This document shows positions 1 through 64,000 of a DNA stretch of 64,000 nucleotides, piece after piece. Each line of letters starts with the position of its first letter. The stretch's first letter is position 1. The notes beneath the pieces were generated by a model. It worked only from the letters and a program-made list of their open reading frames with translations, was not told where the DNA came from and made no database searches. The position numbers were made by a program, and so were the translations under genes. Source of the DNA: Flavobacteriales bacterium (GTDB lineage Bacteria; Bacteroidota; Bacteroidia; Flavobacteriales_D; Crocinitomicaceae); the NCBI GenBank assembly GCA_947449575.1, contig CANFRV010000016.1, positions 1 to 64,000 of the forward strand. The letters are read 5' to 3'.

Positions 1-29
1 AATGTTAATTAATAGCCATTCATTTAAAA

Positions 30-204
30 TGCCTCCAGCTTTAGCTGGAGGTAATAAAAAAATCAAATGAATCGGCTTTAGCCAAAATAATAGTTACTAT
101 CATTTTATTTTAAGAATAGCATTCTCTAGCTTTAAATCAGTATTTATAGGTTTTGGCTAAAGCCGATTTGGATAGGAATATTATATTTGAATGGGCTGAA
201 GCCA
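30..204. repeat. Cluster of REP-like palindromes
   Basis: Four copies of an 8-bp core of the form GCT(T/A/G)(T/A)AGC lie at 38-45, 75-82, 156-163 and 195-202. The first sits in a perfect 8-bp hairpin (32-39 with 44-51, loop TTTA). The second and third are the arms of a perfect 18-bp inverted repeat (70-87 with 151-168). The fourth is part of GGCTGAAGCC at 194-203. Such short extragenic palindromes resemble REP elements mobilised by REP-associated tyrosine transposases; that origin is inference, and no transposase is visible in the window. The rest of the gap up to the first gene (205-465) is AT-rich with no supported gene. Confidence 0.6.
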
Positions 205-438
205 CATTCCAATTCAATCCTCACAATGTTTAGTAATAGTATAATTAGGAGTCAAATAAATCTTGATAATTATGAAATAAAATTAGTTAAAAGATAATTG
301 GAATAAAATGGAAATGATACAATAAAAAAACACACAGAATTACTTTTTTATCCATATAGGATTTCAATAGTAATTTAATACCAGCACCTCAAAATAATTT
401 TAACCCAAAAACCCTTTTTTTAATCTTTCTTTATTCCT

Positions 439-446
439 TAACTTTA
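439..446 (+). promoter_or_regulatory. Possible -7 box for the large T9SS cargo gene
   Basis: TAACTTTA differs by one base from the Bacteroidota -7 consensus TAnnTTTG and lies about 20 bp before the ATG at 466. No clear -33 TTTG is present at the usual distance. Confidence 0.3.
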
Positions 447-465
447 CAAATCAATCAGTATTATA

Positions 466-3400
466 ATGAAAAATATTCTCTACGTATTATTTATTCTTTT
501 CACAACTTTCTCGCGGGCACAACTCTATGAAGGTCCAGAAAAACTGAAGGTACATCATGCTGTAGGGATTTCAAAAGCGGCATCCTGCACTCCACCGACT
601 ACTACGACCTACTTAGAAATGAACAATGTAAGGGCAATGGTTCATACCGCTGGAAATTTATGGCAAGTACCTAATCAAAATTATTCTCAATATGAAATCC
701 CGAAAAATTCTGGGATTATGGCCTTATTTACAGCCGCTCTATGGTTAGGTGGAACGGATATTAATGGGCAATTAAAATTAGCTGCCTTAAGATACAGAGA
801 AGGTCAAGATTATTGGACAGGGCCATTGACAAATATTACCGCTACAACCAATTACGAGAATTGCGCAAAATATGATAAACATTTTATCACAACACACGAA
901 TCAATCGCTGAATTTAATGCTTGGTATGAGGCCGGAATTGCAGATCAATTGAACGGAACCTCCACGCAAAATGAATCTTTTCCAGGTTATGTTATTCCTG
1001 ATATTGTTAAAAATTGGCCTGCTCACGGCGATGTTTCTATTGGGCAGGACTTCTATTTGGCGCCTTTTTTTGATAGAAATATCGATGGAATTTATAAATA
1101 TGAAGACGGTGATTATCCTTGGTATGATCTCAGTAAAACAAAAGAATGTAAAACAGACCGCAGAGTTTCCCTTTATGGCGATTTAAACTACTGGTGGATC
1201 ATGAATGACAAAGGCAATATTCATACGGAAACAACCGGAGAACCGATTGGTATGGAAATTAGAGCTCAAGCCTTTTCCTTTTCATCCAATGATGAAATTA
1301 ATAACATGACGTTTTATAATTACGAGCTAATTAATAGAGGCACGCAAACATTATATAATACCTATTTTGGTTTCTTTACCGATGGAGCGCTAGGCAATCC
1401 CAAAGATGATTATGTGGGGTGCGATGTAAATCGAGGACTTGGGTATTATTACAATGGAACGAATTTTGACTCAGATGTCAGCGGTTATAAAGGATATGGA
1501 AATAGTCCTCCGGCTGTAGGCGTTGATTTTTTTGAAGGACCTTTTCAAGATGATGATGGAATAGATAATGCCTTTGGAATTGGCCCCAATGAGGCGCTCA
1601 ATGGAATAGGATATGGAGATGGAATCGTTGATAATGAGCGATTTGGAATGAGACGTTTTCTCTATTACAGTAATACCACATTAGGAGCAAATCCCAATCA
1701 AACTGACCCTATTAAAGCTACAGACTACTACAACTATCTGCAAGGGAAATGGAAAGATGGCACTTCCTTTTATTATGGGGGAAATGGTTACATTTCAGAT
1801 CCTGCTGCCAATACATTGATGCCGTGTGATTTTATGTTTCCTGGAGATACAGATCCCTTAGGTTGGGGAACTAATGGTGAACCACAACTTCCATGGACAG
1901 AACAAAGTGCTGGAAATCTTCCAAATGACAAACGCTTTGTAGAATCTGCAGGACCTTTCATTTTGAAACCTGGATCCGTTAATAATATTACGGTTGGAGT
2001 TTGTTGGGCAAGAAGTAATGAAATCGATCCTTTTGCTTCTGTTGTTGTTTTGCAGCGAGCAGATGACAAAGCCCAAGCCCTATTTGAAAATTGTTTTAGA
2101 ATTTTAGAAGGTCCGCATGCTCCAGAATTAAAAATTCAAGAATTAAATAACGAACTCATTTTAATGATTTCAAATCCTATTAATTCGAATAATTACGGTG
2201 AACACTACGAAGAAATTGACCCCTTAATTGTTGCACCTGATAGCAGCGCTGATAAAAAATATAAATTTCAAGGATATCAAATCTATCAATTAATTAACAA
2301 TAATACCGCTATATCTGATCTTGGAAATCCTGAAAAAGCTAGATTAGTAGGGCAATGCGATTTGAAAGATAATTTTAGCAGAATCATAAATTTTGAATTT
2401 GATGAAGACCTACAATCCTCTGTTGCAGTAGAAAAAGTAAATGGTGAAAACAAAGGTATTCGGCATACATTTCAAGTAAAAAATGATCAATTTGCATTAG
2501 GTGATAAACGCTTGGTGAATTTTAAAAAATATTATTATTTAGCTGTTTCCTACGCTACTAATAATTATAAAACATACATTCCAACGGATCCATTAGCTTT
2601 AGACGGTCAAAAGAAAATATTTTTATTGAGTCGAAAAGCAGCAGTTGGTTCCGTTGTTACGATGGAAGCAATTCCGCATAATCCAATGCCAGAAGCAGAC
2701 GGCACAAACCAATTAGCAAGCTATGGATCAACGCCAAAAATTACGCGCCTAGATGGCTATGGAAATGGTGGCAATGCATTAGAATTAACAGATGAATCTG
2801 AAAATTATATTGTGCAAAATGGTTTTATGAATACTCCAACGTACGATTATGGATCTGGACCTATCCATATAAAAGTAGTGGACCCACTTAATATTGCGAA
2901 TGGATATTTTGAATGTTTATTTGATAACGGAGGATACGATAGTAACGGTACAAATGGAGCAGATTCAGCGGTATGGACAATTAATCGATATGAATTTCAA
3001 AATGGTCCACTCCTCGAATCTAAAACTGGCCAAGTTGCTATTTCGCAAGATAATGAACAAATTATTCCACAATGGGGAGTTTCAGTTCAAATTAATCAAG
3101 TAAAATACACAAATGGAAGCGCAAACGAATTTACAGAACCAATTAGTTCATCCATTGAATTTGCAGATTCCTCCAAAAAATGGTTGTCAGGAATAATAGA
3201 TAATGATGGCTTTGACCCTCAAAACTGGATACGTTCAGGCACCGCTGATGATACATCTACCATTGGATTCTCACCTACTTTTATTGCTCCTGGGTGCTAC
3301 AGAGACGAAATAGGCGTAGATTCTGAAAAACAATACTCTAAGTTACTTGGAGGAACAATTGCACCACATCGACTTGTAGGATATCAATGTGATTATCAAC

Positions 3401-4479
3401 CTTTAGCATATTACGGATTACCTTTTGGGTCAGTGCCGGCTCAAAGCAAGACCTATGCTAAAATTAGTTACTCTCCAAGTATCAATATCATACTCACTTC
3501 CGATCAATCGAAATGGACGAGATGTCCCGTTTTTGAATTGGGTCGCGACTTTAATTTAAATTATGGTGGTGCTAAACCAGGAGGTTTAAGAAAAAGTCCT
3601 AGCGTTGGTAAAGATTTTCAGACAGATGGAAGTACAACCACTGGAATGAGTTGGTTTCCTGGCTATGCAATTGATTTAGAATCTGGCGCGCGACTATATA
3701 TGGCATTTGGGGAGAATTCCTTTCTAGTAAATGATGGTGGCGCAAATATGAAATGGGATCCCTCCTCTCGTTTAATAGATGATATGGGAAATCCAATTTT
3801 AGGTGGTTTACAGCCAATTTATGTATACAGTTACAAACAAGCAGAGATCAATGGTAATAGCAATGCGTATGATTTTCCAGCATATAATCCAACAAATAAT
3901 GAGGTGTATAATTTAATGCAATTAGTGGAAAGTGGAGATAATGCTGCCAAACGACATTTATATGGAAGTATGACTTGGATTGCCAATCCCATAGGCGTGC
4001 CTTTTCAATCGTATTTAGCATGTGATGTTAAAATTAAAATACGTGTTAACAAGGAGTACAAAAACTTTTCGGCAACCAACCTAAACAATGGAAAACCAAT
4101 TTACTCTTGGAATATGGATTCCTTTTCAACCGAAAAAGGCAGTACTTCACAATTGATTGAAGCATTAAAACTAATCAATATCGTTCCTAATCCATATTAT
4201 GCTTATTCTGAATACGAAAGAAATAGATTAGATACGCGTGTGAAAATAACAAATTTACCAGAAAAATGTACGGTTACGATCTATACAGTCAATGGGAAAT
4301 TGGTGCGCACGTATAAAAAAGATAGTCCAGAAACCTATGTAGACTGGGATTTAAATAATCACAAAGCGATACCAGTGGCGGGCGGAGTGTATTTAATCCA
4401 CATTGAAGTGCCAGGAATTGGAGAAAGAGTTTTAAAGTTTTTTGGAGGAATGAGACAGGTAGATTTACAAAATCTGTAG
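466..4479 (+). CDS. Large secreted protein with T9SS-type C-terminal sorting domain
   Basis: A 1337-residue protein that starts with a signal peptide (residues 1-18, hydrophobic core then SRA-Q). The body is rich in Asn, Tyr and Gly and has no catalytic motif I recognise. The last 95 residues begin with an IVPNP motif and continue as a beta-sandwich with TVNGKLVRTY and GGVYLIHIE stretches. This is the pattern of type A T9SS sorting or FlgD-like domains, so export across the outer membrane by the type IX system is likely. After the usual last strand there is an extra tail (GGMRQVDLQNL), longer than in most cargo. Related large proteins are common in Bacteroidota but have no known function. It is monocistronic: the next gene is on the opposite strand 54 bp on. 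Confidence 0.8.
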   Translation: MKNILYVLFILFTTFSRAQLYEGPEKLKVHHAVGISKAASCTPPTTTTYLEMNNVRAMVHTAGNLWQVPNQNYSQYEIPKNSGIMALFTAALWLGGTDINGQLKLAALRYREGQDYWTGPLTNITATTNYENCAKYDKHFITTHESIAEFNAWYEAGIADQLNGTSTQNESFPGYVIPDIVKNWPAHGDVSIGQDFYLAPFFDRNIDGIYKYEDGDYPWYDLSKTKECKTDRRVSLYGDLNYWWIMNDKGNIHTETTGEPIGMEIRAQAFSFSSNDEINNMTFYNYELINRGTQTLYNTYFGFFTDGALGNPKDDYVGCDVNRGLGYYYNGTNFDSDVSGYKGYGNSPPAVGVDFFEGPFQDDDGIDNAFGIGPNEALNGIGYGDGIVDNERFGMRRFLYYSNTTLGANPNQTDPIKATDYYNYLQGKWKDGTSFYYGGNGYISDPAANTLMPCDFMFPGDTDPLGWGTNGEPQLPWTEQSAGNLPNDKRFVESAGPFILKPGSVNNITVGVCWARSNEIDPFASVVVLQRADDKAQALFENCFRILEGPHAPELKIQELNNELILMISNPINSNNYGEHYEEIDPLIVAPDSSADKKYKFQGYQIYQLINNNTAISDLGNPEKARLVGQCDLKDNFSRIINFEFDEDLQSSVAVEKVNGENKGIRHTFQVKNDQFALGDKRLVNFKKYYYLAVSYATNNYKTYIPTDPLALDGQKKIFLLSRKAAVGSVVTMEAIPHNPMPEADGTNQLASYGSTPKITRLDGYGNGGNALELTDESENYIVQNGFMNTPTYDYGSGPIHIKVVDPLNIANGYFECLFDNGGYDSNGTNGADSAVWTINRYEFQNGPLLESKTGQVAISQDNEQIIPQWGVSVQINQVKYTNGSANEFTEPISSSIEFADSSKKWLSGIIDNDGFDPQNWIRSGTADDTSTIGFSPTFIAPGCYRDEIGVDSEKQYSKLLGGTIAPHRLVGYQCDYQPLAYYGLPFGSVPAQSKTYAKISYSPSINIILTSDQSKWTRCPVFELGRDFNLNYGGAKPGGLRKSPSVGKDFQTDGSTTTGMSWFPGYAIDLESGARLYMAFGENSFLVNDGGANMKWDPSSRLIDDMGNPILGGLQPIYVYSYKQAEINGNSNAYDFPAYNPTNNEVYNLMQLVESGDNAAKRHLYGSMTWIANPIGVPFQSYLACDVKIKIRVNKEYKNFSATNLNNGKPIYSWNMDSFSTEKGSTSQLIEALKLINIVPNPYYAYSEYERNRLDTRVKITNLPEKCTVTIYTVNGKLVRTYKKDSPETYVDWDLNNHKAIPVAGGVYLIHIEVPGIGERVLKFFGGMRQVDLQNL

Positions 4480-4533
4480 GGGTTTTATCAATGATAGCTT
4501 ATTGATCAACAATGAAAAATTTCAATAATCTTT

Positions 4534-5301
4534 CTATTTTAATTTTCCTTGTAAAACGGTTTTGATATCTTTCATAAATTCTGAAGCATAAACAAAATTA
4601 TTAATTGCAGGATTATCGGTTGTTATTATGGCATTTCGATCGCCACTCCAACAATTTCTGCCTTGATGAATAAAAATAATATTATCCCCAATTTCTATCA
4701 CAGAATTCATGTCGTGAGTTATTACAACTGTTGTAATACCATACTCATAGGTAATTTCACGAATTAAGTTATCAATAACGATAGATGTTTTTGGATCAAG
4801 GCCTGAGTTAGGCTCATCACAAAAAAGGTATTTTGGTTTCATTGAAATAGCGCGAGCAATTGCAATTCTTTTCTGCATCCCACCGCTACATTCTGCGGGT
4901 AAAAGTTTATTTTTTCCTGATAAATTTACACGATCCAAACAAAAATCAGCTCTTTCTTGCATCTCTTTTTTAGACATATTTGTGAGCATGGAAAGAGGAA
5001 ACATAATATTTTGTTCAACGGTCATCGAATCAAACAGCGCTGATCCTTGAAATAACATACCAATTTCCTTTCGAATATCTCTTCTAGCATTTCCTTCCAA
5101 TTCAGAGAAATTTCTTCCATCATACAAAACACTACCCTCATCGACTTCATGCAAACCAACAATACATTTTGCTAATACAGATTTTCCTTGACCAGATTGT
5201 CCAATTATCATATTGACTTTACCTGTTTCAAACTTAGCTGAGATATTATCTAAAACCAGAGTCCCATTAAATGATTTATTAATATTTACTACTTCTATCA
5301 T
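4534..5301 (-). CDS. ABC transporter ATP-binding protein, MlaF-like
   Basis: A 255-residue ABC ATPase. Walker A is GQSGQGKS at residues 34-41, the signature is CSGGMQKR, and Walker B is YLFCDEPNSGLDP, followed by the ITHD switch histidine. The EPNSGLDP form and the pairing with a MlaE permease point to the MlaF/TTG2A group, which powers movement of phospholipids between inner and outer membranes. The start codon overlaps the permease stop by one base (TAATG on the minus strand), so the two are translationally coupled. No MCE (MlaD) gene is adjacent; it must be elsewhere if the system is complete. Substrate is inferred from the family, not shown. Confidence 0.88.
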   Translation of the reverse strand: MIEVVNINKSFNGTLVLDNISAKFETGKVNMIIGQSGQGKSVLAKCIVGLHEVDEGSVLYDGRNFSELEGNARRDIRKEIGMLFQGSALFDSMTVEQNIMFPLSMLTNMSKKEMQERADFCLDRVNLSGKNKLLPAECSGGMQKRIAIARAISMKPKYLFCDEPNSGLDPKTSIVIDNLIREITYEYGITTVVITHDMNSVIEIGDNIIFIHQGRNCWSGDRNAIITTDNPAINNFVYASEFMKDIKTVLQGKLK

Positions 5302-6041
5302 TACAAAAGAATCATTTGGGTAAGGAAGAAATTACAAATAAGAATTACAACACTGCTTATAACCACAGCTTGTGTTGAAGAACGTCCAACATCAAGCGCT
5401 CCGCCTTTTGTATAATAACCATAAAAAGAAGAAATAGTAACAATTACAAAAGCAAATACAACTGATTTAACCAACGCATAAAGAATATCACTATCTTGAT
5501 AAAATGAGCGAAGTCCAAAAATATATGTGTCTGTGTTAGATAATCCTGAAGAAACCAAGGCTAACCAACCTCCTACAAGACTTAGACCAATTGAAAAAAC
5601 TAGTATTAGTGGAAAAAATAACACTGCTGCAACGATCTTCGGTAAAACCAGATAGGTTAAAGAATTAATTCCCATCGTTTCAAGCGCATCTATTTGCTCA
5701 GTGACACGCATTGTGCCAATTTCAGAAGCAATATTTGAACCAATTTTTCCTGCTAAAATGAGTGATAAAATTGTTGGAGAAAATTCTAAAATTGTACTCG
5801 ACCTTGTGATATACCCAATTGTATATGCTGGCAAAATAGGTGAAGTCATATTAGCAGCAGTTTGAAGAGCGATAACTCCTCCCATAAAAACAGAAATAAG
5901 CACCACAATAGGCAAAGACTTTACTCCTATTAGTTCGATTTCATTCATCAATCTGTATCGAAAAATACGCATCTTTTCTGGACGCGAAAAAATGATGCGC
6001 AACATCATAAAATACTTTCCTATGTTTATTATTACCTGCAT
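5301..6041 (-). CDS. MlaE-family ABC transporter permease
   Basis: A 246-residue inner-membrane protein with the MlaE/YrbE layout: an N-terminal amphipathic stretch, then five to six hydrophobic segments. It carries the conserved motif LAGKIGSNIASEIGTMRVTE followed by QIDALETMGIN, which is diagnostic of the family. It forms the membrane part of a phospholipid ABC transporter with the downstream ATPase. It is the first gene of a two-gene minus-strand unit, divergent from the SprT-like gene; a weak promoter (TTTG, N24, TATCTTAG on the minus strand) lies in the 100-bp gap. The length is normal for the family. Confidence 0.88.
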   Translation of the reverse strand: MQVIINIGKYFMMLRIIFSRPEKMRIFRYRLMNEIELIGVKSLPIVVLISVFMGGVIALQTAANMTSPILPAYTIGYITRSSTILEFSPTILSLILAGKIGSNIASEIGTMRVTEQIDALETMGINSLTYLVLPKIVAAVLFFPLILVFSIGLSLVGGWLALVSSGLSNTDTYIFGLRSFYQDSDILYALVKSVVFAFVIVTISSFYGYYTKGGALDVGRSSTQAVVISSVVILICNFFLTQMILL

Positions 6042-6094
6042 AATGGCGACTAAGATACTAGTAATTTCATTTAAAACGATTCAAAAATAAATTC

Positions 6095-6130
6095 TTTGTA
6101 AATAATTATGACTAATTTCATGTAAATTTG
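6095..6130 (+). promoter_or_regulatory. Bacteroidota-type promoter for the SprT-like gene and manC
   Basis: TTTG at 6095-6098 and an exact -7 box TAAATTTG at 6123-6130, spaced by 24 bp. Transcription would begin around 6135-6138. That leaves no leader for a GTG start at 6135, and about 35 nt of leader for the ATG at 6171. Confidence 0.5.
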
Positions 6131-6170
6131 ATCTGTGAAAAATCCCATTTTAAGAAAAAAATCGACCGTG

Positions 6171-6764
6171 ATGGAAGGCTTTAAGAAATTTCTTCCTGCC
6201 GGATTTGAAGAAATTGTAGTTGATCTTTTTTTAGCATCTCCTGTTCGTTTTAAGATTGTTCCTCCCCGCAAAACAAAGTTGGGAGATTTTAGCATTGGTC
6301 ATGGAATGGAAAAACCTCAAATCACAATTAATGGAGATTTAAACCCCTACTCTTTCTTAATAACGACATTGCATGAATTTGCCCATCTTCATACGTATCA
6401 GCAATATGGTAACCGCGTAAATCCGCACGGTGAAGAATGGAAAGCAAACTTTAGAAAACTATTAATTCCAATCATTGACTCTAGAAAATTACCAAAAGAC
6501 ATTGAAATTTCACTGGTAAATTCATTGGTAAATATGAAGGCTTCATCTTGTACAGATATTAAATTATCAAGAGTTCTTAAAAATTATGATGCGCGCAAAG
6601 AAGGATTTGAAATCTTAGAACAACTACCAAAAAATACTATCTTTGTTTTAAATGGAAGACAATTCATAAAAGGAAATCTTCGGAGAAAAAAATTTTTATG
6701 CGAAGAAACCATCAGTAAAAGAATGTTTTTGATAAATTCATTAGCTGAAGTTCAACCATTGTAA
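6171..6764 (+). CDS. SprT-like zinc metalloprotein
   Basis: The protein has the SprT-like zinc site: HEFAH (an HExxH motif) in TLHEFAHLHTYQQYG, followed by NPHGEEWK, which supplies the third ligand region. Bacterial SprT-like proteins resemble the protease core of eukaryotic Spartan, but their substrates are unknown. Start choice: an in-frame GTG at 6135 would add 12 residues (209 in total), but it sits at the predicted transcription start. The ATG at 6171 (197 residues) leaves a normal leader and places the KFLPAGFEE motif close to the N-terminus, as I expect for relatives. It is followed 16 bp later by a mannose-1-phosphate guanylyltransferase gene on the same strand, so the two are probably co-transcribed. 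I see no functional link between them. Confidence 0.78.
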   Translation: MEGFKKFLPAGFEEIVVDLFLASPVRFKIVPPRKTKLGDFSIGHGMEKPQITINGDLNPYSFLITTLHEFAHLHTYQQYGNRVNPHGEEWKANFRKLLIPIIDSRKLPKDIEISLVNSLVNMKASSCTDIKLSRVLKNYDARKEGFEILEQLPKNTIFVLNGRQFIKGNLRRKKFLCEETISKRMFLINSLAEVQPL

Positions 6765-6780
6765 TGTAAAAACTATAAAA

Positions 6781-7869
6781 ATGGAAAACAATTATTGTAT
6801 CATAATGGCTGGAGGAATTGGGAGCCGATTTTGGCCAATGTCCACACCTCAAAGTCCAAAACAATTTTTAGATGTTTTAGGAATAGGGAAATCATTGCTT
6901 CAAATGACTTATGAACGTATGTTGCATATTGCTCCAAAAGAAAATATTTACATCTTAACCAATGAATCATACTCTCAGCTTGTACAAGAACAGTTACCAG
7001 AGATTACGATTAATCAAATACTTACTGAGCCAATTCGAAAAAACACAGCTCCTTGTATTGCCTATGCTTCTGCAAAAATATTTTCCATCAATCCTTCTGC
7101 TACATTGATTGTTGCCCCATCTGATCACCTTATTTTGAAGGAAGATAACTTTGTTCAAACGGTCAATATTGCTATAGAAAGTGCGAACAAAGATGAAAAA
7201 CTTTTAACAATAGGTATAAAACCAACTCGGCCAGATACAGGTTATGGCTATATTGAGTTTTCTGAAGAGCGCGAAATTTTTCCAGGTCAAGTAATCGCCG
7301 TAAAACATTTTAGAGAAAAACCGAGTAAAGAAATGGCTGAAATTTTCCTGAAAAGTGGAAATTACTATTGGAATTCAGGGATTTTCATCTGGCGGGCAAA
7401 AACTATTTTAAATGCTTTGAAAAAATTTAAACCTGAATTATTTCAATTATTTGCAGGAGATTTAAGTTTTTATAATACCTCATCTGAACAAACAAAAATT
7501 AATAAATGCTTTCAAAAATGTGAAGATATTTCTATCGACTTTGCAATCATGGAAAGTGCCAAAAACACAGAAGTTGTTTTAGCAAATTTTGACTGGTCTG
7601 ATCTAGGAACTTGGGGTAGTCTTCATTCGCATCTGGAAAAAGACTACAATGGAAATGCAGTCATTGGTGACAATGTATACGTGACTAATTCTACAAATTG
7701 TACGGTAAATCTTCCACATAATAAATTGGCGATGATTGACGGATTGGATAATTTTATTGTGGTCGAATCTGACAACATGTTGATGATTCTAAATAAAAAT
7801 GACGAACAAAATTTAAAAAAATACCTAATTCCACTAGAGGAAAAAAGTCCTCAATTTTTTAAAAAGTGA
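6781..7869 (+). CDS. manC: Mannose-1-phosphate guanylyltransferase
   Basis: Transfers GMP from GTP to mannose-1-phosphate to give GDP-mannose, a precursor of capsule, O-antigen and glycoprotein sugars. The 362-residue protein shows the nucleotidyltransferase signature GGIGSRFWPMS..PKQF near residue 11, then VAPSDHLI, TGYGYIEF, FREKP and WNSGIFIW, all classic for this enzyme. It has only the nucleotidyltransferase part plus a short left-handed-helix tail. The C-terminal isomerase domain of bifunctional ManC/AlgA enzymes is absent. The gene follows the SprT-like gene by 16 bp and converges on the MBOAT operon. Confidence 0.93.
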   Translation: MENNYCIIMAGGIGSRFWPMSTPQSPKQFLDVLGIGKSLLQMTYERMLHIAPKENIYILTNESYSQLVQEQLPEITINQILTEPIRKNTAPCIAYASAKIFSINPSATLIVAPSDHLILKEDNFVQTVNIAIESANKDEKLLTIGIKPTRPDTGYGYIEFSEEREIFPGQVIAVKHFREKPSKEMAEIFLKSGNYYWNSGIFIWRAKTILNALKKFKPELFQLFAGDLSFYNTSSEQTKINKCFQKCEDISIDFAIMESAKNTEVVLANFDWSDLGTWGSLHSHLEKDYNGNAVIGDNVYVTNSTNCTVNLPHNKLAMIDGLDNFIVVESDNMLMILNKNDEQNLKKYLIPLEEKSPQFFKK

Positions 7870-7904
7870 TAAAAGAACTATTCTTTATTTTTAACTTCAT
7901 TAGA

Positions 7905-9566
7905 TCAATATAAAAAGTAAACGAATCCTCTTGATTCATCGGAAACGGCTTGATAAACGAAGAAAATAATGATCGCCACAGAAGTAGCTTGCAATAGCAT
8001 TGGCATTCTAGTAAAAGTCTTTTCCCACAAATCTTTCACCTTCTTTGGCAACCAATGTACAATAAAACCGAGTACAATAATAATTAATGCTGTTTGAAAG
8101 GTCGTAATAACTTTTACAAAAGTGGGCATATTTAATCCAAATTCTGTCCAAACGTGGTTTAAGAAAGTAATTGGCGCTCCATCATCTTGCATAATAAACC
8201 AAATTCTAGTGAAGGTGATGAAATTAAATGTCATGAATATTTTCCAAAAATGAGTAAGCCTCCAAGTACTATTTTCATATGGACTAATCTTTTTCCAATG
8301 ATTGAATAATATCAATGCGATCCCGTTCATAGTTCCCCAAATAACAAAATTTACGCTAGCTCCATGCCATAATCCACCAATAACCATCGTTATTAATAAA
8401 TTCAAATCCCTGTGAACATATTTTTTGAAACTTGGAACAAATATTATAATTAATAAAAAAGTGGCCGTAATTCCAACATAGATAAAAACTAATTCATACC
8501 ATTGGGTTATAAACAAAAGAAAAATAATTATTAAAAACGTACTAATGTAAGTTCCCCAGCCACCTGACTTATTTCCGCCTAGCGGAATATACAAGTAATT
8601 TCTCAACCATGCTCCTAAAGACCGATGCCATCTTCTCCAAAAATCCGCTACATTGATCGCTTTATAAGGAGAGTCAAAATTTTGAAATAATTTATATCCC
8701 ATCAAACGTGATACTCCCGTAGCAATATCCGTATAGCCTGAAAAATCACCATAAATCTGTAACGAATACGCCCACATGGCAATAATTCCAACAAATCCAG
8801 GATATGCCTCTGGAGCATCTACTACTTTGTCGACAAAATGGGTCGCAATATAATCAGCTAAGACCAATTTTTTTATTAGTCCTTTGACAATTTGGATAAT
8901 AGCCCAGCTAAAATCAGTTTTATTCAATGAATAAGGTTCATTAATTTGCGGGATAAAATCTTTTGCCCTAGCAATCGGGCCTAGTAGAATATGCGGGAAA
9001 AAAGTGATAAAAAACGAATATTCGAAGAAATTTTTTACAGGCTTTATTTCATTTCTATAAATGTCAACAATGTAACTTATACTCTGAAAAGTAAAAAATG
9101 AAACACCTGCGGGTACAATAATTTTATCGACTAAAGATCCTGTGCCAGTAAAGCCACTTGTCCATTGGGCAAAGTAATTTAGAGCTTTAAAATCAGTATG
9201 AAACATTGCGTTAAATGATTCCGTAAAGAAAAATGCATACTTAAAATAAGCTAGAATAAGCACATTTAAAACAACCGAACAAACTAGTATAAATTTCTTC
9301 CCTCGACTGGAACTAGATTTAAAAATCCTATTCGCCATGAAGTAATTGAAAACAATTGAAAAAGAAAGAATTACAACGGAGGCACCTGATGTTTTAAAGT
9401 AAAAAAACAATCCTATGGCAGTAAAAAAAATAGTTTTGAGTATCTTTTTTTGATGCGTTAAAGAAAAAATGACCATCACTAATAAAAAGAACAACCAGAA
9501 ATCCAGTTGAGTAAAGCTTAACCCAAAACCCGCTCCATGATTAAAAGAAAATAATTTTTCCAACAT
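7905..9566 (-). CDS. MBOAT-family membrane O-acyltransferase (AlgI-like)
   Basis: A 553-residue polytopic membrane protein of the MBOAT family. The key motif is GGLWHGASVNF, with the catalytic histidine at about residue 401. Upstream lies RRWHRSLGAWLRNYLYIPLGG, the hallmark of AlgI/DltB-type transferases. These proteins move an acyl group, usually acetyl, across the inner membrane for transfer to exported glycans. It is the last gene of a minus-strand operon after two SGNH-hydrolase-like genes, separated by a single base from the second. By analogy with AlgI/AlgJ/AlgX and PatA/PatB, the SGNH proteins would be the periplasmic partners. The acceptor polysaccharide is not identifiable from the window. 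Confidence 0.92.
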   Translation of the reverse strand: MLEKLFSFNHGAGFGLSFTQLDFWLFFLLVMVIFSLTHQKKILKTIFFTAIGLFFYFKTSGASVVILSFSIVFNYFMANRIFKSSSSRGKKFILVCSVVLNVLILAYFKYAFFFTESFNAMFHTDFKALNYFAQWTSGFTGTGSLVDKIIVPAGVSFFTFQSISYIVDIYRNEIKPVKNFFEYSFFITFFPHILLGPIARAKDFIPQINEPYSLNKTDFSWAIIQIVKGLIKKLVLADYIATHFVDKVVDAPEAYPGFVGIIAMWAYSLQIYGDFSGYTDIATGVSRLMGYKLFQNFDSPYKAINVADFWRRWHRSLGAWLRNYLYIPLGGNKSGGWGTYISTFLIIIFLLFITQWYELVFIYVGITATFLLIIIFVPSFKKYVHRDLNLLITMVIGGLWHGASVNFVIWGTMNGIALILFNHWKKISPYENSTWRLTHFWKIFMTFNFITFTRIWFIMQDDGAPITFLNHVWTEFGLNMPTFVKVITTFQTALIIIVLGFIVHWLPKKVKDLWEKTFTRMPMLLQATSVAIIIFFVYQAVSDESRGFVYFLY

Positions 9567-9567
9567 C

Positions 9568-10881
9568 TTACTTATTTTTTAGTTTCTGATAATCCATTTG
9601 CTCCAACCACTTCATAAGTGCATCAAAATACAAATCTCCTTTTAAATGATATCCTTCTGCCGTGAAGTGAACCTTATCGGGTCTCATCAGACCTGCATCT
9701 TGCCATATTTTAGAAGAGCCCAATTCTCCCATTAACCCATATAAGTCCCAAACCGGACATTGATATTGAATTGCTAATTCTTTTATAACCTCCCTTTGGC
9801 GTTCAATATTTTTATTTAAATGTTTCTTTAAATAATATGAATCATTTGGAACAGTCAATAGAATTGCGCAGTTAGGATTTGCTCGCAAAACAATCTGTAT
9901 CATTTTATCTAAATTTGCTTTATAAAGTAAGGGGTTAAATTTATCAAAAGGCATATTAGCATCATTTGTACCTACAGAGAAGGCAAAAAAATCCGGCTCT
10001 GATTGCCTCAATTGTTCTTCAAAGTTACCACAGTTTAAATAAGAAAATAAAGCTGCGCCATTAACCCCAATTGCGGTGTATGAAATACCAGGATGCTGAT
10101 TTGTTAGTTGTATCCCCGAAATTTGCACATTGAATGGACTATTTGTTGTTCTGTTGAGAATTAAATCAAAAGAATCAATACAATTAGCGAAAAAAATATC
10201 TGTATAGCCAATTTCAGGATTATCTCTTTTATCAACAACACACGTTTGGAGCTCCTTAAAATTAAAATCGTAAGGAAATCTACCTTTGTTATGAAAAATC
10301 CTAATTCTTGAAAAGCCAGGCTTAACATCGGTTTTGTCATACCGAAAATGAAGATCAATTACCGAATCATCACAGGAGACAATTGCTCCTAATAATCCAT
10401 AATTTAGTTCACACACTTCTTTTCCTACACTTCTAAAAGATTTCCAAGAATTAGAAGACGAAAATTCATAATTCCATGGATTATTTGATTTTGCTAAATC
10501 AAATGGAAATAAAAAACCTCTTTCACCAGGGATTTCAGACCAATACGTTTGTAACTTCGTTCGAATATCATGCGTGTATATATCCGCTTGTATATGAGAC
10601 CCTCCTAGATGATAGAAGTTTAATTTTCTATCTTTTTCATGCACCATTTTAAGCATATTTCGATACAAATCATTCCAATTAGGACTGATGGGCGTAAAAA
10701 ATTCAAAATTATTCTTCTCAAAATGAATAAAAGGATATTTCGTTTTCAAAGAAGTATCAATTGTATAAAAATCGAAATATTGCCCCAATTCAAGCGAATC
10801 TTTTTCACGCGTAAATGTCTGCGAATGTGAGGCACTCCCGAGCAGTAAATAAACGCAAAGCAATAAAGAGATCCGTTTCAC
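9568..10881 (-). CDS. SGNH/GDSL-hydrolase-like exported protein
   Basis: A 437-residue protein with a signal peptide (residues 1-21, ending ASHSQ). Its SGNH blocks are recognisable: block I as HLGGSHIQ, with the probable nucleophile Ser95; block III as VGTNDANMP; and the catalytic Asp/His pair as DKVHF near the C-terminus. Family members are esterases or acetyltransferases that act on glycans. The start is GTG, chosen because it gives a complete signal peptide (MKRISLLLCV). It lies 37 bp after another SGNH protein and 1 bp before the MBOAT gene, which suggests it transfers or removes acyl groups supplied by the MBOAT protein. Hydrolase versus transferase activity cannot be decided from sequence. 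Confidence 0.85.
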   Translation of the reverse strand: MKRISLLLCVYLLLGSASHSQTFTREKDSLELGQYFDFYTIDTSLKTKYPFIHFEKNNFEFFTPISPNWNDLYRNMLKMVHEKDRKLNFYHLGGSHIQADIYTHDIRTKLQTYWSEIPGERGFLFPFDLAKSNNPWNYEFSSSNSWKSFRSVGKEVCELNYGLLGAIVSCDDSVIDLHFRYDKTDVKPGFSRIRIFHNKGRFPYDFNFKELQTCVVDKRDNPEIGYTDIFFANCIDSFDLILNRTTNSPFNVQISGIQLTNQHPGISYTAIGVNGAALFSYLNCGNFEEQLRQSEPDFFAFSVGTNDANMPFDKFNPLLYKANLDKMIQIVLRANPNCAILLTVPNDSYYLKKHLNKNIERQREVIKELAIQYQCPVWDLYGLMGELGSSKIWQDAGLMRPDKVHFTAEGYHLKGDLYFDALMKWLEQMDYQKLKNK

Positions 10882-10918
10882 AGCTATTTTTTTCTATTAT
10901 TTATCATTTTAACACAAA

Positions 10919-12439
10919 TCATGGAGTTTTCATTTTCCATCTTGCAAACTCCGCCTCAAAGGCATCATAAAACATTTGTGAAGCAATACTAGCTCCCTTA
11001 TTGTTAAAGTGTATATAATCTTTTCCTGCCAACCCGCTTTCGACCCAAGCTGGCATAGAATTTAGCCCACCCATTGCAGAAAATAAATCCCAATATCCAG
11101 CATTTTCTTGCCCTGAACATTTTTTCATTTGAGACACTAAATAAGGTAAAAGATGATAGGATTCATAAATCCCTCCAGCAAATTTGGACATGTCACTAGG
11201 ACCAATTACTAATATTGCCGTTGTTGGATTTAACCTTTTTAAGACCCGAATTTGAGACTGAAACTGGCTTGCAAATGAACGAACCGCTGCACTATCTTTT
11301 AAATAGGGCACAGCATTTCCTCCGAATTGTAAAATGAGCAATTCACTATTTAGATCTGCGTACATTTTACTTAAAACACCTCCATCAATAGAGCCAAAGA
11401 TAGTGCCACTGCAGCCTCTCATTCCTATATTATCAACTTGAATGCCGTAATCTCCTTCCAAGGAAAAACCGCAAATTGTTGGACTTATCGCACTCGAAAA
11501 AACATATTTCAATTTTCCTGCATTGGATGTAAAACTCAACGGCAAAACATGATATTTTCCATCTTTAATTAAATTATCTTCATGAATTAAATTTCCATTT
11601 TGATATATTTTTACGCTACATGGCTTCACGCAACTAGAATAGTACATTTTTACATTATTGTACGATCTCGCTCTACTTTGTGCATTTTGTGAAGGTTCTA
11701 TTTCAATCCACGCTTCTTTTATCGCGTTCGTATTTGCTATTTGCAAACTGTCATAAATTTCTTCAGTAAACCTAGCCGCAGAACACATAGCACCATATCT
11801 TTTATTTTGTAATTTTTTTCCACCAAAACAGGTATATCTTACAAAATTATTAGAACAACTTTGCTTAAATGTAAACGTTGAATAGACATTCATCGCAGGA
11901 ATTAAACCAGGACCATTCCCTCCAAATTGATTTTGAATCCGTTGTCGAATATAGGAAGTCATTCTATCTCCTTCAATTTGTGAATCACCATAATGTAAAA
12001 TATGAACCTTGGACTTCTCAGAAGAAGCTCTATCTAATTTCGAAAAAAACTGATTCAAACTAGCTCTTGCACCATCATTTAAATATATGTTTGACGTGCT
12101 TTCTTGCGATAATTCCCCCCCCTTAGGCGCTCCAAATCCGCCTGAAGAATTATTTACATGTTTTTTAAACTTCGTGTGATCTTGATTATTATTCGCTAAA
12201 AAAGATAAATCTCCAGAATCAGAACCATCTAAATTGGTTGTATCAACCATGGCTAATATCTTAGAAATATCTTTTTTTACTTGTTCTCTTGGGTGTAAAA
12301 ATTCCTCTTTTGTTAAAAAATTAAATTTTTTCCCTCCTACTTGAATACCATTTTTAGGAAAAAAATAAACAACTGGAGCTAACAAAAGCATAACAGTTAT
12401 GATAAATAATGAAACTTTATATGATTTAATTTCTTCCAA
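10919..12439 (-). CDS. SGNH/GDSL-hydrolase-like membrane-anchored protein
   Basis: A 506-residue protein with an N-terminal hydrophobic anchor (about residues 9-27) followed by a low-complexity linker and an SGNH domain from about residue 125. Block I is HYGDSQIEGDRM with Ser153 as nucleophile; LQFGGNAVPY and IGPSDMSKF occupy the middle blocks; DYIHFNNKG carries the catalytic Asp and His. It is only distantly similar to the next gene, so the pair looks like old paralogues with separate jobs. The start is TTG: the upstream frame is closed by a stop, the next ATG lies inside the anchor, and a promoter -7 box ends 17 bp upstream. First gene of the SGNH-SGNH-MBOAT operon. Confidence 0.83.
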   Translation of the reverse strand: MEEIKSYKVSLFIITVMLLLAPVVYFFPKNGIQVGGKKFNFLTKEEFLHPREQVKKDISKILAMVDTTNLDGSDSGDLSFLANNNQDHTKFKKHVNNSSGGFGAPKGGELSQESTSNIYLNDGARASLNQFFSKLDRASSEKSKVHILHYGDSQIEGDRMTSYIRQRIQNQFGGNGPGLIPAMNVYSTFTFKQSCSNNFVRYTCFGGKKLQNKRYGAMCSAARFTEEIYDSLQIANTNAIKEAWIEIEPSQNAQSRARSYNNVKMYYSSCVKPCSVKIYQNGNLIHEDNLIKDGKYHVLPLSFTSNAGKLKYVFSSAISPTICGFSLEGDYGIQVDNIGMRGCSGTIFGSIDGGVLSKMYADLNSELLILQFGGNAVPYLKDSAAVRSFASQFQSQIRVLKRLNPTTAILVIGPSDMSKFAGGIYESYHLLPYLVSQMKKCSGQENAGYWDLFSAMGGLNSMPAWVESGLAGKDYIHFNNKGASIASQMFYDAFEAEFARWKMKTP

Positions 12440-12456
12440 TAAATATATTTACTAGA

Positions 12457-12491
12457 CAAATATAATGAACAACAATCCTTGTGAAAAACAA
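12457..12491 (-). promoter_or_regulatory. Bacteroidota-type promoter of the SGNH-SGNH-MBOAT operon
   Basis: Read on the minus strand, TTG (12489-12491) is followed after 24 bp by an exact -7 box TATATTTG (12457-12464). The predicted transcription start is around 12450, only about 11 nt before the TTG start codon at 12439. Confidence 0.5.
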
Positions 12492-12592
12492 CTTCATACT
12501 ATTTGTCCACATAGCTTCGTGAAAAGAAGAAAAAATCGAGTTGTATTGCCCTGATTTCGACTATTCATTATTACTTTTTTTCTTATTTCGAT

Positions 12593-12628
12593 GATTATTT
12601 ATTACACTCAATAATGTAATAAATAATC
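12593..12628. repeat. Perfect 14-bp inverted repeat between divergent operons
   Basis: GATTATTTATTACA at 12593-12606 is the exact reverse complement of 12615-12628, with an 8-base loop. No T-run follows either arm, so it does not look like a terminator. It lies between the SGNH operon promoter and the thyA start, about 90 bp upstream of thyA. It may be an operator or an RNA hairpin. Confidence 0.6.
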
Positions 12629-12717
12629 AAAGTCCACAATTCTTTATAATTTAAACTTTTTTAAAAAATCAAAAAAAAAATCATTAACTTCGTTCCTCAG
12701 AAACTGAATATTAGACA

Positions 12718-13512
12718 ATGAAACAATATCACGACTTATTAAAACATATTCTAGAAAAAGGGGCTCAGAAAGGAGATAGAACTGGCACTGGTACGCTTTC
12801 GGTTTTTGGGTACCAAAGTCGCTATGATTTGTCAGATGGTTTCCCTTGTCTGACTACTAAAAAACTACATTTACGTTCAATAATTGTTGAACTTTTATGG
12901 TTCTTAAAAGGGGATACTAATATCAAATATTTAACCGATAACGGAGTTAAAATATGGGATGAATGGGCTGATGAAAATGGAGATCTTGGTCCTGTTTATG
13001 GTCATCAATGGAGAAGTTGGCCTGCAAAAGATGGGGGGACAATTGATCAAATTGCAAATGTAGTTCACCAAATCAAAACAAACCCAAATTCTCGACGATT
13101 AATGGTTTCTGCATGGAATGTCGCGGATGTCGATAATATGGCTTTACCTCCTTGTCATAGCATGTTTCAATTTTATGTTGCTAATGGAAAACTGAGTTGC
13201 CAATTATATCAAAGAAGTGCGGATACTTTTTTAGGTGTACCGTTTAATATTGCTTCCTACGCATTATTAACGATGATGATCGCTCAAGTATGTGGATTAG
13301 AAGCTGGTGAATTCATTCACACAATGGGTGATACACATTTATACAATAATCATATTGAACAAACGAACTTATTGTTAACTCGAGATTTTCGCACTTTACC
13401 AACTATGAAAATCAATCCAAACGTAAAAGATATTTTTGATTTTACAATTGATGATTTTGAATTAATTAATTATGACCCACACCCGCATATCAAAGCAGCT
13501 GTTGCTGTTTAA
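12718..13512 (+). CDS. thyA: Thymidylate synthase
   Basis: Converts dUMP to dTMP using methylene-tetrahydrofolate, producing dihydrofolate. The protein is 264 residues, the same length as the E. coli enzyme. Visible motifs are [12 protein letters not shown] near the N-terminus, the active-site cysteine Cys146 in [13 protein letters not shown], and [13 protein letters not shown] for folate and dUMP binding. It begins a three-gene unit with a CapA-like gene (41-bp overlap) and folA, which recycles the dihydrofolate it makes. A near-consensus -7 box (TAACTTCG, 12685-12692) lies just upstream. Confidence 0.97.
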
Positions 13513-14869
13513 TTTCTTTCTTTTTCTTTCATTATCAGCGTTTTCTCAAACAGATTCTAAACTTTCGTTTCTTTTTGCAGGCGATGTTATGCAACATGGT
13601 GGTCAAATAGCTGGAGCGTATAATAAGACCACAAATAGTTACGATTATGACGATGGTTTCAAATTTGTTAAACCATTGATTGAAGAAAAAGATATAGCTA
13701 TCGCCAACCTAGAAGTAACACATGCAGGAAAACCTTACAAAGGATATCCTCAGTTTTCAGCACCAGACGAATTGTCAAAAGCACTATTGAACGCAGGTTT
13801 TGATATACTTTTGACATCAAACAATCATGCTTGTGATGGAGGTGCCGCAGGAGTTGTTCGCACATTAGACATTTTAGATGAAGTTGGGATAAAACATACA
13901 GGAACGTTTAGAAATAAAGCAGAAAGAGATGAAAATTATCCACTCATTATCGAAGAAAAGGGGATCAAAGTTGCCTTATTAAACTACACTTTTTCTACAA
14001 ATGGTATTACAGTTGAAGCTCCTGTGCTAATAAATTACATTGATAGTGTAACCATGAAGCAAGACTTTGCAAAGGCTAAAAAAATGAATGTTGACTACAT
14101 TATTTGTTCTTTGCATTGGGGTACTGAATATGAATCATTACCAAGTTCCTACCAGTTTTTTTGGGAAAAGTTTTGTTATAAACAAGGGGCGGATATGATC
14201 GTGGGCGGCCATCCCCACGTTTTGCAACCTGTTCAGAAAAAAATCGTAAATAAAAAAGAACGATTAACGATATGGTCACTCGGCAATTTTGTTTCTAATC
14301 AACGCGATCGATACAAAAATGGAGGATTAATGATCACCGCCAATATTTGCAAAGAAAAAAATAGTCCTGCATTCATTGACAATGTTGAATCATGCTTCAC
14401 CTACGTTCATATTAAACAGGAAGGAGTTTTAAAACCTTTCTACATTCTTCCTGATTTTAATTACAATGAATATCGATCTGATTTTATAAGCCCGGACGAA
14501 CTTATTTTAATGAAACAATATTTTGCCGATAGCAGAAAATTATTTAGCGAACATTCAATAGGAGTTAAAGAAAAATTTGTCAATTCCTCTCCAAAAATTG
14601 TAGATCTATATAAAGACTATTTACTGGGATATTACACCGTATTAATTGAAAAAAAATCAAATTCAATCCTTCCATCTTACAGTAATAAACTTCATTCTTA
14701 CCTGCATAAAATAGTTTATCAAGATGGTTCATACGGTTATGTTTCAGGAGTTTTCAGAACGAGTGAAGAGGCAATTGGTAATAAGAATTTCCTATTAGAC
14801 TGTAAAATAGAAAATAAAATGAAAATTATTTTTGTTGCACCAAAAGAAATAAAAATTATCCAAGAATGA
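13472..14869 (+). CDS. CapA-family metallophosphatase-like exported protein
   Basis: A 465-residue protein with a signal peptide (residues 1-26, ending LSAFSQ) and a CapA/PgsA domain of the calcineurin-like metallophosphoesterase fold. The metal-site motifs are all present: [32 protein letters not shown] and [10 protein letters not shown]. CapA proteins take part in poly-gamma-glutamate capsule export in Bacillus, but most relatives have unknown substrates. The ATG at 13472 lies inside thyA in another frame; it is preferred because it is the only start that gives a full signal peptide. The 3' end overlaps folA by 4 bp (ATGA). An envelope protein inserted between two folate-cycle genes is unexpected. 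Confidence 0.88.
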
Positions 14870-15387
14870 ATATAGCAATAATCGTTGCAATGGATGCAAA
14901 TAGAGGAATTGGAAAAGACAATGGTCTTCTTTGGCATTTACCAGCTGACATGAAATTTTTCAAAGAAAGTACTCTCGACAATATTGTTGTAATGGGGCGG
15001 AAAAATTTCGAGTCAATTCCTGAAAAATACCGTCCTTTATCGAAACGTGAAAATGTAATATTGACAAGGAATAAAAATTATAAGGCAGAAGGGTGTCTCG
15101 TATTTAATTCCATAAAAGACCTTCTCAAGCATTATGAAAATGAAGAAGATCGCACCATGTTTATTATTGGTGGAGGGGAAATATACAAGCAATTTTTAGA
15201 TAAAGAATTAGTGGATGAAATGTATATTACAAAGGTAAATAAGGTGTATACTGCTGACACTTTTTTCTCCGAAATAAATTTAAGGGACTGGAGAAGATCT
15301 AAAATAAAAACCTACCCCGAAGACGCGCTGCATGAAGCTAACTTTGATATATGGAAGTACGAGTTTTTGTCTGAACAAGATAAATGA
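14866..15387 (+). CDS. folA: Dihydrofolate reductase
   Basis: Reduces dihydrofolate to tetrahydrofolate with NADPH and so regenerates the cofactor consumed by thymidylate synthase. The 173-residue protein has IVAMDANRGIGKDNGLLWHLPADM at the N-terminus, with Trp and Asp of the folate site, then VMGRKNFESIP, and the nucleotide-binding IIGGGEIYKQFL. Its ATG overlaps the stop of the CapA-like gene (ATGA), which indicates translational coupling. It ends the thyA-capA-folA unit and converges on a histidine kinase gene 14 bp away. Confidence 0.97.
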   Translation: MNIAIIVAMDANRGIGKDNGLLWHLPADMKFFKESTLDNIVVMGRKNFESIPEKYRPLSKRENVILTRNKNYKAEGCLVFNSIKDLLKHYENEEDRTMFIIGGGEIYKQFLDKELVDEMYITKVNKVYTADTFFSEINLRDWRRSKIKTYPEDALHEANFDIWKYEFLSEQDK

Positions 15388-15401
15388 ACACCAATAAAGT
15401 T

Positions 15402-16955
15402 TTAAAGTGGCACACTAATACGAAAAGTTGTTCCACCTTCAATCTGAGATTCTAAGACAAATACTTTTCCTTTGTGGTAGTCGTTCACAATACGTTTCAC
15501 AAGTGTTAATCCTAGGCCCCACCCCCTTTTTTTTGTTGAGAAACCTGGCTCAAAAATTGTTTTTAACTTTTTAGGATGTATTCCCTTGCCATTATCCTTA
15601 ATATCAATATAAGCCCATTCAGGTGCGCTGTGAATTCTAATTTCTAATTTTCCCTTTCCGCTCATTGCATCAACAGCATTTTTACATATATTCTCAATAA
15701 CCCACTCCATAAGTGGTCCATTGTGTTTTGTAAAAATCTGCTCACTCGATATTAATTCGATAGAAACTTTCTCTGAAACCCTTGGCCTTAAGTAGGACAA
15801 AACATTATTCAAAGTTTGTGTGAGATCTGTATCTTCCAACTTTGGTATTGAACCAATTTTTGAAAAACGATCCGTTACTTTATCTAAACGAACCACATCT
15901 TTCATCATTTCGTCAGTAATCAATGGGTCTACATTCTGAGCCTCTAATAATTGAATCCATGCCATTAATGAAGACAGAGGAGTTCCTAATTGGTGGGCTG
16001 TTTCTTTAGCCATTCCTGCCCACACCTGATTTTGCTCAGCTTTCCTGAAAGTGCTAAAAATAATATATCCGATGAGTACAAATAATCCTATTATTGCGAA
16101 TTGAATATAAGGAAAATACATCAATTGCTTTAATTCAGGACTATTATCATAATACAAAATACTCTTTTCTCCATTTTGAAAATCAATAACTATTGGTAGA
16201 TTAATCTTCATCAATTCTGCTCTCGTTTTGTCTAGATTTGAGGGATTGACTTTCTCCTTCGAAATATTACTTCCAATAATTTTATTCGACATAGAATCAA
16301 TTAACAAGACAGGAATAAGGCCTTGATTGTCAATTAATTCTTGATTAAAGGTATTGATTAATGCGTCACGCTCCCTTTCTAATTTGACAATTCCTTTCGA
16401 GTCATTATACACATAGGTCATAAACAAATCTGTATAGACTTCAATGGTAAAACCTTGACCCTTCGAATTCCATGCTTTAGCAAGCTTTACCAATGAATCT
16501 TCAAAAAGTTTTTTTATTTGTTTTACCTCACCTAAGGGAATCATTTTTCTAAAATAAGACGTGTCAAAATCAATGTTATTGTAGGCTGATACTGTTTGAT
16601 CCGCATCTAAAACAATAACTGGAATATCTTTATTTTCATTAATAATTTTTAATGGCAAAGTATAATCTGGTATTATTTCTAAAGATGTTTCTTTAGATAA
16701 TTCCTTGGTAGCATCTAACCAAACTTCCATCTTTTTGCGCTCCAGTTGCCTTAGCTGTGTAAAAGCACCATTTGTCAATTGAACCAATTCGATTTTCTTC
16801 TTAATCGCATCTGCCCATTGTTTTGCTCGTTCCCTTTCTCTTTCAGAAACGCCTTTTACAATGGTATTTGAAACAAAAAGAGAAACGCCTACCAATAATA
16901 ATGCTATTATGAGTAAAGCGATTTTCCACTTTTGTTTGTTTGAATATAAATTCAT
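15402..16955 (-). CDS. Membrane sensor histidine kinase, no adjacent regulator
   Basis: A 517-residue kinase with two membrane segments (about residues 12-30 and 283-303) that flank an extracytoplasmic sensor region of about 250 residues. The phospho-acceptor is His321 in the atypical box AKETAHQLGTPLSSL. The ATPase domain has an N-box (ENICKNAVDAM) and G-boxes DNGKGIHP and GWGLGLTLVKRI. The HQLGTP variant of the H-box occurs in a Bacteroidota kinase group. There is no response regulator next to it, so its partner and signal are unknown. It is single-gene and convergent with folA. Confidence 0.9.
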   Translation of the reverse strand: MNLYSNKQKWKIALLIIALLLVGVSLFVSNTIVKGVSERERERAKQWADAIKKKIELVQLTNGAFTQLRQLERKKMEVWLDATKELSKETSLEIIPDYTLPLKIINENKDIPVIVLDADQTVSAYNNIDFDTSYFRKMIPLGEVKQIKKLFEDSLVKLAKAWNSKGQGFTIEVYTDLFMTYVYNDSKGIVKLERERDALINTFNQELIDNQGLIPVLLIDSMSNKIIGSNISKEKVNPSNLDKTRAELMKINLPIVIDFQNGEKSILYYDNSPELKQLMYFPYIQFAIIGLFVLIGYIIFSTFRKAEQNQVWAGMAKETAHQLGTPLSSLMAWIQLLEAQNVDPLITDEMMKDVVRLDKVTDRFSKIGSIPKLEDTDLTQTLNNVLSYLRPRVSEKVSIELISSEQIFTKHNGPLMEWVIENICKNAVDAMSGKGKLEIRIHSAPEWAYIDIKDNGKGIHPKKLKTIFEPGFSTKKRGWGLGLTLVKRIVNDYHKGKVFVLESQIEGGTTFRISVPL

Positions 16956-17146
16956 TTTTTTCTGTTTACGAATGTGTTAAATAACGTAATAAAAAATCGA
17001 TAATTGCAAAGGAGTGTGATTTTTAAGAATTTTCTATTTATTTTTTATTAACTATTTTTCATGCAATTACTTAGATGATACTTTAAATTCTTGCCTACTT
17101 TCGCCTATTTTTTTGAATGTAACCATTTAAAAATAAACAAATTAAA

Positions 17147-18274
17147 TTATTCTTCCGTGTTTTTTAATTTCATTAATAGGGAATAGGCTCCTTTAATAAC
17201 GATAGGTCGATTTTTCAAATTTTCACTATTGATAATTTCAACGTACCCTTTTTCTTTCCCGCCAGTTTGAACTTCCATCATTTCATAGTTCCCTTTTTTT
17301 AATTCTACAAAAACGAATTCAGAATTACCAAAACGCACGACAGCTTCTTCAGGCAGTGTCATCGCTTGCTTATTTTTTAATTCAACTTCTGCATTCATGT
17401 ACATTCCTGGCACTAAATTTTTGTCGTATTTGATAAAATGACAATGTACCTCCGTACTTTTTTCTTTAGATAGTGAATGACCTATTAGGATAATTTCGCA
17501 TGGATATTTGATATTTTGTTCATTATTATTAAACGCGATCAATTTTTGACCTATCTGAAGTTTTGCTAAATCCTTTTCATAAACAGTTAAGTTTAAATGA
17601 ATGTCTGATACATTCACCAATTCAAAAAGCACTTCACTTGGCGTTAAATATTTGCCAATATTTGCATTTACTTTTGCAACATATCCATCGATTGGGGAAG
17701 TTATAGAAATGCGTTTTGAGATTTTGGATTCAGTTAAATTGTTTGGGTTTATTCCTATTAATTGTAAATTCTCTTCTAAAGCCCTCACATTTATTCGTGC
17801 TGTTTTATAATCTGCCTCCGCTTGATTATATACTTTATCACTGGAAGCTTTACTTGCATTTAACTCTTTCTGCCTATTATATTCTCCTTCAGATATTTTC
17901 AATTTAACTTTCATTAATAAATATTCCTGTTGCAGTTGCACATATTGTTGATCTTCCAAACTTGCAATCACTTGTCCCTTTTTCACCACAGAACCTGGTA
18001 ACAGATCGGTGGACTTTAAATAACCTCCCATTGGAATACTTATCGAAATCAAATTCTGAGGTGGAACATCTATTTTTCCGTTTAAATTTAAAAGAGATGA
18101 AATTTCTTTTTCTTCCATTTTATTGGTTGTGATCCCAATGGTTTTCATCTGTGCTGCAGTTAAGGTCACATTCATTGCTTCAACCACCTCCGTTTTTTTA
18201 CTTTCTACTTTTACTTCTTTTGTTCCGCATCCAATAAATAGTAGGATTAATGGAAAAATGTATATCGTTTTCAT
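17147..18274 (-). CDS. RND efflux periplasmic adaptor lipoprotein (second system)
   Basis: A 375-residue membrane-fusion protein. It starts with a lipoprotein signal (LLFIGCG, lipobox Cys16). It then has the HlyD/CusB layout: a barrel-sandwich half (GSVVKKGQVIASLED), a helical hairpin of about 80 residues, the second lipoyl half (ITSPIDGYVAKVNANIGKYL) and a beta-barrel domain. It links the inner-membrane RND pump to the outer-membrane channel. It is the last gene of the 13.6-kb efflux locus, 49 bp after the RND-TolC fusion, its presumed partner. No obvious metal-binding Met or His cluster is visible, so metal specificity cannot be read from it. Confidence 0.9.
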   Translation of the reverse strand: MKTIYIFPLILLFIGCGTKEVKVESKKTEVVEAMNVTLTAAQMKTIGITTNKMEEKEISSLLNLNGKIDVPPQNLISISIPMGGYLKSTDLLPGSVVKKGQVIASLEDQQYVQLQQEYLLMKVKLKISEGEYNRQKELNASKASSDKVYNQAEADYKTARINVRALEENLQLIGINPNNLTESKISKRISITSPIDGYVAKVNANIGKYLTPSEVLFELVNVSDIHLNLTVYEKDLAKLQIGQKLIAFNNNEQNIKYPCEIILIGHSLSKEKSTEVHCHFIKYDKNLVPGMYMNAEVELKNKQAMTLPEEAVVRFGNSEFVFVELKKGNYEMMEVQTGGKEKGYVEIINSENLKNRPIVIKGAYSLLMKLKNTEE

Positions 18275-18323
18275 AATTTTTAATTTTATATGATTTTTGT
18301 AAATAATCTTTGAAAAAGACTCG

Positions 18324-21300
18324 TTAAAAATCGTTCAACAAATAACTCAGATTAATTGTACTCTCATTTAGTCTAAGGATGGCATCTTGGTAATCACTTT
18401 TTATCGCAATACTTTGATTGACCAAAATTGCCCATTCTAAATAGTTAATATCCCCATTTATAAATTGCTTTTGGGCAGTTTCAAAAATGATCAAACCATT
18501 CGGAAGTGCTACTTCTTCCAACTCTTTTACAATTTTTTTTTGAACTTCAAACTGTTTAATAACGCTGCTAAGTTGATTAGCCAAACTTAAATTTTCTCGA
18601 TTAAAATTATTTGAAGCAATATCAGCAGAAATTTTCGCTGCTTTTACAAGTTGTTTTTGCTTCGTAAACAATGGAATACCAATACCAATTTGGCCCGAAT
18701 TAAATCTTGTTGAATGATCATACATTATATTATTTGACCCGATTCCATACATTGTTCCAGAATTAAGTGAAACTAAAATAGTAGGATTTAACCGAGCTTG
18801 CTCTAATTTAATATTTGACAAAGCAATCTGAACATCCGCATACATAACTTGAAGATTTGGGTGATCCTCTGACACGACCTTATCTATTTCACGATTTATT
18901 TGCATTTTCGCATCTGATGTTGATGCTAAAAATAACGTTGAACTGTTCAATAAAAACTGAAAACGCAACATTTCAATCTCCAAATCGGTATTCAATTGAT
19001 TTAATTGATTCAGGATCTGTATTCGTTGATTTTCGATTGTTGTTTTCTCAAGAATATTACTTTCACCAACTTTTATTCGAACATTTGCTTGGGCCAAATA
19101 CGAGGAATAAATACTATCTATTTCCAATAATAATTGTTTTTTTTCTTCTAGATTAACTAAATTGTAGAAAACTTGAGAAACGTTTTTTTTCAAATTTATT
19201 GTTTCCAACGCCACACTCACTTCGCTTTTTTTCCAAACCTCAATTAATACTTTTTTATTATTTTTATATACTGTAGGGAAATCAAGTGATTGACTTACAC
19301 CTACTTTATTATCGAAATAATAGCTATTCAACCTTCCATAATCTGCAGTAACCATTGTTTGAGGAATAGCAGATGATGTATTTATTAATTGCATCCGATA
19401 GGCAGAAATCAATTTTTCATTTTTTAAACCTAAATTATTGGTCACTGCCGTGTCCAAAGCTTCTTTCAAAGTTATAGGGGTTTGGGAAAAGCAAGGTGTA
19501 GCAATAAAAAATAGTAACACGGCTATCACAGTCGAATTATCTAGTGAGATTTTCTTCCTAGAACTTTTACTCGTTGCAACATATAAAATCGGAAGAACAA
19601 ACAACGTTAAAAAAGTAGCTAATAATAAGCCTCCAATCACCACAGAAGCCAAAGGACGTTGAACTTCCGCACCTGCTCCATGGCTCATTGCCATTGGTAA
19701 AAAGCCTAAAGATGCAACAAACGCCGTCATTAGTACAGGTCGCATTCGAATTTTTGTTCCCATTAATACAATTCTTTTTAGATCAGTAATTCCTTCTTTT
19801 TTCAATTGATTGAATTCGGCAACTAGCACAATTCCATTTAAAACAGCAACACCAAATAAGGCGATGAAACCAACTCCAGCACTTATACTGAAAGGAATGT
19901 CTAAAATTGCTAATGCAAAAATACCTCCTATAGCAGATAGTGGAATTGCTGAGAAAATCAGTAACCCTTGCTTAATAGATTTAAATGCAAAATACAATAA
20001 GAAGAAAATCAGCAATAAAGCCACAGGAACTGCCACGGATAGACGCGCCTTAGCTTCTTCTAGATTTTTAAAGGAACCACCATAATGCACTGAATAACTA
20101 GGTGGAAATACAATTTTATTATCTACTTTCTTCTGCAATTCTTGCATTAAACTTTGAACGTCTCTTCCCCTCGCGTTAAACCCAACAACAATTCTTCGTT
20201 TTGCATTTTCGCGTTGAATTTGATTTGGACCGTCAGAAATTGTCACATCCGCTAAATTCATTAATGGTATTTGGCTTCCATCTGGAGTTGGTATTAGTAA
20301 ATTTTGAACATCTCTTAAATCTTCTCGGTTTGCTTTTTCCATTCGAACCACAAGATCAAATCTTTTTTCTCCTTCATAAACAATCCCTGCTGCTTCACCA
20401 GAAAAAGCTGTATTTACCACCTTATTTATTGCATTAATGGATAAACCATATTGAGAAATAATAGATCGTTTATACTCTATTACGATTTGTGGCATTCCGG
20501 TCACAGGTTCCACATACAAATCTTCCGCACCATCAATCGTTTGGATTACGTTTCCTAATTTATGCGCATAATATGCTAAAGTATCTAAATTTTCACCAAA
20601 TATCTTACACACAATATCTTGCCGAGCCCCAGTCATTAACTCATTGAAACGCATTTGAACAGGATATTGAAATCCAAAAGTTACTCCCGGAATAACCTCC
20701 AACTCCTTTTTCATCGCTTCAGCCAAATCATTGAAGTTGTTAGCCGAAGTCCATTCCTTTTTATCTTTTAAAATTATCATCAAATCACTTGCCTCCATTG
20801 GCATTGGATCTGTTGGTATTTCACCACTTCCTGTTTTAGCGACCACTTTTATCACTTCAGGAAATTTAGTTAATAAGATGTTTTCTGCTTTTAAGCAAGT
20901 TTCAAGTGACCCTTCTAAACTTGTCCCTGTTAAGACTCTTGTTTCAACTGCAAAATCTCCTTCTTCCAATGCAGGAATAAACTCACCTCCAAGCCTCGTC
21001 ATCGTGAAAATAGAGAGCATAAATAAAAATACTACTGAACCAATAATTTTCTTTGGATGCAACAATGCTTTCTCAAGAGTGTATTGATAGAATCGTTCCA
21101 ATTTTCCCATGATTCGATCCGAAATGGTTGGTTTATGACTTACTTTCTTTGACAATAATAAGGCACTCATCATCGGGATATACGTTAAAGAAAGTATAAA
21201 AGCACCAATCAAAGCAAATGCAACGGTTTGTGCCATTGGCTTAAACATTTTTCCTTCGATTCCCTGTAAGGTGAAAATTGGTAAATAAACCACAAGAATT

Positions 21301-22673
21301 ACAATTTGACCAAATACGGCACTATTCATCATTTTTCCGGCAGAATCTTTTACAATTCCATCCATCTGATTTTGATCAAAGCGAGAAACTCCCTTGTATT
21401 TCTTACTATGACTAATTTGATGCATCGTTGCTTCCACAATTATGACTGCTCCATCTATGATTAAACCAAAATCCAATGCACCTAAACTCATTAAATTTCC
21501 ACTTACTCCAAATAAATTCATCATGATGATAGCGAACAACATCGCTAGAGGAATGACACTCGCCACTAATAAACCTGCTCTAAAATTCCCAAGGAAAAGT
21601 ACTAAAATAAAAATCACAATTAAAGCACCTTCCAATAAGTTAGTTTCCACGGTATGAATCGAATTATTGACCATTTTTGTGCGATCTAAAAACGGTTCGA
21701 TTTCTACTCCCTCAGGCAATGTCTTTTGAATTTCCTCGATTTTAATTTTTACATCCCGAATAACTTGAGAGCTGTTCCCGCCTTTCACCATCATTACAAC
21801 AGCACCTGCAACTTCTCCTTTTCCATTATACGTCATCGCTCCATACCGAATAGCATGGCCAATCTCAACACTTGCAACGTCCTTTATAAATAGAGGCGTC
21901 CCACTTTCTGTGATTTTAATGGATATATTTTCGATATCTTCTTTACTCCCTATTAATCCTTCTGTTCGAATGAACAAGACACTTGCTTGCTTCTCAATGT
22001 AGGCGCCACCTGTATTCTGATTATTCTTCTCAACAGCCGAGAAAACATCGTCAATTGTCAATCCAAAGGAATTTAGTTTGTCGGGGTGAATGGCAATTTC
22101 ATATTGCTTTAACTTCCCTCCAAAACTGCTCACATCTGCAATTCCTTCTACCCGCAATAACTCTCTTCTGACGGTCCAATCTTGAATTGTTCGTAAATCA
22201 GTATCGTTGTATTTATGCTCATAGCCTTTTTTTGCCTTCACAATATATTGATAAATCTCTCCTAAACCCGTTGTAATAGGTCCTAAACTCGGAACCCCAA
22301 CCCCCTTCGGGATTTGATCTTTGACATTTTGAAGTCGTTCCTGAACTTGTTGTCGAGCCCAATAAACATCTGTTGCATCATTAAAAACCAACGAAACAAC
22401 GGATAAACCAAACCGTGAAAAACTTCTCAATTCAATTAAACCAGGAATATTGCTATTGGCTTGCTCAACAGGAAAAGTAACCAACCTTTCAATATCAGTA
22501 GCGCCCAGTGAAGGTGCTGTGGTTATAATTTGTACTTGATTGTTTGTAATATCAGGGACCGCATCGATGGGTAATCTTGTAACTTCATAACTTCCATAAC
22601 CCAACAGAAATATGATAAACAACCCAATAATTAGCTTCTGCTTGACAGAAAATTCAATAATTTTAGTTAACAT
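18324..22673 (-). CDS. Heavy-metal RND efflux pump fused to a TolC-type outer-membrane domain
   Basis: A 1449-residue fusion. Residues 1 to about 1040 form a CusA/CzcA-type RND transporter with 12 membrane segments. Membrane helix 4 carries DFGLIIDGAVIIVE (Asp401, Asp407, Glu414), the proton-relay signature of the divalent-cation (CzcA/CnrA) group, not the CusA pattern. Residues of about 1049-1064 are a signal-peptide-like segment ending PCFSQ, followed by a TolC-family domain of about 385 residues starting ITLKEALDTAV. Such RND-OMF fusions are known in Bacteroidota. For the TolC part to reach the outer membrane, cleavage near the internal signal is probably needed; this is inference. The partner adaptor gene is 49 bp downstream. 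Confidence 0.92.
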   Translation of the reverse strand: MLTKIIEFSVKQKLIIGLFIIFLLGYGSYEVTRLPIDAVPDITNNQVQIITTAPSLGATDIERLVTFPVEQANSNIPGLIELRSFSRFGLSVVSLVFNDATDVYWARQQVQERLQNVKDQIPKGVGVPSLGPITTGLGEIYQYIVKAKKGYEHKYNDTDLRTIQDWTVRRELLRVEGIADVSSFGGKLKQYEIAIHPDKLNSFGLTIDDVFSAVEKNNQNTGGAYIEKQASVLFIRTEGLIGSKEDIENISIKITESGTPLFIKDVASVEIGHAIRYGAMTYNGKGEVAGAVVMMVKGGNSSQVIRDVKIKIEEIQKTLPEGVEIEPFLDRTKMVNNSIHTVETNLLEGALIVIFILVLFLGNFRAGLLVASVIPLAMLFAIIMMNLFGVSGNLMSLGALDFGLIIDGAVIIVEATMHQISHSKKYKGVSRFDQNQMDGIVKDSAGKMMNSAVFGQIVILVVYLPIFTLQGIEGKMFKPMAQTVAFALIGAFILSLTYIPMMSALLLSKKVSHKPTISDRIMGKLERFYQYTLEKALLHPKKIIGSVVFLFMLSIFTMTRLGGEFIPALEEGDFAVETRVLTGTSLEGSLETCLKAENILLTKFPEVIKVVAKTGSGEIPTDPMPMEASDLMIILKDKKEWTSANNFNDLAEAMKKELEVIPGVTFGFQYPVQMRFNELMTGARQDIVCKIFGENLDTLAYYAHKLGNVIQTIDGAEDLYVEPVTGMPQIVIEYKRSIISQYGLSINAINKVVNTAFSGEAAGIVYEGEKRFDLVVRMEKANREDLRDVQNLLIPTPDGSQIPLMNLADVTISDGPNQIQRENAKRRIVVGFNARGRDVQSLMQELQKKVDNKIVFPPSYSVHYGGSFKNLEEAKARLSVAVPVALLLIFFLLYFAFKSIKQGLLIFSAIPLSAIGGIFALAILDIPFSISAGVGFIALFGVAVLNGIVLVAEFNQLKKEGITDLKRIVLMGTKIRMRPVLMTAFVASLGFLPMAMSHGAGAEVQRPLASVVIGGLLLATFLTLFVLPILYVATSKSSRKKISLDNSTVIAVLLFFIATPCFSQTPITLKEALDTAVTNNLGLKNEKLISAYRMQLINTSSAIPQTMVTADYGRLNSYYFDNKVGVSQSLDFPTVYKNNKKVLIEVWKKSEVSVALETINLKKNVSQVFYNLVNLEEKKQLLLEIDSIYSSYLAQANVRIKVGESNILEKTTIENQRIQILNQLNQLNTDLEIEMLRFQFLLNSSTLFLASTSDAKMQINREIDKVVSEDHPNLQVMYADVQIALSNIKLEQARLNPTILVSLNSGTMYGIGSNNIMYDHSTRFNSGQIGIGIPLFTKQKQLVKAAKISADIASNNFNRENLSLANQLSSVIKQFEVQKKIVKELEEVALPNGLIIFETAQKQFINGDINYLEWAILVNQSIAIKSDYQDAILRLNESTINLSYLLNDF

Positions 22674-22702
22674 GATAATTTTAGTTAATGAAACAAAAAA
22701 CG

Positions 22703-22739
22703 AAATTCATTTTAAAAATGAAAGTGATAAGAATCACTT
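22703..22739. repeat. Two adjacent short inverted repeats before the RND-TolC gene
   Basis: The 73-bp gap between the 129-residue protein gene and the RND-TolC gene holds two perfect short palindromes: TTCATTTT/AAAATGAA (about 22706-22722) and AAGTGAT/ATCACTT (22722-22728 with 22733-22739, 4-base loop). They could be an operator, or a weak terminator or attenuator between the two genes. Confidence 0.35.
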
Positions 22740-22746
22740 CGTTTCA

Positions 22747-23136
22747 TTATACTATTTGAGGTGGTTGCCAGATGGTCGATAAAAAAGAGGATGTTATAGT
22801 TTTATCAACATCATAGAAATTCACTTTGCTTTCATTTTTTAAGGTATGAATAAATGAAATCGAAAAGGGAACACATGGAAGTGGAACCGAGATGAAAGAA
22901 TTAAGAGTCTCTGAATCTGAATGAAATGGTAGTTTATCATCCTTATTCCCATCACCATTATCTTTTCCGTGTTTAATGTAATGCATATATAAAAATTGAC
23001 TAAAAGAAAGATTTTTAGATTCAATTTTATGTTCAGCGAAATGCTCAATAAGCACATTTACCTTCAACAATTCTGATAACTCAGTGGAAGAAAATAAATA
23101 TATTAAAAGAAAGAAAATTACCGAAATTTTTCTCAT
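22747..23136 (-). CDS. Small exported His/Asp-rich protein linked to metal efflux
   Basis: A 129-residue protein with an N-terminal hydrophobic signal (residues 1-18). A charged middle follows, in which His, Asp and Lys cluster: HYIKHGKDNGDGNKDDKLPF, then HSD. The C-terminus has a conserved-looking TSSFLSTIWQPPQIV end. I recall similar uncharacterised proteins beside heavy-metal RND pumps in Bacteroidota, but cannot verify this here. It lies between the two RND systems and begins the second transcription block; an exact -7 box is upstream. A role as a periplasmic metal-binding or sensing protein is a guess from the His/Asp cluster and the location. Confidence 0.8.
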   Translation of the reverse strand: MRKISVIFFLLIYLFSSTELSELLKVNVLIEHFAEHKIESKNLSFSQFLYMHYIKHGKDNGDGNKDDKLPFHSDSETLNSFISVPLPCVPFSISFIHTLKNESKVNFYDVDKTITSSFLSTIWQPPQIV

Positions 23137-23180
23137 TTAGCAAAATTAGAAAACAAATCAAGTATTGTATCTCAAAAAAC

Positions 23181-23188
23181 CAAATTTA
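23181..23188 (-). promoter_or_regulatory. -7 box upstream of the 129-residue protein and RND-TolC genes
   Basis: Exact TAAATTTG on the minus strand, about 45 bp before the start codon at 23136. The nearest TTG upstream is 26 bp away, slightly beyond the usual spacing. It suggests the second efflux set can be transcribed separately from the first. Confidence 0.4.
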
Positions 23189-23217
23189 ACAAAAAAATCA
23201 CATCTTATTTATCTCAA

Positions 23218-26200
23218 TTAATCAATTTTTTCTGATTTTTTTCTTCTAAAAATCCAAAATATAATGGGGAATACCAGCAATGTAAGTGTTGTTGCAGTTA
23301 TTAAACCACCAATAATTACAATTGCTAGTGGTTTTTGCGACTCTGACCCAATTCCTGTTGATAATGCTGCTGGTAAAAGACCTATTGATGCCATTAAGGC
23401 CGTCATAACCACAGGTCTAGTTCTGACCAGAACTGCATTTTGAATTGCTGTCACCAAAGGCAGTTTCAGTAAAATATTAGCTTTAAATTCAGAAATTAAA
23501 ATTACACCATTTTGAATGCATATTCCTAGTAAGGCGATAAATCCAACACCTGCAGAGATCCCAAAATTCATTCCGGTCAGATGTAATGCTAATATTCCTC
23601 CAATGACTGCGAAAGGTACATTTGCTAGTACTAAAAGTGCATCGGAAATATTTCCGAATAAAATAAAAAGTAAGAAAAAAATACCCAATAGACTAATAGG
23701 TATAACTTCTCCTAATCTCGCGGTTGCTCGAACTTGGTTTTCAAATTCACCGGTCCACCCAACTGTATAACCTCTAGGAAGTTTAACATTTTTTATAACT
23801 TTAGCTTGTGCTTCCGCAATTGTGCTCCCTAAATCTCTCTCTCTAATTGAAAATTTTACACCAATAAATCGCTTGGTATTATCTCTATAAATAAATGCTG
23901 GGCCTGTAATTTGCCTTATTTCAGCGATTTCTTTTAAAGGTATTTTTGCGCCATTTAATGCAGTAACAAATAAATTAGCTATATCTTTTTCATTTTTTCG
24001 ATATTGTTTTTTAAATCTAATTCTAACATCAAATCTTTTTTCATCTTCATATTTTTGAGTAGCGGTTTTTCCTCCAAAAGCTAATTCTAAAACTGCTTGT
24101 GCATCAGAAAGAGTAATTCCATATCCTGCCATTTTTTGACGATCTAAGATAACGCTAATTTCTGGCTGTCCAATATTTCTCAATATACCAACATCCTTAA
24201 TACCTGGAATATGCTTAATTTGGTCTAACACTTTATTAGCCAATTCATCTAATTTAATCAAATCATCTCCGTAAATTTTTACGGCATTTGATGCATTAAT
24301 TCCCGCAACCGATTCTGCTACATTATCAATTATTGGTTGAGAATAATTATAGGTAATTCCTTGATATTTCTTCAGCTTTTTGTCCATTTCTTCTACCAAT
24401 TGATCCATGGTGATTTTACGCTTCCATTCTTCTTTTGGTTTTAGATTTACTTGCATTTGAACATAATAAAATCCACTTGGATCAGTTCCATCGTTACTTC
24501 TTCCAACTTGAGAAAGTACTCCATTTACTTCTCCGAAACTGTTTAAGCTTTGTCTTAAAATTGCCGTGGTTTTCACTGTTTCTTTGAGACTTGAACTCAT
24601 CGGCAATTTTGCTTCCACCCAAAGAGCTCCCTCGTTCAATTGAGGCAAAAATTCAGTTCCAAGAAAAGAGGCTGAAAAAAAAGTGGTAATTACTAAAATA
24701 ACTGAAAAGATCAACGCTTTCGTTTTATTTCTAAATGTCCACCTAAAAGCTCGTTCAACAATTCTATTCCAAAAATTAACGAATGGATTCACTCTTTCTT
24801 TTACATTCTTATTGAGCAGAATATGAGATAATACAGGTACTAATGTTAACGTAAATAATAAAGCGCCAAGTAGCGCAAAACCAAGTGTATAAGCTAAAGG
24901 TGAAAACATTTTACCTTCTACTTTTTGAAAAGCAAAAATGGGTAACAATGCTGTAATGATGATTAATTTCGAAAAGAAAATTGCTTTCCCCATCTCTCCT
25001 CCAGTTTTTTTAATCAGAGTGCCCTTTGATATTTTATTGAATTTGGTCATTCCAATCGCAATTGCTTTATGATCAAGCATTACGAAAAGACCTTCAACCA
25101 TTACAACAGCGCCATCTATGATAATCCCGAAATCTACTGCTCCAAGACTAAGTAAATTGGCGCTCATACCCATCAATTTTAAGCATAAAAAGGCAAAAAG
25201 TAATGACAATGGAATGATAATAGAAACAATTAAAGTTGTTTTCCAATTGGCCATAAAAAGAAAAACAATAACTGTGACTAAAATTATGCCTTCCAGCAAA
25301 TTATGCATCACAGTACCTGTGGTATATTTCATCAAATTATCACGATCATAAAATGTTTCCATTTTTACATCTTCTGGTAAAATTTCATTATTTAATTCCT
25401 CTATTTTTTCTTTTACACGAGTTAATACCTCGTTAGGATTTTCACCCTTTCTCATGACCACAATTCCTTCAACTACATCATCATTTTTATTTAATCCAAC
25501 TTGTCCAACCCGAGGAATTGAACTTTCGTATACATCCGCTAAATTTTTTACTAAAATTGGATTTCCATTTGCTTCATCAACAATAATATTTTCAATGTCT
25601 TCAATTGATTTTAACAAACCTATTCCTCTAATTACATAGGCTTGCCCATTTTTTTCAATTACATCTCCTCCAACATTTAAATTACTTTTCGTAGTTGCCT
25701 CAAATACTTGTAAAGGAGTGATATTGTACCTTGCTAATCTATTTGGATCAATACTTATTTCATAGGTTTTTTCTTGACCACCAAATGCAACTAAATCAGC
25801 GACACCAGGCACAGCTCTCAATTGACGATCTATTACCCAGTTTTGAATCGTTAATAATTCGCGGGTATCTCGAGAATCACTTGTCAAAACATACCTAAAA
25901 ACTTCTCCTGTTGGGCCATAAGGAGGCTGCACATCAGGCTCAACCGCTTCTGGTAAAGTAACAGTTTTTAATAAATTATTAACCTGCTGTCTAGCGAATA
26001 TATCTTCAACGTTATCTTCAAAAATGATCTTTATTACTGACAATCCAAACATCGTAATACTTCGAACGCTTGTTTTCTTTTGAACAGAATTCATGGCAAT
26101 TTCGATAGGAGAAGTTACAAATCGTTCGATTTCTTCAGCACTTTTTCCATTCCACTCTGTAACAATAATTATCTGCGTGTTGGTAACATCGGGAAATGCC

Positions 26201-26319
26201 TCGATCGGCATATTTTTAAATGAAATATATCCTGCAAGAACAATTACTCCAACCCAGAAAAAAGTAAATCCTTTATTTTTTAAAGAAAAAGCAATAATAT
26301 TATTAATAAATTTATTCAT
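23218..26319 (-). CDS. Heavy-metal efflux RND transporter, CusA/CzcA family (first system)
   Basis: A 1033-residue inner-membrane pump with the complete HME-RND layout: 12 membrane segments and two large periplasmic loops, at normal length. Helix 4 contains DFGIIIDGAVVMVE (Asp396, Asp402, Glu409). These acidic residues are the proton-coupling set defined in CzcA, and the DFGxxxDGA form marks divalent-cation exporters (Co, Zn, Cd, Ni) rather than the Cu/Ag CusA type. It is the third gene of a compact set with TolC and adaptor (gaps of 4 and 6 bp), downstream of a two-component system that probably controls it. Confidence 0.94.
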   Translation of the reverse strand: MNKFINNIIAFSLKNKGFTFFWVGVIVLAGYISFKNMPIEAFPDVTNTQIIIVTEWNGKSAEEIERFVTSPIEIAMNSVQKKTSVRSITMFGLSVIKIIFEDNVEDIFARQQVNNLLKTVTLPEAVEPDVQPPYGPTGEVFRYVLTSDSRDTRELLTIQNWVIDRQLRAVPGVADLVAFGGQEKTYEISIDPNRLARYNITPLQVFEATTKSNLNVGGDVIEKNGQAYVIRGIGLLKSIEDIENIIVDEANGNPILVKNLADVYESSIPRVGQVGLNKNDDVVEGIVVMRKGENPNEVLTRVKEKIEELNNEILPEDVKMETFYDRDNLMKYTTGTVMHNLLEGIILVTVIVFLFMANWKTTLIVSIIIPLSLLFAFLCLKLMGMSANLLSLGAVDFGIIIDGAVVMVEGLFVMLDHKAIAIGMTKFNKISKGTLIKKTGGEMGKAIFFSKLIIITALLPIFAFQKVEGKMFSPLAYTLGFALLGALLFTLTLVPVLSHILLNKNVKERVNPFVNFWNRIVERAFRWTFRNKTKALIFSVILVITTFFSASFLGTEFLPQLNEGALWVEAKLPMSSSLKETVKTTAILRQSLNSFGEVNGVLSQVGRSNDGTDPSGFYYVQMQVNLKPKEEWKRKITMDQLVEEMDKKLKKYQGITYNYSQPIIDNVAESVAGINASNAVKIYGDDLIKLDELANKVLDQIKHIPGIKDVGILRNIGQPEISVILDRQKMAGYGITLSDAQAVLELAFGGKTATQKYEDEKRFDVRIRFKKQYRKNEKDIANLFVTALNGAKIPLKEIAEIRQITGPAFIYRDNTKRFIGVKFSIRERDLGSTIAEAQAKVIKNVKLPRGYTVGWTGEFENQVRATARLGEVIPISLLGIFFLLFILFGNISDALLVLANVPFAVIGGILALHLTGMNFGISAGVGFIALLGICIQNGVILISEFKANILLKLPLVTAIQNAVLVRTRPVVMTALMASIGLLPAALSTGIGSESQKPLAIVIIGGLITATTLTLLVFPIIFWIFRRKKSEKID

Positions 26320-26325
26320 AATAGA

Positions 26326-27411
26326 TTAGTCATTTAATGCATCATAAATCAAAAGTTGATTATGAGTAATCACTCTTTCATTGTTTTTTAAACCATGCTT
26401 AATATATGTCACGTCTCCAACTTGACTATACACCTCGACCAGTCTAGTTTGAATGTCATTTTTACTATTAAAAATCATGACAAAATATTTATTCTTATCA
26501 AAAATAATTGCCTCAGAAGGAACGCCAATCATCTTATGATCAGCATTATATGTCAATTTTATGGTCGCTAGCATTTCAGGCTTCAGCAGATAACCAGGAT
26601 TAGAAAGTTTAATTCGAACTTCCATTGCCTTCGTTTCAGGATCAATAATATTAAAAATTTTATCCACTTTACCATAAAAAACTTTTTCCTCAGAACTTAA
26701 AGTACTTACTTGTGCATCAACTCCTAATTTTACTAAATTTATGTCATTTTCGTTCACGTTTGCTAAGGCCCAAACATCTTTAATGTCAGCTATATCAAAG
26801 ATGTTATTAGTATTATCACTTCGCAGAATCATCCCTTCGTTGATGCTTTTTTGAATAATAAAACCATCGATTGGAGCTCTTACTTCGTATAGTGAACCTA
26901 TTCCGATATTATAGATTTTGTATGTTTCCTGTATACTGTTTAGTTGAGCTTTAGCTTTTTCAACTCTACTTTTCGCCTCCAATACTTCTCTTTCCGAATT
27001 TAATTTCCCTTCAAATAATTCTTGTGTTACTTTCAAGTTATTTGTTTCAACAAGTAAATCATTTTTAGCATGAATCAATTGCCGATCAAAATCAGCCACT
27101 TCAGTACTACGAATTGAAGCTAATATTTGTCCCTTTTTCACATAATCCCCTAGTTCAATATTGACAGAAATAACATTTCCTCCAACAATTGGATAAATTT
27201 CAATCATCTTATTATTATCTGTCGTAATCTTACCATAAAAATTTAATTCCGTTTTTACCGTTTGTAATTTCGCCTTGGAGGTAGTAGTACTGTTCAACAT
27301 TGTATTACTTAATACAAATGTTTCTTTTGTTTCTTTAATTTCACCATTGTTCTTGCAACCAACAAGTAAAATAATTGCCACAAAATAAATAATCGTTGAA
27401 AATTGCTTCAT
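26326..27411 (-). CDS. RND efflux periplasmic adaptor lipoprotein (first system)
   Basis: A 361-residue HlyD/CusB-type adaptor with a lipoprotein signal (ILLVGCKN, Cys19). The two lipoyl halves are visible (LGDYVKKGQILASIRS and VRAPIDGFIIQKSINEGM) with a helical hairpin between them, then beta-barrel and membrane-proximal domains. It joins the RND pump encoded 6 bp downstream to the TolC channel encoded 4 bp upstream. The C-terminal extension that chelates metal in some CzcB/CusB proteins is not present. Confidence 0.92.
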   Translation of the reverse strand: MKQFSTIIYFVAIILLVGCKNNGEIKETKETFVLSNTMLNSTTTSKAKLQTVKTELNFYGKITTDNNKMIEIYPIVGGNVISVNIELGDYVKKGQILASIRSTEVADFDRQLIHAKNDLLVETNNLKVTQELFEGKLNSEREVLEAKSRVEKAKAQLNSIQETYKIYNIGIGSLYEVRAPIDGFIIQKSINEGMILRSDNTNNIFDIADIKDVWALANVNENDINLVKLGVDAQVSTLSSEEKVFYGKVDKIFNIIDPETKAMEVRIKLSNPGYLLKPEMLATIKLTYNADHKMIGVPSEAIIFDKNKYFVMIFNSKNDIQTRLVEVYSQVGDVTYIKHGLKNNERVITHNQLLIYDALND

Positions 27412-27415
27412 ATTT

Positions 27416-28672
27416 TTAGAAAATTGAACTGTTAATTGTAATGTTTAATTCTTCACCAGAAACGATTAAGTTTTTTTCAAATTCATCAAATTGAATCGAC
27501 ATTTCGTTATAACTTTCCATAAAATCGGTGAATTCTAGAACACTAATATTTCGTTTTTTAAAATTGGTTAGTACACCATTGTATACTATGTCAAAATCTT
27601 TAATTTTTGATGTGGGAAAATCTAAATAATTCTTTTTTGCTTCATTCCATTTGTTAACTGCTGCTGAAATTTCTATTTTTAATTTTATTGCTACCACTTC
27701 TTGATCTAATTTTGATTGATCTAAAATAGTTTTTGCAAATTTTATATTTCCTTGATTTCTGTTCAATATCGGGATCGGGATTCCAATTGTTAAATTCAAC
27801 TGATTATTGAAAGCGCCTCCTCTTTGATCATAAGATGCTCCCAAGTTTAAGTTCGGTATTGCCATTGATTGAGCCAACTTTAAATTCCATTCTTTTGCTT
27901 CAATATTTTTAATGGCTAATAGAAAATCTGGCCTAGTTTGCATCGATAAACTGTCTAAAACTGTATTCCTAGAAATTTCTTTATTCAAATATTTTTTTAC
28001 AAGTTTCTCTTCCTCAACAATTGGTATTATCAATTGATTTTCATTGAGCATTAGTTGAAGAATTGCTTGTTCTTCGATGTTATTATTAACAAATTCAATC
28101 CTTTCATTTTTGAATTTTAGAAGCAAGGATTCAAGCCGAACCATCTCTTTTAAAGGTAAATTTCCCTTTTGAGTTTGAACTTCATATGCTTTTACTAAGG
28201 AATCAATATTAGAGATTTGAATATTTGTTTTTTCAATTTTTTTATTATTGAAATAAACTAAATAAAAACTCTTTCTCAGTTGAAATTTTAAATTTCTGAG
28301 TAAATCCTGAAATTCAAGTTCAGCCATTTGTTCATTTGCTTTGTAAAACTGAATTTGATTATTTCTCTTACCTCCTAAGTATATTACTTGTTGGATTTGA
28401 AGAGCCTTTTCTCCTTTTGAGCCAACATCAAAAGACTTTCTATTATTAGGATTAAAAGCATTAAAATCTGCATTAAATACAGGGTTTTCCCATAATTTTG
28501 CTTGAATTGTCAATGCTCTAGATGCTTCAATATTGAAATTTGAAGCCAATAATAATAAATTTTTTTCCAGGAATTGAGCTTCACATTTTACGATATCATA
28601 TTTCTCTTGAGAAAAAGAAGAAGTTGAAATAGTAAAAACAATAAAGAATTTAAAGAATTTAAAGAATTTCAT
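27416..28672 (-). CDS. TolC-family outer-membrane efflux channel (first system)
   Basis: A 418-residue outer-membrane factor with a signal peptide (residues 1-22, ending SSFSQ) and the two-fold repeated long-helix pattern of TolC/CusC proteins. It has NLNLGASYDQRGGAFNNQ in the first strand pair of the second half and PIPILNRNQGNIKFA, a typical TolC motif. The signal sequence begins KFFKFFKFF, encoded by three perfect tandem 9-bp units (28643-28669). It is the first structural gene of the efflux operon, 75 bp after the sensor kinase gene, and has its own promoter and repeat operator. Confidence 0.9.
   Translation of the reverse strand: MKFFKFFKFFIVFTISTSSFSQEKYDIVKCEAQFLEKNLLLLASNFNIEASRALTIQAKLWENPVFNADFNAFNPNNRKSFDVGSKGEKALQIQQVIYLGGKRNNQIQFYKANEQMAELEFQDLLRNLKFQLRKSFYLVYFNNKKIEKTNIQISNIDSLVKAYEVQTQKGNLPLKEMVRLESLLLKFKNERIEFVNNNIEEQAILQLMLNENQLIIPIVEEEKLVKKYLNKEISRNTVLDSLSMQTRPDFLLAIKNIEAKEWNLKLAQSMAIPNLNLGASYDQRGGAFNNQLNLTIGIPIPILNRNQGNIKFAKTILDQSKLDQEVVAIKLKIEISAAVNKWNEAKKNYLDFPTSKIKDFDIVYNGVLTNFKKRNISVLEFTDFMESYNEMSIQFDEFEKNLIVSGEELNITINSSIF
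28643..28669 (-). repeat. Three perfect tandem 9-bp repeats in the tolC signal sequence
   Basis: AAAGAATTT is repeated three times on the plus strand directly after the start codon of the TolC-family gene. Each unit adds Lys-Phe-Phe in frame, so gain or loss of a unit would alter the signal peptide n-region without a frameshift. Confidence 0.75.
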
Positions 28673-28689
28673 TAGTCAATACTTTTTTG

Positions 28690-28719
28690 CGAAAGTACTA
28701 CACAACCGATATATTTCAA
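28690..28719 (-). promoter_or_regulatory. Probable promoter of the first efflux operon
   Basis: Minus-strand TTG (28717-28719), 19-bp spacer, then TACTTTCG (28690-28697), one mismatch from TAnnTTTG. It lies 18 bp before the TolC-family start and directly next to the 11-bp repeats at 28721-28742. Confidence 0.5.
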
Positions 28720-28720
28720 C

Positions 28721-28742
28721 CTTAAAAATAGCTTAAAAATAG
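28721..28742. promoter_or_regulatory. Two tandem 11-bp repeats, candidate response-regulator site
   Basis: CTTAAAAATAG occurs twice head to tail with no gap (28721-28731 and 28732-28742), one base upstream of the -33 box of the efflux promoter. OmpR/PhoB-family regulators, like the one encoded at 30090-30779, typically bind direct repeats with 11-bp periodicity. A related CCTAAAAATA follows at 28751-28760 but out of register. Confidence 0.55.
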
Positions 28743-28747
28743 AAAAA

Positions 28748-30106
28748 CTACCTAAAAATAATTGTAAAAACATTCAAATTATCAGAAGGATTTGAATAGA
28801 TAATTTCTCCATTATGCTGCATTACAATGCGATAAACTATTCTTAGTCCTAAACCTGTTCCATTTATGTTCTTTGTATTTTTACCTCGCATAAAAGGCTG
28901 AAAAAGATTTTTTCTTTCATCCTCCAAAATTATTGGTCCGGAATTAATGATTTGCAATTTTAAATTATTTTTTTCTTGTGATATTTTCACAATTGCCTTT
29001 TTATCAATAGAATAAATACAAGCGTTTTTTAAGAGATTCTTCACCGCAATTTCAAGCAAGGATCGATTACCTTTTAATTCAATTAAATCAACTATATTTT
29101 CAGTAACGTTAATTTCCAACTTTATCTTAAAATCAGGATAAGATACATTTATCTTTTCAATACAATCATAAATGATTTCATCAATCCTATGGAACTGATT
29201 TTCGCTCTCATGTTGAATATTTAGTTTTGATAATACTAGCAATGAATTAATCAATTCCGTTAATTGATCAATATCAGAAAGTATTTTATTTAAAAATCTT
29301 CTCGATTCATCTGAAATGGTTTGGTCTGAAATCTTATTCTCTATTTGTACTGAAATTCTCGAGAGCGGAGTCCTTAATTCATGCGATACATTGGCTGTAA
29401 ATTCCTTTTGAAATTTGTAGGATTGATCTATCCTACTTAGCATTAAATTAAATTCATTAGCAATCAAATCAATTTCATTTTCTCCTTTGTTTAAATCAAT
29501 TCTAGCATCTAAATTATTTTCATTAATTATTTTTATTTTGCTATGAAAATTATTTAAAGGAATAAATAATTTTTTTACCAAAAAGGAGGAAAATATCCAA
29601 AAAGTCAAAGTGAAAATTAAATATGTAGATATTAAAATATAAATCAAATACTCCAATTTTCTCTGACCATGGTCATCTTTTGCTGAAATCAGAGAATAAT
29701 ACTCTATCCCTTTATTTACATAATACAACCCATACATTTCATAATTTCCATCACTTCTAAAAAAGGTATTTTGTTTTTTTAACTCTCTAAGATCATCCAA
29801 TGTCCAAATAACTTTTGCATCATCTATGCTGCTGTAAATTAGTTGAAACTTAGAGTCAAAGATAAGCGTTTTTTCATCTTGCAATTCATGAATAGAATTA
29901 TGATCAATAGCTTTTAATAAATGAATGTCAATTTCCTTGATATTCGCCAGTAATTTTATTGAAGTGATAGCTCTTTTTTCTAACCTATTTTCAAATTCTT
30001 CCTTTCTAAAATTTGAAAATAGGAACAATATAACGACAGATGCTAATCCATATAGAATTGAAAAAAGCAAACTAATCAATAATGATATTTTAGTTTTTAA
30101 TTTCAT
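28748..30106 (-). CDS. Sensor histidine kinase of the efflux two-component system
   Basis: A 452-residue kinase laid out like CusS: a membrane segment at about residues 7-29, a periplasmic sensor loop of about 130 residues, a second membrane segment near residues 150-175, HAMP, then HisKA with His242 in the box FTANVSHELRTPLSRIS. The ATPase domain has NLLKNACIYS, a divergent D-box, and GTGLGLRIVYRI. Its start lies inside the regulator gene (17-bp overlap), so the two form a pair. Located directly upstream of the efflux operon, it most likely senses periplasmic metal, though no clear metal-ligand cluster is visible in the sensor loop. Confidence 0.92.
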   Translation of the reverse strand: MKLKTKISLLISLLFSILYGLASVVILFLFSNFRKEEFENRLEKRAITSIKLLANIKEIDIHLLKAIDHNSIHELQDEKTLIFDSKFQLIYSSIDDAKVIWTLDDLRELKKQNTFFRSDGNYEMYGLYYVNKGIEYYSLISAKDDHGQRKLEYLIYILISTYLIFTLTFWIFSSFLVKKLFIPLNNFHSKIKIINENNLDARIDLNKGENEIDLIANEFNLMLSRIDQSYKFQKEFTANVSHELRTPLSRISVQIENKISDQTISDESRRFLNKILSDIDQLTELINSLLVLSKLNIQHESENQFHRIDEIIYDCIEKINVSYPDFKIKLEINVTENIVDLIELKGNRSLLEIAVKNLLKNACIYSIDKKAIVKISQEKNNLKLQIINSGPIILEDERKNLFQPFMRGKNTKNINGTGLGLRIVYRIVMQHNGEIIYSNPSDNLNVFTIIFR

Positions 30107-30779
30107 TTTCTTTTAAGTAATACCCGTATCCAACTTTTGTATGAATTAATTTTTTTTCAAAATCTTTATCTATTTTTTTTCTTAAAAAATTAACATATAC
30201 TTCTATTGTGTTTTGGTTTGTTTCGATATGATAATCCCACAATTTACTAGCAATATCATTTTTTGAGACACAATCTCCTTTTTCTTTGGCTAAAATGAAA
30301 AGTAATTTAAATTCTTTTGGAGTCAAACTAATTTCTTGACCACCTCTAAGAACCTTTGAATTTTTTGTATAAATTTCTAAATCGGCAATTTTATAAAATT
30401 CCTGATCATCCTCATTAACTTCAGTGCTTCGGGTTAGCGAATAAACACGTGCTAATAGTTCTTCAAAATGAAACGGTTTAATTACATAATCATTAGCACC
30501 GTTTTCAAATGCTACCAATTTATCTTCTAGCATCCCCATTGCAGTGAGCATAATAATTGGAATTGTTTTATTTTCTGCACGTATTTTTCTACATATTTCT
30601 ATTCCATTTATACCAGGCACATTAACATCCAAAATTACTAAATCGAATCCTGCTGAATGAAACAAATCCATAAATAATAAACCATCATCAATACAATTGC
30701 AAAAGATAGATTTCGAATCAAAAAATTTCTTTATTTCATTCGATAAAGTATAATCATCCTCTAACAATACTATTTTCAT
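30090..30779 (-). CDS. OmpR/PhoB-family response regulator of the efflux system
   Basis: A 229-residue regulator. The receiver domain has the acidic pair Asp8/Asp9, phospho-acceptor Asp51 (VILDVNVPG), Thr79 and Lys101 (YVIKPF). The C-terminal winged helix carries LTPKEFKLLFILA and the recognition region NTIEVYVNFLRKKID, ending in HTKVGYGYYL. It overlaps the kinase gene by 17 bp. It should activate the efflux promoter just downstream of the kinase, where 11-bp direct repeats suited to this family lie at 28721-28742. Confidence 0.94.
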   Translation of the reverse strand: MKIVLLEDDYTLSNEIKKFFDSKSIFCNCIDDGLLFMDLFHSAGFDLVILDVNVPGINGIEICRKIRAENKTIPIIMLTAMGMLEDKLVAFENGANDYVIKPFHFEELLARVYSLTRSTEVNEDDQEFYKIADLEIYTKNSKVLRGGQEISLTPKEFKLLFILAKEKGDCVSKNDIASKLWDYHIETNQNTIEVYVNFLRKKIDKDFEKKLIHTKVGYGYYLKENEIKN

Positions 30780-30870
30780 TTCTCTGGTTTTATCTCTTGT
30801 AAAAGTAACAAAATTAATATCTCATACACACGATTATGAGCGAGAAGAGAAAAACTTTGAGAGAAAATTG

Positions 30871-30878
30871 TACCTTTG
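30871..30878 (+). promoter_or_regulatory. -7 box of the rhodanese-kinase pair
   Basis: Exact TACCTTTG, 46 bp before the ATG at 30925. A TTTG lies only 11 bp upstream, too close to serve as a normal -33 box. Confidence 0.35.
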
Positions 30879-30924
30879 ATTCAAGAATCTTTATTAACTC
30901 ACATTTAATACAACAACAAACACA

Positions 30925-31239
30925 ATGAATACGATTTCAGTTGAAGATTTAAGAACTTTACAAAATAGCGGAGCGGACTATCAATTAATAGATGTGCGTG
31001 AATTACACGAATTTGAAAATGCAAATATTCAAGGAATTTTAATTCCACTGGGAGAAATTCCGGCAAGATATGCTGAAATTTCAAAAGACAAAAAAGTAAT
31101 TATTCACTGCCGATCGGGTGTGAGAAGTGCAAATGCAATTTCATTTCTGGAACAAAATTTTGGGTATACCAATTTATATAATCTGGAAGGTGGAATAATT
31201 GCTTGGGCAAATGAAATTGATGATTCGCTAATAATATAG
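30925..31239 (+). CDS. Rhodanese-like sulfurtransferase domain protein
   Basis: A 104-residue single-domain rhodanese. It has the LIDVRELHEFENANIQGILIPLG motif and the active-site loop HCRSGVRS with catalytic Cys62 at residues 61-68. Single-domain rhodaneses carry persulfide sulfur between partners or sense it; the substrate is unknown here. It is cytoplasmic (no signal peptide). A histidine kinase gene starts 3 bp after its stop, so the two are co-transcribed. Confidence 0.93.
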   Translation: MNTISVEDLRTLQNSGADYQLIDVRELHEFENANIQGILIPLGEIPARYAEISKDKKVIIHCRSGVRSANAISFLEQNFGYTNLYNLEGGIIAWANEIDDSLII

Positions 31240-31242
31240 TTA

Positions 31243-32613
31243 ATGCACAAATTCCTTAATACGATATATAAAAAAACGAATATTGTTATTCTGCTAGGAA
31301 TCATTTCGTTGACTAGCATTTTAATAATTCAAGTTGCTTGGATTAAAAAGTCCATCGCTATCCAGCATACAAATATTGCTATTCACGAAAAGGAAGATTC
31401 TTTAAATTTAAAACAATTTTCTGAAAATACACATATTGCATTAAGTAATGTACTTGCTGAGATAACCGAACATAGTCAGCATCCAACGGGAACTTATGGT
31501 GCTGTAAAACAAGTTCGTACAAATTATTTTACCGTTGATATCAGCGAAGAATTGAATCCATTCTATTTGGAGACTCTTTTAAAACATTGTTTTTATGAAG
31601 AACATGTTTTACAAGATTTTCAATACGGAATTTACGATTGCTTTACCGATTCAATTATTTTTGGAAACTTAATAAAATATACTGCCAAAGATCATTATTA
31701 TTCTTCCAATGATTCTACTTTCAAAGGTTCTTCTGAACAGATAAAATGGAAAAATGATGGTCATTATTTTACTGTCTTTTTTCCAAACGTGGAAATGAAC
31801 ATAATGGACGTGAATCCCGTGACCTATTCACCTTGGTTCTTTGTGGTAACCATCGTGATTGTAGTAGTCTTTTTCTTTGGATATGCCATTACGATTATAA
31901 CCAAACAAAAACGTCTATCCGATGTTAAAAATGATTTTATAAATAACATGACGCACGAACTTAAAACTCCTATTTCAACAATAAGTTTATCCAGTGAAAT
32001 GCTAATGAAATTAGATTTTACAAAAGAACCCGATCGTTTAAAACGATATGCTGGAATTATTTTTAAGGAAAATAAAAGATTGGAAAACCAAGTTGAAAGA
32101 GTTTTGAACGTGGCAAAATTAGATAAACAAAAATTATTTCTGCAAAAAACCGAAGTTGACATTCATAAACTAATCATAGAAGCAAAGGAAACATTTGAAT
32201 TCAATCAGCTGGAACATGATGGGAAAATAACGCTCGAACTGCACGCGACCAATCATGTGATTTTATCAGATCAAGTGCATATTACAAATGTCGTCTATAA
32301 TTTATTAGATAATGCCATTAAATATTGCGAAAAAACACCCGAAATAATTATTCGAACATCCACAGACAAAAAAGGCCTAAATCTTGAATTTATTGACAAT
32401 GGAATTGGTATGAATAAGGAGGATTTAAAAATTATTTTTGAAAAATTCTATCGAGTACCGAAAGGAAATCTTCACAATGTAAAAGGCTTCGGACTTGGAT
32501 TGTTTTATGTGAAGATGATTATTGAGGAACATGGAGGAACAATAAAAGTAAAAAGTGAACCAAATAATGGAACAACTTTTACTATTTGGTTACCTGAAAT
32601 ACAATCTTTTTGA
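31243..32613 (+). CDS. Sensor histidine kinase (RprX-like) without adjacent regulator
   Basis: A 456-residue kinase with a membrane segment at about residues 13-34, an extracytoplasmic domain, and a second segment near residues 198-222. HisKA has His238 in NNMTHELKTPISTISL, and the ATPase domain has NLLDNAIKYC, DNGIGMNKED and GFGLGLFYVKMI. The sensor region (LLKHCFYEEHVLQDFQYGIYD) resembles the RprX group of Bacteroidota kinases. Usually a response-regulator gene follows; here the next gene is on the other strand. It follows the rhodanese gene by 3 bp, so a persulfide or redox input is possible but speculative. Confidence 0.92.
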   Translation: MHKFLNTIYKKTNIVILLGIISLTSILIIQVAWIKKSIAIQHTNIAIHEKEDSLNLKQFSENTHIALSNVLAEITEHSQHPTGTYGAVKQVRTNYFTVDISEELNPFYLETLLKHCFYEEHVLQDFQYGIYDCFTDSIIFGNLIKYTAKDHYYSSNDSTFKGSSEQIKWKNDGHYFTVFFPNVEMNIMDVNPVTYSPWFFVVTIVIVVVFFFGYAITIITKQKRLSDVKNDFINNMTHELKTPISTISLSSEMLMKLDFTKEPDRLKRYAGIIFKENKRLENQVERVLNVAKLDKQKLFLQKTEVDIHKLIIEAKETFEFNQLEHDGKITLELHATNHVILSDQVHITNVVYNLLDNAIKYCEKTPEIIIRTSTDKKGLNLEFIDNGIGMNKEDLKIIFEKFYRVPKGNLHNVKGFGLGLFYVKMIIEEHGGTIKVKSEPNNGTTFTIWLPEIQSF

Positions 32614-32642
32614 CAAATAATCAATCTAAAAAGTGTAGATCA

Positions 32643-33182
32643 TTATTTTTTTACTTCAAAATTTAAATAATTTTGCTCAATCTTGGATCCGGTATATTCT
32701 GGAATCCAACCAGACATGTCAATAAAAATTCGAATTGCCTTTACAAAAGGATTGCTTTCTCCTGCATCAAACCAATGTTTTGATCCTGCTGGAACAGAAA
32801 TTAAATCTCCCTTTTCACACAATAAATTAAAAACAGGATTACCTTCTAAATTGAACCAAAAAATGCCTTTCCCATCCACAAAAAATCGAATTTCATCTTC
32901 TGAATGTATATGCTCAGCTAAAAATTTTTCACGAATCGCTTGGTAATTTTCTGTTAAAGAGTTAATTGAAATCACATCAGCTGTTTCATATCCACCTTCT
33001 TTCATAAATGGTGTTAAATCTTTTTGAAATGCAGCTAAAATTTCTGCAGAGGTGGCAGAATCTTCAAAAGTCTCATGACATTCCCATTGATCAAAAAAAA
33101 CATTCCTATCGTTTAAGAATTTTCTAATTTCAACTGGATTGGTAATTGTTGTATTTAATTCTGGAATTGAAAGTATCGCCAT
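32643..33182 (-). CDS. mtnD: Acireductone dioxygenase (methionine salvage)
   Basis: A 179-residue cupin enzyme that oxidises acireductone, to keto-methylthiobutyrate and formate with Fe, or off-pathway with Ni. The metal ligands are all present: His91, His93 and Glu97 in AEHIHSEDEIRF, and His136 in VPAGSKHWFDAG. Length matches the family. No other methionine-salvage gene is close by. It follows a gene for an unknown 141-residue protein by 26 bp on the same strand. Confidence 0.93.
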   Translation of the reverse strand: MAILSIPELNTTITNPVEIRKFLNDRNVFFDQWECHETFEDSATSAEILAAFQKDLTPFMKEGGYETADVISINSLTENYQAIREKFLAEHIHSEDEIRFFVDGKGIFWFNLEGNPVFNLLCEKGDLISVPAGSKHWFDAGESNPFVKAIRIFIDMSGWIPEYTGSKIEQNYLNFEVKK

Positions 33183-33208
33183 CTTGATTTTTTTTCAAAA
33201 TTAAACAA

Positions 33209-33634
33209 TTATTTTCGTTCTATCTCAGAAAAAATCCAGTCTAATGCCTTATCAGTAGAAGGGAAAATCTTTGTTGGCATGTCCGGCTTATTAAATTTAA
33301 GATAAAAATTAGCAATTATTTTTTGAGCAACATTATTAATAACTACTGCATCTAAAAATGTATAATTATTACCAGAAGTTTCTGCTGCCCAAATTCTTAT
33401 TTCTGGATCCATTTCTGCAAATGACTCAAATTCATATAGATTATAAAATCTACCTGAACCATTTCTATCCAAAAATTCATGGCCCTTGAGAGCGTGTTCC
33501 ATTGTTATTCTTTGCCCCTTTTTTATAATAGCATGAAAAATTCTATTTTCATATAATCTAAAAAGGACAGGACCAATGTCGAGTTCATCGATAAGAGTAA
33601 AATTTAAATACCGTTTTTCTTTAAGCGTTTCCAA
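33209..33634 (-). CDS. Uncharacterised protein, possible STAS/SpoIIAA-like fold
   Basis: A 141-residue soluble protein that I do not firmly recognise. It has no signal peptide or membrane segment. The alternating pattern (short strands near RLYENRIFHAIIKKG, a helix at MEHALKGHEFLDRN, then YNLYEFESF) and the end (PTKIFPSTDKALDWIF) resemble STAS/SpoIIAA-like proteins that are common in Bacteroidota, often of unknown role. The start is TTG, as no in-frame ATG occurs nearby. It probably shares a transcript with mtnD, 26 bp downstream. About 210 bp upstream of it (33635-33845) contain no supported gene. Confidence 0.7.
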   Translation of the reverse strand: METLKEKRYLNFTLIDELDIGPVLFRLYENRIFHAIIKKGQRITMEHALKGHEFLDRNGSGRFYNLYEFESFAEMDPEIRIWAAETSGNNYTFLDAVVINNVAQKIIANFYLKFNKPDMPTKIFPSTDKALDWIFSEIERK

Positions 33635-33845
33635 AAAAATAGAAATTGTAATTAATTCCTATAAAAGTATGTATTAATTCGATAAATAGCAAATTATACT
33701 AGATGAAATTTTTGTAATTTGCTGCTGAGAAATGATGAACAAGTATTATTTTAAATTATTTAATCACATTAAAACGGTCGGACTATTCACAAATTATTAT
33801 CTTTAAACCTTTCCTAATTAAAAAGAATAAAATAATTATTAAAGT

Positions 33846-35894
33846 ATGCAAAGATATCAAAGCTACGCACTAGGTAAATGGTTTGATGGTGAAGGAGTTG
33901 AAACAAATCTATTCAACGCAATAACTGGAGAAAAAATTGGTGAAACATCAAGTGTTGGCCTAGATTATCAGGCAATGTTAGAATACGGCCGCAAAACAGG
34001 TGGTTATTCTCTGCGAAAAATGACGTTTCAAGAAAGAGGTAGAATGTTAAAAGCCTTGGCCCTATTCTTAATGGAAAAGAAAAACAGTTATTATGCCGTT
34101 AGTTCGTTAACTGGTGCTACAAAGGTGGATTCATGGATTGATATTGAAGGTGGAATTGGTAATCTATTTGCAAATGCCTCATTGCGTAGACAATTTCCTG
34201 ATCTTCCTTATTATGTGGAAGGTGCGGCTTTACCATTATCAAAAAACGGGACATTTATCGGGCACCACATCTGTGTTCCGAAGGAAGGCGTTGCTGTTCA
34301 TATAAACGCTTTTAACTTCCCAATTTGGGGAATGTTAGAGAAAATCGCGGTTAATTTAATGGCGGGGGTTCCGGCAATTGTGAAACCATCAGAATATACT
34401 TGCTTCTTAACCGAAGTAATGGTGAGAGACATCATCGAATCAAATATACTGCCTGAAGGCGCTCTTCAATTTGTTTGCGGTTTAGGTCGTGGGATTATTG
34501 ATCATGTTTCCACGCAAGATGTTGTGACTTTTACAGGAAGTGCTTTTACGGGTAAAAAATTAAAAGGTCTTCCAAATATCTTAGCTGAAAGTGTTCCTTT
34601 TAATTTGGAAGCGGATTCATTAAATGCAACAATTCTAGGAAAACATGCTGTTCCAGGAACAGAAGAATTTGATTTGTTCATCAAAGAAGTGACGAAAGAA
34701 ATCACGGTCAAAACAGGTCAAAAATGTACGGCAGTAAGAAGAATTCTTGTTCCTGAAGATCTAATAAATGAAGTTGAAAAGGGAATTGCTTCTCGTTTAG
34801 CGTCAATAAAAATTGGGGATCCAAACGTGGAAGGGGTGAGAATGGGTTCATTAGCAACTCAAACGCAAGTACAACGTGTTCGTGAAAATGTAGAAATTTT
34901 GTTGAAATCGCAAAAAATCGTTTATGGAAACATGGATGAATTTGAAGTGCATGGAGCGGATAAAAATAAAGGGGCCTTCTTCTCACCAATTCTCTTTAGA
35001 AATGATGATCCTTTTCATAAAACGGATGTGCATGAAATTGAAGCGTTTGGACCTGTATCGACCATAATGCCCTATAAAAATTTGGAGGATGCTGTTGAAT
35101 TAGCGAAGATGGGAAAAGGCTCATTGGTTTGTTCAATTGTGACGCCTAATGATAAAGAAGGGACTGATTTTGTGGTGGGTGCTGCTTGTATGCATGGTCG
35201 AATTTTAGTATTAAATAAGGATTGTGCCAAAGAAAGTACGGGACATGGTTCTCCAATGCCAATGTTAACACATGGTGGTCCTGGAAGAGCTGGTGGAGGA
35301 GAAGAAATGGGTGGAAAAAGAGGTGTTTTACATTACATGCAACGAACATCTATTCAAGGACATCCAACTACGATTACGAAAATCACTCAACAATTTCAAG
35401 TGGGTGCCGAAATGCCAGAAGCAAATCCTCATGTTTTTCGTCAACACTTTGAAGAGTTAGTAATTGGGCAAACGGTATACACACATAAACATACAGTGAC
35501 AGACGCCGATATTGTAAATTTTGCCAACGTTTCTGGCGATAACTTTTATGCACATATGGATGCTACCTCTTTAGAAGGTACGATATTTGAAAAAAGAGTT
35601 GCTCATGGTTATTTCGTATTATCAAAAGCAGCAGGATTATTTGTTGACCCTAAAAAAGGACCTGTCCTTTTAAATTATGGTCTTGAAGAAGCTCGTTTCA
35701 CAAAACCTGTGTATCCAGGCGCAACAATCGGAGTTCGATTTACAGTGAAGGAAAAAATTGATCAAGAAAAACGTTCTGAAGAGGATATTTCAAAAGGAAT
35801 CGTTAAATTTCTCGTGGACGTTTTTGATGAAACAGGCGAAACGGTTGCCTTGGCTACAATTCTAACAATGGTCCGAAAACTAGATCAAAATTGA
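33846..35894 (+). CDS. paaZ: PaaZ-like bifunctional aldehyde dehydrogenase / enoyl-CoA hydratase
   Basis: A 682-residue fusion. Residues 1-515 form an aldehyde dehydrogenase with general base Glu255 (FNLEADSLN) and nucleophile Cys294 (TGQKCTAVRR), matching the E. coli PaaZ positions. Residues of about 530-680 form a MaoC-type (R)-hydratase hot-dog domain with SGDNFYAHMDA and KRVAHGYFVLSKAAG. PaaZ opens the oxepin-CoA ring in phenylacetate breakdown and oxidises the resulting semialdehyde. None of the other phenylacetate genes (paaABCDE, paaK) is in the window. The next gene follows by 32 bp but is not an obvious pathway member. Confidence 0.92.
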   Translation: MQRYQSYALGKWFDGEGVETNLFNAITGEKIGETSSVGLDYQAMLEYGRKTGGYSLRKMTFQERGRMLKALALFLMEKKNSYYAVSSLTGATKVDSWIDIEGGIGNLFANASLRRQFPDLPYYVEGAALPLSKNGTFIGHHICVPKEGVAVHINAFNFPIWGMLEKIAVNLMAGVPAIVKPSEYTCFLTEVMVRDIIESNILPEGALQFVCGLGRGIIDHVSTQDVVTFTGSAFTGKKLKGLPNILAESVPFNLEADSLNATILGKHAVPGTEEFDLFIKEVTKEITVKTGQKCTAVRRILVPEDLINEVEKGIASRLASIKIGDPNVEGVRMGSLATQTQVQRVRENVEILLKSQKIVYGNMDEFEVHGADKNKGAFFSPILFRNDDPFHKTDVHEIEAFGPVSTIMPYKNLEDAVELAKMGKGSLVCSIVTPNDKEGTDFVVGAACMHGRILVLNKDCAKESTGHGSPMPMLTHGGPGRAGGGEEMGGKRGVLHYMQRTSIQGHPTTITKITQQFQVGAEMPEANPHVFRQHFEELVIGQTVYTHKHTVTDADIVNFANVSGDNFYAHMDATSLEGTIFEKRVAHGYFVLSKAAGLFVDPKKGPVLLNYGLEEARFTKPVYPGATIGVRFTVKEKIDQEKRSEEDISKGIVKFLVDVFDETGETVALATILTMVRKLDQN

Positions 35895-35926
35895 TTTTAA
35901 GCAAGAACTAAAACGCTAACGAGAAG

Positions 35927-37219
35927 ATGAAGTGTCATTTTATTTTTTTATTAAAACTGATTATAATTGCTGTCGCTCCCATGTGTACAAGTGTGGCGCA
36001 AAAACAATCCAAAATTTTGCTAGAACATGGATTTCTTCATGTAGGAAATGGTCAAATACTTGAAAATGCGCTCATTGGAATTCAAAGCGGGAAAATATCA
36101 TTGGTGAGAAATTCACTTGCTTTTACCTACAATAGAAAGGATTGGGACACCATTATCGACTTGAAAGGTCAACATATTTATCCTGGTTTTGTTGCGCCCA
36201 ATTCTACCCTTGGTCTCACTGAAATTGATGCAGTGAAAGCTACTCTTGATTTTAATGAAGTTGGTACTTTTAATCCCCATATTAGAGCTCAAATAGCTTT
36301 CAATGTTGAATCAAACGTTATTTCGACGGTGCGCACAAATGGTGTATTGATTGCTCAAGCAACTCCCAGAAGTGGAATTATTACCGGTAGTTCTTCAATT
36401 ATGAAAATGGACGGTTGGAATTGGGAAGACGCAACAATTTTAGCAGATGATGGTATACATCTAGAATGGCCTCAGAGCATACAGAGCAGCGGAAATGAAG
36501 GATTGACGAGTAAAAAAAGCGAAAACTACGAAAAAGAGAAAAGAGAAATTAATCAATTTTTTCAATTGGCGAAGGCTTATTCATCAACCAACGATCATTT
36601 AAAAAATGACCTTCGTTTAGAAGCCATGAAAGGCTGTTTTACAAAAAGTAAACGGGTGTATTTCCATGCGAATGATATACAGCAATTACTTGATATTCTA
36701 GATTTCGTAAAAATATTTGAAATAAAATTTCCTGTAATTGTTGGAGGATATGATAGTTACCTAATTACACAGCAATTAAAAGATGCTAAAATCCCAGTGA
36801 TGTTACTGCGATTACATAGTCTTCCAGAAAAAGAAGAAGATCCAATTGACTTACCTTATAAATTACCAGCATTATTACAAACTGGAGGCGTTAAATTTTG
36901 TCTCCAAAACGAAGGTGATATGGAAGCTATGAATGCTAGAAACATACCTTTTTTAGCAGGAACAGCAAAGTCATATGGATTAACGGAAGAACAAGCGATT
37001 CAATCTGTAACCCTAAGTAGCTGTGAAATTATGGGGATTTCTAAAGAATATGGTAGCATAGAAGAAGGGAAAAACGCAACACTTTTCGTGTCGGTAGGAA
37101 GTGCTTTAGAAATGCTTACAAACAAAGTCACATTGGCACTGGTAAATGGGCAATTTATCTCATTAGATAACCATCAGTTAGAACTCTATCGTAAGTATTC
37201 TGAAAAATATACTAAGTGA
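35927..37219 (+). CDS. Amidohydrolase-family exported protein lacking usual metal ligands
   Basis: A 430-residue protein with a signal peptide (about residues 1-24, ending SVAQ) and amidohydrolase-like ends: LLEHGFLHVGNGQILENALIGIQSGKI at the start and YGSIEEGKNATLFV near the C-terminus. The strand-1 metal motif HxH that should follow YPGF is replaced by YPGFVAPNSTLGL. The later TDxP-type region reads FCLQNEGD, and of the expected histidines only one (YFHAND) is obvious. Catalysis by the usual mechanism is therefore doubtful. Degenerate amidohydrolases of this type seem to occur in Bacteroidota, but their function is not known to me. It probably shares a transcript with paaZ (32-bp gap). Confidence 0.8.
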   Translation: MKCHFIFLLKLIIIAVAPMCTSVAQKQSKILLEHGFLHVGNGQILENALIGIQSGKISLVRNSLAFTYNRKDWDTIIDLKGQHIYPGFVAPNSTLGLTEIDAVKATLDFNEVGTFNPHIRAQIAFNVESNVISTVRTNGVLIAQATPRSGIITGSSSIMKMDGWNWEDATILADDGIHLEWPQSIQSSGNEGLTSKKSENYEKEKREINQFFQLAKAYSSTNDHLKNDLRLEAMKGCFTKSKRVYFHANDIQQLLDILDFVKIFEIKFPVIVGGYDSYLITQQLKDAKIPVMLLRLHSLPEKEEDPIDLPYKLPALLQTGGVKFCLQNEGDMEAMNARNIPFLAGTAKSYGLTEEQAIQSVTLSSCEIMGISKEYGSIEEGKNATLFVSVGSALEMLTNKVTLALVNGQFISLDNHQLELYRKYSEKYTK

Positions 37220-37377
37220 GTTATTAGCTGCTTTTTGAGACTTAATATACCATGATTCTGTCTTAATTTCAAAATATAAAGTTTTATGCTTTTTTGACAT
37301 TTAAATGACAATAGATAAGCTCAAAAAAAGTATTTTTACAACCTATTCAAATAATTAAAAATTTAATATTAAAAAAT

Positions 37378-37977
37378 ATGTCATTCGAATTAAAAAGTTT
37401 ACCATATGCGTACGACGCATTAGAGCCACATATTGATGCTCGAACTATGGAAATTCACCATTCAAAACATCACCAAGCGTATACAACTAATTTAAATGCA
37501 GCAATTGCTGGAACTGATTTAGAAGGTAAGTCTATTGAAGAAATTCTAAAAAATTGTAAAGATAAACCAGCAGTAAGAAATAATGGTGGAGGTTATTGGA
37601 ATCACGATTTATTTTGGGAAGTAATGTCTCCAAATGGAGGAGGAAAACCAAGTGGAGCATTGGCGGCTGATATCGATGCTACCTTTGGTTCTTTCGAAGC
37701 TTTCAAAGATGAATTTTCAAAAGCTGGAGTAACTCGTTTTGGTTCAGGTTGGGCTTGGCTATGTGTAAGTGAAGGGAAATTAACAGTATGCTCGACACCA
37801 AATCAAGACAACCCAATAATGGGTGAAGGGTGCAACGGTACTCCAATTTTAGCAATGGATGTTTGGGAGCATGCTTATTATTTACATTATCAAAACAGAC
37901 GTCCTGATTACATCAACGCATTTTTTAATGTCATTAACTGGGAAGTGGTTGCTAAAAAATATGCAGCGGCTAAATAG
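37378..37977 (+). CDS. sodA: Superoxide dismutase, Fe/Mn family
   Basis: A 199-residue cytoplasmic enzyme that converts superoxide to oxygen and hydrogen peroxide. Metal ligands are His27, His76 ([10 protein letters not shown]), Asp161 and His165 ([11 protein letters not shown]). The outer-sphere glutamine comes from the late position (PNQDNP), and Gly-Gly precedes YWNH. This is the arrangement of Mn-type or cambialistic rather than strictly Fe-type enzymes. It is monocistronic, with a strong terminator directly downstream. A near-consensus -7 box TATTTTTA lies about 45 bp upstream. Confidence 0.96.
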
Positions 37978-37993
37978 TAGCAAAATAGTATAT

Positions 37994-38029
37994 AAAAAAA
38001 ACTACCTCACACTGGGGTAGTTTTTTTTT
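37994..38029. terminator. Bidirectional intrinsic terminator after sodA
   Basis: Stem 38001-38008 with 38014-38021 (ACTACCTC/GGGGTAGT, one wobble pair), 5-base loop, flanked by an A-run on the left and a run of nine T on the right. It serves sodA on the plus strand and could also stop the convergent NifU-like gene. Confidence 0.85.
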
Positions 38030-38082
38030 GGTCGTTGTAACCAAATTATGTATACGTTATAAGAAAATAATAGTTAGAAAAA

Positions 38083-38343
38083 TTACACCAAAGAAGGTAA
38101 ATTGATAGCCTCAACTGAAACAATTTCTGGAGCAATTTTCTTTACAGCTTCCTCCACGCCAGATTTTAAGGTCATTAAACTCATTGAACAATCACTGCAA
38201 GCTCCCATTAATTTCACCTTTAAAACTCCTGTGTCAGTAATTTCAACGAATTGAATATCACCACCATCTGCTTCAAAAAATGGACGTAATTCTAACAAAA
38301 CAACATTGACTTTTGCTTCTAATTCGGCTTTATTCAATATCAT
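38083..38343 (-). CDS. NifU-like C-terminal domain iron-sulfur protein
   Basis: An 86-residue protein consisting of one NifU C-terminal domain. The CxxC that carries a transient Fe-S cluster is in MGACSDCSMS (Cys49 and Cys52 from this start). Such proteins (Nfu type) deliver clusters to apo-enzymes. The ATG at 38343 is chosen; a TTG two codons upstream is less likely. It lies just after the Mrp-like ATPase gene on the same strand, another cluster-transfer protein, which supports a joint role. Confidence 0.92.
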   Translation of the reverse strand: MILNKAELEAKVNVVLLELRPFFEADGGDIQFVEITDTGVLKVKLMGACSDCSMSLMTLKSGVEEAVKKIAPEIVSVEAINLPSLV

Positions 38344-38350
38344 ACTCAAT

Positions 38351-39430
38351 TTATTTATTAGATGTAACTTGTTTTACATTTTTCACTTGCTCCACAAATG
38401 TAAGCACTAATTCGTCAAAAGCGATGGATGAAGGCGTATTTTCTTGAAAAACGGCTGGTCTACCTGCATCTCCTGCTTCTCGAACACTTTGAACCAATGG
38501 GATATGTCCTAAAAAGGGAACTTGCATCGTTTCTGCTAAATCCTTCGCTCCATCTCGACCGAACAAATAATATTTATTTTCAGGCAACTCAGCTGGAGTA
38601 AACCAAGCCATATTTTCAACAATCCCAACAATTGGAACATTGATTGTATCCATTTGGAACATATTTACTCCCCTTCTAGCATCTGCTAAAGCAACTTCCT
38701 GCGGTGTACTAACAATTACAACGCCATCAAGAGGAACTAATCCAACTAATGAAAGATGAATATCCCCGGTTCCTGGAGGAAGATCAATTAACAAGTAATC
38801 CAATTCACCCCAATGTGCATCAGTAAACATTTGCGACATCGCTTTTGAAGCCATAGGACCTCTCCAGACCACAGCATTATCCTGCTCTGTAAAAAAACCA
38901 ATAGACAATATCTTAACTCCATAACTTTCGACTGGGTTAATCTTCGAAATTCCTTCGACATCAATCATGGATGGCCTTTCTCTCACCACATCAAACATGG
39001 TAGGCATCGAAGGTCCATAAATATCCGCATCAATTACACCAACCGTAAACCCTTGTTTAGCAAGTCCTCCAGCAATATTTGCAGTAATTGTAGATTTACC
39101 AACCCCTCCCTTTCCTGAAGCAATTGCAATTATATTTTTTACGTCAGGAAGAATTTTACGATGTGTCTTTTTTGCGTCCTCAGGTAATCCCTTTATGGTC
39201 GATATCACTTCGATGTCTTTCCCAAAAACTCTTTTTAGATTAAAGTCGATTGCCTCTTGCATTCTCTTTTTTGCATGTAAGGCAGTATTATAAATACTTA
39301 CGGTCACTTCAATACGGTCGCCCTCAATCCCTAAATGTTCTACCAAATTCAGTGATAAAATGTCTTTTTTTAAGTCTGGTTCGATGATCGTTCCTAGCAC
39401 TTCTAATATATTTCCGCGATTTATTTCCAT
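38351..39430 (-). CDS. Mrp/ApbC-family iron-sulfur cluster carrier ATPase
   Basis: A 359-residue P-loop ATPase. An N-terminal MIP18/DUF59 domain (about residues 1-85) is followed by the Mrp ATPase with deviant Walker A SGKGGVGKST at about 105-114, DADIYGPSMPTMFD, LLIDLPPGTGD and VENMAWFTP. Relatives bind and transfer Fe-S clusters. The DUF59-Mrp fusion is the common Bacteroidota form. First gene of a two-gene unit with the NifU-like protein, with an exact -7 box (39450-39457) just upstream. Confidence 0.94.
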   Translation of the reverse strand: MEINRGNILEVLGTIIEPDLKKDILSLNLVEHLGIEGDRIEVTVSIYNTALHAKKRMQEAIDFNLKRVFGKDIEVISTIKGLPEDAKKTHRKILPDVKNIIAIASGKGGVGKSTITANIAGGLAKQGFTVGVIDADIYGPSMPTMFDVVRERPSMIDVEGISKINPVESYGVKILSIGFFTEQDNAVVWRGPMASKAMSQMFTDAHWGELDYLLIDLPPGTGDIHLSLVGLVPLDGVVIVSTPQEVALADARRGVNMFQMDTINVPIVGIVENMAWFTPAELPENKYYLFGRDGAKDLAETMQVPFLGHIPLVQSVREAGDAGRPAVFQENTPSSIAFDELVLTFVEQVKNVKQVTSNK

Positions 39431-39449
39431 AATCTATATCTCTAAAGTA

Positions 39450-39457
39450 CAAAGGTA
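39450..39457 (-). promoter_or_regulatory. -7 box of the mrp-nifU unit
   Basis: Exact TACCTTTG on the minus strand, 20 bp before the start codon at 39430. No clear -33 box is visible. Confidence 0.4.
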
Positions 39458-39536
39458 CCTAGAATGATTCTAAATTAAAAGATAAATAAGAGAAGAAGAA
39501 AAACGAATGATAACAAATTTATGATACTACATTACC

Positions 39537-40490
39537 CTATTCTTTCACTTTTTGACGAATAACTTGCAAAATTTCCATCGTTGAGCTATCGTAAACATAA
39601 ATCAATAAATGCATGATTTCTGCATTAAATTGTGCGGGTAATTTATAACTATAATTCAAGTAATATTTATCGCCTGCTATTACCGCACCATTTTTGTCGA
39701 CTTTCATCAATTCAGTTAATTTTCTACCCATTGGCAAACCATCAATGCAACCTCTCATAATATCTCGGTGCACATAATTTAAATCTTCCGCTCCTAAAGG
39801 GAATTTTTGCGGGGAAATCAAAGAATCTTCCATCAAATAAACCACTTGAAATAAGTCAGCTGATGGTGTTGATGTGAGATCCACCTCCGTATGTAAAATC
39901 ATTCCTCTAGTTTCCGGAAAATAATTAGTTTTAGATTGAAGATTGACTTTCAATACATTCGCATTTAATATATTATTACTGTTGGTAGCCCAATCCGTTG
40001 AAGGATTAAACATATGTCCAGCAATCGTTTTTCTATTTGTTGTACCGGCAGGATTCGAACTAAAATTAGCATCAATAGCAGCCAAATCAACCGCGATTTG
40101 AAGTCCAGTTGGATTTGTGAAATTCTGAGTATATGGCGCAAAATCAAAATCTTGTTGAGTTCCACTCGTTCCCCCTGATGGACTTGCATGTATCCCCGCA
40201 ATAAAAACTCTACCCGGGTGCAAAGCCTCAAAATCTTCAGCAAGGGTGGTTGCTGCGGGACAATAAATACATCTATGGCCAGTAAAATCCTCAATTAAAA
40301 CATTTACAAGTGTGTTTGTATTTTCTGAAAATGTGGGCCATTTGGTATTTTTATATTCCACCAAATCCATTCCATACAGCAAAGTCGTATCAATATCGAT
40401 AAATTGCTTTGGATAAGGATTACTGACTTTATCGCACGATTGAAAGAATAGCGCTGAAATTGCAATTATTCCAAAAAAAATCTTTTTCAT
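39537..40490 (-). CDS. Omp28-like lipoprotein with CxxC thioredoxin-like motif
   Basis: A 317-residue lipoprotein: signal MKKIFFGIIAISALFFQSC with lipid-modified Cys19. The mature part contains LIEDFTGHRCIYCPAA, a CxxC (Cys74, Cys77) in a thioredoxin-like setting as in the Omp28-related outer-membrane family. The ATG at 40490 is chosen because it gives the lipobox; a frame extending 25 codons upstream has no signal. It is the third gene of the TlpA - DUF6029 - Omp28 operon (17-bp gap). The role is unknown; the shared cysteine motifs suggest thiol-disulfide exchange at the outer membrane. Confidence 0.85.
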   Translation of the reverse strand: MKKIFFGIIAISALFFQSCDKVSNPYPKQFIDIDTTLLYGMDLVEYKNTKWPTFSENTNTLVNVLIEDFTGHRCIYCPAATTLAEDFEALHPGRVFIAGIHASPSGGTSGTQQDFDFAPYTQNFTNPTGLQIAVDLAAIDANFSSNPAGTTNRKTIAGHMFNPSTDWATNSNNILNANVLKVNLQSKTNYFPETRGMILHTEVDLTSTPSADLFQVVYLMEDSLISPQKFPLGAEDLNYVHRDIMRGCIDGLPMGRKLTELMKVDKNGAVIAGDKYYLNYSYKLPAQFNAEIMHLLIYVYDSSTMEILQVIRQKVKE

Positions 40491-40507
40491 ACTTCTTATA
40501 ATTAATA

Positions 40508-42175
40508 TTAGAAACTTTGCGTAAATGACAATGTCAAACCATTCATAGCAGGCACAGCTCTGCAAACACCTCCTACACAGAATAATCCTGCCCTTTGTCT
40601 ACCAACGGATAAGGTAAATCGAGTAGACTCATGCACATAACCCACAGTACCAATAACATAATGGATTCTTAGTTCGTCAATAGGATTCCCATAATTATAT
40701 TGATCCATGAAACCAACAAACCAATTAGATTTATAATTGTATTCAAGAACAACAGTAGCCCAATCACCTTTATCTCTTCCTTTTCCCTTGTTAGTAATCA
40801 ATTCTTGAACTTCCATTCTAAGGGAGTGACTTTTATTGATTTTGTATCCCATTTCTATAACGCCAATATGCGAAGTGATCACTCCAGTTGCGTTTTCCGT
40901 AATTGTACTGTAGTCATTATTCATTTTAATATCAAAATAATTTAAAATCATATTAAATGACTTACTGAATTTTTTAGAAATATTAAAATTAATATCCTGC
41001 CAAAACAACGTGGAACTCATGTCAAAAGGTGTGCAAGAATACATTATTCCTGTCGAATCAAGTGGATTAAATCCTGTTGTCACTTGCCTTGGTTTGTAAG
41101 CAGTAGAAAAATTTCCATTTAAAGTAGTTCCATATTTACCCCCTAATTTCGACCCTTTCTTAATGGTGTAAATAACCTCTGTTTGATACGCAATTTCACC
41201 ATTCAACTGAGTTGCATAAGGATAAAGAGAAGCGACCAAATTGTAGGTATGTGTTTTATTCATTGAAGGCAGGTAATTAATCAAATCCACCTGCAATTTT
41301 TGATCTCTGTTGGAACGATAACTCATATTATCAACCGATTTACCAGAAACAGAAATTCCGAATCCTGTTTTAGAATAACCAATGTTGAATAGAGCCGCAT
41401 GACCTTTATTAAAAATAAATTTATTATCTAAAGAAGGGTCATTTTCTTTGATTGAATATTCTGCATCAACTACTAATTTGCCATACCTCATTTTCAGACG
41501 ACCGCCATAGCTGCCCACGTTTTCAGGAAGAATTAAATTATCTTTATCATCTTTTTGATATTTACTAACAAAAGATCCCCCAAAAGTAAGATCAAATTTC
41601 TTTTCTTTCATGCATTTGAAAGCTTCATTGAAATGAATTTCTCCATCAATTCCTCTAACAATGCCAGAAGTTACAACCACTTGTCCATTGGTAAAAGCTT
41701 CCCGTTGTCGACCATATACCGATTTAATTATCACGCCAGGAACAGGACGTAAAATTAAACGCATTCCATCCATTGCGTTATCATATCCTAAAGCTCTATT
41801 TTCATAGGCTCTAAACAAAGATCCTTGACCAAATTGTTCGTAAAAATTTCCAATTGTCACATCTACCAAATTATTTACATACCCAATATATCGCATGCCG
41901 ATTCCAGTGCCACTAAAAACAGTAGGATAACCATTAATATGCGGAGAATAGGATTCAAATCTACCCCCAGCTTTAAATCCCTTGTTGGTATAAAAAGCAT
42001 TCATATATGTGTTCATTAATGCTTTTTCTGGAGGTAATTCAGCGCCAATCAATGAATCAGCTCGTAAATATTGGAACGTACTTTCAATATTTCCTGTCAA
42101 TGAACCTTCATTATTCTGCGAGAAAACAACAAAGGAGATTGAAAAAATACACAATGAAATAATTTTTTTATACAT
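40508..42175 (-). CDS. DUF6029-family outer-membrane beta-barrel protein
   Basis: A 555-residue protein with a signal peptide (residues 1-20, ending VVFSQ) and alternating aromatic strand segments throughout, ending in LSFTQSF with a C-terminal Phe as in outer-membrane barrels. Motifs such as GNFYEQFGQGSLFRAYENRALGYDNA match my memory of the uncharacterised Bacteroidota family DUF6029. A Cys pair, Cys533 and Cys538 (FCVGGVC), sits near the last strands. It lies between TlpA (19-bp gap) and the CxxC lipoprotein (17-bp gap), so this pair may be a substrate or partner of theirs. Confidence 0.82.
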   Translation of the reverse strand: MYKKIISLCIFSISFVVFSQNNEGSLTGNIESTFQYLRADSLIGAELPPEKALMNTYMNAFYTNKGFKAGGRFESYSPHINGYPTVFSGTGIGMRYIGYVNNLVDVTIGNFYEQFGQGSLFRAYENRALGYDNAMDGMRLILRPVPGVIIKSVYGRQREAFTNGQVVVTSGIVRGIDGEIHFNEAFKCMKEKKFDLTFGGSFVSKYQKDDKDNLILPENVGSYGGRLKMRYGKLVVDAEYSIKENDPSLDNKFIFNKGHAALFNIGYSKTGFGISVSGKSVDNMSYRSNRDQKLQVDLINYLPSMNKTHTYNLVASLYPYATQLNGEIAYQTEVIYTIKKGSKLGGKYGTTLNGNFSTAYKPRQVTTGFNPLDSTGIMYSCTPFDMSSTLFWQDINFNISKKFSKSFNMILNYFDIKMNNDYSTITENATGVITSHIGVIEMGYKINKSHSLRMEVQELITNKGKGRDKGDWATVVLEYNYKSNWFVGFMDQYNYGNPIDELRIHYVIGTVGYVHESTRFTLSVGRQRAGLFCVGGVCRAVPAMNGLTLSFTQSF

Positions 42176-42194
42176 ACCTATATTTTAACGTTAT

Positions 42195-42713
42195 TTAATT
42201 CGTTTTCTTAGCAACTTTTAGCAACTCTTCATATAATTTATCTTCATCTCCTGGAGCGTAATTATTATGCGAATACACAATAGTTCCATCCGTATCAACT
42301 AAAAAAGTATGAGGAACGTTATTTACTCCCATTGCTCTTTTAAAATCTCCATTTGGATCCATTAGCACAAGATATTCCCAGCTTTTTCCATCTACATAAA
42401 CTGGAACTCCACTCGCTGTTTTCATATCATCAATCGATACAGCAACCAAATTTACTCCTGTTTCTGCCTGCCAATCTATATATAAATCATGAATTGTATT
42501 TAATTCTCGTTTACAAGGAGAACACCAAGTCGCCCAAAAACTAAAAATTACAGGACCTTTAAAACCTAATTCTGCCGTATTGACGGATTTCCCATCCATG
42601 GTCTTTAATTGAACGGCAGGGATTTTTTTTCCTTCATCCACTTTATGTTCCTCTTGAGAGAAAGAAGAAATGGTAAGCACTAAACTCAAAAATAATACTA
42701 CTGTTTTTTTCAT
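42195..42713 (-). CDS. TlpA-family periplasmic thiol-disulfide oxidoreductase
   Basis: A 172-residue exported thioredoxin-fold protein: signal peptide of 20 residues (ISSFSQ), then the active site FWATWCSPCKRE with Cys64 and Cys67, and the cis-proline loop NNVPHTFLVDTDG. TlpA/ResA proteins reduce or exchange disulfides in envelope proteins. It is the first gene of an operon with a DUF6029 barrel and a CxxC lipoprotein, and is divergent from a cysteine-containing T9SS cargo gene. An exact -7 box lies about 55 bp upstream. Confidence 0.93.
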   Translation of the reverse strand: MKKTVVLFLSLVLTISSFSQEEHKVDEGKKIPAVQLKTMDGKSVNTAELGFKGPVIFSFWATWCSPCKRELNTIHDLYIDWQAETGVNLVAVSIDDMKTASGVPVYVDGKSWEYLVLMDPNGDFKRAMGVNNVPHTFLVDTDGTIVYSHNNYAPGDEDKLYEELLKVAKKTN

Positions 42714-42767
42714 AATTTCCTATTTTATAAATTGCGATTTTCACTCGTTCAAAATCCTTGCCTGAGT

Positions 42768-42775
42768 CAAAGATA
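42768..42775 (-). promoter_or_regulatory. -7 box of the TlpA-DUF6029-Omp28 operon
   Basis: Exact TATCTTTG on the minus strand, 54 bp before the start codon at 42713; no -33 match at normal spacing. Confidence 0.4.
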
Positions 42776-42948
42776 AAATAAAATTCATTGTTATATCACG
42801 TTATAATAGAATATACTATTGTAATCCTAACATGCTTCTTCCTTCGTTTTATTAATATATAATAATGTAAATCAAATATTTAACTAATAAACAAAGCATT
42901 TAATTATTGAATTACAGATAATTATACAATCTACTAATCTTTATGAAA

Positions 42949-42983
42949 TTTGTTTTTTTAAACAGAAAATTATACTATATTTG
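42949..42983 (+). promoter_or_regulatory. Bacteroidota-type promoter of the 242-residue T9SS cargo gene
   Basis: TTTG at 42949-42952, 23-bp spacer, exact -7 box TATATTTG at 42976-42983, 28 bp before the ATG at 43012. Confidence 0.55.
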
Positions 42984-43011
42984 TTTTGCATATTATTATA
43001 CACATCCATAA

Positions 43012-43740
43012 ATGAAAAAAATATTACTAAATTCAATTGCTATTTTAGGATTTGCTGCCGCTGGTCTTTCGCAGGATAATATCACGATGAAAATTGTTGG
43101 CGATGCTGTAGATTATTCTTCTGGGCATTCACCATATATTAGAACTGTTTCAGCTGCTGGTGTAGTTGATTTTGATATTGATGTGGTAAACACGACTGGC
43201 GCTGAAAAATCATGGAGATTAACAAGATTAAATGAGGCAAGTGTTCCTTCCGTTTGGTCAACAACTATATGTGCTGGAGTATCTTGTTTTCCTCCATCAG
43301 CAGACAATCCATATTGTTCACCCGCTGCCTTATCACAACAATTGGTTGTTGCAAATGGTGATACTGGAATAATTGCTTTTCATTCTACTGTTACGACAGC
43401 TGCCACTGGAACATATAGAATTTATGTAGGTGACTGCGCAACGTATGATGATTCTATGGATATTCAAATTGTTAGTTCAGTTGGAATAAAAGAAGTGAAG
43501 CAGTACCCAAACTTTTCTATTTTTCCTAACCCCGCAGATGAAGCTGTAAATATTCAATTGAACAACAGTAAAAATGGAACGATAAAAATTATTGATCTTG
43601 TTGGAAATATTGTTTATTCAGATGATTTTGGTATGTCCTCTAAAGTAAATGTATCAGAATTTAAAAACGGAATTTACTTTGTAATGATTGAAGCTGAAGG
43701 TATTAAGCTTTCTAGCAGGAAATTAGTGGTAAGACATTAA
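43012..43740 (+). CDS. Secreted T9SS cargo protein with four cysteines
   Basis: A 242-residue protein with a signal peptide (residues 1-20, AAAGLSQ), an immunoglobulin-like beta domain (about 22-155) and a type A T9SS sorting domain starting at FSIFPNPADEAVNIQL and ending GIYFVMIEAEGIKLSSRKLVV. The mature N-domain holds Cys87, Cys92, Cys102 and Cys142, likely two disulfides. I do not recognise a specific function. It is divergent from the TlpA operon and ends in a strong terminator. Confidence 0.85.
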   Translation: MKKILLNSIAILGFAAAGLSQDNITMKIVGDAVDYSSGHSPYIRTVSAAGVVDFDIDVVNTTGAEKSWRLTRLNEASVPSVWSTTICAGVSCFPPSADNPYCSPAALSQQLVVANGDTGIIAFHSTVTTAATGTYRIYVGDCATYDDSMDIQIVSSVGIKEVKQYPNFSIFPNPADEAVNIQLNNSKNGTIKIIDLVGNIVYSDDFGMSSKVNVSEFKNGIYFVMIEAEGIKLSSRKLVVRH

Positions 43741-43762
43741 CTAATAATAAACTCTAAGAAAG

Positions 43763-43791
43763 AGGCTGTTCTCGTATGAACAGCCTTTTTT
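43763..43791 (+). terminator. Intrinsic terminator of the T9SS cargo gene
   Basis: Perfect 9-bp stem AGGCTGTTC/GAACAGCCT (43763-43771 with 43778-43786), 6-base loop, followed by a T-run. Confidence 0.88.
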
Positions 43792-43826
43792 ATGCTTCAA
43801 AACTCCTTACGATTCGCACGTTTAAT

Positions 43827-43834
43827 TATCTTTG
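43827..43834 (+). promoter_or_regulatory. -7 box of cysQ
   Basis: Exact TATCTTTG, 20 bp before the TTG start at 43854. Its position supports a start at 43854 rather than further upstream. Confidence 0.4.
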
Positions 43835-43853
43835 AAAATTCCAAATATAAAAT

Positions 43854-44660
43854 TTGAAGACACTTTCATTTTCATATCAAAAAGCACTAATTGCTTCTAT
43901 TGAAGCCTCGAAAATTATTATGGGTTTTTATGAAAAGGGATTTACTTCTCACTTTAAAAATGATGGCTCTCCGGTAACCGAGGCAGATTTTGCCTCTTCA
44001 CAAGTAATTATCGAACACCTTTCTGCAACCAACATTCCTATTTTAGGAGAAGAAAGCGAACATCCTTCCTTTGATATTCGTAAAAATTGGGCTTCTAATT
44101 GGTGCATTGATCCGCTTGACGGCACAAAAGAATACATTAAAAGAAATGGTGAATTTGCCGTTAATATTGCATTAATTGAAGAAACCGTTGCTACTTTTGG
44201 AGTGATTGCTTGGCCAATTGAAAAAAAAGTGATTTTTGGAGGTTCAAAAATGGGGGTTTTTGTTTCTAATTTTGACACTATTGAAGATTCTGACACCTGG
44301 GAAAAATTAAGTATTCAGCAAACAGCAAATTCTCCTCTAGTAATGGCAACATCGCGATCGCCTCACTCCGGAGCTTCGGCGGATTTTATTGAGAGTTTAA
44401 AAAAGGAACATTCCGAAATTAATTTTATTAAGAAGGGAAGTGCCTTGAAATTTTTTGATCTAGCCTATGGATTGGCTGATGTATATCCGCGTTTCGCCCC
44501 TACAATGGAATGGGACATTGCAGCTGGACAAGCTATTTTAGAAGCTTTAGGGGGAACGGTTTGCTCAGTTGAAACAGGATTGCCTTTGAGTTACAATAAA
44601 AAGGATTTATTAAACCCTCATTTTGTAGCTATTACACAATCATTAGTAAAAAGAAAATAA
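43854..44660 (+). CDS. cysQ: 3'(2'),5'-bisphosphate nucleotidase
   Basis: A 268-residue member of the lithium-sensitive inositol-monophosphatase-like family that removes the 3'-phosphate from PAP, the by-product of sulfate activation and sulfotransfer. Motifs are GSPVTEADFASS, GEESEHP, the metal-site DPLDGTKEYIKRNGEFAVNI and the late WDIAAGQAILEALGG. The start is TTG: no ATG occurs before residue 23, and the N-terminal helix of the family requires these residues. The next gene begins 1 bp after its stop, so two outer-membrane proteins are co-transcribed with it. Confidence 0.92.
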   Translation: MKTLSFSYQKALIASIEASKIIMGFYEKGFTSHFKNDGSPVTEADFASSQVIIEHLSATNIPILGEESEHPSFDIRKNWASNWCIDPLDGTKEYIKRNGEFAVNIALIEETVATFGVIAWPIEKKVIFGGSKMGVFVSNFDTIEDSDTWEKLSIQQTANSPLVMATSRSPHSGASADFIESLKKEHSEINFIKKGSALKFFDLAYGLADVYPRFAPTMEWDIAAGQAILEALGGTVCSVETGLPLSYNKKDLLNPHFVAITQSLVKRK

Positions 44661-44661
44661 G

Positions 44662-46215
44662 ATGGAAAGAATAAAGACTGTTTTATTTTTATTGTTGTTT
44701 TCACCTTTCATTTTGTTTTCACAACAGAATTTATTACCTATAAGTTCCTATTTTAAGGATAAACTATTTTCTCCCTTTAATGCTACTTCTTTTTCCAATG
44801 GCTCTTTTTTGCCGGTGTGTGAAAGTGAGATTAATTTAAATGCAAAATTAGCAGATTCATCCAAGCAATATTATTTCTTCTCAACCGCTTTAATTAAAAA
44901 ACATTTGGTAGAGATAAAAGGACCCGACTACTATCTAACGATTTCTCCAACTCTTGAGATTTCGTATGGTGAAGATAAAGGGGACACCATTCCATCTAGA
45001 AAATTTCAAAATACGCGTGGATTTCATATAGAAGGCGATCTTTTTAAAAACTTTTCCTTTTCTACTTCATTTTATGAAAATCAAGCTCGCTATACCAATT
45101 ATGAAAGAGCCTATTACATCTCACTCGGGGAGTTTTATCCGCAATATCTCGGTTATGCCAGTCAAAACGCTGTAATTCCAGGTGCTGGAAGAACAAAACC
45201 TTTCAAAGGGGATGGATTCGATTTTGCGTATGCCATTGGCAATGTTGTTTATTCTCCGAGTAAAAATATTAAAGTGATTACGGGTAATAATTCTCATTTT
45301 ATAGGTTCTGGATATAGATCATTACTGCTCTCAGATAACAGTGTAAATGCTCCTTATTTTCAAACAAACATAAAGATTTCTCAAAAATGGAGTTTTATTT
45401 ATATGCGAGAACGTTTAATGAACTTAATGAGAAGACCTTTTACAACTAGTGATGAATCCTACTATGAACCAAAAGCACTTTCTACGAACTACCTTACGTA
45501 TCAAGCTTCGAAAAAATTAAATATTAGCGTATTTGAAGGAGCAATTTGGAGTAAAGGAGATTCCATTAAATCAACGAAGGTCAATCCTCTTTTTTATAAT
45601 CCAATTCCGGGTATTTCTGAAATCTTAGTCACCAATAAAAATACTATGAGTTCGCTAATTGGTATTAATTCCGAATATCTTTTTACGTTAAAACATCGTA
45701 TTTATAGTCAAATTGCCATGAGTAATTTCGACACTAAAAACATTGGATTTCAACTTGGATATAGAGGTTACAATTTTGTAAATCTAAAAAATTTCCTCTT
45801 GCAACTCGAATATAATAATGTGCCCTCGCAGTTGTATGCTTCTTCGAATCGGAGATTAAATTACAGTCATTATAATTTACCATTAGCGCATACCAAAGGA
45901 AATGGGTTCCAAGAGTTTATTATTAGAAGTAATTATGAATATCAACGATTTTACATTGATGTGAAAATCATTATTTATAAATTAGAAGGTTTTAAAAGTG
46001 GATCAATACTCGCTGTAAATAAAAATTCTGCACCACATTCAGGTCAATTGCAACACGAGCAAATTGAAGTTGGATATAGATTTAATCGAAAAATGAATTT
46101 AACTCTCTTTGGGTCTTATACCTATAGAAATGACACCTCTAGTTCCTCTTCTATTACTAAATTTTTTAATATAGGTATTCGAACAGTTTTAATTAATCAT
46201 TATAACGATTTCTGA
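44662..46215 (+). CDS. Wzi/RemB-like outer-membrane beta-barrel protein 1
   Basis: A 517-residue protein with a signal peptide (residues 1-20, ILFSQ) and amphipathic strands throughout, compatible with a large barrel. The block ITGNNSHFIGSGYRSLLLSDNS is shared in form with the next gene, and resembles the capsule-assembly Wzi family and the related gliding protein RemB of flavobacteria. Wzi anchors capsule at the surface; RemB is a gliding-related surface protein. Which role applies here is unknown. It overlaps the next gene by one base (TGATG) and follows cysQ by 1 bp. Confidence 0.72.
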   Translation: MERIKTVLFLLLFSPFILFSQQNLLPISSYFKDKLFSPFNATSFSNGSFLPVCESEINLNAKLADSSKQYYFFSTALIKKHLVEIKGPDYYLTISPTLEISYGEDKGDTIPSRKFQNTRGFHIEGDLFKNFSFSTSFYENQARYTNYERAYYISLGEFYPQYLGYASQNAVIPGAGRTKPFKGDGFDFAYAIGNVVYSPSKNIKVITGNNSHFIGSGYRSLLLSDNSVNAPYFQTNIKISQKWSFIYMRERLMNLMRRPFTTSDESYYEPKALSTNYLTYQASKKLNISVFEGAIWSKGDSIKSTKVNPLFYNPIPGISEILVTNKNTMSSLIGINSEYLFTLKHRIYSQIAMSNFDTKNIGFQLGYRGYNFVNLKNFLLQLEYNNVPSQLYASSNRRLNYSHYNLPLAHTKGNGFQEFIIRSNYEYQRFYIDVKIIIYKLEGFKSGSILAVNKNSAPHSGQLQHEQIEVGYRFNRKMNLTLFGSYTYRNDTSSSSSITKFFNIGIRTVLINHYNDF

Positions 46216-47675
46216 TGAATTGGAAATTACTAATAGCACTTTTTGTAACGCACCTGAGTTTTTCTCAAGTTGAAGTTGGCTTATTGTATGAGGAAATGCC
46301 CAATGATTCGATCGAAAAGGCTTCCATCACAAATCATTCCTCCATTAGACCTTTTATTCGCACCACCAATCTTGCTGCAAGTGCCTATTCTTCTTCCGTT
46401 CGAGGTTTTAAAGATACATTACCAAAGCTACTAATTACTCCCCTTTTTGATGCAGGAATTAAAATAGATGATGCCCTATCTTCCAGAACAGGATTAGGGG
46501 TGTCACTATCTAGTATAAAATATTCAAAATGGTATTATAAAATTTCTGTAATTGAGGGATTTGGGGAAGCAAAAAATGATCGATTTCAGCCGAAATCTTT
46601 TATTTTCCAACCCAAAACAGGCGATCAATTTATATATACCGATATTAGAGGAAGAGCATCCTACACTCCTAACAAAGTTTTCAATTTTCAAGCAGGAATT
46701 GATCATAATTTTATTGGGGAGGGGAATCGATCATTATTATTGAGCGATTATGGGAAACCATACCCATTTGCTAAAATTAGGGCGGCTTTTTGGAAAGTTG
46801 AATATATGATGTTGTATCAATTTTTTCGTGAGGAGACACCGAAGAAAGAATGGAAATCTAAATATGCCGCTACTCATTTAATAAGTTACAATCCAACAAA
46901 GTGGTTAAATTTCGGTATTTTTGAATCGGTCGTTTTTGCGCCTAAGGACACGAACCTAAATAGAGGTTTTGATGCAGAATATTTAAATCCAATCGTTTTT
47001 TTCAGACCTCAGGAATATTCTTTGGGTTCTTCAGATAACGTATTACTAGGAGTGCTTACTTCTATTAAAATCAAACAACATACTATTTATAGTCAAGTAA
47101 TTATCGATGATTTTGACCTTTATCAAATTAAAAACAGAACGCAGTGGTGGGCGAATAAATACGGGGCTCAATTGGGCGTAAAAGGGCGATTTAAGTATAC
47201 TAATAAGAACTTTTTCTACCGGTGTGAATTTAATTTTACTCGACCGTATACATACTCGCACAAGACTTCAAGTCAAAACTATGCCAACGAAGGATATTCT
47301 CTTGCGCATCCCTATGGTAGTAATTTTTATGAAATTTTAGGAGAGCTGAAATGGCAAAATAAAAAGTGGACTCTAAAAGTTTTTGCCAATTACTTTATGC
47401 ATGGTGCTGATAAAAAAGATGGTTTAAGTTACGGAGGTGATATCTATGCTTCATACGATACACGTCCGCATGAATTTGGAAATACGATTGGACAAGGAAT
47501 CAAAAATAATGGCGTAAGATTGATGTTTACCACTTCATATTTACTTGACAAAGGCTCTAATTTGCAAGTATTCATGGAGCATCAACTGCGGGGAAATACA
47601 GCCTATTCTCAGCCAGTGTATCAAATTGTTGTTGGGTTGAGGAGTTGTTTATGGAATGATTATAGAAATTACTAA
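46215..47675 (+). CDS. Wzi/RemB-like outer-membrane beta-barrel protein 2
   Basis: A 486-residue protein with a short signal peptide (residues 1-17, THLSFSQ) and a barrel-like strand pattern. It shares with the preceding protein the block AGIDHNFIGEGNRSLLLSDYG followed by a Phe/Tyr-rich strand, and the closing pattern VVGLRSCLWNDYRNY (compare IGIRTVLINHYNDF). The pair are therefore diverged tandem paralogues. Translational coupling through the TGATG overlap suggests equal expression and possibly a shared complex. It converges on the helicase gene. Confidence 0.72.
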   Translation: MNWKLLIALFVTHLSFSQVEVGLLYEEMPNDSIEKASITNHSSIRPFIRTTNLAASAYSSSVRGFKDTLPKLLITPLFDAGIKIDDALSSRTGLGVSLSSIKYSKWYYKISVIEGFGEAKNDRFQPKSFIFQPKTGDQFIYTDIRGRASYTPNKVFNFQAGIDHNFIGEGNRSLLLSDYGKPYPFAKIRAAFWKVEYMMLYQFFREETPKKEWKSKYAATHLISYNPTKWLNFGIFESVVFAPKDTNLNRGFDAEYLNPIVFFRPQEYSLGSSDNVLLGVLTSIKIKQHTIYSQVIIDDFDLYQIKNRTQWWANKYGAQLGVKGRFKYTNKNFFYRCEFNFTRPYTYSHKTSSQNYANEGYSLAHPYGSNFYEILGELKWQNKKWTLKVFANYFMHGADKKDGLSYGGDIYASYDTRPHEFGNTIGQGIKNNGVRLMFTTSYLLDKGSNLQVFMEHQLRGNTAYSQPVYQIVVGLRSCLWNDYRNY

Positions 47676-47695
47676 AATCAAGTTAACGCAAGTTA

Positions 47696-48907
47696 TTAAT
47701 CTTTTTTTCTTGGATTCGGTTTGAATTTTCTTTTCTTCTTAAAACTGGATGAAGAATTTGTTTTCCAAAGCGGTCCTGCCCCAAGTTCTTCCGGTAATAC
47801 TTGTCTCGGAACTTCAGCCTCAATTAATTTTTCAATTCGTTGCATCTTTGGCATATCCTTTTCATTCACCAAAGTATACGCTTCTCCTTTTGTATTTGCT
47901 CTAGCCGTTCTACCAATTCGATGCACATAATCTTCAGCATCATGCGGGGCGTCGTAATTGATGACCATGTTGATTTCTTTGATATCAATTCCTCTGCTCA
48001 TCACATCGGTTGCAACTAAAATTCGAATACGTTTTGATCTAAATCCTCTCAACACATCTTCGCGCTCCGCTTGCGTCAAATTGGAAGATATTCCTTGAGA
48101 TTTAAATCCGTTTTTACGCAATCCTTGAACAATCTCAGATACTTTTGCTTTAGAAGAAGTAAAAATAATAATACTTGTATACTCGGGTTTTTGCTCTAAA
48201 ATATGCTTAATGACAGGTATTTTTTGATTGTCAAAAGTGAGATACAAATTTTGAGAAACACCAGGAGCAGGTTTCGAAATCGACAAAGTTATTTCTTCAG
48301 GATTCTTTAAAATTTTCTCCGCCAACGTTCTAATTTTAGGTGCCATAGTAGCACTAAATAGTAGCGTTTGGTGTTCTTTAGGTAAATACGAAATTATTTT
48401 TTCCAGATCATCTAAAAAGCCCATATCCAACATTTTATCCGCTTCATCCAGAATCAAATGTTTTACATGATTAAAATTAACATACCCCATCGATAAGTGA
48501 GAAATTAATTTACCTGGAGTTGCGACGATAATATCTGTCCCCTCTTTTAATGCCTCTTTTTGGATATCCCAATCTTTCCCGTCACCGCCGCCATAAATTG
48601 CTTGCGAACCGACTGAAACAAAATAAGACAATCCTTGAATTTCTTGTTCAATTTGAACCGCTAATTCGCGCGTAGGAACAATAATTAATGTGTCAATTGT
48701 TGTATCTTCTTTCCCTACTAATTTATTTAAAATAGGAAGAATAAAAGCAGCTGTTTTTCCTGTTCCTGTTTGAGCGCATGCAATAATGTCCTTGTTGTCA
48801 AGAATTTTTGGAATAGCAAATTCTTGAATAGGAGTAGCATCTACAAATCCCATGTGTGAAATCGCTTCCAACAAAGATTCATTAAGATTTAATTCTGTAA
48901 ATTTCAT
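47696..48907 (-). CDS. DEAD-box ATP-dependent RNA helicase
   Basis: A 403-residue helicase from the ATG at 48907. Motifs in order: Q-motif (GFVDATPIQ), Walker A AQTGTGKT, PTRELA, TPGK, DEAD, SAT, and in the second domain RGIDIKEINMVINYD and HRIGRTAR. The C-terminus is a short basic tail (KKKRKFKPNPRKKD), typical of RhlE-like proteins that act on structured RNA in ribosome assembly or decay. An in-frame ATG at 48928 would add seven residues. A TTG further upstream (48985) is rejected because the family begins close to MKFTELNLN. The 304-bp gap to the next gene (48908-49211) is AT-rich with no supported feature. Confidence 0.93.
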   Translation of the reverse strand: MKFTELNLNESLLEAISHMGFVDATPIQEFAIPKILDNKDIIACAQTGTGKTAAFILPILNKLVGKEDTTIDTLIIVPTRELAVQIEQEIQGLSYFVSVGSQAIYGGGDGKDWDIQKEALKEGTDIIVATPGKLISHLSMGYVNFNHVKHLILDEADKMLDMGFLDDLEKIISYLPKEHQTLLFSATMAPKIRTLAEKILKNPEEITLSISKPAPGVSQNLYLTFDNQKIPVIKHILEQKPEYTSIIIFTSSKAKVSEIVQGLRKNGFKSQGISSNLTQAEREDVLRGFRSKRIRILVATDVMSRGIDIKEINMVINYDAPHDAEDYVHRIGRTARANTKGEAYTLVNEKDMPKMQRIEKLIEAEVPRQVLPEELGAGPLWKTNSSSSFKKKRKFKPNPRKKD

Positions 48908-49211
48908 ATTAGTTGTAAAGTTAGTCATAAATAAGATCATTTGAAGATTTTGTGAAATTTCAGAGATTATTTGGGTTAACTTCAAAAATTCGGGGTAATA
49001 AATATCTCTTTTACATCTAAGATTCTCATCTAGCCTTAAAATCTGCTTCAGATACTATGTTTCTTTAAGAAAAATTATTAGCTCGCATTATCAAACAATT
49101 TTCCCGGTTAATAAATAAATTCAACCGTTTATAAAAAAAACGTTATTATTCCACAACCAATTTGTATTTTGTACCGTTATTTTATAAAATTGCTATAAAC
49201 TTCTAATTTCT

Positions 49212-51407
49212 ATGAAAAAAATCTATTTTTTAGTGTGCTCCACTTTGTTATACTCTACTTTCTTTTTTGGACAACAAATTTCGACGAGAGTTATTGACCC
49301 AACAAATTGCCGAGCAGGCGAATCTGTTGAATACTGCACGACTCATAAAAAAATGCAAGAGCTTCTAAAAGACCCTGTTGAAAGACAAAAATTTGAAGAA
49401 TATAAAGCTTTGCAGAAACAAGTAGTACAAAAAGTGAAAAATTCTGCCGTTGAAAAAGGAGTAATTTACAAAATTCCTGTTGTGTTTCACGTTCTACATA
49501 ATAACGGCGCTGAGAATATTTCAAGAGAACAGATTCTCGACGGTCTAGCTATTTTAAATCGTGATTATAAACGATTAAATGCAGATGCAAATACGGTAGC
49601 TACTCCTTTTTCGGGTCTTCCTGTGAACATTGAAGTTGAATTTGTTTTGGCTACAAAAGCACCGAATGGAGCATGCTTCAGTGGTATTACTCGTACAGTA
49701 AATGTTCTAACTTACGATGGTACAGATGGAGGGGCACAAGTGGATGCGATTGTTGCTGGTAACGATGTGTATCAAGGTCAATGGTCTGGTAGTAAATATA
49801 TGAATGTATTTATTTGTAAAGATATTGGAGGGGCAGCTGGTTACACTACCAATCCTTGGTCAACAAATATGCAAAATGGAATTTGGGTTTTACATAACTA
49901 TGTTGGATCAATAGGAACTTCAAGTGTGAATACGAGTAGAACATTGACGCACGAATCTGGTCATTGGCTTAACTTAGATCATACGTGGGGACCAAATAAT
50001 AGTCCTGGAGATCCGACAAGCTGCAATATTGATGATAACGTAGATGACACGCCCCTTTGTATTGGTGTTTCTGCCTGTTTTTTAACCACTAACACATGTG
50101 ATGATACAAATCCAGCATCTGGTACTTCTAGCTCCTGGGCGTTTGATGTTGTAGATAATGTAGAAAATTATATGGATTATTCCTACTGTTCTAAAATGTT
50201 TACACAAGGACAAAAAGACAGGATGAGAACTGCCTTGGGTTCTAACACGGGTGGAAGGAACAATCTCTATACAACCTCTAATTTGAATGCAACTGGTGCG
50301 AATGGAGTATTGACACTTTGCAAAGCAGATTTCTTCACAGACAAAACGGTTATTTGTGCTGGCGATTCTATCTCCTTTACGGATGATTCTTACAATGCTC
50401 CAACCGGATGGACATGGACCACAACTGGAGGATTACCAGCGACATCAAGTGTCCAAAATCCAGTAATCATCTATAATACTCCCGGTTTTTATACTGTGAC
50501 ACTGACAGCAACAGACGGTACAACGAGTGATAGCGAGACAAAAACAGCCGTTATTCAAGTGCTTCCGGCCGCAACTTCTTTCCCCTTTTATGAAGGTTTT
50601 GAGAGTTACACCACTTTAACAGGGGTAAATTTATGGTCTGTCTATGATCAAAATCCAACCCGCGCTTTTTCTTTGTTCACAGGAGCAGGTTCTTCGGGCT
50701 CAAAATGTGCGAAATTGACTAATTTTAGTGAAACTTCAACGACCTCTGATGAGCTGATATCTTCGAAAATTGATCTTTCATCCTTGACATCTTCGGACAT
50801 AGTTACACTAAGTTTCCGTTATGCGTATAAAAAGAAAGTTTCAACCAATTCTGAATCTTTAAAAGTATTAACAAGTGGTGATTGTGGTAACAATTGGTTT
50901 GTGCGTAAAACCATTTCTGGATCAAGTTTAAGCTCTCTTACATCTACCTCCGCTTGGACTCCTGCATCCGTTTCTGATTGGACAACGGTTCATGTAACAA
51001 CGATTACCCCAAGCTATTTTACTAGTGACTTTCGATTCAAATTTAAATTTGATGCTAGTGGGGGAAATAATCTTTACATCGATGACATTAATTTATATTC
51101 TGGAGCTCCTTCTGATGCTATTGTATATGCTGGAATAACTGAAAATAATTCGACCATAGTAGAAATAGAAGTGTACCCGAATCCATCTGATGGAGAAGTA
51201 AATGTTCATTTTACTACGCCAGTAGATGAAAATGTAACGATTCAAATTCAAGATGTAACAGGTAAAATTGCTCAAAACAACCTGATAAAAGCGAAAACAG
51301 GATCTAATTTAGTATTGCTAGATACTTCGAAATTATCTTCAGGAGTGTATTTCATACATATGCAATTCGCAAATACACAAAAAACAATTCAATTTGTTGT
51401 AAAATAA
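49212..51407 (+). CDS. Secreted M43 (pappalysin-like) zinc metalloprotease with T9SS signal
   Basis: A 731-residue protease. A signal peptide (residues 1-21, FFFGQ) and a propeptide-like segment precede the catalytic domain. Its zinc site is HESGHWLNLDH (His247, Glu248, His251, His257), with NYMDYS as Met-turn. The usual Gly of HExxHxxGxxH is Asn here, a variant I believe occurs in related Bacteroidota proteases. A PKD domain follows (about 375-455), then a jelly-roll-like segment, and a type A T9SS sorting domain starting VEIEVYPNPSDGEVNVHF. The protein should be released or attached at the cell surface. It is monocistronic with its own terminator. Confidence 0.93.
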   Translation: MKKIYFLVCSTLLYSTFFFGQQISTRVIDPTNCRAGESVEYCTTHKKMQELLKDPVERQKFEEYKALQKQVVQKVKNSAVEKGVIYKIPVVFHVLHNNGAENISREQILDGLAILNRDYKRLNADANTVATPFSGLPVNIEVEFVLATKAPNGACFSGITRTVNVLTYDGTDGGAQVDAIVAGNDVYQGQWSGSKYMNVFICKDIGGAAGYTTNPWSTNMQNGIWVLHNYVGSIGTSSVNTSRTLTHESGHWLNLDHTWGPNNSPGDPTSCNIDDNVDDTPLCIGVSACFLTTNTCDDTNPASGTSSSWAFDVVDNVENYMDYSYCSKMFTQGQKDRMRTALGSNTGGRNNLYTTSNLNATGANGVLTLCKADFFTDKTVICAGDSISFTDDSYNAPTGWTWTTTGGLPATSSVQNPVIIYNTPGFYTVTLTATDGTTSDSETKTAVIQVLPAATSFPFYEGFESYTTLTGVNLWSVYDQNPTRAFSLFTGAGSSGSKCAKLTNFSETSTTSDELISSKIDLSSLTSSDIVTLSFRYAYKKKVSTNSESLKVLTSGDCGNNWFVRKTISGSSLSSLTSTSAWTPASVSDWTTVHVTTITPSYFTSDFRFKFKFDASGGNNLYIDDINLYSGAPSDAIVYAGITENNSTIVEIEVYPNPSDGEVNVHFTTPVDENVTIQIQDVTGKIAQNNLIKAKTGSNLVLLDTSKLSSGVYFIHMQFANTQKTIQFVVK

Positions 51408-51430
51408 ATATTTTTTTAAATTTTATAGAA

Positions 51431-51463
51431 GGGGGTGTCTCACAAGGACATCCTCTTTTTTTT
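51431..51463 (+). terminator. Intrinsic terminator of the M43 protease gene
   Basis: Stem 51431-51440 with 51446-51455 (10 pairs including wobbles), loop CACAA, then eight T residues. Confidence 0.75.
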
Positions 51464-51798
51464 GAACCATATAAGGGATTATAAGGACGTATAAGTTATT
51501 TGATTAATTAAAGTAACAAACTTACATTGTAAATTTTAAATAAATTACAACTTTTTAGACAGTCTCTTTTTTTGAACCATAAGAGAAAGTGATAACTTTC
51601 GAAGACCAAAGGGAAGGATTATAAGGACAACCTCTTTTTTTTGAACCATATAAGAGATTATAAGGACGTATAAGTTATTTGATTAATTAAAGTAACAATT
51701 GTAAATCAAAAACAAACATAATTTGTTTACTTTTTCATATATAAACTTACATTGTTAAATTTTAAATAAATTACAGCTTTTGAGACAGCCTCTTTTTG
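51444..51798. repeat. Imperfect direct duplication of a non-coding block
   Basis: Copy A (51444 to about 51572) and copy B (51623-51798) share the same order of segments: a CCTC plus T-run, TTGAACCATATAAG, GGATTATAAGGACGTATAAG, TTATTTGATTAATTAAAG, and a run ending TTTTAAATAAATTACA then GACAG(T/C)CTC plus T-run. Copy B carries about 43 extra bases (51699-51741) with an imperfect palindrome (GTAAA...TTTGTTTAC). A third partial copy of TTTTTTTGAACCATA lies at about 51567. The block starts inside the protease terminator and ends beside the 3' end of the phosphatase gene. No ORF fits. It looks like a duplicated terminator-derived element; no function is visible. Confidence 0.7.
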
Positions 51799-51802
51799 AT
51801 TT

Positions 51803-52624
51803 TTACAATTGGATACCAATAACTAATACGTCATCTGTCTGTTCTTCGAATTTTTTCCATTCGTTAAATGTTTTTTCGAGCACAACCTGTTGCTCTTGCA
51901 TAGATAATGCAGAGTTATCTAGTAGCAACGATTTAAAGTTTTTTCGTAAAAATTTCTTGTTTTTTAAACCGCCAAATTGATCTGCGAAACCATCACTGAA
52001 AAGATAAATCTGATCCCCTTTTTCGAACTTTTCAGTATACTTTTCATACGTTCGTTCGGTTTCCATTTTTGTTCCACAGATGGAATTGCGAGAACCCGGA
52101 ATGACAAATAAAATGTTATTTGAGACAAAAAATAAGGGAGACATCGCACCTGCAAATGTCAGCGTAAATTCTTTATAATCTATACAGCAAATAGCAATAT
52201 CGTAACCGTCTTGCACACGTTTATCTTCTTCGACATTTTCTTCTACAAAATGATTTGAATAATCGAATAATTTTTTTAATTTATGATTTAGCCGTTTCAG
52301 AATAAATGATACATCTGTATTCTTTTCTTCGATGACGATTTGGTTTAACAAATTTATACCCAGCACGGACATAAAAGCGCCCGGAACTCCATGACCCGTG
52401 GAATCTGCAGCCACAATTATTATTTTATGCTCGATTTTTGTGAACCAATAAAAATCTCCACTAACAATATCTTTTGGTTTATATAAAATGAAAGAATTAG
52501 GAAATAATCGATGAAGATGTTTTTCCTTCAACATCATTGCCTCTTGAATACGCCTAGCATAAATGATACTATCATTTACCTCTTTGTTTTTTCTTTCATA
52601 GGAATAGTCAATTGAAATAGTCAT
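51803..52624 (-). CDS. SpoIIE/PP2C-type serine phosphatase, stand-alone
   Basis: A 273-residue protein that is almost entirely a SpoIIE-type phosphatase domain. The metal-site motifs are KPKDIVSGDFYWF, AADSTGHGVPGAFMS and FSDGFADQFGG. In Bacteroidota, the N-terminal sequence SIIYARRIQEAMM usually follows TPR, GAF or sensor domains; here only about 20 residues precede it, so it is either a minimal form or has lost a sensor. Such phosphatases usually act on anti-sigma-factor-antagonist partners; none is encoded nearby. The 205-bp gap on its other side carries the terminator of the large surface protein. Confidence 0.88.
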   Translation of the reverse strand: MTISIDYSYERKNKEVNDSIIYARRIQEAMMLKEKHLHRLFPNSFILYKPKDIVSGDFYWFTKIEHKIIIVAADSTGHGVPGAFMSVLGINLLNQIVIEEKNTDVSFILKRLNHKLKKLFDYSNHFVEENVEEDKRVQDGYDIAICCIDYKEFTLTFAGAMSPLFFVSNNILFVIPGSRNSICGTKMETERTYEKYTEKFEKGDQIYLFSDGFADQFGGLKNKKFLRKNFKSLLLDNSALSMQEQQVVLEKTFNEWKKFEEQTDDVLVIGIQL

Positions 52625-52775
52625 ATTTTTTAATAGTCCCCATTTTTTTTACACGGGTAAAATCCATTATTTTTAGTATCGTATAAATTTAGATTGTTGT
52701 GATTGGCTTGATTATTTTTAAAAAAATTAATCCAATACATTTCAAACTTTTGAGATGTTTTTCTACACATGCAAG

Positions 52776-52815
52776 ATAAAAATTCCAACAAACTTTTTTC
52801 TAGCTTGTTGGAATT
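52776..52815 (-). terminator. Intrinsic terminator of the 2450-residue surface protein gene
   Basis: Perfect 11-bp inverted repeat (52781-52791 with 52805-52815), 13-base loop, followed on the minus strand by a T-run (52776-52782). Confidence 0.8.
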
Positions 52816-52829
52816 ATAAAATGAGCGAC

Positions 52830-55800
52830 TTACTGTACCTTTTTTATGGAAGTACCGTCTTCAAAAAGAACAATGACAATTCCTTTGTAATTTTCATCTA
52901 TTTCTTGACCTAGAATGTTCATTGTTTTCACAACCACTATACCAGTATTTTCTCTATTATCAATTGATACTATGTCGGAGATTTTTTCTGCTCCGTCGGT
53001 ATCTGTTTGTTTCAAACGATAATAATTAAGGGTTTTTCTAACATCATAATCAACTAATGAATATTCCAAAAGGGAGGAAGAATTACCTCCACCATTCATT
53101 TTCCCTACTATTTCATAGCTAGTGCCATCCAACGTTTTTTCAAGGGTATAGTAATCACAATTCTCTTCTGTTATTGTGCTCCAGAACACGACATTATTTT
53201 GACCTTGTTTTTTTGCATCAAAACTGACAATACCTATTGGAAGATTAACAAATTCATCACCAGCGGCACTAAATAAACTGAAAGTAGTTAAACCAGACCA
53301 TGTTAAGGTATTAGAAGCTAAATCTACTGTTCCTGCACCTTGCGCTGTTGCAATCGAAAAATGAGCTCCTTCTGGTTTATACCATGTGTAAGAACTTAGT
53401 CCTGTTAAACTTCTTTTCACTGGGAAAAAATTGGTTTCAACTCCATTTATATCAGCAGTTGCATATGTGTAACTAACCGAATAGGTTGGTGATGCTATTC
53501 CAGATGGTGTTAAATCCCAATATCTATCTAGGTACGATACTAAGCTGCTATTGATAGAAGGTATACTTGCTGGGTTAGTGTAAATAGTAATAAAGGCATT
53601 TGACAAAGTTGCACTTGCAAGTGTAAAGGTCATCGGTGTATAGGCATCAAGATCCCCGATTGGTAAAGTATAAATCGTTGATGCGGCTGTATTCACAAAT
53701 CGTTTTAAAGTCCCTGTTGATGAGCCACTTCTATAAGCAACAATATACGAAGAGCTACTTCCTCCTACAATTTCCCCATTGAAAGAATTATTTCCGATTG
53801 AAAGTGTTTTTGTACTACTAACAATGAGTTTACCATCAGATAGTGTCAAGGTTCCTATGACAGTTGCATCGCTATTAATTGTAACATTCTTTGTGTTATT
53901 TATGGTTACATTTCCAAACGAAGTAGTCGCTGTTCCTCCAATCGTTTGATTTGCTACTCCCACAAAATTAAAAGTTGAAGTAGCAGCTGCACCTAGTGTT
54001 CCATTATTGGTAAAATTGTCTGCTAGATTCACTGTCGCTCCAGCGTCTACTGTTAAGGTAGCACCATTTAAGATCGTTAAGGAATCGATTGACACTGTTC
54101 CGGAAGAAACAGTTGGTTGGTTGAACACACATGAACCTATTTGAGATATTACAACACTTGAAACACTTGTTGGAGCCACGTTAGCAACTGAGTAACCACT
54201 GGCATTATATTTATACCAGTTACTCACATTCGTGAATTCACTATTCACAATCCCATTCCAAATATAATCTCCCACATAACTAGTCATACTTCCTAGAGAT
54301 GGAGTCGAAACTGTAACTGCTGTTGATCCAGAGGTTGCGATGCATCCATTCGCATCGGTTACCACTACACTATAATTTCCAACTGTATTTATAGAAATAC
54401 TTGCAGTAGTTGCACCTGTATTCCAAAGATAAGAGCTTCCTGCTGAAGATGTTAATATAACGCTTCCTCCTAAACAATAGGTTGCTGAAGGTCCATTTGT
54501 TATGGATGCTGTTGGTAAGGAATTATTGGTAAGAACTACTGTAGAAGCAGATGCTGTGCATGTTCCATTACTAATCGTCCATGTTAACGTTGCACTTGTT
54601 CCTGCAGTGATACCAGTTACTCCTGAATTGTATGCTGTTGGTGTTGTGATCGTTGCTGTTCCTGATGTAACCGTCCATAAACCAGTTCCTATACTTGGAT
54701 TATTTCCTGCTAAAGTAAATGAGGAGGTATTACATTGGGTGATTGCTGAACCTGCAACTGATGTTGTTGGCATGGCTGCAATTGTTACAGAAGCTGGATT
54801 ACTAGTTGCATTTCCACAACCACTTCCAGAAGCCGATACAACGCAATAGTAGTATATTGTTCCAGCACTTGTACTTGGAGGTGTATAAGATGTGCTTGTA
54901 GCACCTAAAATTGAAGTTCCTGATGTATTATTATTTAAGACAGTACTCCACCATTGATATGTCAAAGATGGCGTTCCATTAATTGCTGTTACGGATAATG
55001 CTGCATTCCCATTTATGCATTCCGTAATAGGGGAAGGATGAACCGTGATGGCAGGATCAGCCACAACAGTGTTCGCTTTAGGACTTGAAGTCACTGAAGT
55101 ACCACATGCATCAGTTGTGACACATGTATAAGAATAGGTGCCAGCAGAACCAAATGCAGTGCCATTGTAGGTCAATGCGGTTTCTCCTACAATACTGCTT
55201 CCATTCAATTTCCATTGATAAGTGTATGGAGACAAACCAGTTACTGGTGCAGCAATTGTGAGCGAGGCAGGATTATACCCAACACAAACTGATAATGCAG
55301 TGGTGTTATGTGTTCCTGAAATTAATGTAGAGGGCATACTCACCACCCAACTTCCTGTTGATTGAGTAAAGGTTGAACTGCATGTCACATCTTTTGCCCA
55401 ACGAGTATAAGTTGTTGCAACAGTCAAACCTGAAGCTGGATCGTATGTGGCGCTGTTTGAAGAAGGGATGTCTACGCCATTGGCTTGCCATTTATACGTA
55501 AAACTTGCATCTCCACCATTGGCTGCAATTGAACTACCGATAACTCCAGGATTCCCTCCTGAACAAATCGTTTCACCAGTTGTGAGTATCGCTCCAGAAG
55601 TAAATTGCGAAAGAACTGTGACACTAAACGTTTGAACAGCACTGCTTGCGCATGAATTAGCATTATTTACAGTAATTGTTCCTGTGTATGTTCCCGGCGC
55701 AGTACCCGCAGGAACAGAAATAGTGATCGAACCTCCACTTGATGTACCTGCAAATGTAGCATTAGTAACCGCTGTAAAACTATTCGATGGGGAAGCATTC

Positions 55801-58800
55801 CAACTTATACTATATTTTGTTGGTGAGTTGCTAGTTGCACTGTAAGAAAGAGATGTTGTTTGAATACTTGCACTGTAGCAAACATTAGTTGCAGTACTTG
55901 CCCATGTTGCTGTTGGTAATGGATTGACAGCAACTACCGTGCTTGCCGAAGCAGAGCAACCACCTGTATTCGTAGCTGTTAATGTATATGTACCCGCCAT
56001 TGCTGTTGTAGCATTAAGTATACTTGGATTTTGCTCTAAACATACTGCAGTGATTGTAACATTATCTATACTTCTTTCATGAGCCCCACTTGCTCTGGTA
56101 TCAATAAATTTTATATAACGCGCACCTGAATAACTACTTAAATCTATTTGTGCAATTGAGCTACATGTTTGCGCAACAGTTGAGCCTCTTGTTGCGACCG
56201 TAGTCCAAGGTCCAGATGTTTGACTGCTAGGAGATGCAGCACTGATTTGTACATCAAAAGCCCAAGATGTTGCATCATTACTTCTTTCAATACTGCAATT
56301 TAAAACTCCAGGATTAGTTATTAAAGGTGTAATTGCAAATTGATTAGCAGCATTAAATAGCACTCCTGAGCCCGAGCATGCCTGCGCAGTGCTAATTGTT
56401 GCACTTGAAAGTGACCAACCTGTTAGTGTTCCATCAAAATTTTCAGAAATAGACGCCCCAACAGTACCTGATAGAGAGTAACTATTCGGTCCACTCCATG
56501 CATAGGTGCTTATTACAGAAGATGGACCACCTGTTAATTGTATTGTTCCTCCTACACAATATGGCCCTCCGTTGCTAGCTGTTGTGAGCGGAAGTGCGAT
56601 GAACGTCTTTGCACCGCTTGCAGCTGCCGAACCAGCGGTCGTTGCTGTGGTAGTAATATCAGTAGATGAAGAAGCACTAACTTGAATGGTATTTGCATCT
56701 ACTGCACCTGAAGCAATATCAGTAGTGATCCAAAAATAACCTGTGGCATTTCCAATTGCTTGAGAAAATGCTGCAAATGAATGTGATCCACTGCCTAAAC
56801 TTGTGGTTATGTCCGTTCCGACTTGAATTGCTGATGAAAAAACATTGGTTGCACAGTTCCATAATTGATACTTGGTAACATCTGTAGCAGTATTGGTTGT
56901 TGTAAAATTAAAGTTAGTGAGTGTTCCTCCGCCATTTGAACCTGTTATATTAAAGGCATGAATAGGAACTTTCAGTGAAGAACCACATACACTTGTTGCC
57001 GTGACGGCTGTGGTTGCGTTTGCTACAGTAAGAGTTGGCGAAGAAGAAATAATAACCGCAGATACATAGCCCATAACGCTAAAATCTGCTGCAGTAGAAG
57101 CAGTACCATCATAAAATGCGAAAGTTCCGGAGGTTGCACTGCTTGCGCCATAACCTACAAGTCTAAAAGTAACCGTTGTTGTTGAAGGTACATTCTGAAG
57201 CCCTGTTATAGAACTTAAATCTATACTAGCTAATGAATTTACGCCAGTCGAAGGAAAAGTAACATCTGCAAAACTGGTAAATAAACTACCATTTAAACTA
57301 TATTGCCATTGTCCATCAGTCGGTCCAGTGCCATTTGAATAAAATTGATATGCAGGTATATTATTAAAAGAGACTTCATAATTTAATTTTGGAGCTATAG
57401 TAAAAGATAGATAAGAATTTGCGGTTACCGCAGCTGCAACAGTTGTTGAAGCCCAATTATACCCCCCCCATTCTTTACTATAAGTGGCACCCGTAGTAGA
57501 AACACCGCTGCCTCTCGTAAGAGCACCTACCGTAACATTAGCGTTAGCTACAGCTGCTGGCGCAGCTCCAGTCATGGTAGAAGTTGAAAAATTCCAAGTT
57601 GCCAATCCTATTGGAACCAAAGAAATAACAGTATTTGAACTTGCAGTAGCACCTGTTAAAGCTCCCGAGGAAGCAGTAATCGTATAGGTTCCAGCACCAT
57701 CAAATTGCGCTGCAGCAAAAATTGCCACACCAGCAGTAGCAGCAAAAGTAGTTCCTGTTAATGCACCTGAACCACTAACAATCGTGCTTCCTAAAGTAAT
57801 ACTTGCAACATATTCAGCATCTACAGAATTATCTGCTCTTTGAGCCTGAACTGTAAAAGAAGCAAGATCAGTCGAAACAGTCCCAGAAGTTGGCGGCGCA
57901 ACACTAAATACTAATTTAGAAGCCACAGCTAAGGTAGTAAAATCCGTAGCAGTACCATACGTATAGGTGGTACCATTATACACATACGCTTTATAAGTAT
58001 AAGTAGTAGCAGGTGTTAAACCAGTTAAAGCTTTTAAATAAGTTCCTGTAGAACCTAAAGTTACTGTGCTTTGTGTTACACCAGTTCCCGAAACTAAAGG
58101 ATTAGCGTTAGTGCTCTTTATAGCATAAACAAATCCTTTCTCACTAGTAGCCGGACATACACCTGCAGAACTATAGTTACCGTTAAGAGTAGCAGTTGTA
58201 TTTACAACCAGCGTAGCGGCAGATGTTGTTACCGCCTGAGTAACAGGTGTAGTTCCTACACCCGTTGGTGTATTTGCTACTGAGGTAACTGAAGTTCCCG
58301 AAACTGTTACTGTTGATGATTTTGGACCAGAGCTTGAAGGAGTAAAAGTAACAGTATAAGTAGCAGTAGCTGCGGCTGCTATTGTTGAAGATGACATACT
58401 ACTTACCACAAACTGTGCATCGCTTGATGCTACTGAAACACCTGAAACAGATGTTGCTCCATTATTAGTTACAGTATAAGTTACAGCGCTAGCAGGCACA
58501 TTTGGACATACTGTTCCATTATCAAGCGTACCACTTATTGAAAGTGCATCTAAAGTTGTAAAAGTGATTATTGGAGTACTATACGTATACGTTGTTCCAT
58601 CATAAACATAAGCTTTATAACTATAACCTGACGAGGAAGCCAAACCAGTTAAAGCATACGTATAAGCTCCTGTAGAACCTAATGTTACAGTAGATTTTGT
58701 TACTCCTGTTCCTCCAACTAAAGGGTTATTGTTTGTACTTGTTAATGAATATACAAACCCCTTCTCTATTGTGGCAGGGCAAACCCCTAACGTTGTATAA

Positions 58801-60182
58801 TTACCATTCAGTGTTGCAGATTTAGCCGTTATAGAAGTAGCACTAGATGAAGTTACTGCTTGGGTTACAGATGCTGTGCCGGTGCCGGTTAAAGAGCTGG
58901 TTGTGGCAGATGAACTTGTATTATAATAAACGGTGATGGTTGCACTTTTTGCTCCTGAACTTGTTGGAGTAAAAGTAACATCATAGGTGGCAGTTCCACT
59001 TGTAGCGGCAATGTTAGTTGAAGACAAATTACTTACTACAAATTGCGCATCACTTGAACTAACCACAACACTAGATGCTGCTGCACCCGTATTGGTAATA
59101 GTATATGTTTGTTTTGTAGCTGCGGTATTAATACAAGAACTACCGTGTGCAAGGGTACCTGTAACTGCTAGTGAAGGAGTGCTTCCAGCTGAAGTAATTT
59201 GATTATTAGGATTATTTGTTCCTGTAGAGGTAAAATAATTAATTGAAGCAGAAGTAGGAGTTGTGTTATTATCACTATTATATTCAAATATTTGAAAATA
59301 ATAAGTGGTACTTGCTAACAAATTTGTTAAAGAAACAGAATTTCCTGTTCCATTATAAATGCAATAATATCCTGATGTTCCAAGTTGACTTCCTTTAGAA
59401 CTCCAATCTGAGCTAGCGGTATATGCAGTTCCATCGCTTGGATTTGTTATTGCACCAGAACCTGCCTTCATAAAAACAGCTCTTCTTCCAGCATTTCCAT
59501 TTGTCCAACTAGCAGTCATTGATGTAGTTGAAACTGGTGAAAAAGAAATAGAAGTAGCTTGAGTTGTTGGCTCTGCAGTAGTTACTGAAAAATTATCAAC
59601 ATAAATTACGGAGGCTGTTCGATATATCTGAACTTTAGTAATCGTTACATCATTAACTGTAATAGTTCTTAGTTGAAAAGTATTTGTAGATGAAAATGTA
59701 GCAGTAAAAGGCGAGCCTGTTGCTGCTGACCAACTAGTACCATTCCATAGATTAACTTGGTATGCTCCACCAGTACTGCTTGAAGCAACATAAAAAGATA
59801 TAGTACCTACCCCTCCTACAAGTGTTGGGGTAGTTATTTGTGACCCTGTTGATGACCCTAGTTGAGCAGAATTAGTTCCAGCGTACTTTGTAGTACCTGC
59901 TAATACAGATGTTAAACTCCAAGTACCGGAAGTCAGAAGATAATTACCGGTTCCATAACCTGAAGGCATCCCAGTACCACCAGTTGTTGATGAAGTGGTA
60001 GTCCCTTCAAAGGTTTCTGATAACTGCACCTGACCCCACCCCACATTCCCCGAAAGCAAAGCAAAAACCACCGCCACTGCAGCACTAGCTTTCTTAAATT
60101 TAATACATGTACTTTGAGAAAAGAGAGCTGTTTTTATTGAAAAACGTAGCCGAATAAAAAACTTTTGTAATCCTGTTTTCAT
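52830..60182 (-). CDS. Giant repetitive surface protein (Ig/FN3-like repeats)
   Basis: A 2450-residue, Ser/Thr/Gly/Ala-rich secreted protein. The N-terminus has an unusually long basic region (about 34 residues) before the hydrophobic signal core (AAVAVVFALLSGNVGWGQ). Then come a jelly-roll-like domain (about 50-200), an FN3 domain (205-325), two copies of a 200-residue unit (336-543 and 546-749), many Ig/PKD-like beta domains, and a stretch with beta-helix-like strands (about 2035-2130). The C-terminal 140 residues (VSFDAKKQGQNNVVFWST onward) end in MNILGQEIDENYKGIVIVLFEDG, which lacks the usual PNP start of T9SS sorting domains but keeps the LGQ and end strands. It is likely a T9SS-exported adhesin or matrix protein; function not known. 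Monocistronic. Confidence 0.85.
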   Translation of the reverse strand: MKTGLQKFFIRLRFSIKTALFSQSTCIKFKKASAAVAVVFALLSGNVGWGQVQLSETFEGTTTSSTTGGTGMPSGYGTGNYLLTSGTWSLTSVLAGTTKYAGTNSAQLGSSTGSQITTPTLVGGVGTISFYVASSSTGGAYQVNLWNGTSWSAATGSPFTATFSSTNTFQLRTITVNDVTITKVQIYRTASVIYVDNFSVTTAEPTTQATSISFSPVSTTSMTASWTNGNAGRRAVFMKAGSGAITNPSDGTAYTASSDWSSKGSQLGTSGYYCIYNGTGNSVSLTNLLASTTYYFQIFEYNSDNNTTPTSASINYFTSTGTNNPNNQITSAGSTPSLAVTGTLAHGSSCINTAATKQTYTITNTGAAASSVVVSSSDAQFVVSNLSSTNIAATSGTATYDVTFTPTSSGAKSATITVYYNTSSSATTSSLTGTGTASVTQAVTSSSATSITAKSATLNGNYTTLGVCPATIEKGFVYSLTSTNNNPLVGGTGVTKSTVTLGSTGAYTYALTGLASSSGYSYKAYVYDGTTYTYSTPIITFTTLDALSISGTLDNGTVCPNVPASAVTYTVTNNGATSVSGVSVASSDAQFVVSSMSSSTIAAAATATYTVTFTPSSSGPKSSTVTVSGTSVTSVANTPTGVGTTPVTQAVTTSAATLVVNTTATLNGNYSSAGVCPATSEKGFVYAIKSTNANPLVSGTGVTQSTVTLGSTGTYLKALTGLTPATTYTYKAYVYNGTTYTYGTATDFTTLAVASKLVFSVAPPTSGTVSTDLASFTVQAQRADNSVDAEYVASITLGSTIVSGSGALTGTTFAATAGVAIFAAAQFDGAGTYTITASSGALTGATASSNTVISLVPIGLATWNFSTSTMTGAAPAAVANANVTVGALTRGSGVSTTGATYSKEWGGYNWASTTVAAAVTANSYLSFTIAPKLNYEVSFNNIPAYQFYSNGTGPTDGQWQYSLNGSLFTSFADVTFPSTGVNSLASIDLSSITGLQNVPSTTTVTFRLVGYGASSATSGTFAFYDGTASTAADFSVMGYVSAVIISSSPTLTVANATTAVTATSVCGSSLKVPIHAFNITGSNGGGTLTNFNFTTTNTATDVTKYQLWNCATNVFSSAIQVGTDITTSLGSGSHSFAAFSQAIGNATGYFWITTDIASGAVDANTIQVSASSSTDITTTATTAGSAAASGAKTFIALPLTTASNGGPYCVGGTIQLTGGPSSVISTYAWSGPNSYSLSGTVGASISENFDGTLTGWSLSSATISTAQACSGSGVLFNAANQFAITPLITNPGVLNCSIERSNDATSWAFDVQISAASPSSQTSGPWTTVATRGSTVAQTCSSIAQIDLSSYSGARYIKFIDTRASGAHERSIDNVTITAVCLEQNPSILNATTAMAGTYTLTATNTGGCSASASTVVAVNPLPTATWASTATNVCYSASIQTTSLSYSATSNSPTKYSISWNASPSNSFTAVTNATFAGTSSGGSITISVPAGTAPGTYTGTITVNNANSCASSAVQTFSVTVLSQFTSGAILTTGETICSGGNPGVIGSSIAANGGDASFTYKWQANGVDIPSSNSATYDPASGLTVATTYTRWAKDVTCSSTFTQSTGSWVVSMPSTLISGTHNTTALSVCVGYNPASLTIAAPVTGLSPYTYQWKLNGSSIVGETALTYNGTAFGSAGTYSYTCVTTDACGTSVTSSPKANTVVADPAITVHPSPITECINGNAALSVTAINGTPSLTYQWWSTVLNNNTSGTSILGATSTSYTPPSTSAGTIYYYCVVSASGSGCGNATSNPASVTIAAMPTTSVAGSAITQCNTSSFTLAGNNPSIGTGLWTVTSGTATITTPTAYNSGVTGITAGTSATLTWTISNGTCTASASTVVLTNNSLPTASITNGPSATYCLGGSVILTSSAGSSYLWNTGATTASISINTVGNYSVVVTDANGCIATSGSTAVTVSTPSLGSMTSYVGDYIWNGIVNSEFTNVSNWYKYNASGYSVANVAPTSVSSVVISQIGSCVFNQPTVSSGTVSIDSLTILNGATLTVDAGATVNLADNFTNNGTLGAAATSTFNFVGVANQTIGGTATTSFGNVTINNTKNVTINSDATVIGTLTLSDGKLIVSSTKTLSIGNNSFNGEIVGGSSSSYIVAYRSGSSTGTLKRFVNTAASTIYTLPIGDLDAYTPMTFTLASATLSNAFITIYTNPASIPSINSSLVSYLDRYWDLTPSGIASPTYSVSYTYATADINGVETNFFPVKRSLTGLSSYTWYKPEGAHFSIATAQGAGTVDLASNTLTWSGLTTFSLFSAAGDEFVNLPIGIVSFDAKKQGQNNVVFWSTITEENCDYYTLEKTLDGTSYEIVGKMNGGGNSSSLLEYSLVDYDVRKTLNYYRLKQTDTDGAEKISDIVSIDNRENTGIVVVKTMNILGQEIDENYKGIVIVLFEDGTSIKKVQ
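57937..59176 (-). repeat. Two tandem copies of a ~610-bp coding unit
   Basis: Within the giant surface protein, 58555-59176 and 57937-58547 encode two copies of a roughly 200-residue unit. Each has a choice-of-anchor-D-like half (SSDAQFVVS..., VTFTP.SSG.KS) and an FN3-like half (ATLNGNY, GVCPAT.EKGFVY, STVTLGSTG.Y, Y.YKAYVY.GTTYTY). They differ at many positions but keep the same order, so they are an older duplication. Confidence 0.75.
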
Positions 60183-60506
60183 AATGATATAAATAATTTT
60201 AACACTATAAAAGCGGTTTCAATGATGAAATTATTCACCCTTCAAGGTTGCTCACTTAACGACGCAAAGTTAGTGCAAAAGGGCACCTCTATTGTGAACT
60301 GTATATTATCTTTGTATTAAACATCAGCAAGAAAATTGTTATAAAAACGAACGAATTAGTTTGCTAAAAGGCGAAAATAGGTATTTTTTTACAACATAAA
60401 TAGATTACGACCATCTAGTTATACCTTTACATGTCAATAAATAGATGAAGGAAGTAAGCGCATACTCATAAATTGAAATTATCTTTATAGCATAATAGTG
60501 TAAAAT
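60183..60506. other. Intergenic region between divergent genes
   Basis: A 324-bp AT-rich gap between the start of the giant surface protein gene and radA. It contains an exact minus-strand -7 box at 60265-60272 and a one-mismatch plus-strand box (TACCTTTA) about 80 bp before radA. No gene or RNA is evident. Confidence 0.5.
60265..60272 (-). promoter_or_regulatory. -7 box of the giant surface protein gene
   Basis: Exact TAACTTTG on the minus strand, implying a leader of about 75 nt before the start codon at 60182. No -33 box at normal spacing. Confidence 0.4.
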
Positions 60507-61868
60507 ATGGCAAAGGTTAAATCGGCATTTTTCTGTCAAAATTGTGGACATGAAGCGCCAAAATGGTTGGGTAAATGTCCATCTTGTAGCGAATGGAATA
60601 CATTTGTGGAAGAAGTTGTAGAAAAAAATACTTCTGACGTAGTCGCTTTTTCCACTTCGCGAAGAAATTCAAAACCACAAGCCTTGCAAGCAATCGAGAA
60701 TCAAGAACATGCGCGCATTATTTTGAAAGATGAAGAAATGAACCGCGTTTTAGGGGGTGGTGTTGTGCCCGGATCCTTGATTTTGTTTGGTGGAGAACCC
60801 GGAATAGGAAAATCAACCCTGATTCTTCAATTGGCGGTGATGGAAAAAGAAATGCGCGTTTTATATGTTTCTGGAGAAGAAAGCGAACAACAAATAAAAA
60901 TGAGAGCGGAAAGAATTGGACTAGCCAATCAAGAATGCTTTATTCTGACAGAAACAAATCTCCAAAATATTTTAGCACAAGCAGAAGAAATACAACCAAA
61001 ATTATTGGTGATTGACTCCATTCAAACCGTTTATAATTCCAATATTGAAAGTTCGCCGGGCAGTATTTCCCAAGTAAGAGAATGCACCGCGCAATTATTA
61101 CGCTATGCCAAACAAACGGGTGTTCCGGTATTTTTAATTGGACATATTACCAAAGAAGGTTCATTAGCAGGTCCAAAAGTGTTAGAACACATGGTGGATA
61201 CCGTGATGCAATTTGAGGGCGATCGCAATCATGTGTATCGTTTATTGAGAACCATCAAAAATCGTTTTGGAAGCACGAACGAACTAGGAATTTATGAAAT
61301 GCTCGGAAACGGACTTCGGCAGGTTTCAAATCCATCTGAAATTTTAATTACCAATACCGATTCAACGTTGAGTGGAATTGCCATCGCTGCCACGCTAGAA
61401 GGGAATCGACCTATTTTAGTGGAAGTTCAAGCGTTAGTTAGTACAGCTGCGTATGGCACTCCACAAAGATCTTCAACAGGTTTTGATAGCCGACGATTAA
61501 ACATGCTTTTAGCCGTTATGGAAAAACGATGTGGCTTTAAATTAGGAGCAAAAGACGTTTTCCTAAACATTGCAGGAGGAATAAAAGTGGATGATCCAGC
61601 GATTGACTTAGCAGTTGTGGCGGCAGTGCTGTCGTCTAATACGGATATTCCCATCAATGGTCTAACCTGTCTTTCTGCAGAAGTGGGCTTGTCCGGAGAA
61701 ATAAGACCTGTAAATAGAATTGATCAAAGAATTCATGAGGCAGAGAAATTAGGTTTTGAACGAATTATTATCTCAAAACATTCGAAAGGAATCGATCAAA
61801 AAAATTATAAAATTCAATTAGTGAAATGCGGTAAAATGGATGAAGTAGTGAAAGCCTTGTTTGCATAG
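60507..61868 (+). CDS. radA: DNA repair protein RadA
   Basis: A 453-residue RadA/Sms protein that promotes branch migration in recombinational repair. It has the N-terminal zinc finger (Cys10, Cys13, Cys24, Cys27), a RecA-like ATPase with Walker A GGEPGIGKST and DSIQTVYN, the RadA-specific KNRFG motif, and a C-terminal Lon-like domain (GIKVDDPAIDLAVVAAVLSS). Full length. It is followed 51 bp later by an NRAMP-type transporter with its own -7 box, so they are probably separate units. Confidence 0.96.
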   Translation: MAKVKSAFFCQNCGHEAPKWLGKCPSCSEWNTFVEEVVEKNTSDVVAFSTSRRNSKPQALQAIENQEHARIILKDEEMNRVLGGGVVPGSLILFGGEPGIGKSTLILQLAVMEKEMRVLYVSGEESEQQIKMRAERIGLANQECFILTETNLQNILAQAEEIQPKLLVIDSIQTVYNSNIESSPGSISQVRECTAQLLRYAKQTGVPVFLIGHITKEGSLAGPKVLEHMVDTVMQFEGDRNHVYRLLRTIKNRFGSTNELGIYEMLGNGLRQVSNPSEILITNTDSTLSGIAIAATLEGNRPILVEVQALVSTAAYGTPQRSSTGFDSRRLNMLLAVMEKRCGFKLGAKDVFLNIAGGIKVDDPAIDLAVVAAVLSSNTDIPINGLTCLSAEVGLSGEIRPVNRIDQRIHEAEKLGFERIIISKHSKGIDQKNYKIQLVKCGKMDEVVKALFA

Positions 61869-61897
61869 TTCATCAATAATTACTCAAAAAAAATAAC

Positions 61898-61905
61898 TAT
61901 ATTTG
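61898..61905 (+). promoter_or_regulatory. -7 box of the NRAMP-family gene
   Basis: Exact TATATTTG, 14 bp before the ATG at 61920, implying a very short leader. Confidence 0.35.
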
Positions 61906-61919
61906 ATAAATGTGTAGTT

Positions 61920-63200
61920 ATGGAGCAGCAAGAGAAGAAAGTCATTAAAAAAAATTCATTCAAATTTTCACGATTTTGGAAAAAGTTAGGACCTGGACTT
62001 GTAACAGGAGCTAGCGATGATGATCCTTCCGGAATTGCGACGTATTCACAAGCAGGCGCAGCATATGGTCTAGCGACATTGTGGACATCCATCCTTGCTT
62101 TCCCTTTAATGGCTGCTATACAACAAATGTGTGCTCGCATAGGATTGGTCACTACTCAAGGGTTAACAGGGACAATCAAGAAAAGTTATCCGAAACCTGT
62201 TTTATATGTAATGCTTCTCTTTAGTTTTCCTGCCATCATAATGAATATTGGCGCTGACATTGCAGGAATGGGAGCGGTTGGAAACTTGTTATTCCCAGCT
62301 ATTCACCCTTCCGTTTTCAGTATCTTTTTCACGGTTTTGTTGCTTGCCCTCATTATTTATTTACCCTATCAAAAAATCGCTTCTATTTTAAAATACTTAT
62401 GCATCGTGATGATTGTTTATTTCGTTGTTCCATTTCTCTATAAACAAAATTTTGCGGAAATCCTGAAAGCGACATTTATTCCAACGCTCAAATTTGATAA
62501 GGAATTTATTGCTATTCTGGTAGGTATTTTAGGTACCACCATTTCACCCTACTTGTTTTTCTGGCAAGCATCTGTGGAAGTTGAAGAAATGAAAAACAAG
62601 AAAAAGCAACTGATTGTCAATAAAAAAATAATAAACGAAATAAACAAAGATGTTGATTTGGGAATGATCTTTTCTGGATTAGTCATGTTTTTTATTATCC
62701 TCACCACCGGAACCGTTTTATTTCAAGGAGGAATTCATAAAATCGACACCGTAGAGCAAGCTGCCATGGCCTTAAAACCACTCGCAGGAAATTTAGCCTA
62801 TCTTCTTTTTGCGGTTGGAGTAATTGGAACCGGCTTAATTGCAATACCCGTCTTATGTGGCTCACTTTCCTATATTTTTGCAGAAACTTTTGGATGGGAA
62901 CAAGGTTTAGATAAAAAGTTCCACGAAGCAAAAGCATTTTATGTCATCATTGGAATTTCTTTACTTTTAGGTCTGTGCCTGAACTACGTTGGAATTTCTC
63001 CTATTGATGCGCTAATATACACAGCCATTTTATACGGATTAACAGCACCGGTTTTAATTGCGATTATCCTACACATCTCCAATAATAAAAAAATAATGGG
63101 AAAACATGTGAATGGAAGATGGTCAAATATTCTAGGGTTTACGGCTTTACTAATTATGACTCTCTCGGCGGGGACTTTGATTTATTTACAATTTAATTAA
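61920..63200 (+). CDS. NRAMP-family (SLC11) transporter with altered metal site
   Basis: A 426-residue membrane protein with about 11 hydrophobic segments in the NRAMP order. The helix-1 motif reads GASDDDPSGIATY, where classic Mn/Fe transporters have DPGN. The helix-6 motif reads TTISPYLFFWQAS, where they have a MPH motif with the metal-binding Met. Two of the key transition-metal ligands (the Asn and the Met) are thus replaced by Gly and Ser. The protein belongs to the superfamily, but its substrate may be a harder cation such as Mg or Ca, or something else; this is inference. Monocistronic, start ATG. Confidence 0.88.
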   Translation: MEQQEKKVIKKNSFKFSRFWKKLGPGLVTGASDDDPSGIATYSQAGAAYGLATLWTSILAFPLMAAIQQMCARIGLVTTQGLTGTIKKSYPKPVLYVMLLFSFPAIIMNIGADIAGMGAVGNLLFPAIHPSVFSIFFTVLLLALIIYLPYQKIASILKYLCIVMIVYFVVPFLYKQNFAEILKATFIPTLKFDKEFIAILVGILGTTISPYLFFWQASVEVEEMKNKKKQLIVNKKIINEINKDVDLGMIFSGLVMFFIILTTGTVLFQGGIHKIDTVEQAAMALKPLAGNLAYLLFAVGVIGTGLIAIPVLCGSLSYIFAETFGWEQGLDKKFHEAKAFYVIIGISLLLGLCLNYVGISPIDALIYTAILYGLTAPVLIAIILHISNNKKIMGKHVNGRWSNILGFTALLIMTLSAGTLIYLQFN

Positions 63201-63258
63201 GAACGATATTTTAGAATTATCTTCCTCGAAAAATCAGTTAAAATCATAATAAAATCCT

Positions 63259-63266
63259 TATTTTTG
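63259..63266 (+). promoter_or_regulatory. -7 box of the M17 aminopeptidase gene
   Basis: Exact TATTTTTG, 28 bp before the ATG at 63295; no clear -33 box. Confidence 0.35.
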
Positions 63267-63294
63267 AAAATTGTAAAAAATAAAAAGATTCGAC

Positions 63295-64000
63295 ATGTAT
63301 TTAAAAAAAATAAAAAAATTAGCAGCCAATCAAAATTTGGTGATCGTTGGTGATAAAAAAACAAAATTAGCCAAAACTATTTCTGATCAAGTAGCTTCTT
63401 TTTTCAAAGATTTTGTGAAAGGAGAAAAAGATTCAGATTTTCTTAAAACACCTGAATGCTATTACTTCTTTGTAAAATCGGCAGACAACAATGAAAAAAT
63501 GAGGGTTGCAGGTGCCACAATTCGCAAACAATTACCCAAAGAAGTAGAAGAAATATCCATTTTAGGAGATACTGAAAAACTAATTTTCGTTGCAGAAGGT
63601 ATCGCATTAGCGAATTATCAATTTCTTCGATATTTCAATGATGCGGATAAAAAAGCAAATAAATTACATACTATTTTCTTGCAAGAAGATGTAGATTCTG
63701 ATCATATCGAATCCATGAACAATACCATTAAGGCAGTTTTATGGGCAAGAGATATGGTCAACGAACCAGTATCCTATTTGACAGCTGCGAAATTATCAGA
63801 TGAAATTGAATTACTTTCAAAAGAAGCTCCTATTTCGGTGGAAATTTTCCATAAAGCGAAGATAGAAGCACTAAAAATGGGCGGATTATTGGCTGTCAAT
63901 AAAGGTTCTATTGATCCACCCACATTTACCGTTGTTGAATATAAACCAAAAAAGGCAATCAATAAAAAACCAATTGTTTTGGTTGGAAAAGGAGTAGTAT
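63295..64000 (+). CDS. Leucyl aminopeptidase, M17 family (partial, runs off the window)
   Basis: The reading frame is open from the ATG at 63295 to the window end (235 residues, no stop). The N-terminal macro-like domain is followed by WARDMVNEPVSYLTAAKL, then KMGGLLAVNKGSIDPPTF and the beginning of the catalytic domain, VLVGKGVVY. This order is typical of M17 leucyl aminopeptidases, which are cytosolic two-metal exopeptidases. The metal ligands and active site lie beyond the window. It lies 94 bp after the NRAMP gene. Confidence 0.88.
   Translation, partial: MYLKKIKKLAANQNLVIVGDKKTKLAKTISDQVASFFKDFVKGEKDSDFLKTPECYYFFVKSADNNEKMRVAGATIRKQLPKEVEEISILGDTEKLIFVAEGIALANYQFLRYFNDADKKANKLHTIFLQEDVDSDHIESMNNTIKAVLWARDMVNEPVSYLTAAKLSDEIELLSKEAPISVEIFHKAKIEALKMGGLLAVNKGSIDPPTFTVVEYKPKKAINKKPIVLVGKGVV

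Follow-up and report, generated by a model that had tools for sequence, protein, structure and literature searches.

Three consecutive minus-strand genes encoding a TlpA-like protein, a DUF6029 β-barrel and an Omp28 lipoprotein lie beside a divergent gene for a T9SS cargo in the 64,000-nucleotide stretch of Flavobacteriales DNA analysed here (the window; Table 1), raising the question of what these proteins do together. To our knowledge, the thiol-reducing pathways of Gram-negative bacteria end in the periplasm. Thioredoxins such as HBP35 are among the many proteins on the Bacteroidota surface, and their route of re-reduction needs an account; the excerpt of PMC2907840 states that the physiological role of the HBP35 thioredoxin domain is unknown. 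Our analysis suggests that in some Bacteroidota thiol reducing power crosses the outer membrane and reaches the cell surface. The combination of tlpA, a barrel whose Cys pair is invariant, a surface-type thioredoxin and sometimes DsbD/CcdA provides a concrete and testable answer to surface re-reduction, and the unit gives DUF6029 and the Omp28 proteins that contain a thioredoxin domain their first functional hypothesis.

Table 1. Coordinates of the genes and cysteine motifs of the locus in the window.
Feature	Position	Strand	Details
tlpA, periplasmic thioredoxin-fold protein	42195..42713	-	172 aa; AhpC-TSA, Redoxin
TlpA WCSPC codons, Cys64/Cys67	42513-42524	-	ORF translation
DUF6029 outer-membrane β-barrel	40508..42175	-	555 aa; PF19494 572.6 bits (cut-off 27), model positions 1-538 of 538
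Codons of the invariant C-x4-C pair, Cys533/Cys538	40562..40579	-	homologue alignment
Omp28 lipoprotein, thioredoxin domain and β-sandwich	39537..40490	-	317 aa from ATG; PF11551
CIYC thioredoxin motif codons, Omp28 Cys74-Cys77	40260..40271	-	both Cys in 50/50 aligned
Divergent T9SS cargo, Ig-like domain and sorting domain	43012..43740	+	242 aa; Por_Secre_tail 54.7 bits (cut-off 27)

When the ORFs and residues were rechecked, the reading frames, the intergenic gaps of 19 and 17 nt in the tlpA-barrel-Omp28 run and the Cys positions of the original prediction were all borne out; the mechanical ORF of Omp28 begins earlier, at a TTG at 40565 within the barrel gene. The TlpA scored 75.4 bits against AhpC-TSA (cut-off 26) and 74.6 against Redoxin (cut-off 26.6) and contains WCSPC, making it TlpA/ResA-like. 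It is not a ResA in the strict sense, reaching 91.3 bits with NF002854 against a cut-off of 170. The protein has a signal peptide, no lipobox was seen in it, and its best solved relative by sequence is 2m72_A (E 1.1e-41).

The gene unit is conserved. A TlpA with CxxC was found directly upstream of the barrel in 53 of 56 close loci (the remaining three begin at contig ends) and in 62 of 79 phylum-survey loci, with a divergent copy in 5 more and none beside the barrel in 9; survey genomes and named close loci may share species, and one genome (G180) contributes two survey loci. The same arrangement was seen in 35/35 further loci (all 15 of the new ones and 20 that we picked from a second set). 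A thioredoxin-fold protein lies no more than 2.6 kb from the barrel in 77/79 survey loci, and clustering of the neighbours at 114 loci recovered the barrel in 114, a thioredoxin-like protein in 111 and the next family in 20. The Omp28 counterpart in other clades bears a T9SS sorting domain, and a thioredoxin with such a domain is present in the fetched region of 39/79 survey loci; lipobox labels were assigned by a loose pattern that misses some, so that 17/79 loci carry neither label though several have Omp28. The window's own genome contains 16 AhpC-TSA places in 3.5 Mb, from which, assuming one gene per kb, we estimate that roughly half a percent of genes would have a TlpA-like neighbour by chance on a given side. 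Both the Cys pair and the gene order are found again across the phylum, and we reject chance or a local oddity as the explanation. The supposition that tlpA, the barrel and an Omp28-type thioredoxin would be found together in other genomes therefore held, and no earlier description of the unit was found among the open-access papers listed by our searches.

Other neighbours in the window were considered as functional context. SodB, Nfu and Mrp adjoin the module, and an Fe-S or oxidative-stress setting was rejected as not conserved (Nfu and Mrp in 3/56 close loci, SodB in 0/56, all three in 0/80 survey loci). Downstream of the unit, CysQ and two Wzi-like genes (our labels, the Wzi-like pair having no Pfam hit) occur in 24, 29 and 28 of 56 close loci and in 0, 0 and 7 of 80 survey loci. 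PMC9603273, the only open-access paper found to name DUF6029, presents it in the excerpt as a candidate polysaccharide porin resembling Wzi-type barrels. We rejected polysaccharide export because the CysQ and Wzi-like neighbours are not kept phylum-wide; in contrast to that proposal, no polysaccharide family recurs across the phylum among the neighbour clusters listed.

All 130 intact homologues of the barrel (137 aligned barrels less L196, which falls below the Pfam cut-off and lacks the Cys pair, L076, L105, L114 and L116, which meet contig ends, the frameshifted L142 and the truncated L143) have the C-x4-C pair, with identity to the window barrel falling as low as 13%, and so do 35/35 further loci. 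The pair, on which the original prediction hinged, is thus invariant. In the window it reads FCVGGVC; counted back from the C-terminus, its cysteines are residues 23 and 18. Only five columns were invariant in the 130 (G530, C533, G536, C538 and G546), and in 98/130 the mature barrel has no Cys beyond the pair. An AlphaFold2 model built from the window protein and 43 of the 56 close barrels (pLDDT 82.5, pTM 0.78) has 24 strands by our count from the strand list, and places the pair between the last two, in the loop preceding the final one; the hairpin tip is modelled poorly, with residues 534-537 below pLDDT 50.

LptD needs correct disulfides, and a comparable structural role can be envisaged here, in which Cys533-Cys538 staples the last hairpin of a pore and TlpA and Omp28 edit the bond during folding. 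The loop leading into the last strand is a plausible site for a staple, and no neighbour is more constant than TlpA. However, a staple need not outlast nearly all other residues at 13% identity, and the T9SS-sorted thioredoxins and DsbD/CcdA in the unit would be left unexplained, so we regard this explanation as unlikely. We instead read the pair as a relay intermediate to the surface, rather than as the gate or client originally envisaged.

A fold search with the barrel returned large porins and ushers only. The chaperone-usher pore (FimD/PapC, 24-strand) aligned with Z 17.5 over 368 residues at 4.1 Å, and porins also scored 16. Alternatively, the barrel could act as a channel through which a small thiol, a metal or haem passes, with the Cys pair as ligand or filter that the thioredoxins keep reduced. 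OprC appears in the fold search alongside many other large barrels, and within one clade (f23; 18 loci: L176, L178-L194) the neighbourhood includes an iron-repressor gene at 11 loci, a TonB receptor at 9 and FeoAB at 1. According to the excerpt of PMC2907840, HBP35 is a hemin-binding protein, and its mutant shows poor growth when hemin is absent. The fold matches are nevertheless generic, and iron-type neighbours do not recur outside clade f23, which leaves a channel of this kind quite improbable.

That the lipoprotein with the RCIYC motif is a thioredoxin was borne out by alignment, modelling and fold comparison. The window protein matches Omp28 (PF11551, the C-terminal domain) with 52.7 bits against a cut-off of 34.9, and lies below the lipoprotein subfamily NF033782 (114.3 bits, cut-off 150). 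In 50/50 Omp28 sequences, the window one included, the CxxC motif and Pro147 are kept. The AlphaFold2 model, from the window and 49 Omp28 sequences, has pLDDT 92.3 and aligns with HBP35 (5y1a) with Z 24.2 over 225 residues at 2.4 Å; as modelled, the window Omp28 is a thioredoxin with the HBP35 fold. A profile search gave no Por_Secre_tail match in this protein, which has a lipobox Cys (Cys19) in its place. Looked for as a surface-export signal, at least two acidic residues follow the lipid Cys in 27/50 Omp28 sequences, and the window protein has one.

The divergent cargo belongs to T9SS type A, matching TIGR04183 (47.4 bits, cut-off 23) in addition to the tail profile in Table 1, and is a frequent companion of the barrel unit. 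All four of its predicted cysteines (87, 92, 102 and 142) are present, and the conserved pair is Cys87/Cys92 of the Ig-like domain, kept in 102 and 105 of 105 copies (88 distinct, some loci counted twice) found with a domain model built from the window cargo.

DsbD or CcdA occurs within the same gene run in 6/170 loci, DsbD downstream of the barrel in L117, L251 and L252 and CcdA before TlpA in L161, L264 and L271. This linkage favours reduction over formation of disulfides. Among 75 genomes that we picked from 296 for spread over families, DsbD_TM was universal (75/75) and thus uninformative, DsbB was found in 0/75, and VKOR was rarer with DUF6029 (2/35) than without it (16/40), relatedness not being controlled. 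The scarcity of VKOR could also be explained by an oxidative role, in which the unit imports oxidising equivalents for periplasmic disulfide making in place of DsbB/VKOR; the CPHC motif of the clade f23 surface thioredoxins, which we take to be DsbA-like, points the same way. Set against this, the linked inner-membrane proteins are reductive donors, and 24/40 genomes without DUF6029 also lack VKOR in this hand-picked set. We therefore consider the oxidative direction very doubtful.

SprA_N was found in 79/80 DUF6029 genomes and in 149/216 others, again with relatedness uncontrolled, and one DUF6029 genome (G230, locus L138) has no SprA_N match yet keeps TlpA, the Cys pair and Omp28. For both reasons we set the T9SS association aside as evidence for a relay. 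It would suit an anchor for the T9SS track, with the barrel pair in a mixed disulfide with GldK/PorK in the manner of the SprF/PorG twin cysteines; SprF/PorG-GldK disulfides are known (PMC12635249, in excerpt). DUF6029 and SprF/PorG are alike Bacteroidota outer-membrane barrels with a conserved Cys pair, functional in SprF/PorG, whose C-x-C to GldK lies in the periplasmic C-tail as excerpted. The DUF6029 pair, in contrast, is a C-x4-C before the last strand with thioredoxin neighbours, and the barrel has no Cys motif in a C-tail past that strand. Given also the exception of G230, a track anchor is highly improbable.

Together these data describe a barrel with two invariant cysteines and thioredoxin-like proteins whose probable sites of action lie on either side of it. 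From gene linkage and motifs we infer redox activity, its direction, the topology and passage through the barrel. An inner-membrane DsbD/CcdA would reduce periplasmic TlpA, which would in turn reduce the disulfide of the C-x4-C pair close to the end of the outer-membrane-spanning barrel. The pair would then hand electrons to a surface thioredoxin, a role putatively filled by the Omp28 lipoprotein in the window and by a thioredoxin with T9SS sorting in other clades, and this thioredoxin would reduce targets outside, plausibly including the Cys pair of the neighbouring secreted Ig-like protein. Iron acquisition may be the outside use in one clade, as its neighbours hint. That the three minus-strand genes form one envelope system carrying thiol reducing power outside the cell is, in our estimate, close to but short of an even prospect. 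Against a relay stand the rarity of DsbD/CcdA linkage (6/170) and the survey loci with no TlpA beside the barrel (9/79), and the Cys hairpin tip, if outside the cell, leaves access by TlpA unexplained.

Porin-cytochrome conduits are known to carry electrons across the outer membrane. DUF6029 might be their thiol counterpart and the outer-membrane continuation of DsbD, its C-x4-C taking electrons from TlpA to surface thioredoxins, with secreted T9SS proteins bearing conserved Cys pairs as clients and a part in the reductive acquisition of iron or haem in some clades; we advance this general form tentatively, as somewhat less than evenly probable. The known reductive pathways from DsbD/CcdA to TlpA/ResA/CcmG end in the periplasm. 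The window TlpA is of that kind and DsbD/CcdA are occasionally linked, whereas the present unit adds an outer-membrane barrel, with its invariant Cys pair, and a surface-type thioredoxin. In the pneumococcal CcdA-Etrx-MsrAB2 pathway, as excerpted in PMC3914529, a CcdA-type donor likewise feeds lipoproteins of thioredoxin fold at the surface, which in turn reduce clients there, but across one membrane and without a barrel step; the Msr family is not recurrent among the neighbour clusters listed for the barrel loci. The excerpt of PMC12578637 on Bacteroidota BAM does not mention Omp28, TlpA, thioredoxin or disulfide. HBP35 of Porphyromonas gingivalis, by the excerpt of PMC2907840, lies at the surface and has been proven active as a thioredoxin; unlike the window Omp28, a lipoprotein, it is T9SS-sorted, and the two share a two-domain fold with a CxxC thioredoxin, at the surface in HBP35 and putatively so here.

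The gene and motif details of the original prediction were all borne out: tlpA and the genes for the DUF6029 barrel and Omp28 lipoprotein form a minus-strand run with gaps of 19 and 17 nt, beside a divergent T9SS cargo gene.

Features of the window discussed in the text
Feature	Positions	Strand	Length	Remarks
tlpA	42195-42713	-		
DUF6029 barrel	40508-42175	-	555 aa	Cys533/Cys538, C-x4-C
Omp28 lipoprotein	39537-40490	-		
T9SS cargo	43012-43740	+	242 aa	
Two tandem barrel-like proteins	44662-47675			No Pfam match; Wzi/RemB-like by our reading
Long reading frame	52830-60182		2450 aa	Many similar Ig-like stretches

Among named genomes, those of Crocinitomicaceae/Fluviicola and related Flavobacteriales hold the closest relatives of the barrel. 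In a phylum draw of 296 genomes, DUF6029 was matched at E <= 0.001 in 80 (own genome included), 78 of which exceeded the Pfam cut-off. The window barrel was aligned with 56 from named genomes (close loci) and 80 from the draw (survey loci), and 7 of the 137 rows were left out before residue counts. Several barrels, among them those of loci L065, L076, L080, L089, L098 and L114, are 57-75% identical to the window barrel but come from records titled Chryseobacterium gleum, Chitinophaga pinensis, Glaciecola amylolytica or Actinomyces viscosus, titles that appear wrong for such DNA. The barrel frame is disrupted by a frame change close to the C-terminus in L142 and by an early stop in L143, and one frame in L111 holds TlpA and the start of the barrel. 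The genome of L138 (G230) has no SprA_N match, yet retains TlpA, a barrel with the pair and a 689-aa Omp28-type protein.

The comparisons establish a conserved unit and an invariant Cys pair in its barrel. Conservation of the pair held throughout: Cys533 and Cys538 are present in 130/130 aligned barrels, including 77/77 survey barrels, and the pair recurs in 35/35 further loci. Counted from the C-terminus, it occupies residues 23 and 18 in 126 barrels and 24 and 19 in four. Identity to the window protein falls as low as 13% across the 130, the only invariant columns are G530, C533, G536, C538 and G546, and 98 mature barrels have no Cys beyond the pair. In some survey loci (e.g. G183, G143, G046) the Pfam-matched stretch stops short of the C-terminus and the pair is still there, so the DUF6029 model did not select for it in such loci.

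The expected co-occurrence was also found, with a CxxC TlpA immediately upstream of the barrel on the same strand in 53/56 close and 62/79 survey loci, and a TlpA upstream in 35/35 further loci. The three close loci without it (L080, L092, L106) all start at contig ends, and five more survey loci have a divergent TlpA beside the barrel. Of the remaining 12, L149, L153 and L170 have TlpA one gene off or in an overlapping ORF, and none was found beside the barrel in the other nine. A thioredoxin-fold protein lies <=2.6 kb from the barrel in 77/79 survey loci; none was found within that distance at L123 or at L154, which is cut by a contig end. Single-linkage clustering of all neighbours of 114 loci, with families not preselected, gave the barrel at 114, thioredoxin-like proteins at 111 and the next family at 20.

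The third protein of the unit, Omp28, is a thioredoxin as judged from its AlphaFold2 model (pLDDT 92.3), which has a thioredoxin domain with Cys74-x-x-Cys77 right ahead of a helix, followed by a beta-sandwich. Cys74, Cys77, Pro78 and Pro147, the last of which we take to be the thioredoxin cis-proline, are kept in 50/50 Omp28 sequences. A weak match to the N-terminal part only of the NCBIfam model 'Omp28-related selenoprotein' (20.9 bits against a cut-off of 200) is in keeping with the family having a redox role. The top structure match is P. gingivalis HBP35 (Z 24.2, 225 residues, 2.4 Å), for which the cited account describes a surface form, shorter cytoplasmic forms and thioredoxin activity dependent on its two cysteines (PMC2907840). 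At least two acidic residues, a lipoprotein export criterion taken from PMC12578637, follow the lipid Cys in 27/50 Omp28 sequences; the window protein has one. In 39/79 survey loci a thioredoxin in the fetched region carries a T9SS sorting domain, and in 35/79 a thioredoxin near the barrel has a lipobox; by this loose lipobox pattern 12 loci have both and 17 neither. The T9SS-sorted thioredoxin directly follows the barrel at several loci, including L164, L165, L167 and L175, and a frequent order in clade f23 (18 loci) is TlpA, barrel, thioredoxin lipoprotein, T9SS thioredoxin (L185, L188). That lipoprotein and T9SS-sorted thioredoxins occupy the same place argues that the third protein acts outside.

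Cys87 and Cys92 of the cargo, two of the four Cys listed in the original prediction, are the conserved pair of its Ig-like domain. Among 105 copies of this domain from fetched loci (88 distinct), one of the two Cys is present in 102 and the other in all 105. The spacing of the pair is C-x4-C in the window and varies in other copies. A single protein at L149 combines a thioredoxin domain, this Ig-like domain and a sorting domain. The Ig-like domain, present at 49/56 close and 19/79 survey loci, is thus a frequent, not a constant, companion.

The AlphaFold2 barrel model (pLDDT 82.5, pTM 0.78) has 24 strands by our count; its turns are short on one side, and on the other side the loops are long. 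The Cys hairpin (530-541) connects the final two strands, and its tip has pLDDT < 50. The C-terminus of such outer-membrane barrels is periplasmic as a rule; if so here, the pair would lie at the pore's outer end. Fold matches of the model, to usher pores and porins, are consistent with a wide pore and nothing beyond that.

The simplest reading of the unit is a reductive thiol relay that crosses the outer membrane: the barrel, whose sole conserved Cys are the pair near its end, probably has thioredoxins on both sides, and DsbD or CcdA is sometimes in the run. Alternatively, the pair could be a structural disulfide or a T9SS anchor, or the barrel could be a small-molecule channel. We infer the direction of electron flow: DsbD is encoded after the barrel in L117, L251 and L252, whereas in L161, L264 and L271 CcdA comes before TlpA, a total of 6/170 loci in two separate groups (the Pfam search covered L117 and L161). 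Both proteins export reducing power from the cytoplasm. An oxidative direction is the rival here, and the rarity of VKOR in DUF6029 genomes (2/35, against 16/40 without DUF6029) counts against the reductive reading; DsbB was found in 0/75 genomes.

In clade f23 (L176, L178-L194) the surroundings of the unit include an iron-dependent repressor gene in 11/18 loci, a TonB receptor in 9/18 and FeoAB in L188, a lead towards an iron-acquisition role in that clade. The tandem Wzi/RemB-like proteins, whose relatives come after the unit in roughly half the close loci, are preceded in the window by a CysQ-like inositol-phosphatase family gene. The 2450-aa protein is probably surface or secreted.

We found no description of the TlpA-DUF6029-Omp28 unit in the open-access literature searched; the one paper there that names DUF6029 (PMC9603273) suggests a polysaccharide role for it from similarity. 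SprF/PorG, as presented in PMC12635249, illustrates that a Cys motif in a Bacteroidota barrel can have a function, although its motif and the location of that motif are unlike those of the DUF6029 barrel. A barrel that itself carried electrons would be a conduit of a new kind. We place the proposed reductive relay with known extracytoplasmic thiol reduction; among working pathways, the pneumococcal CcdA-Etrx route (PMC3914529), which needs no outer-membrane step, resembles it most closely.
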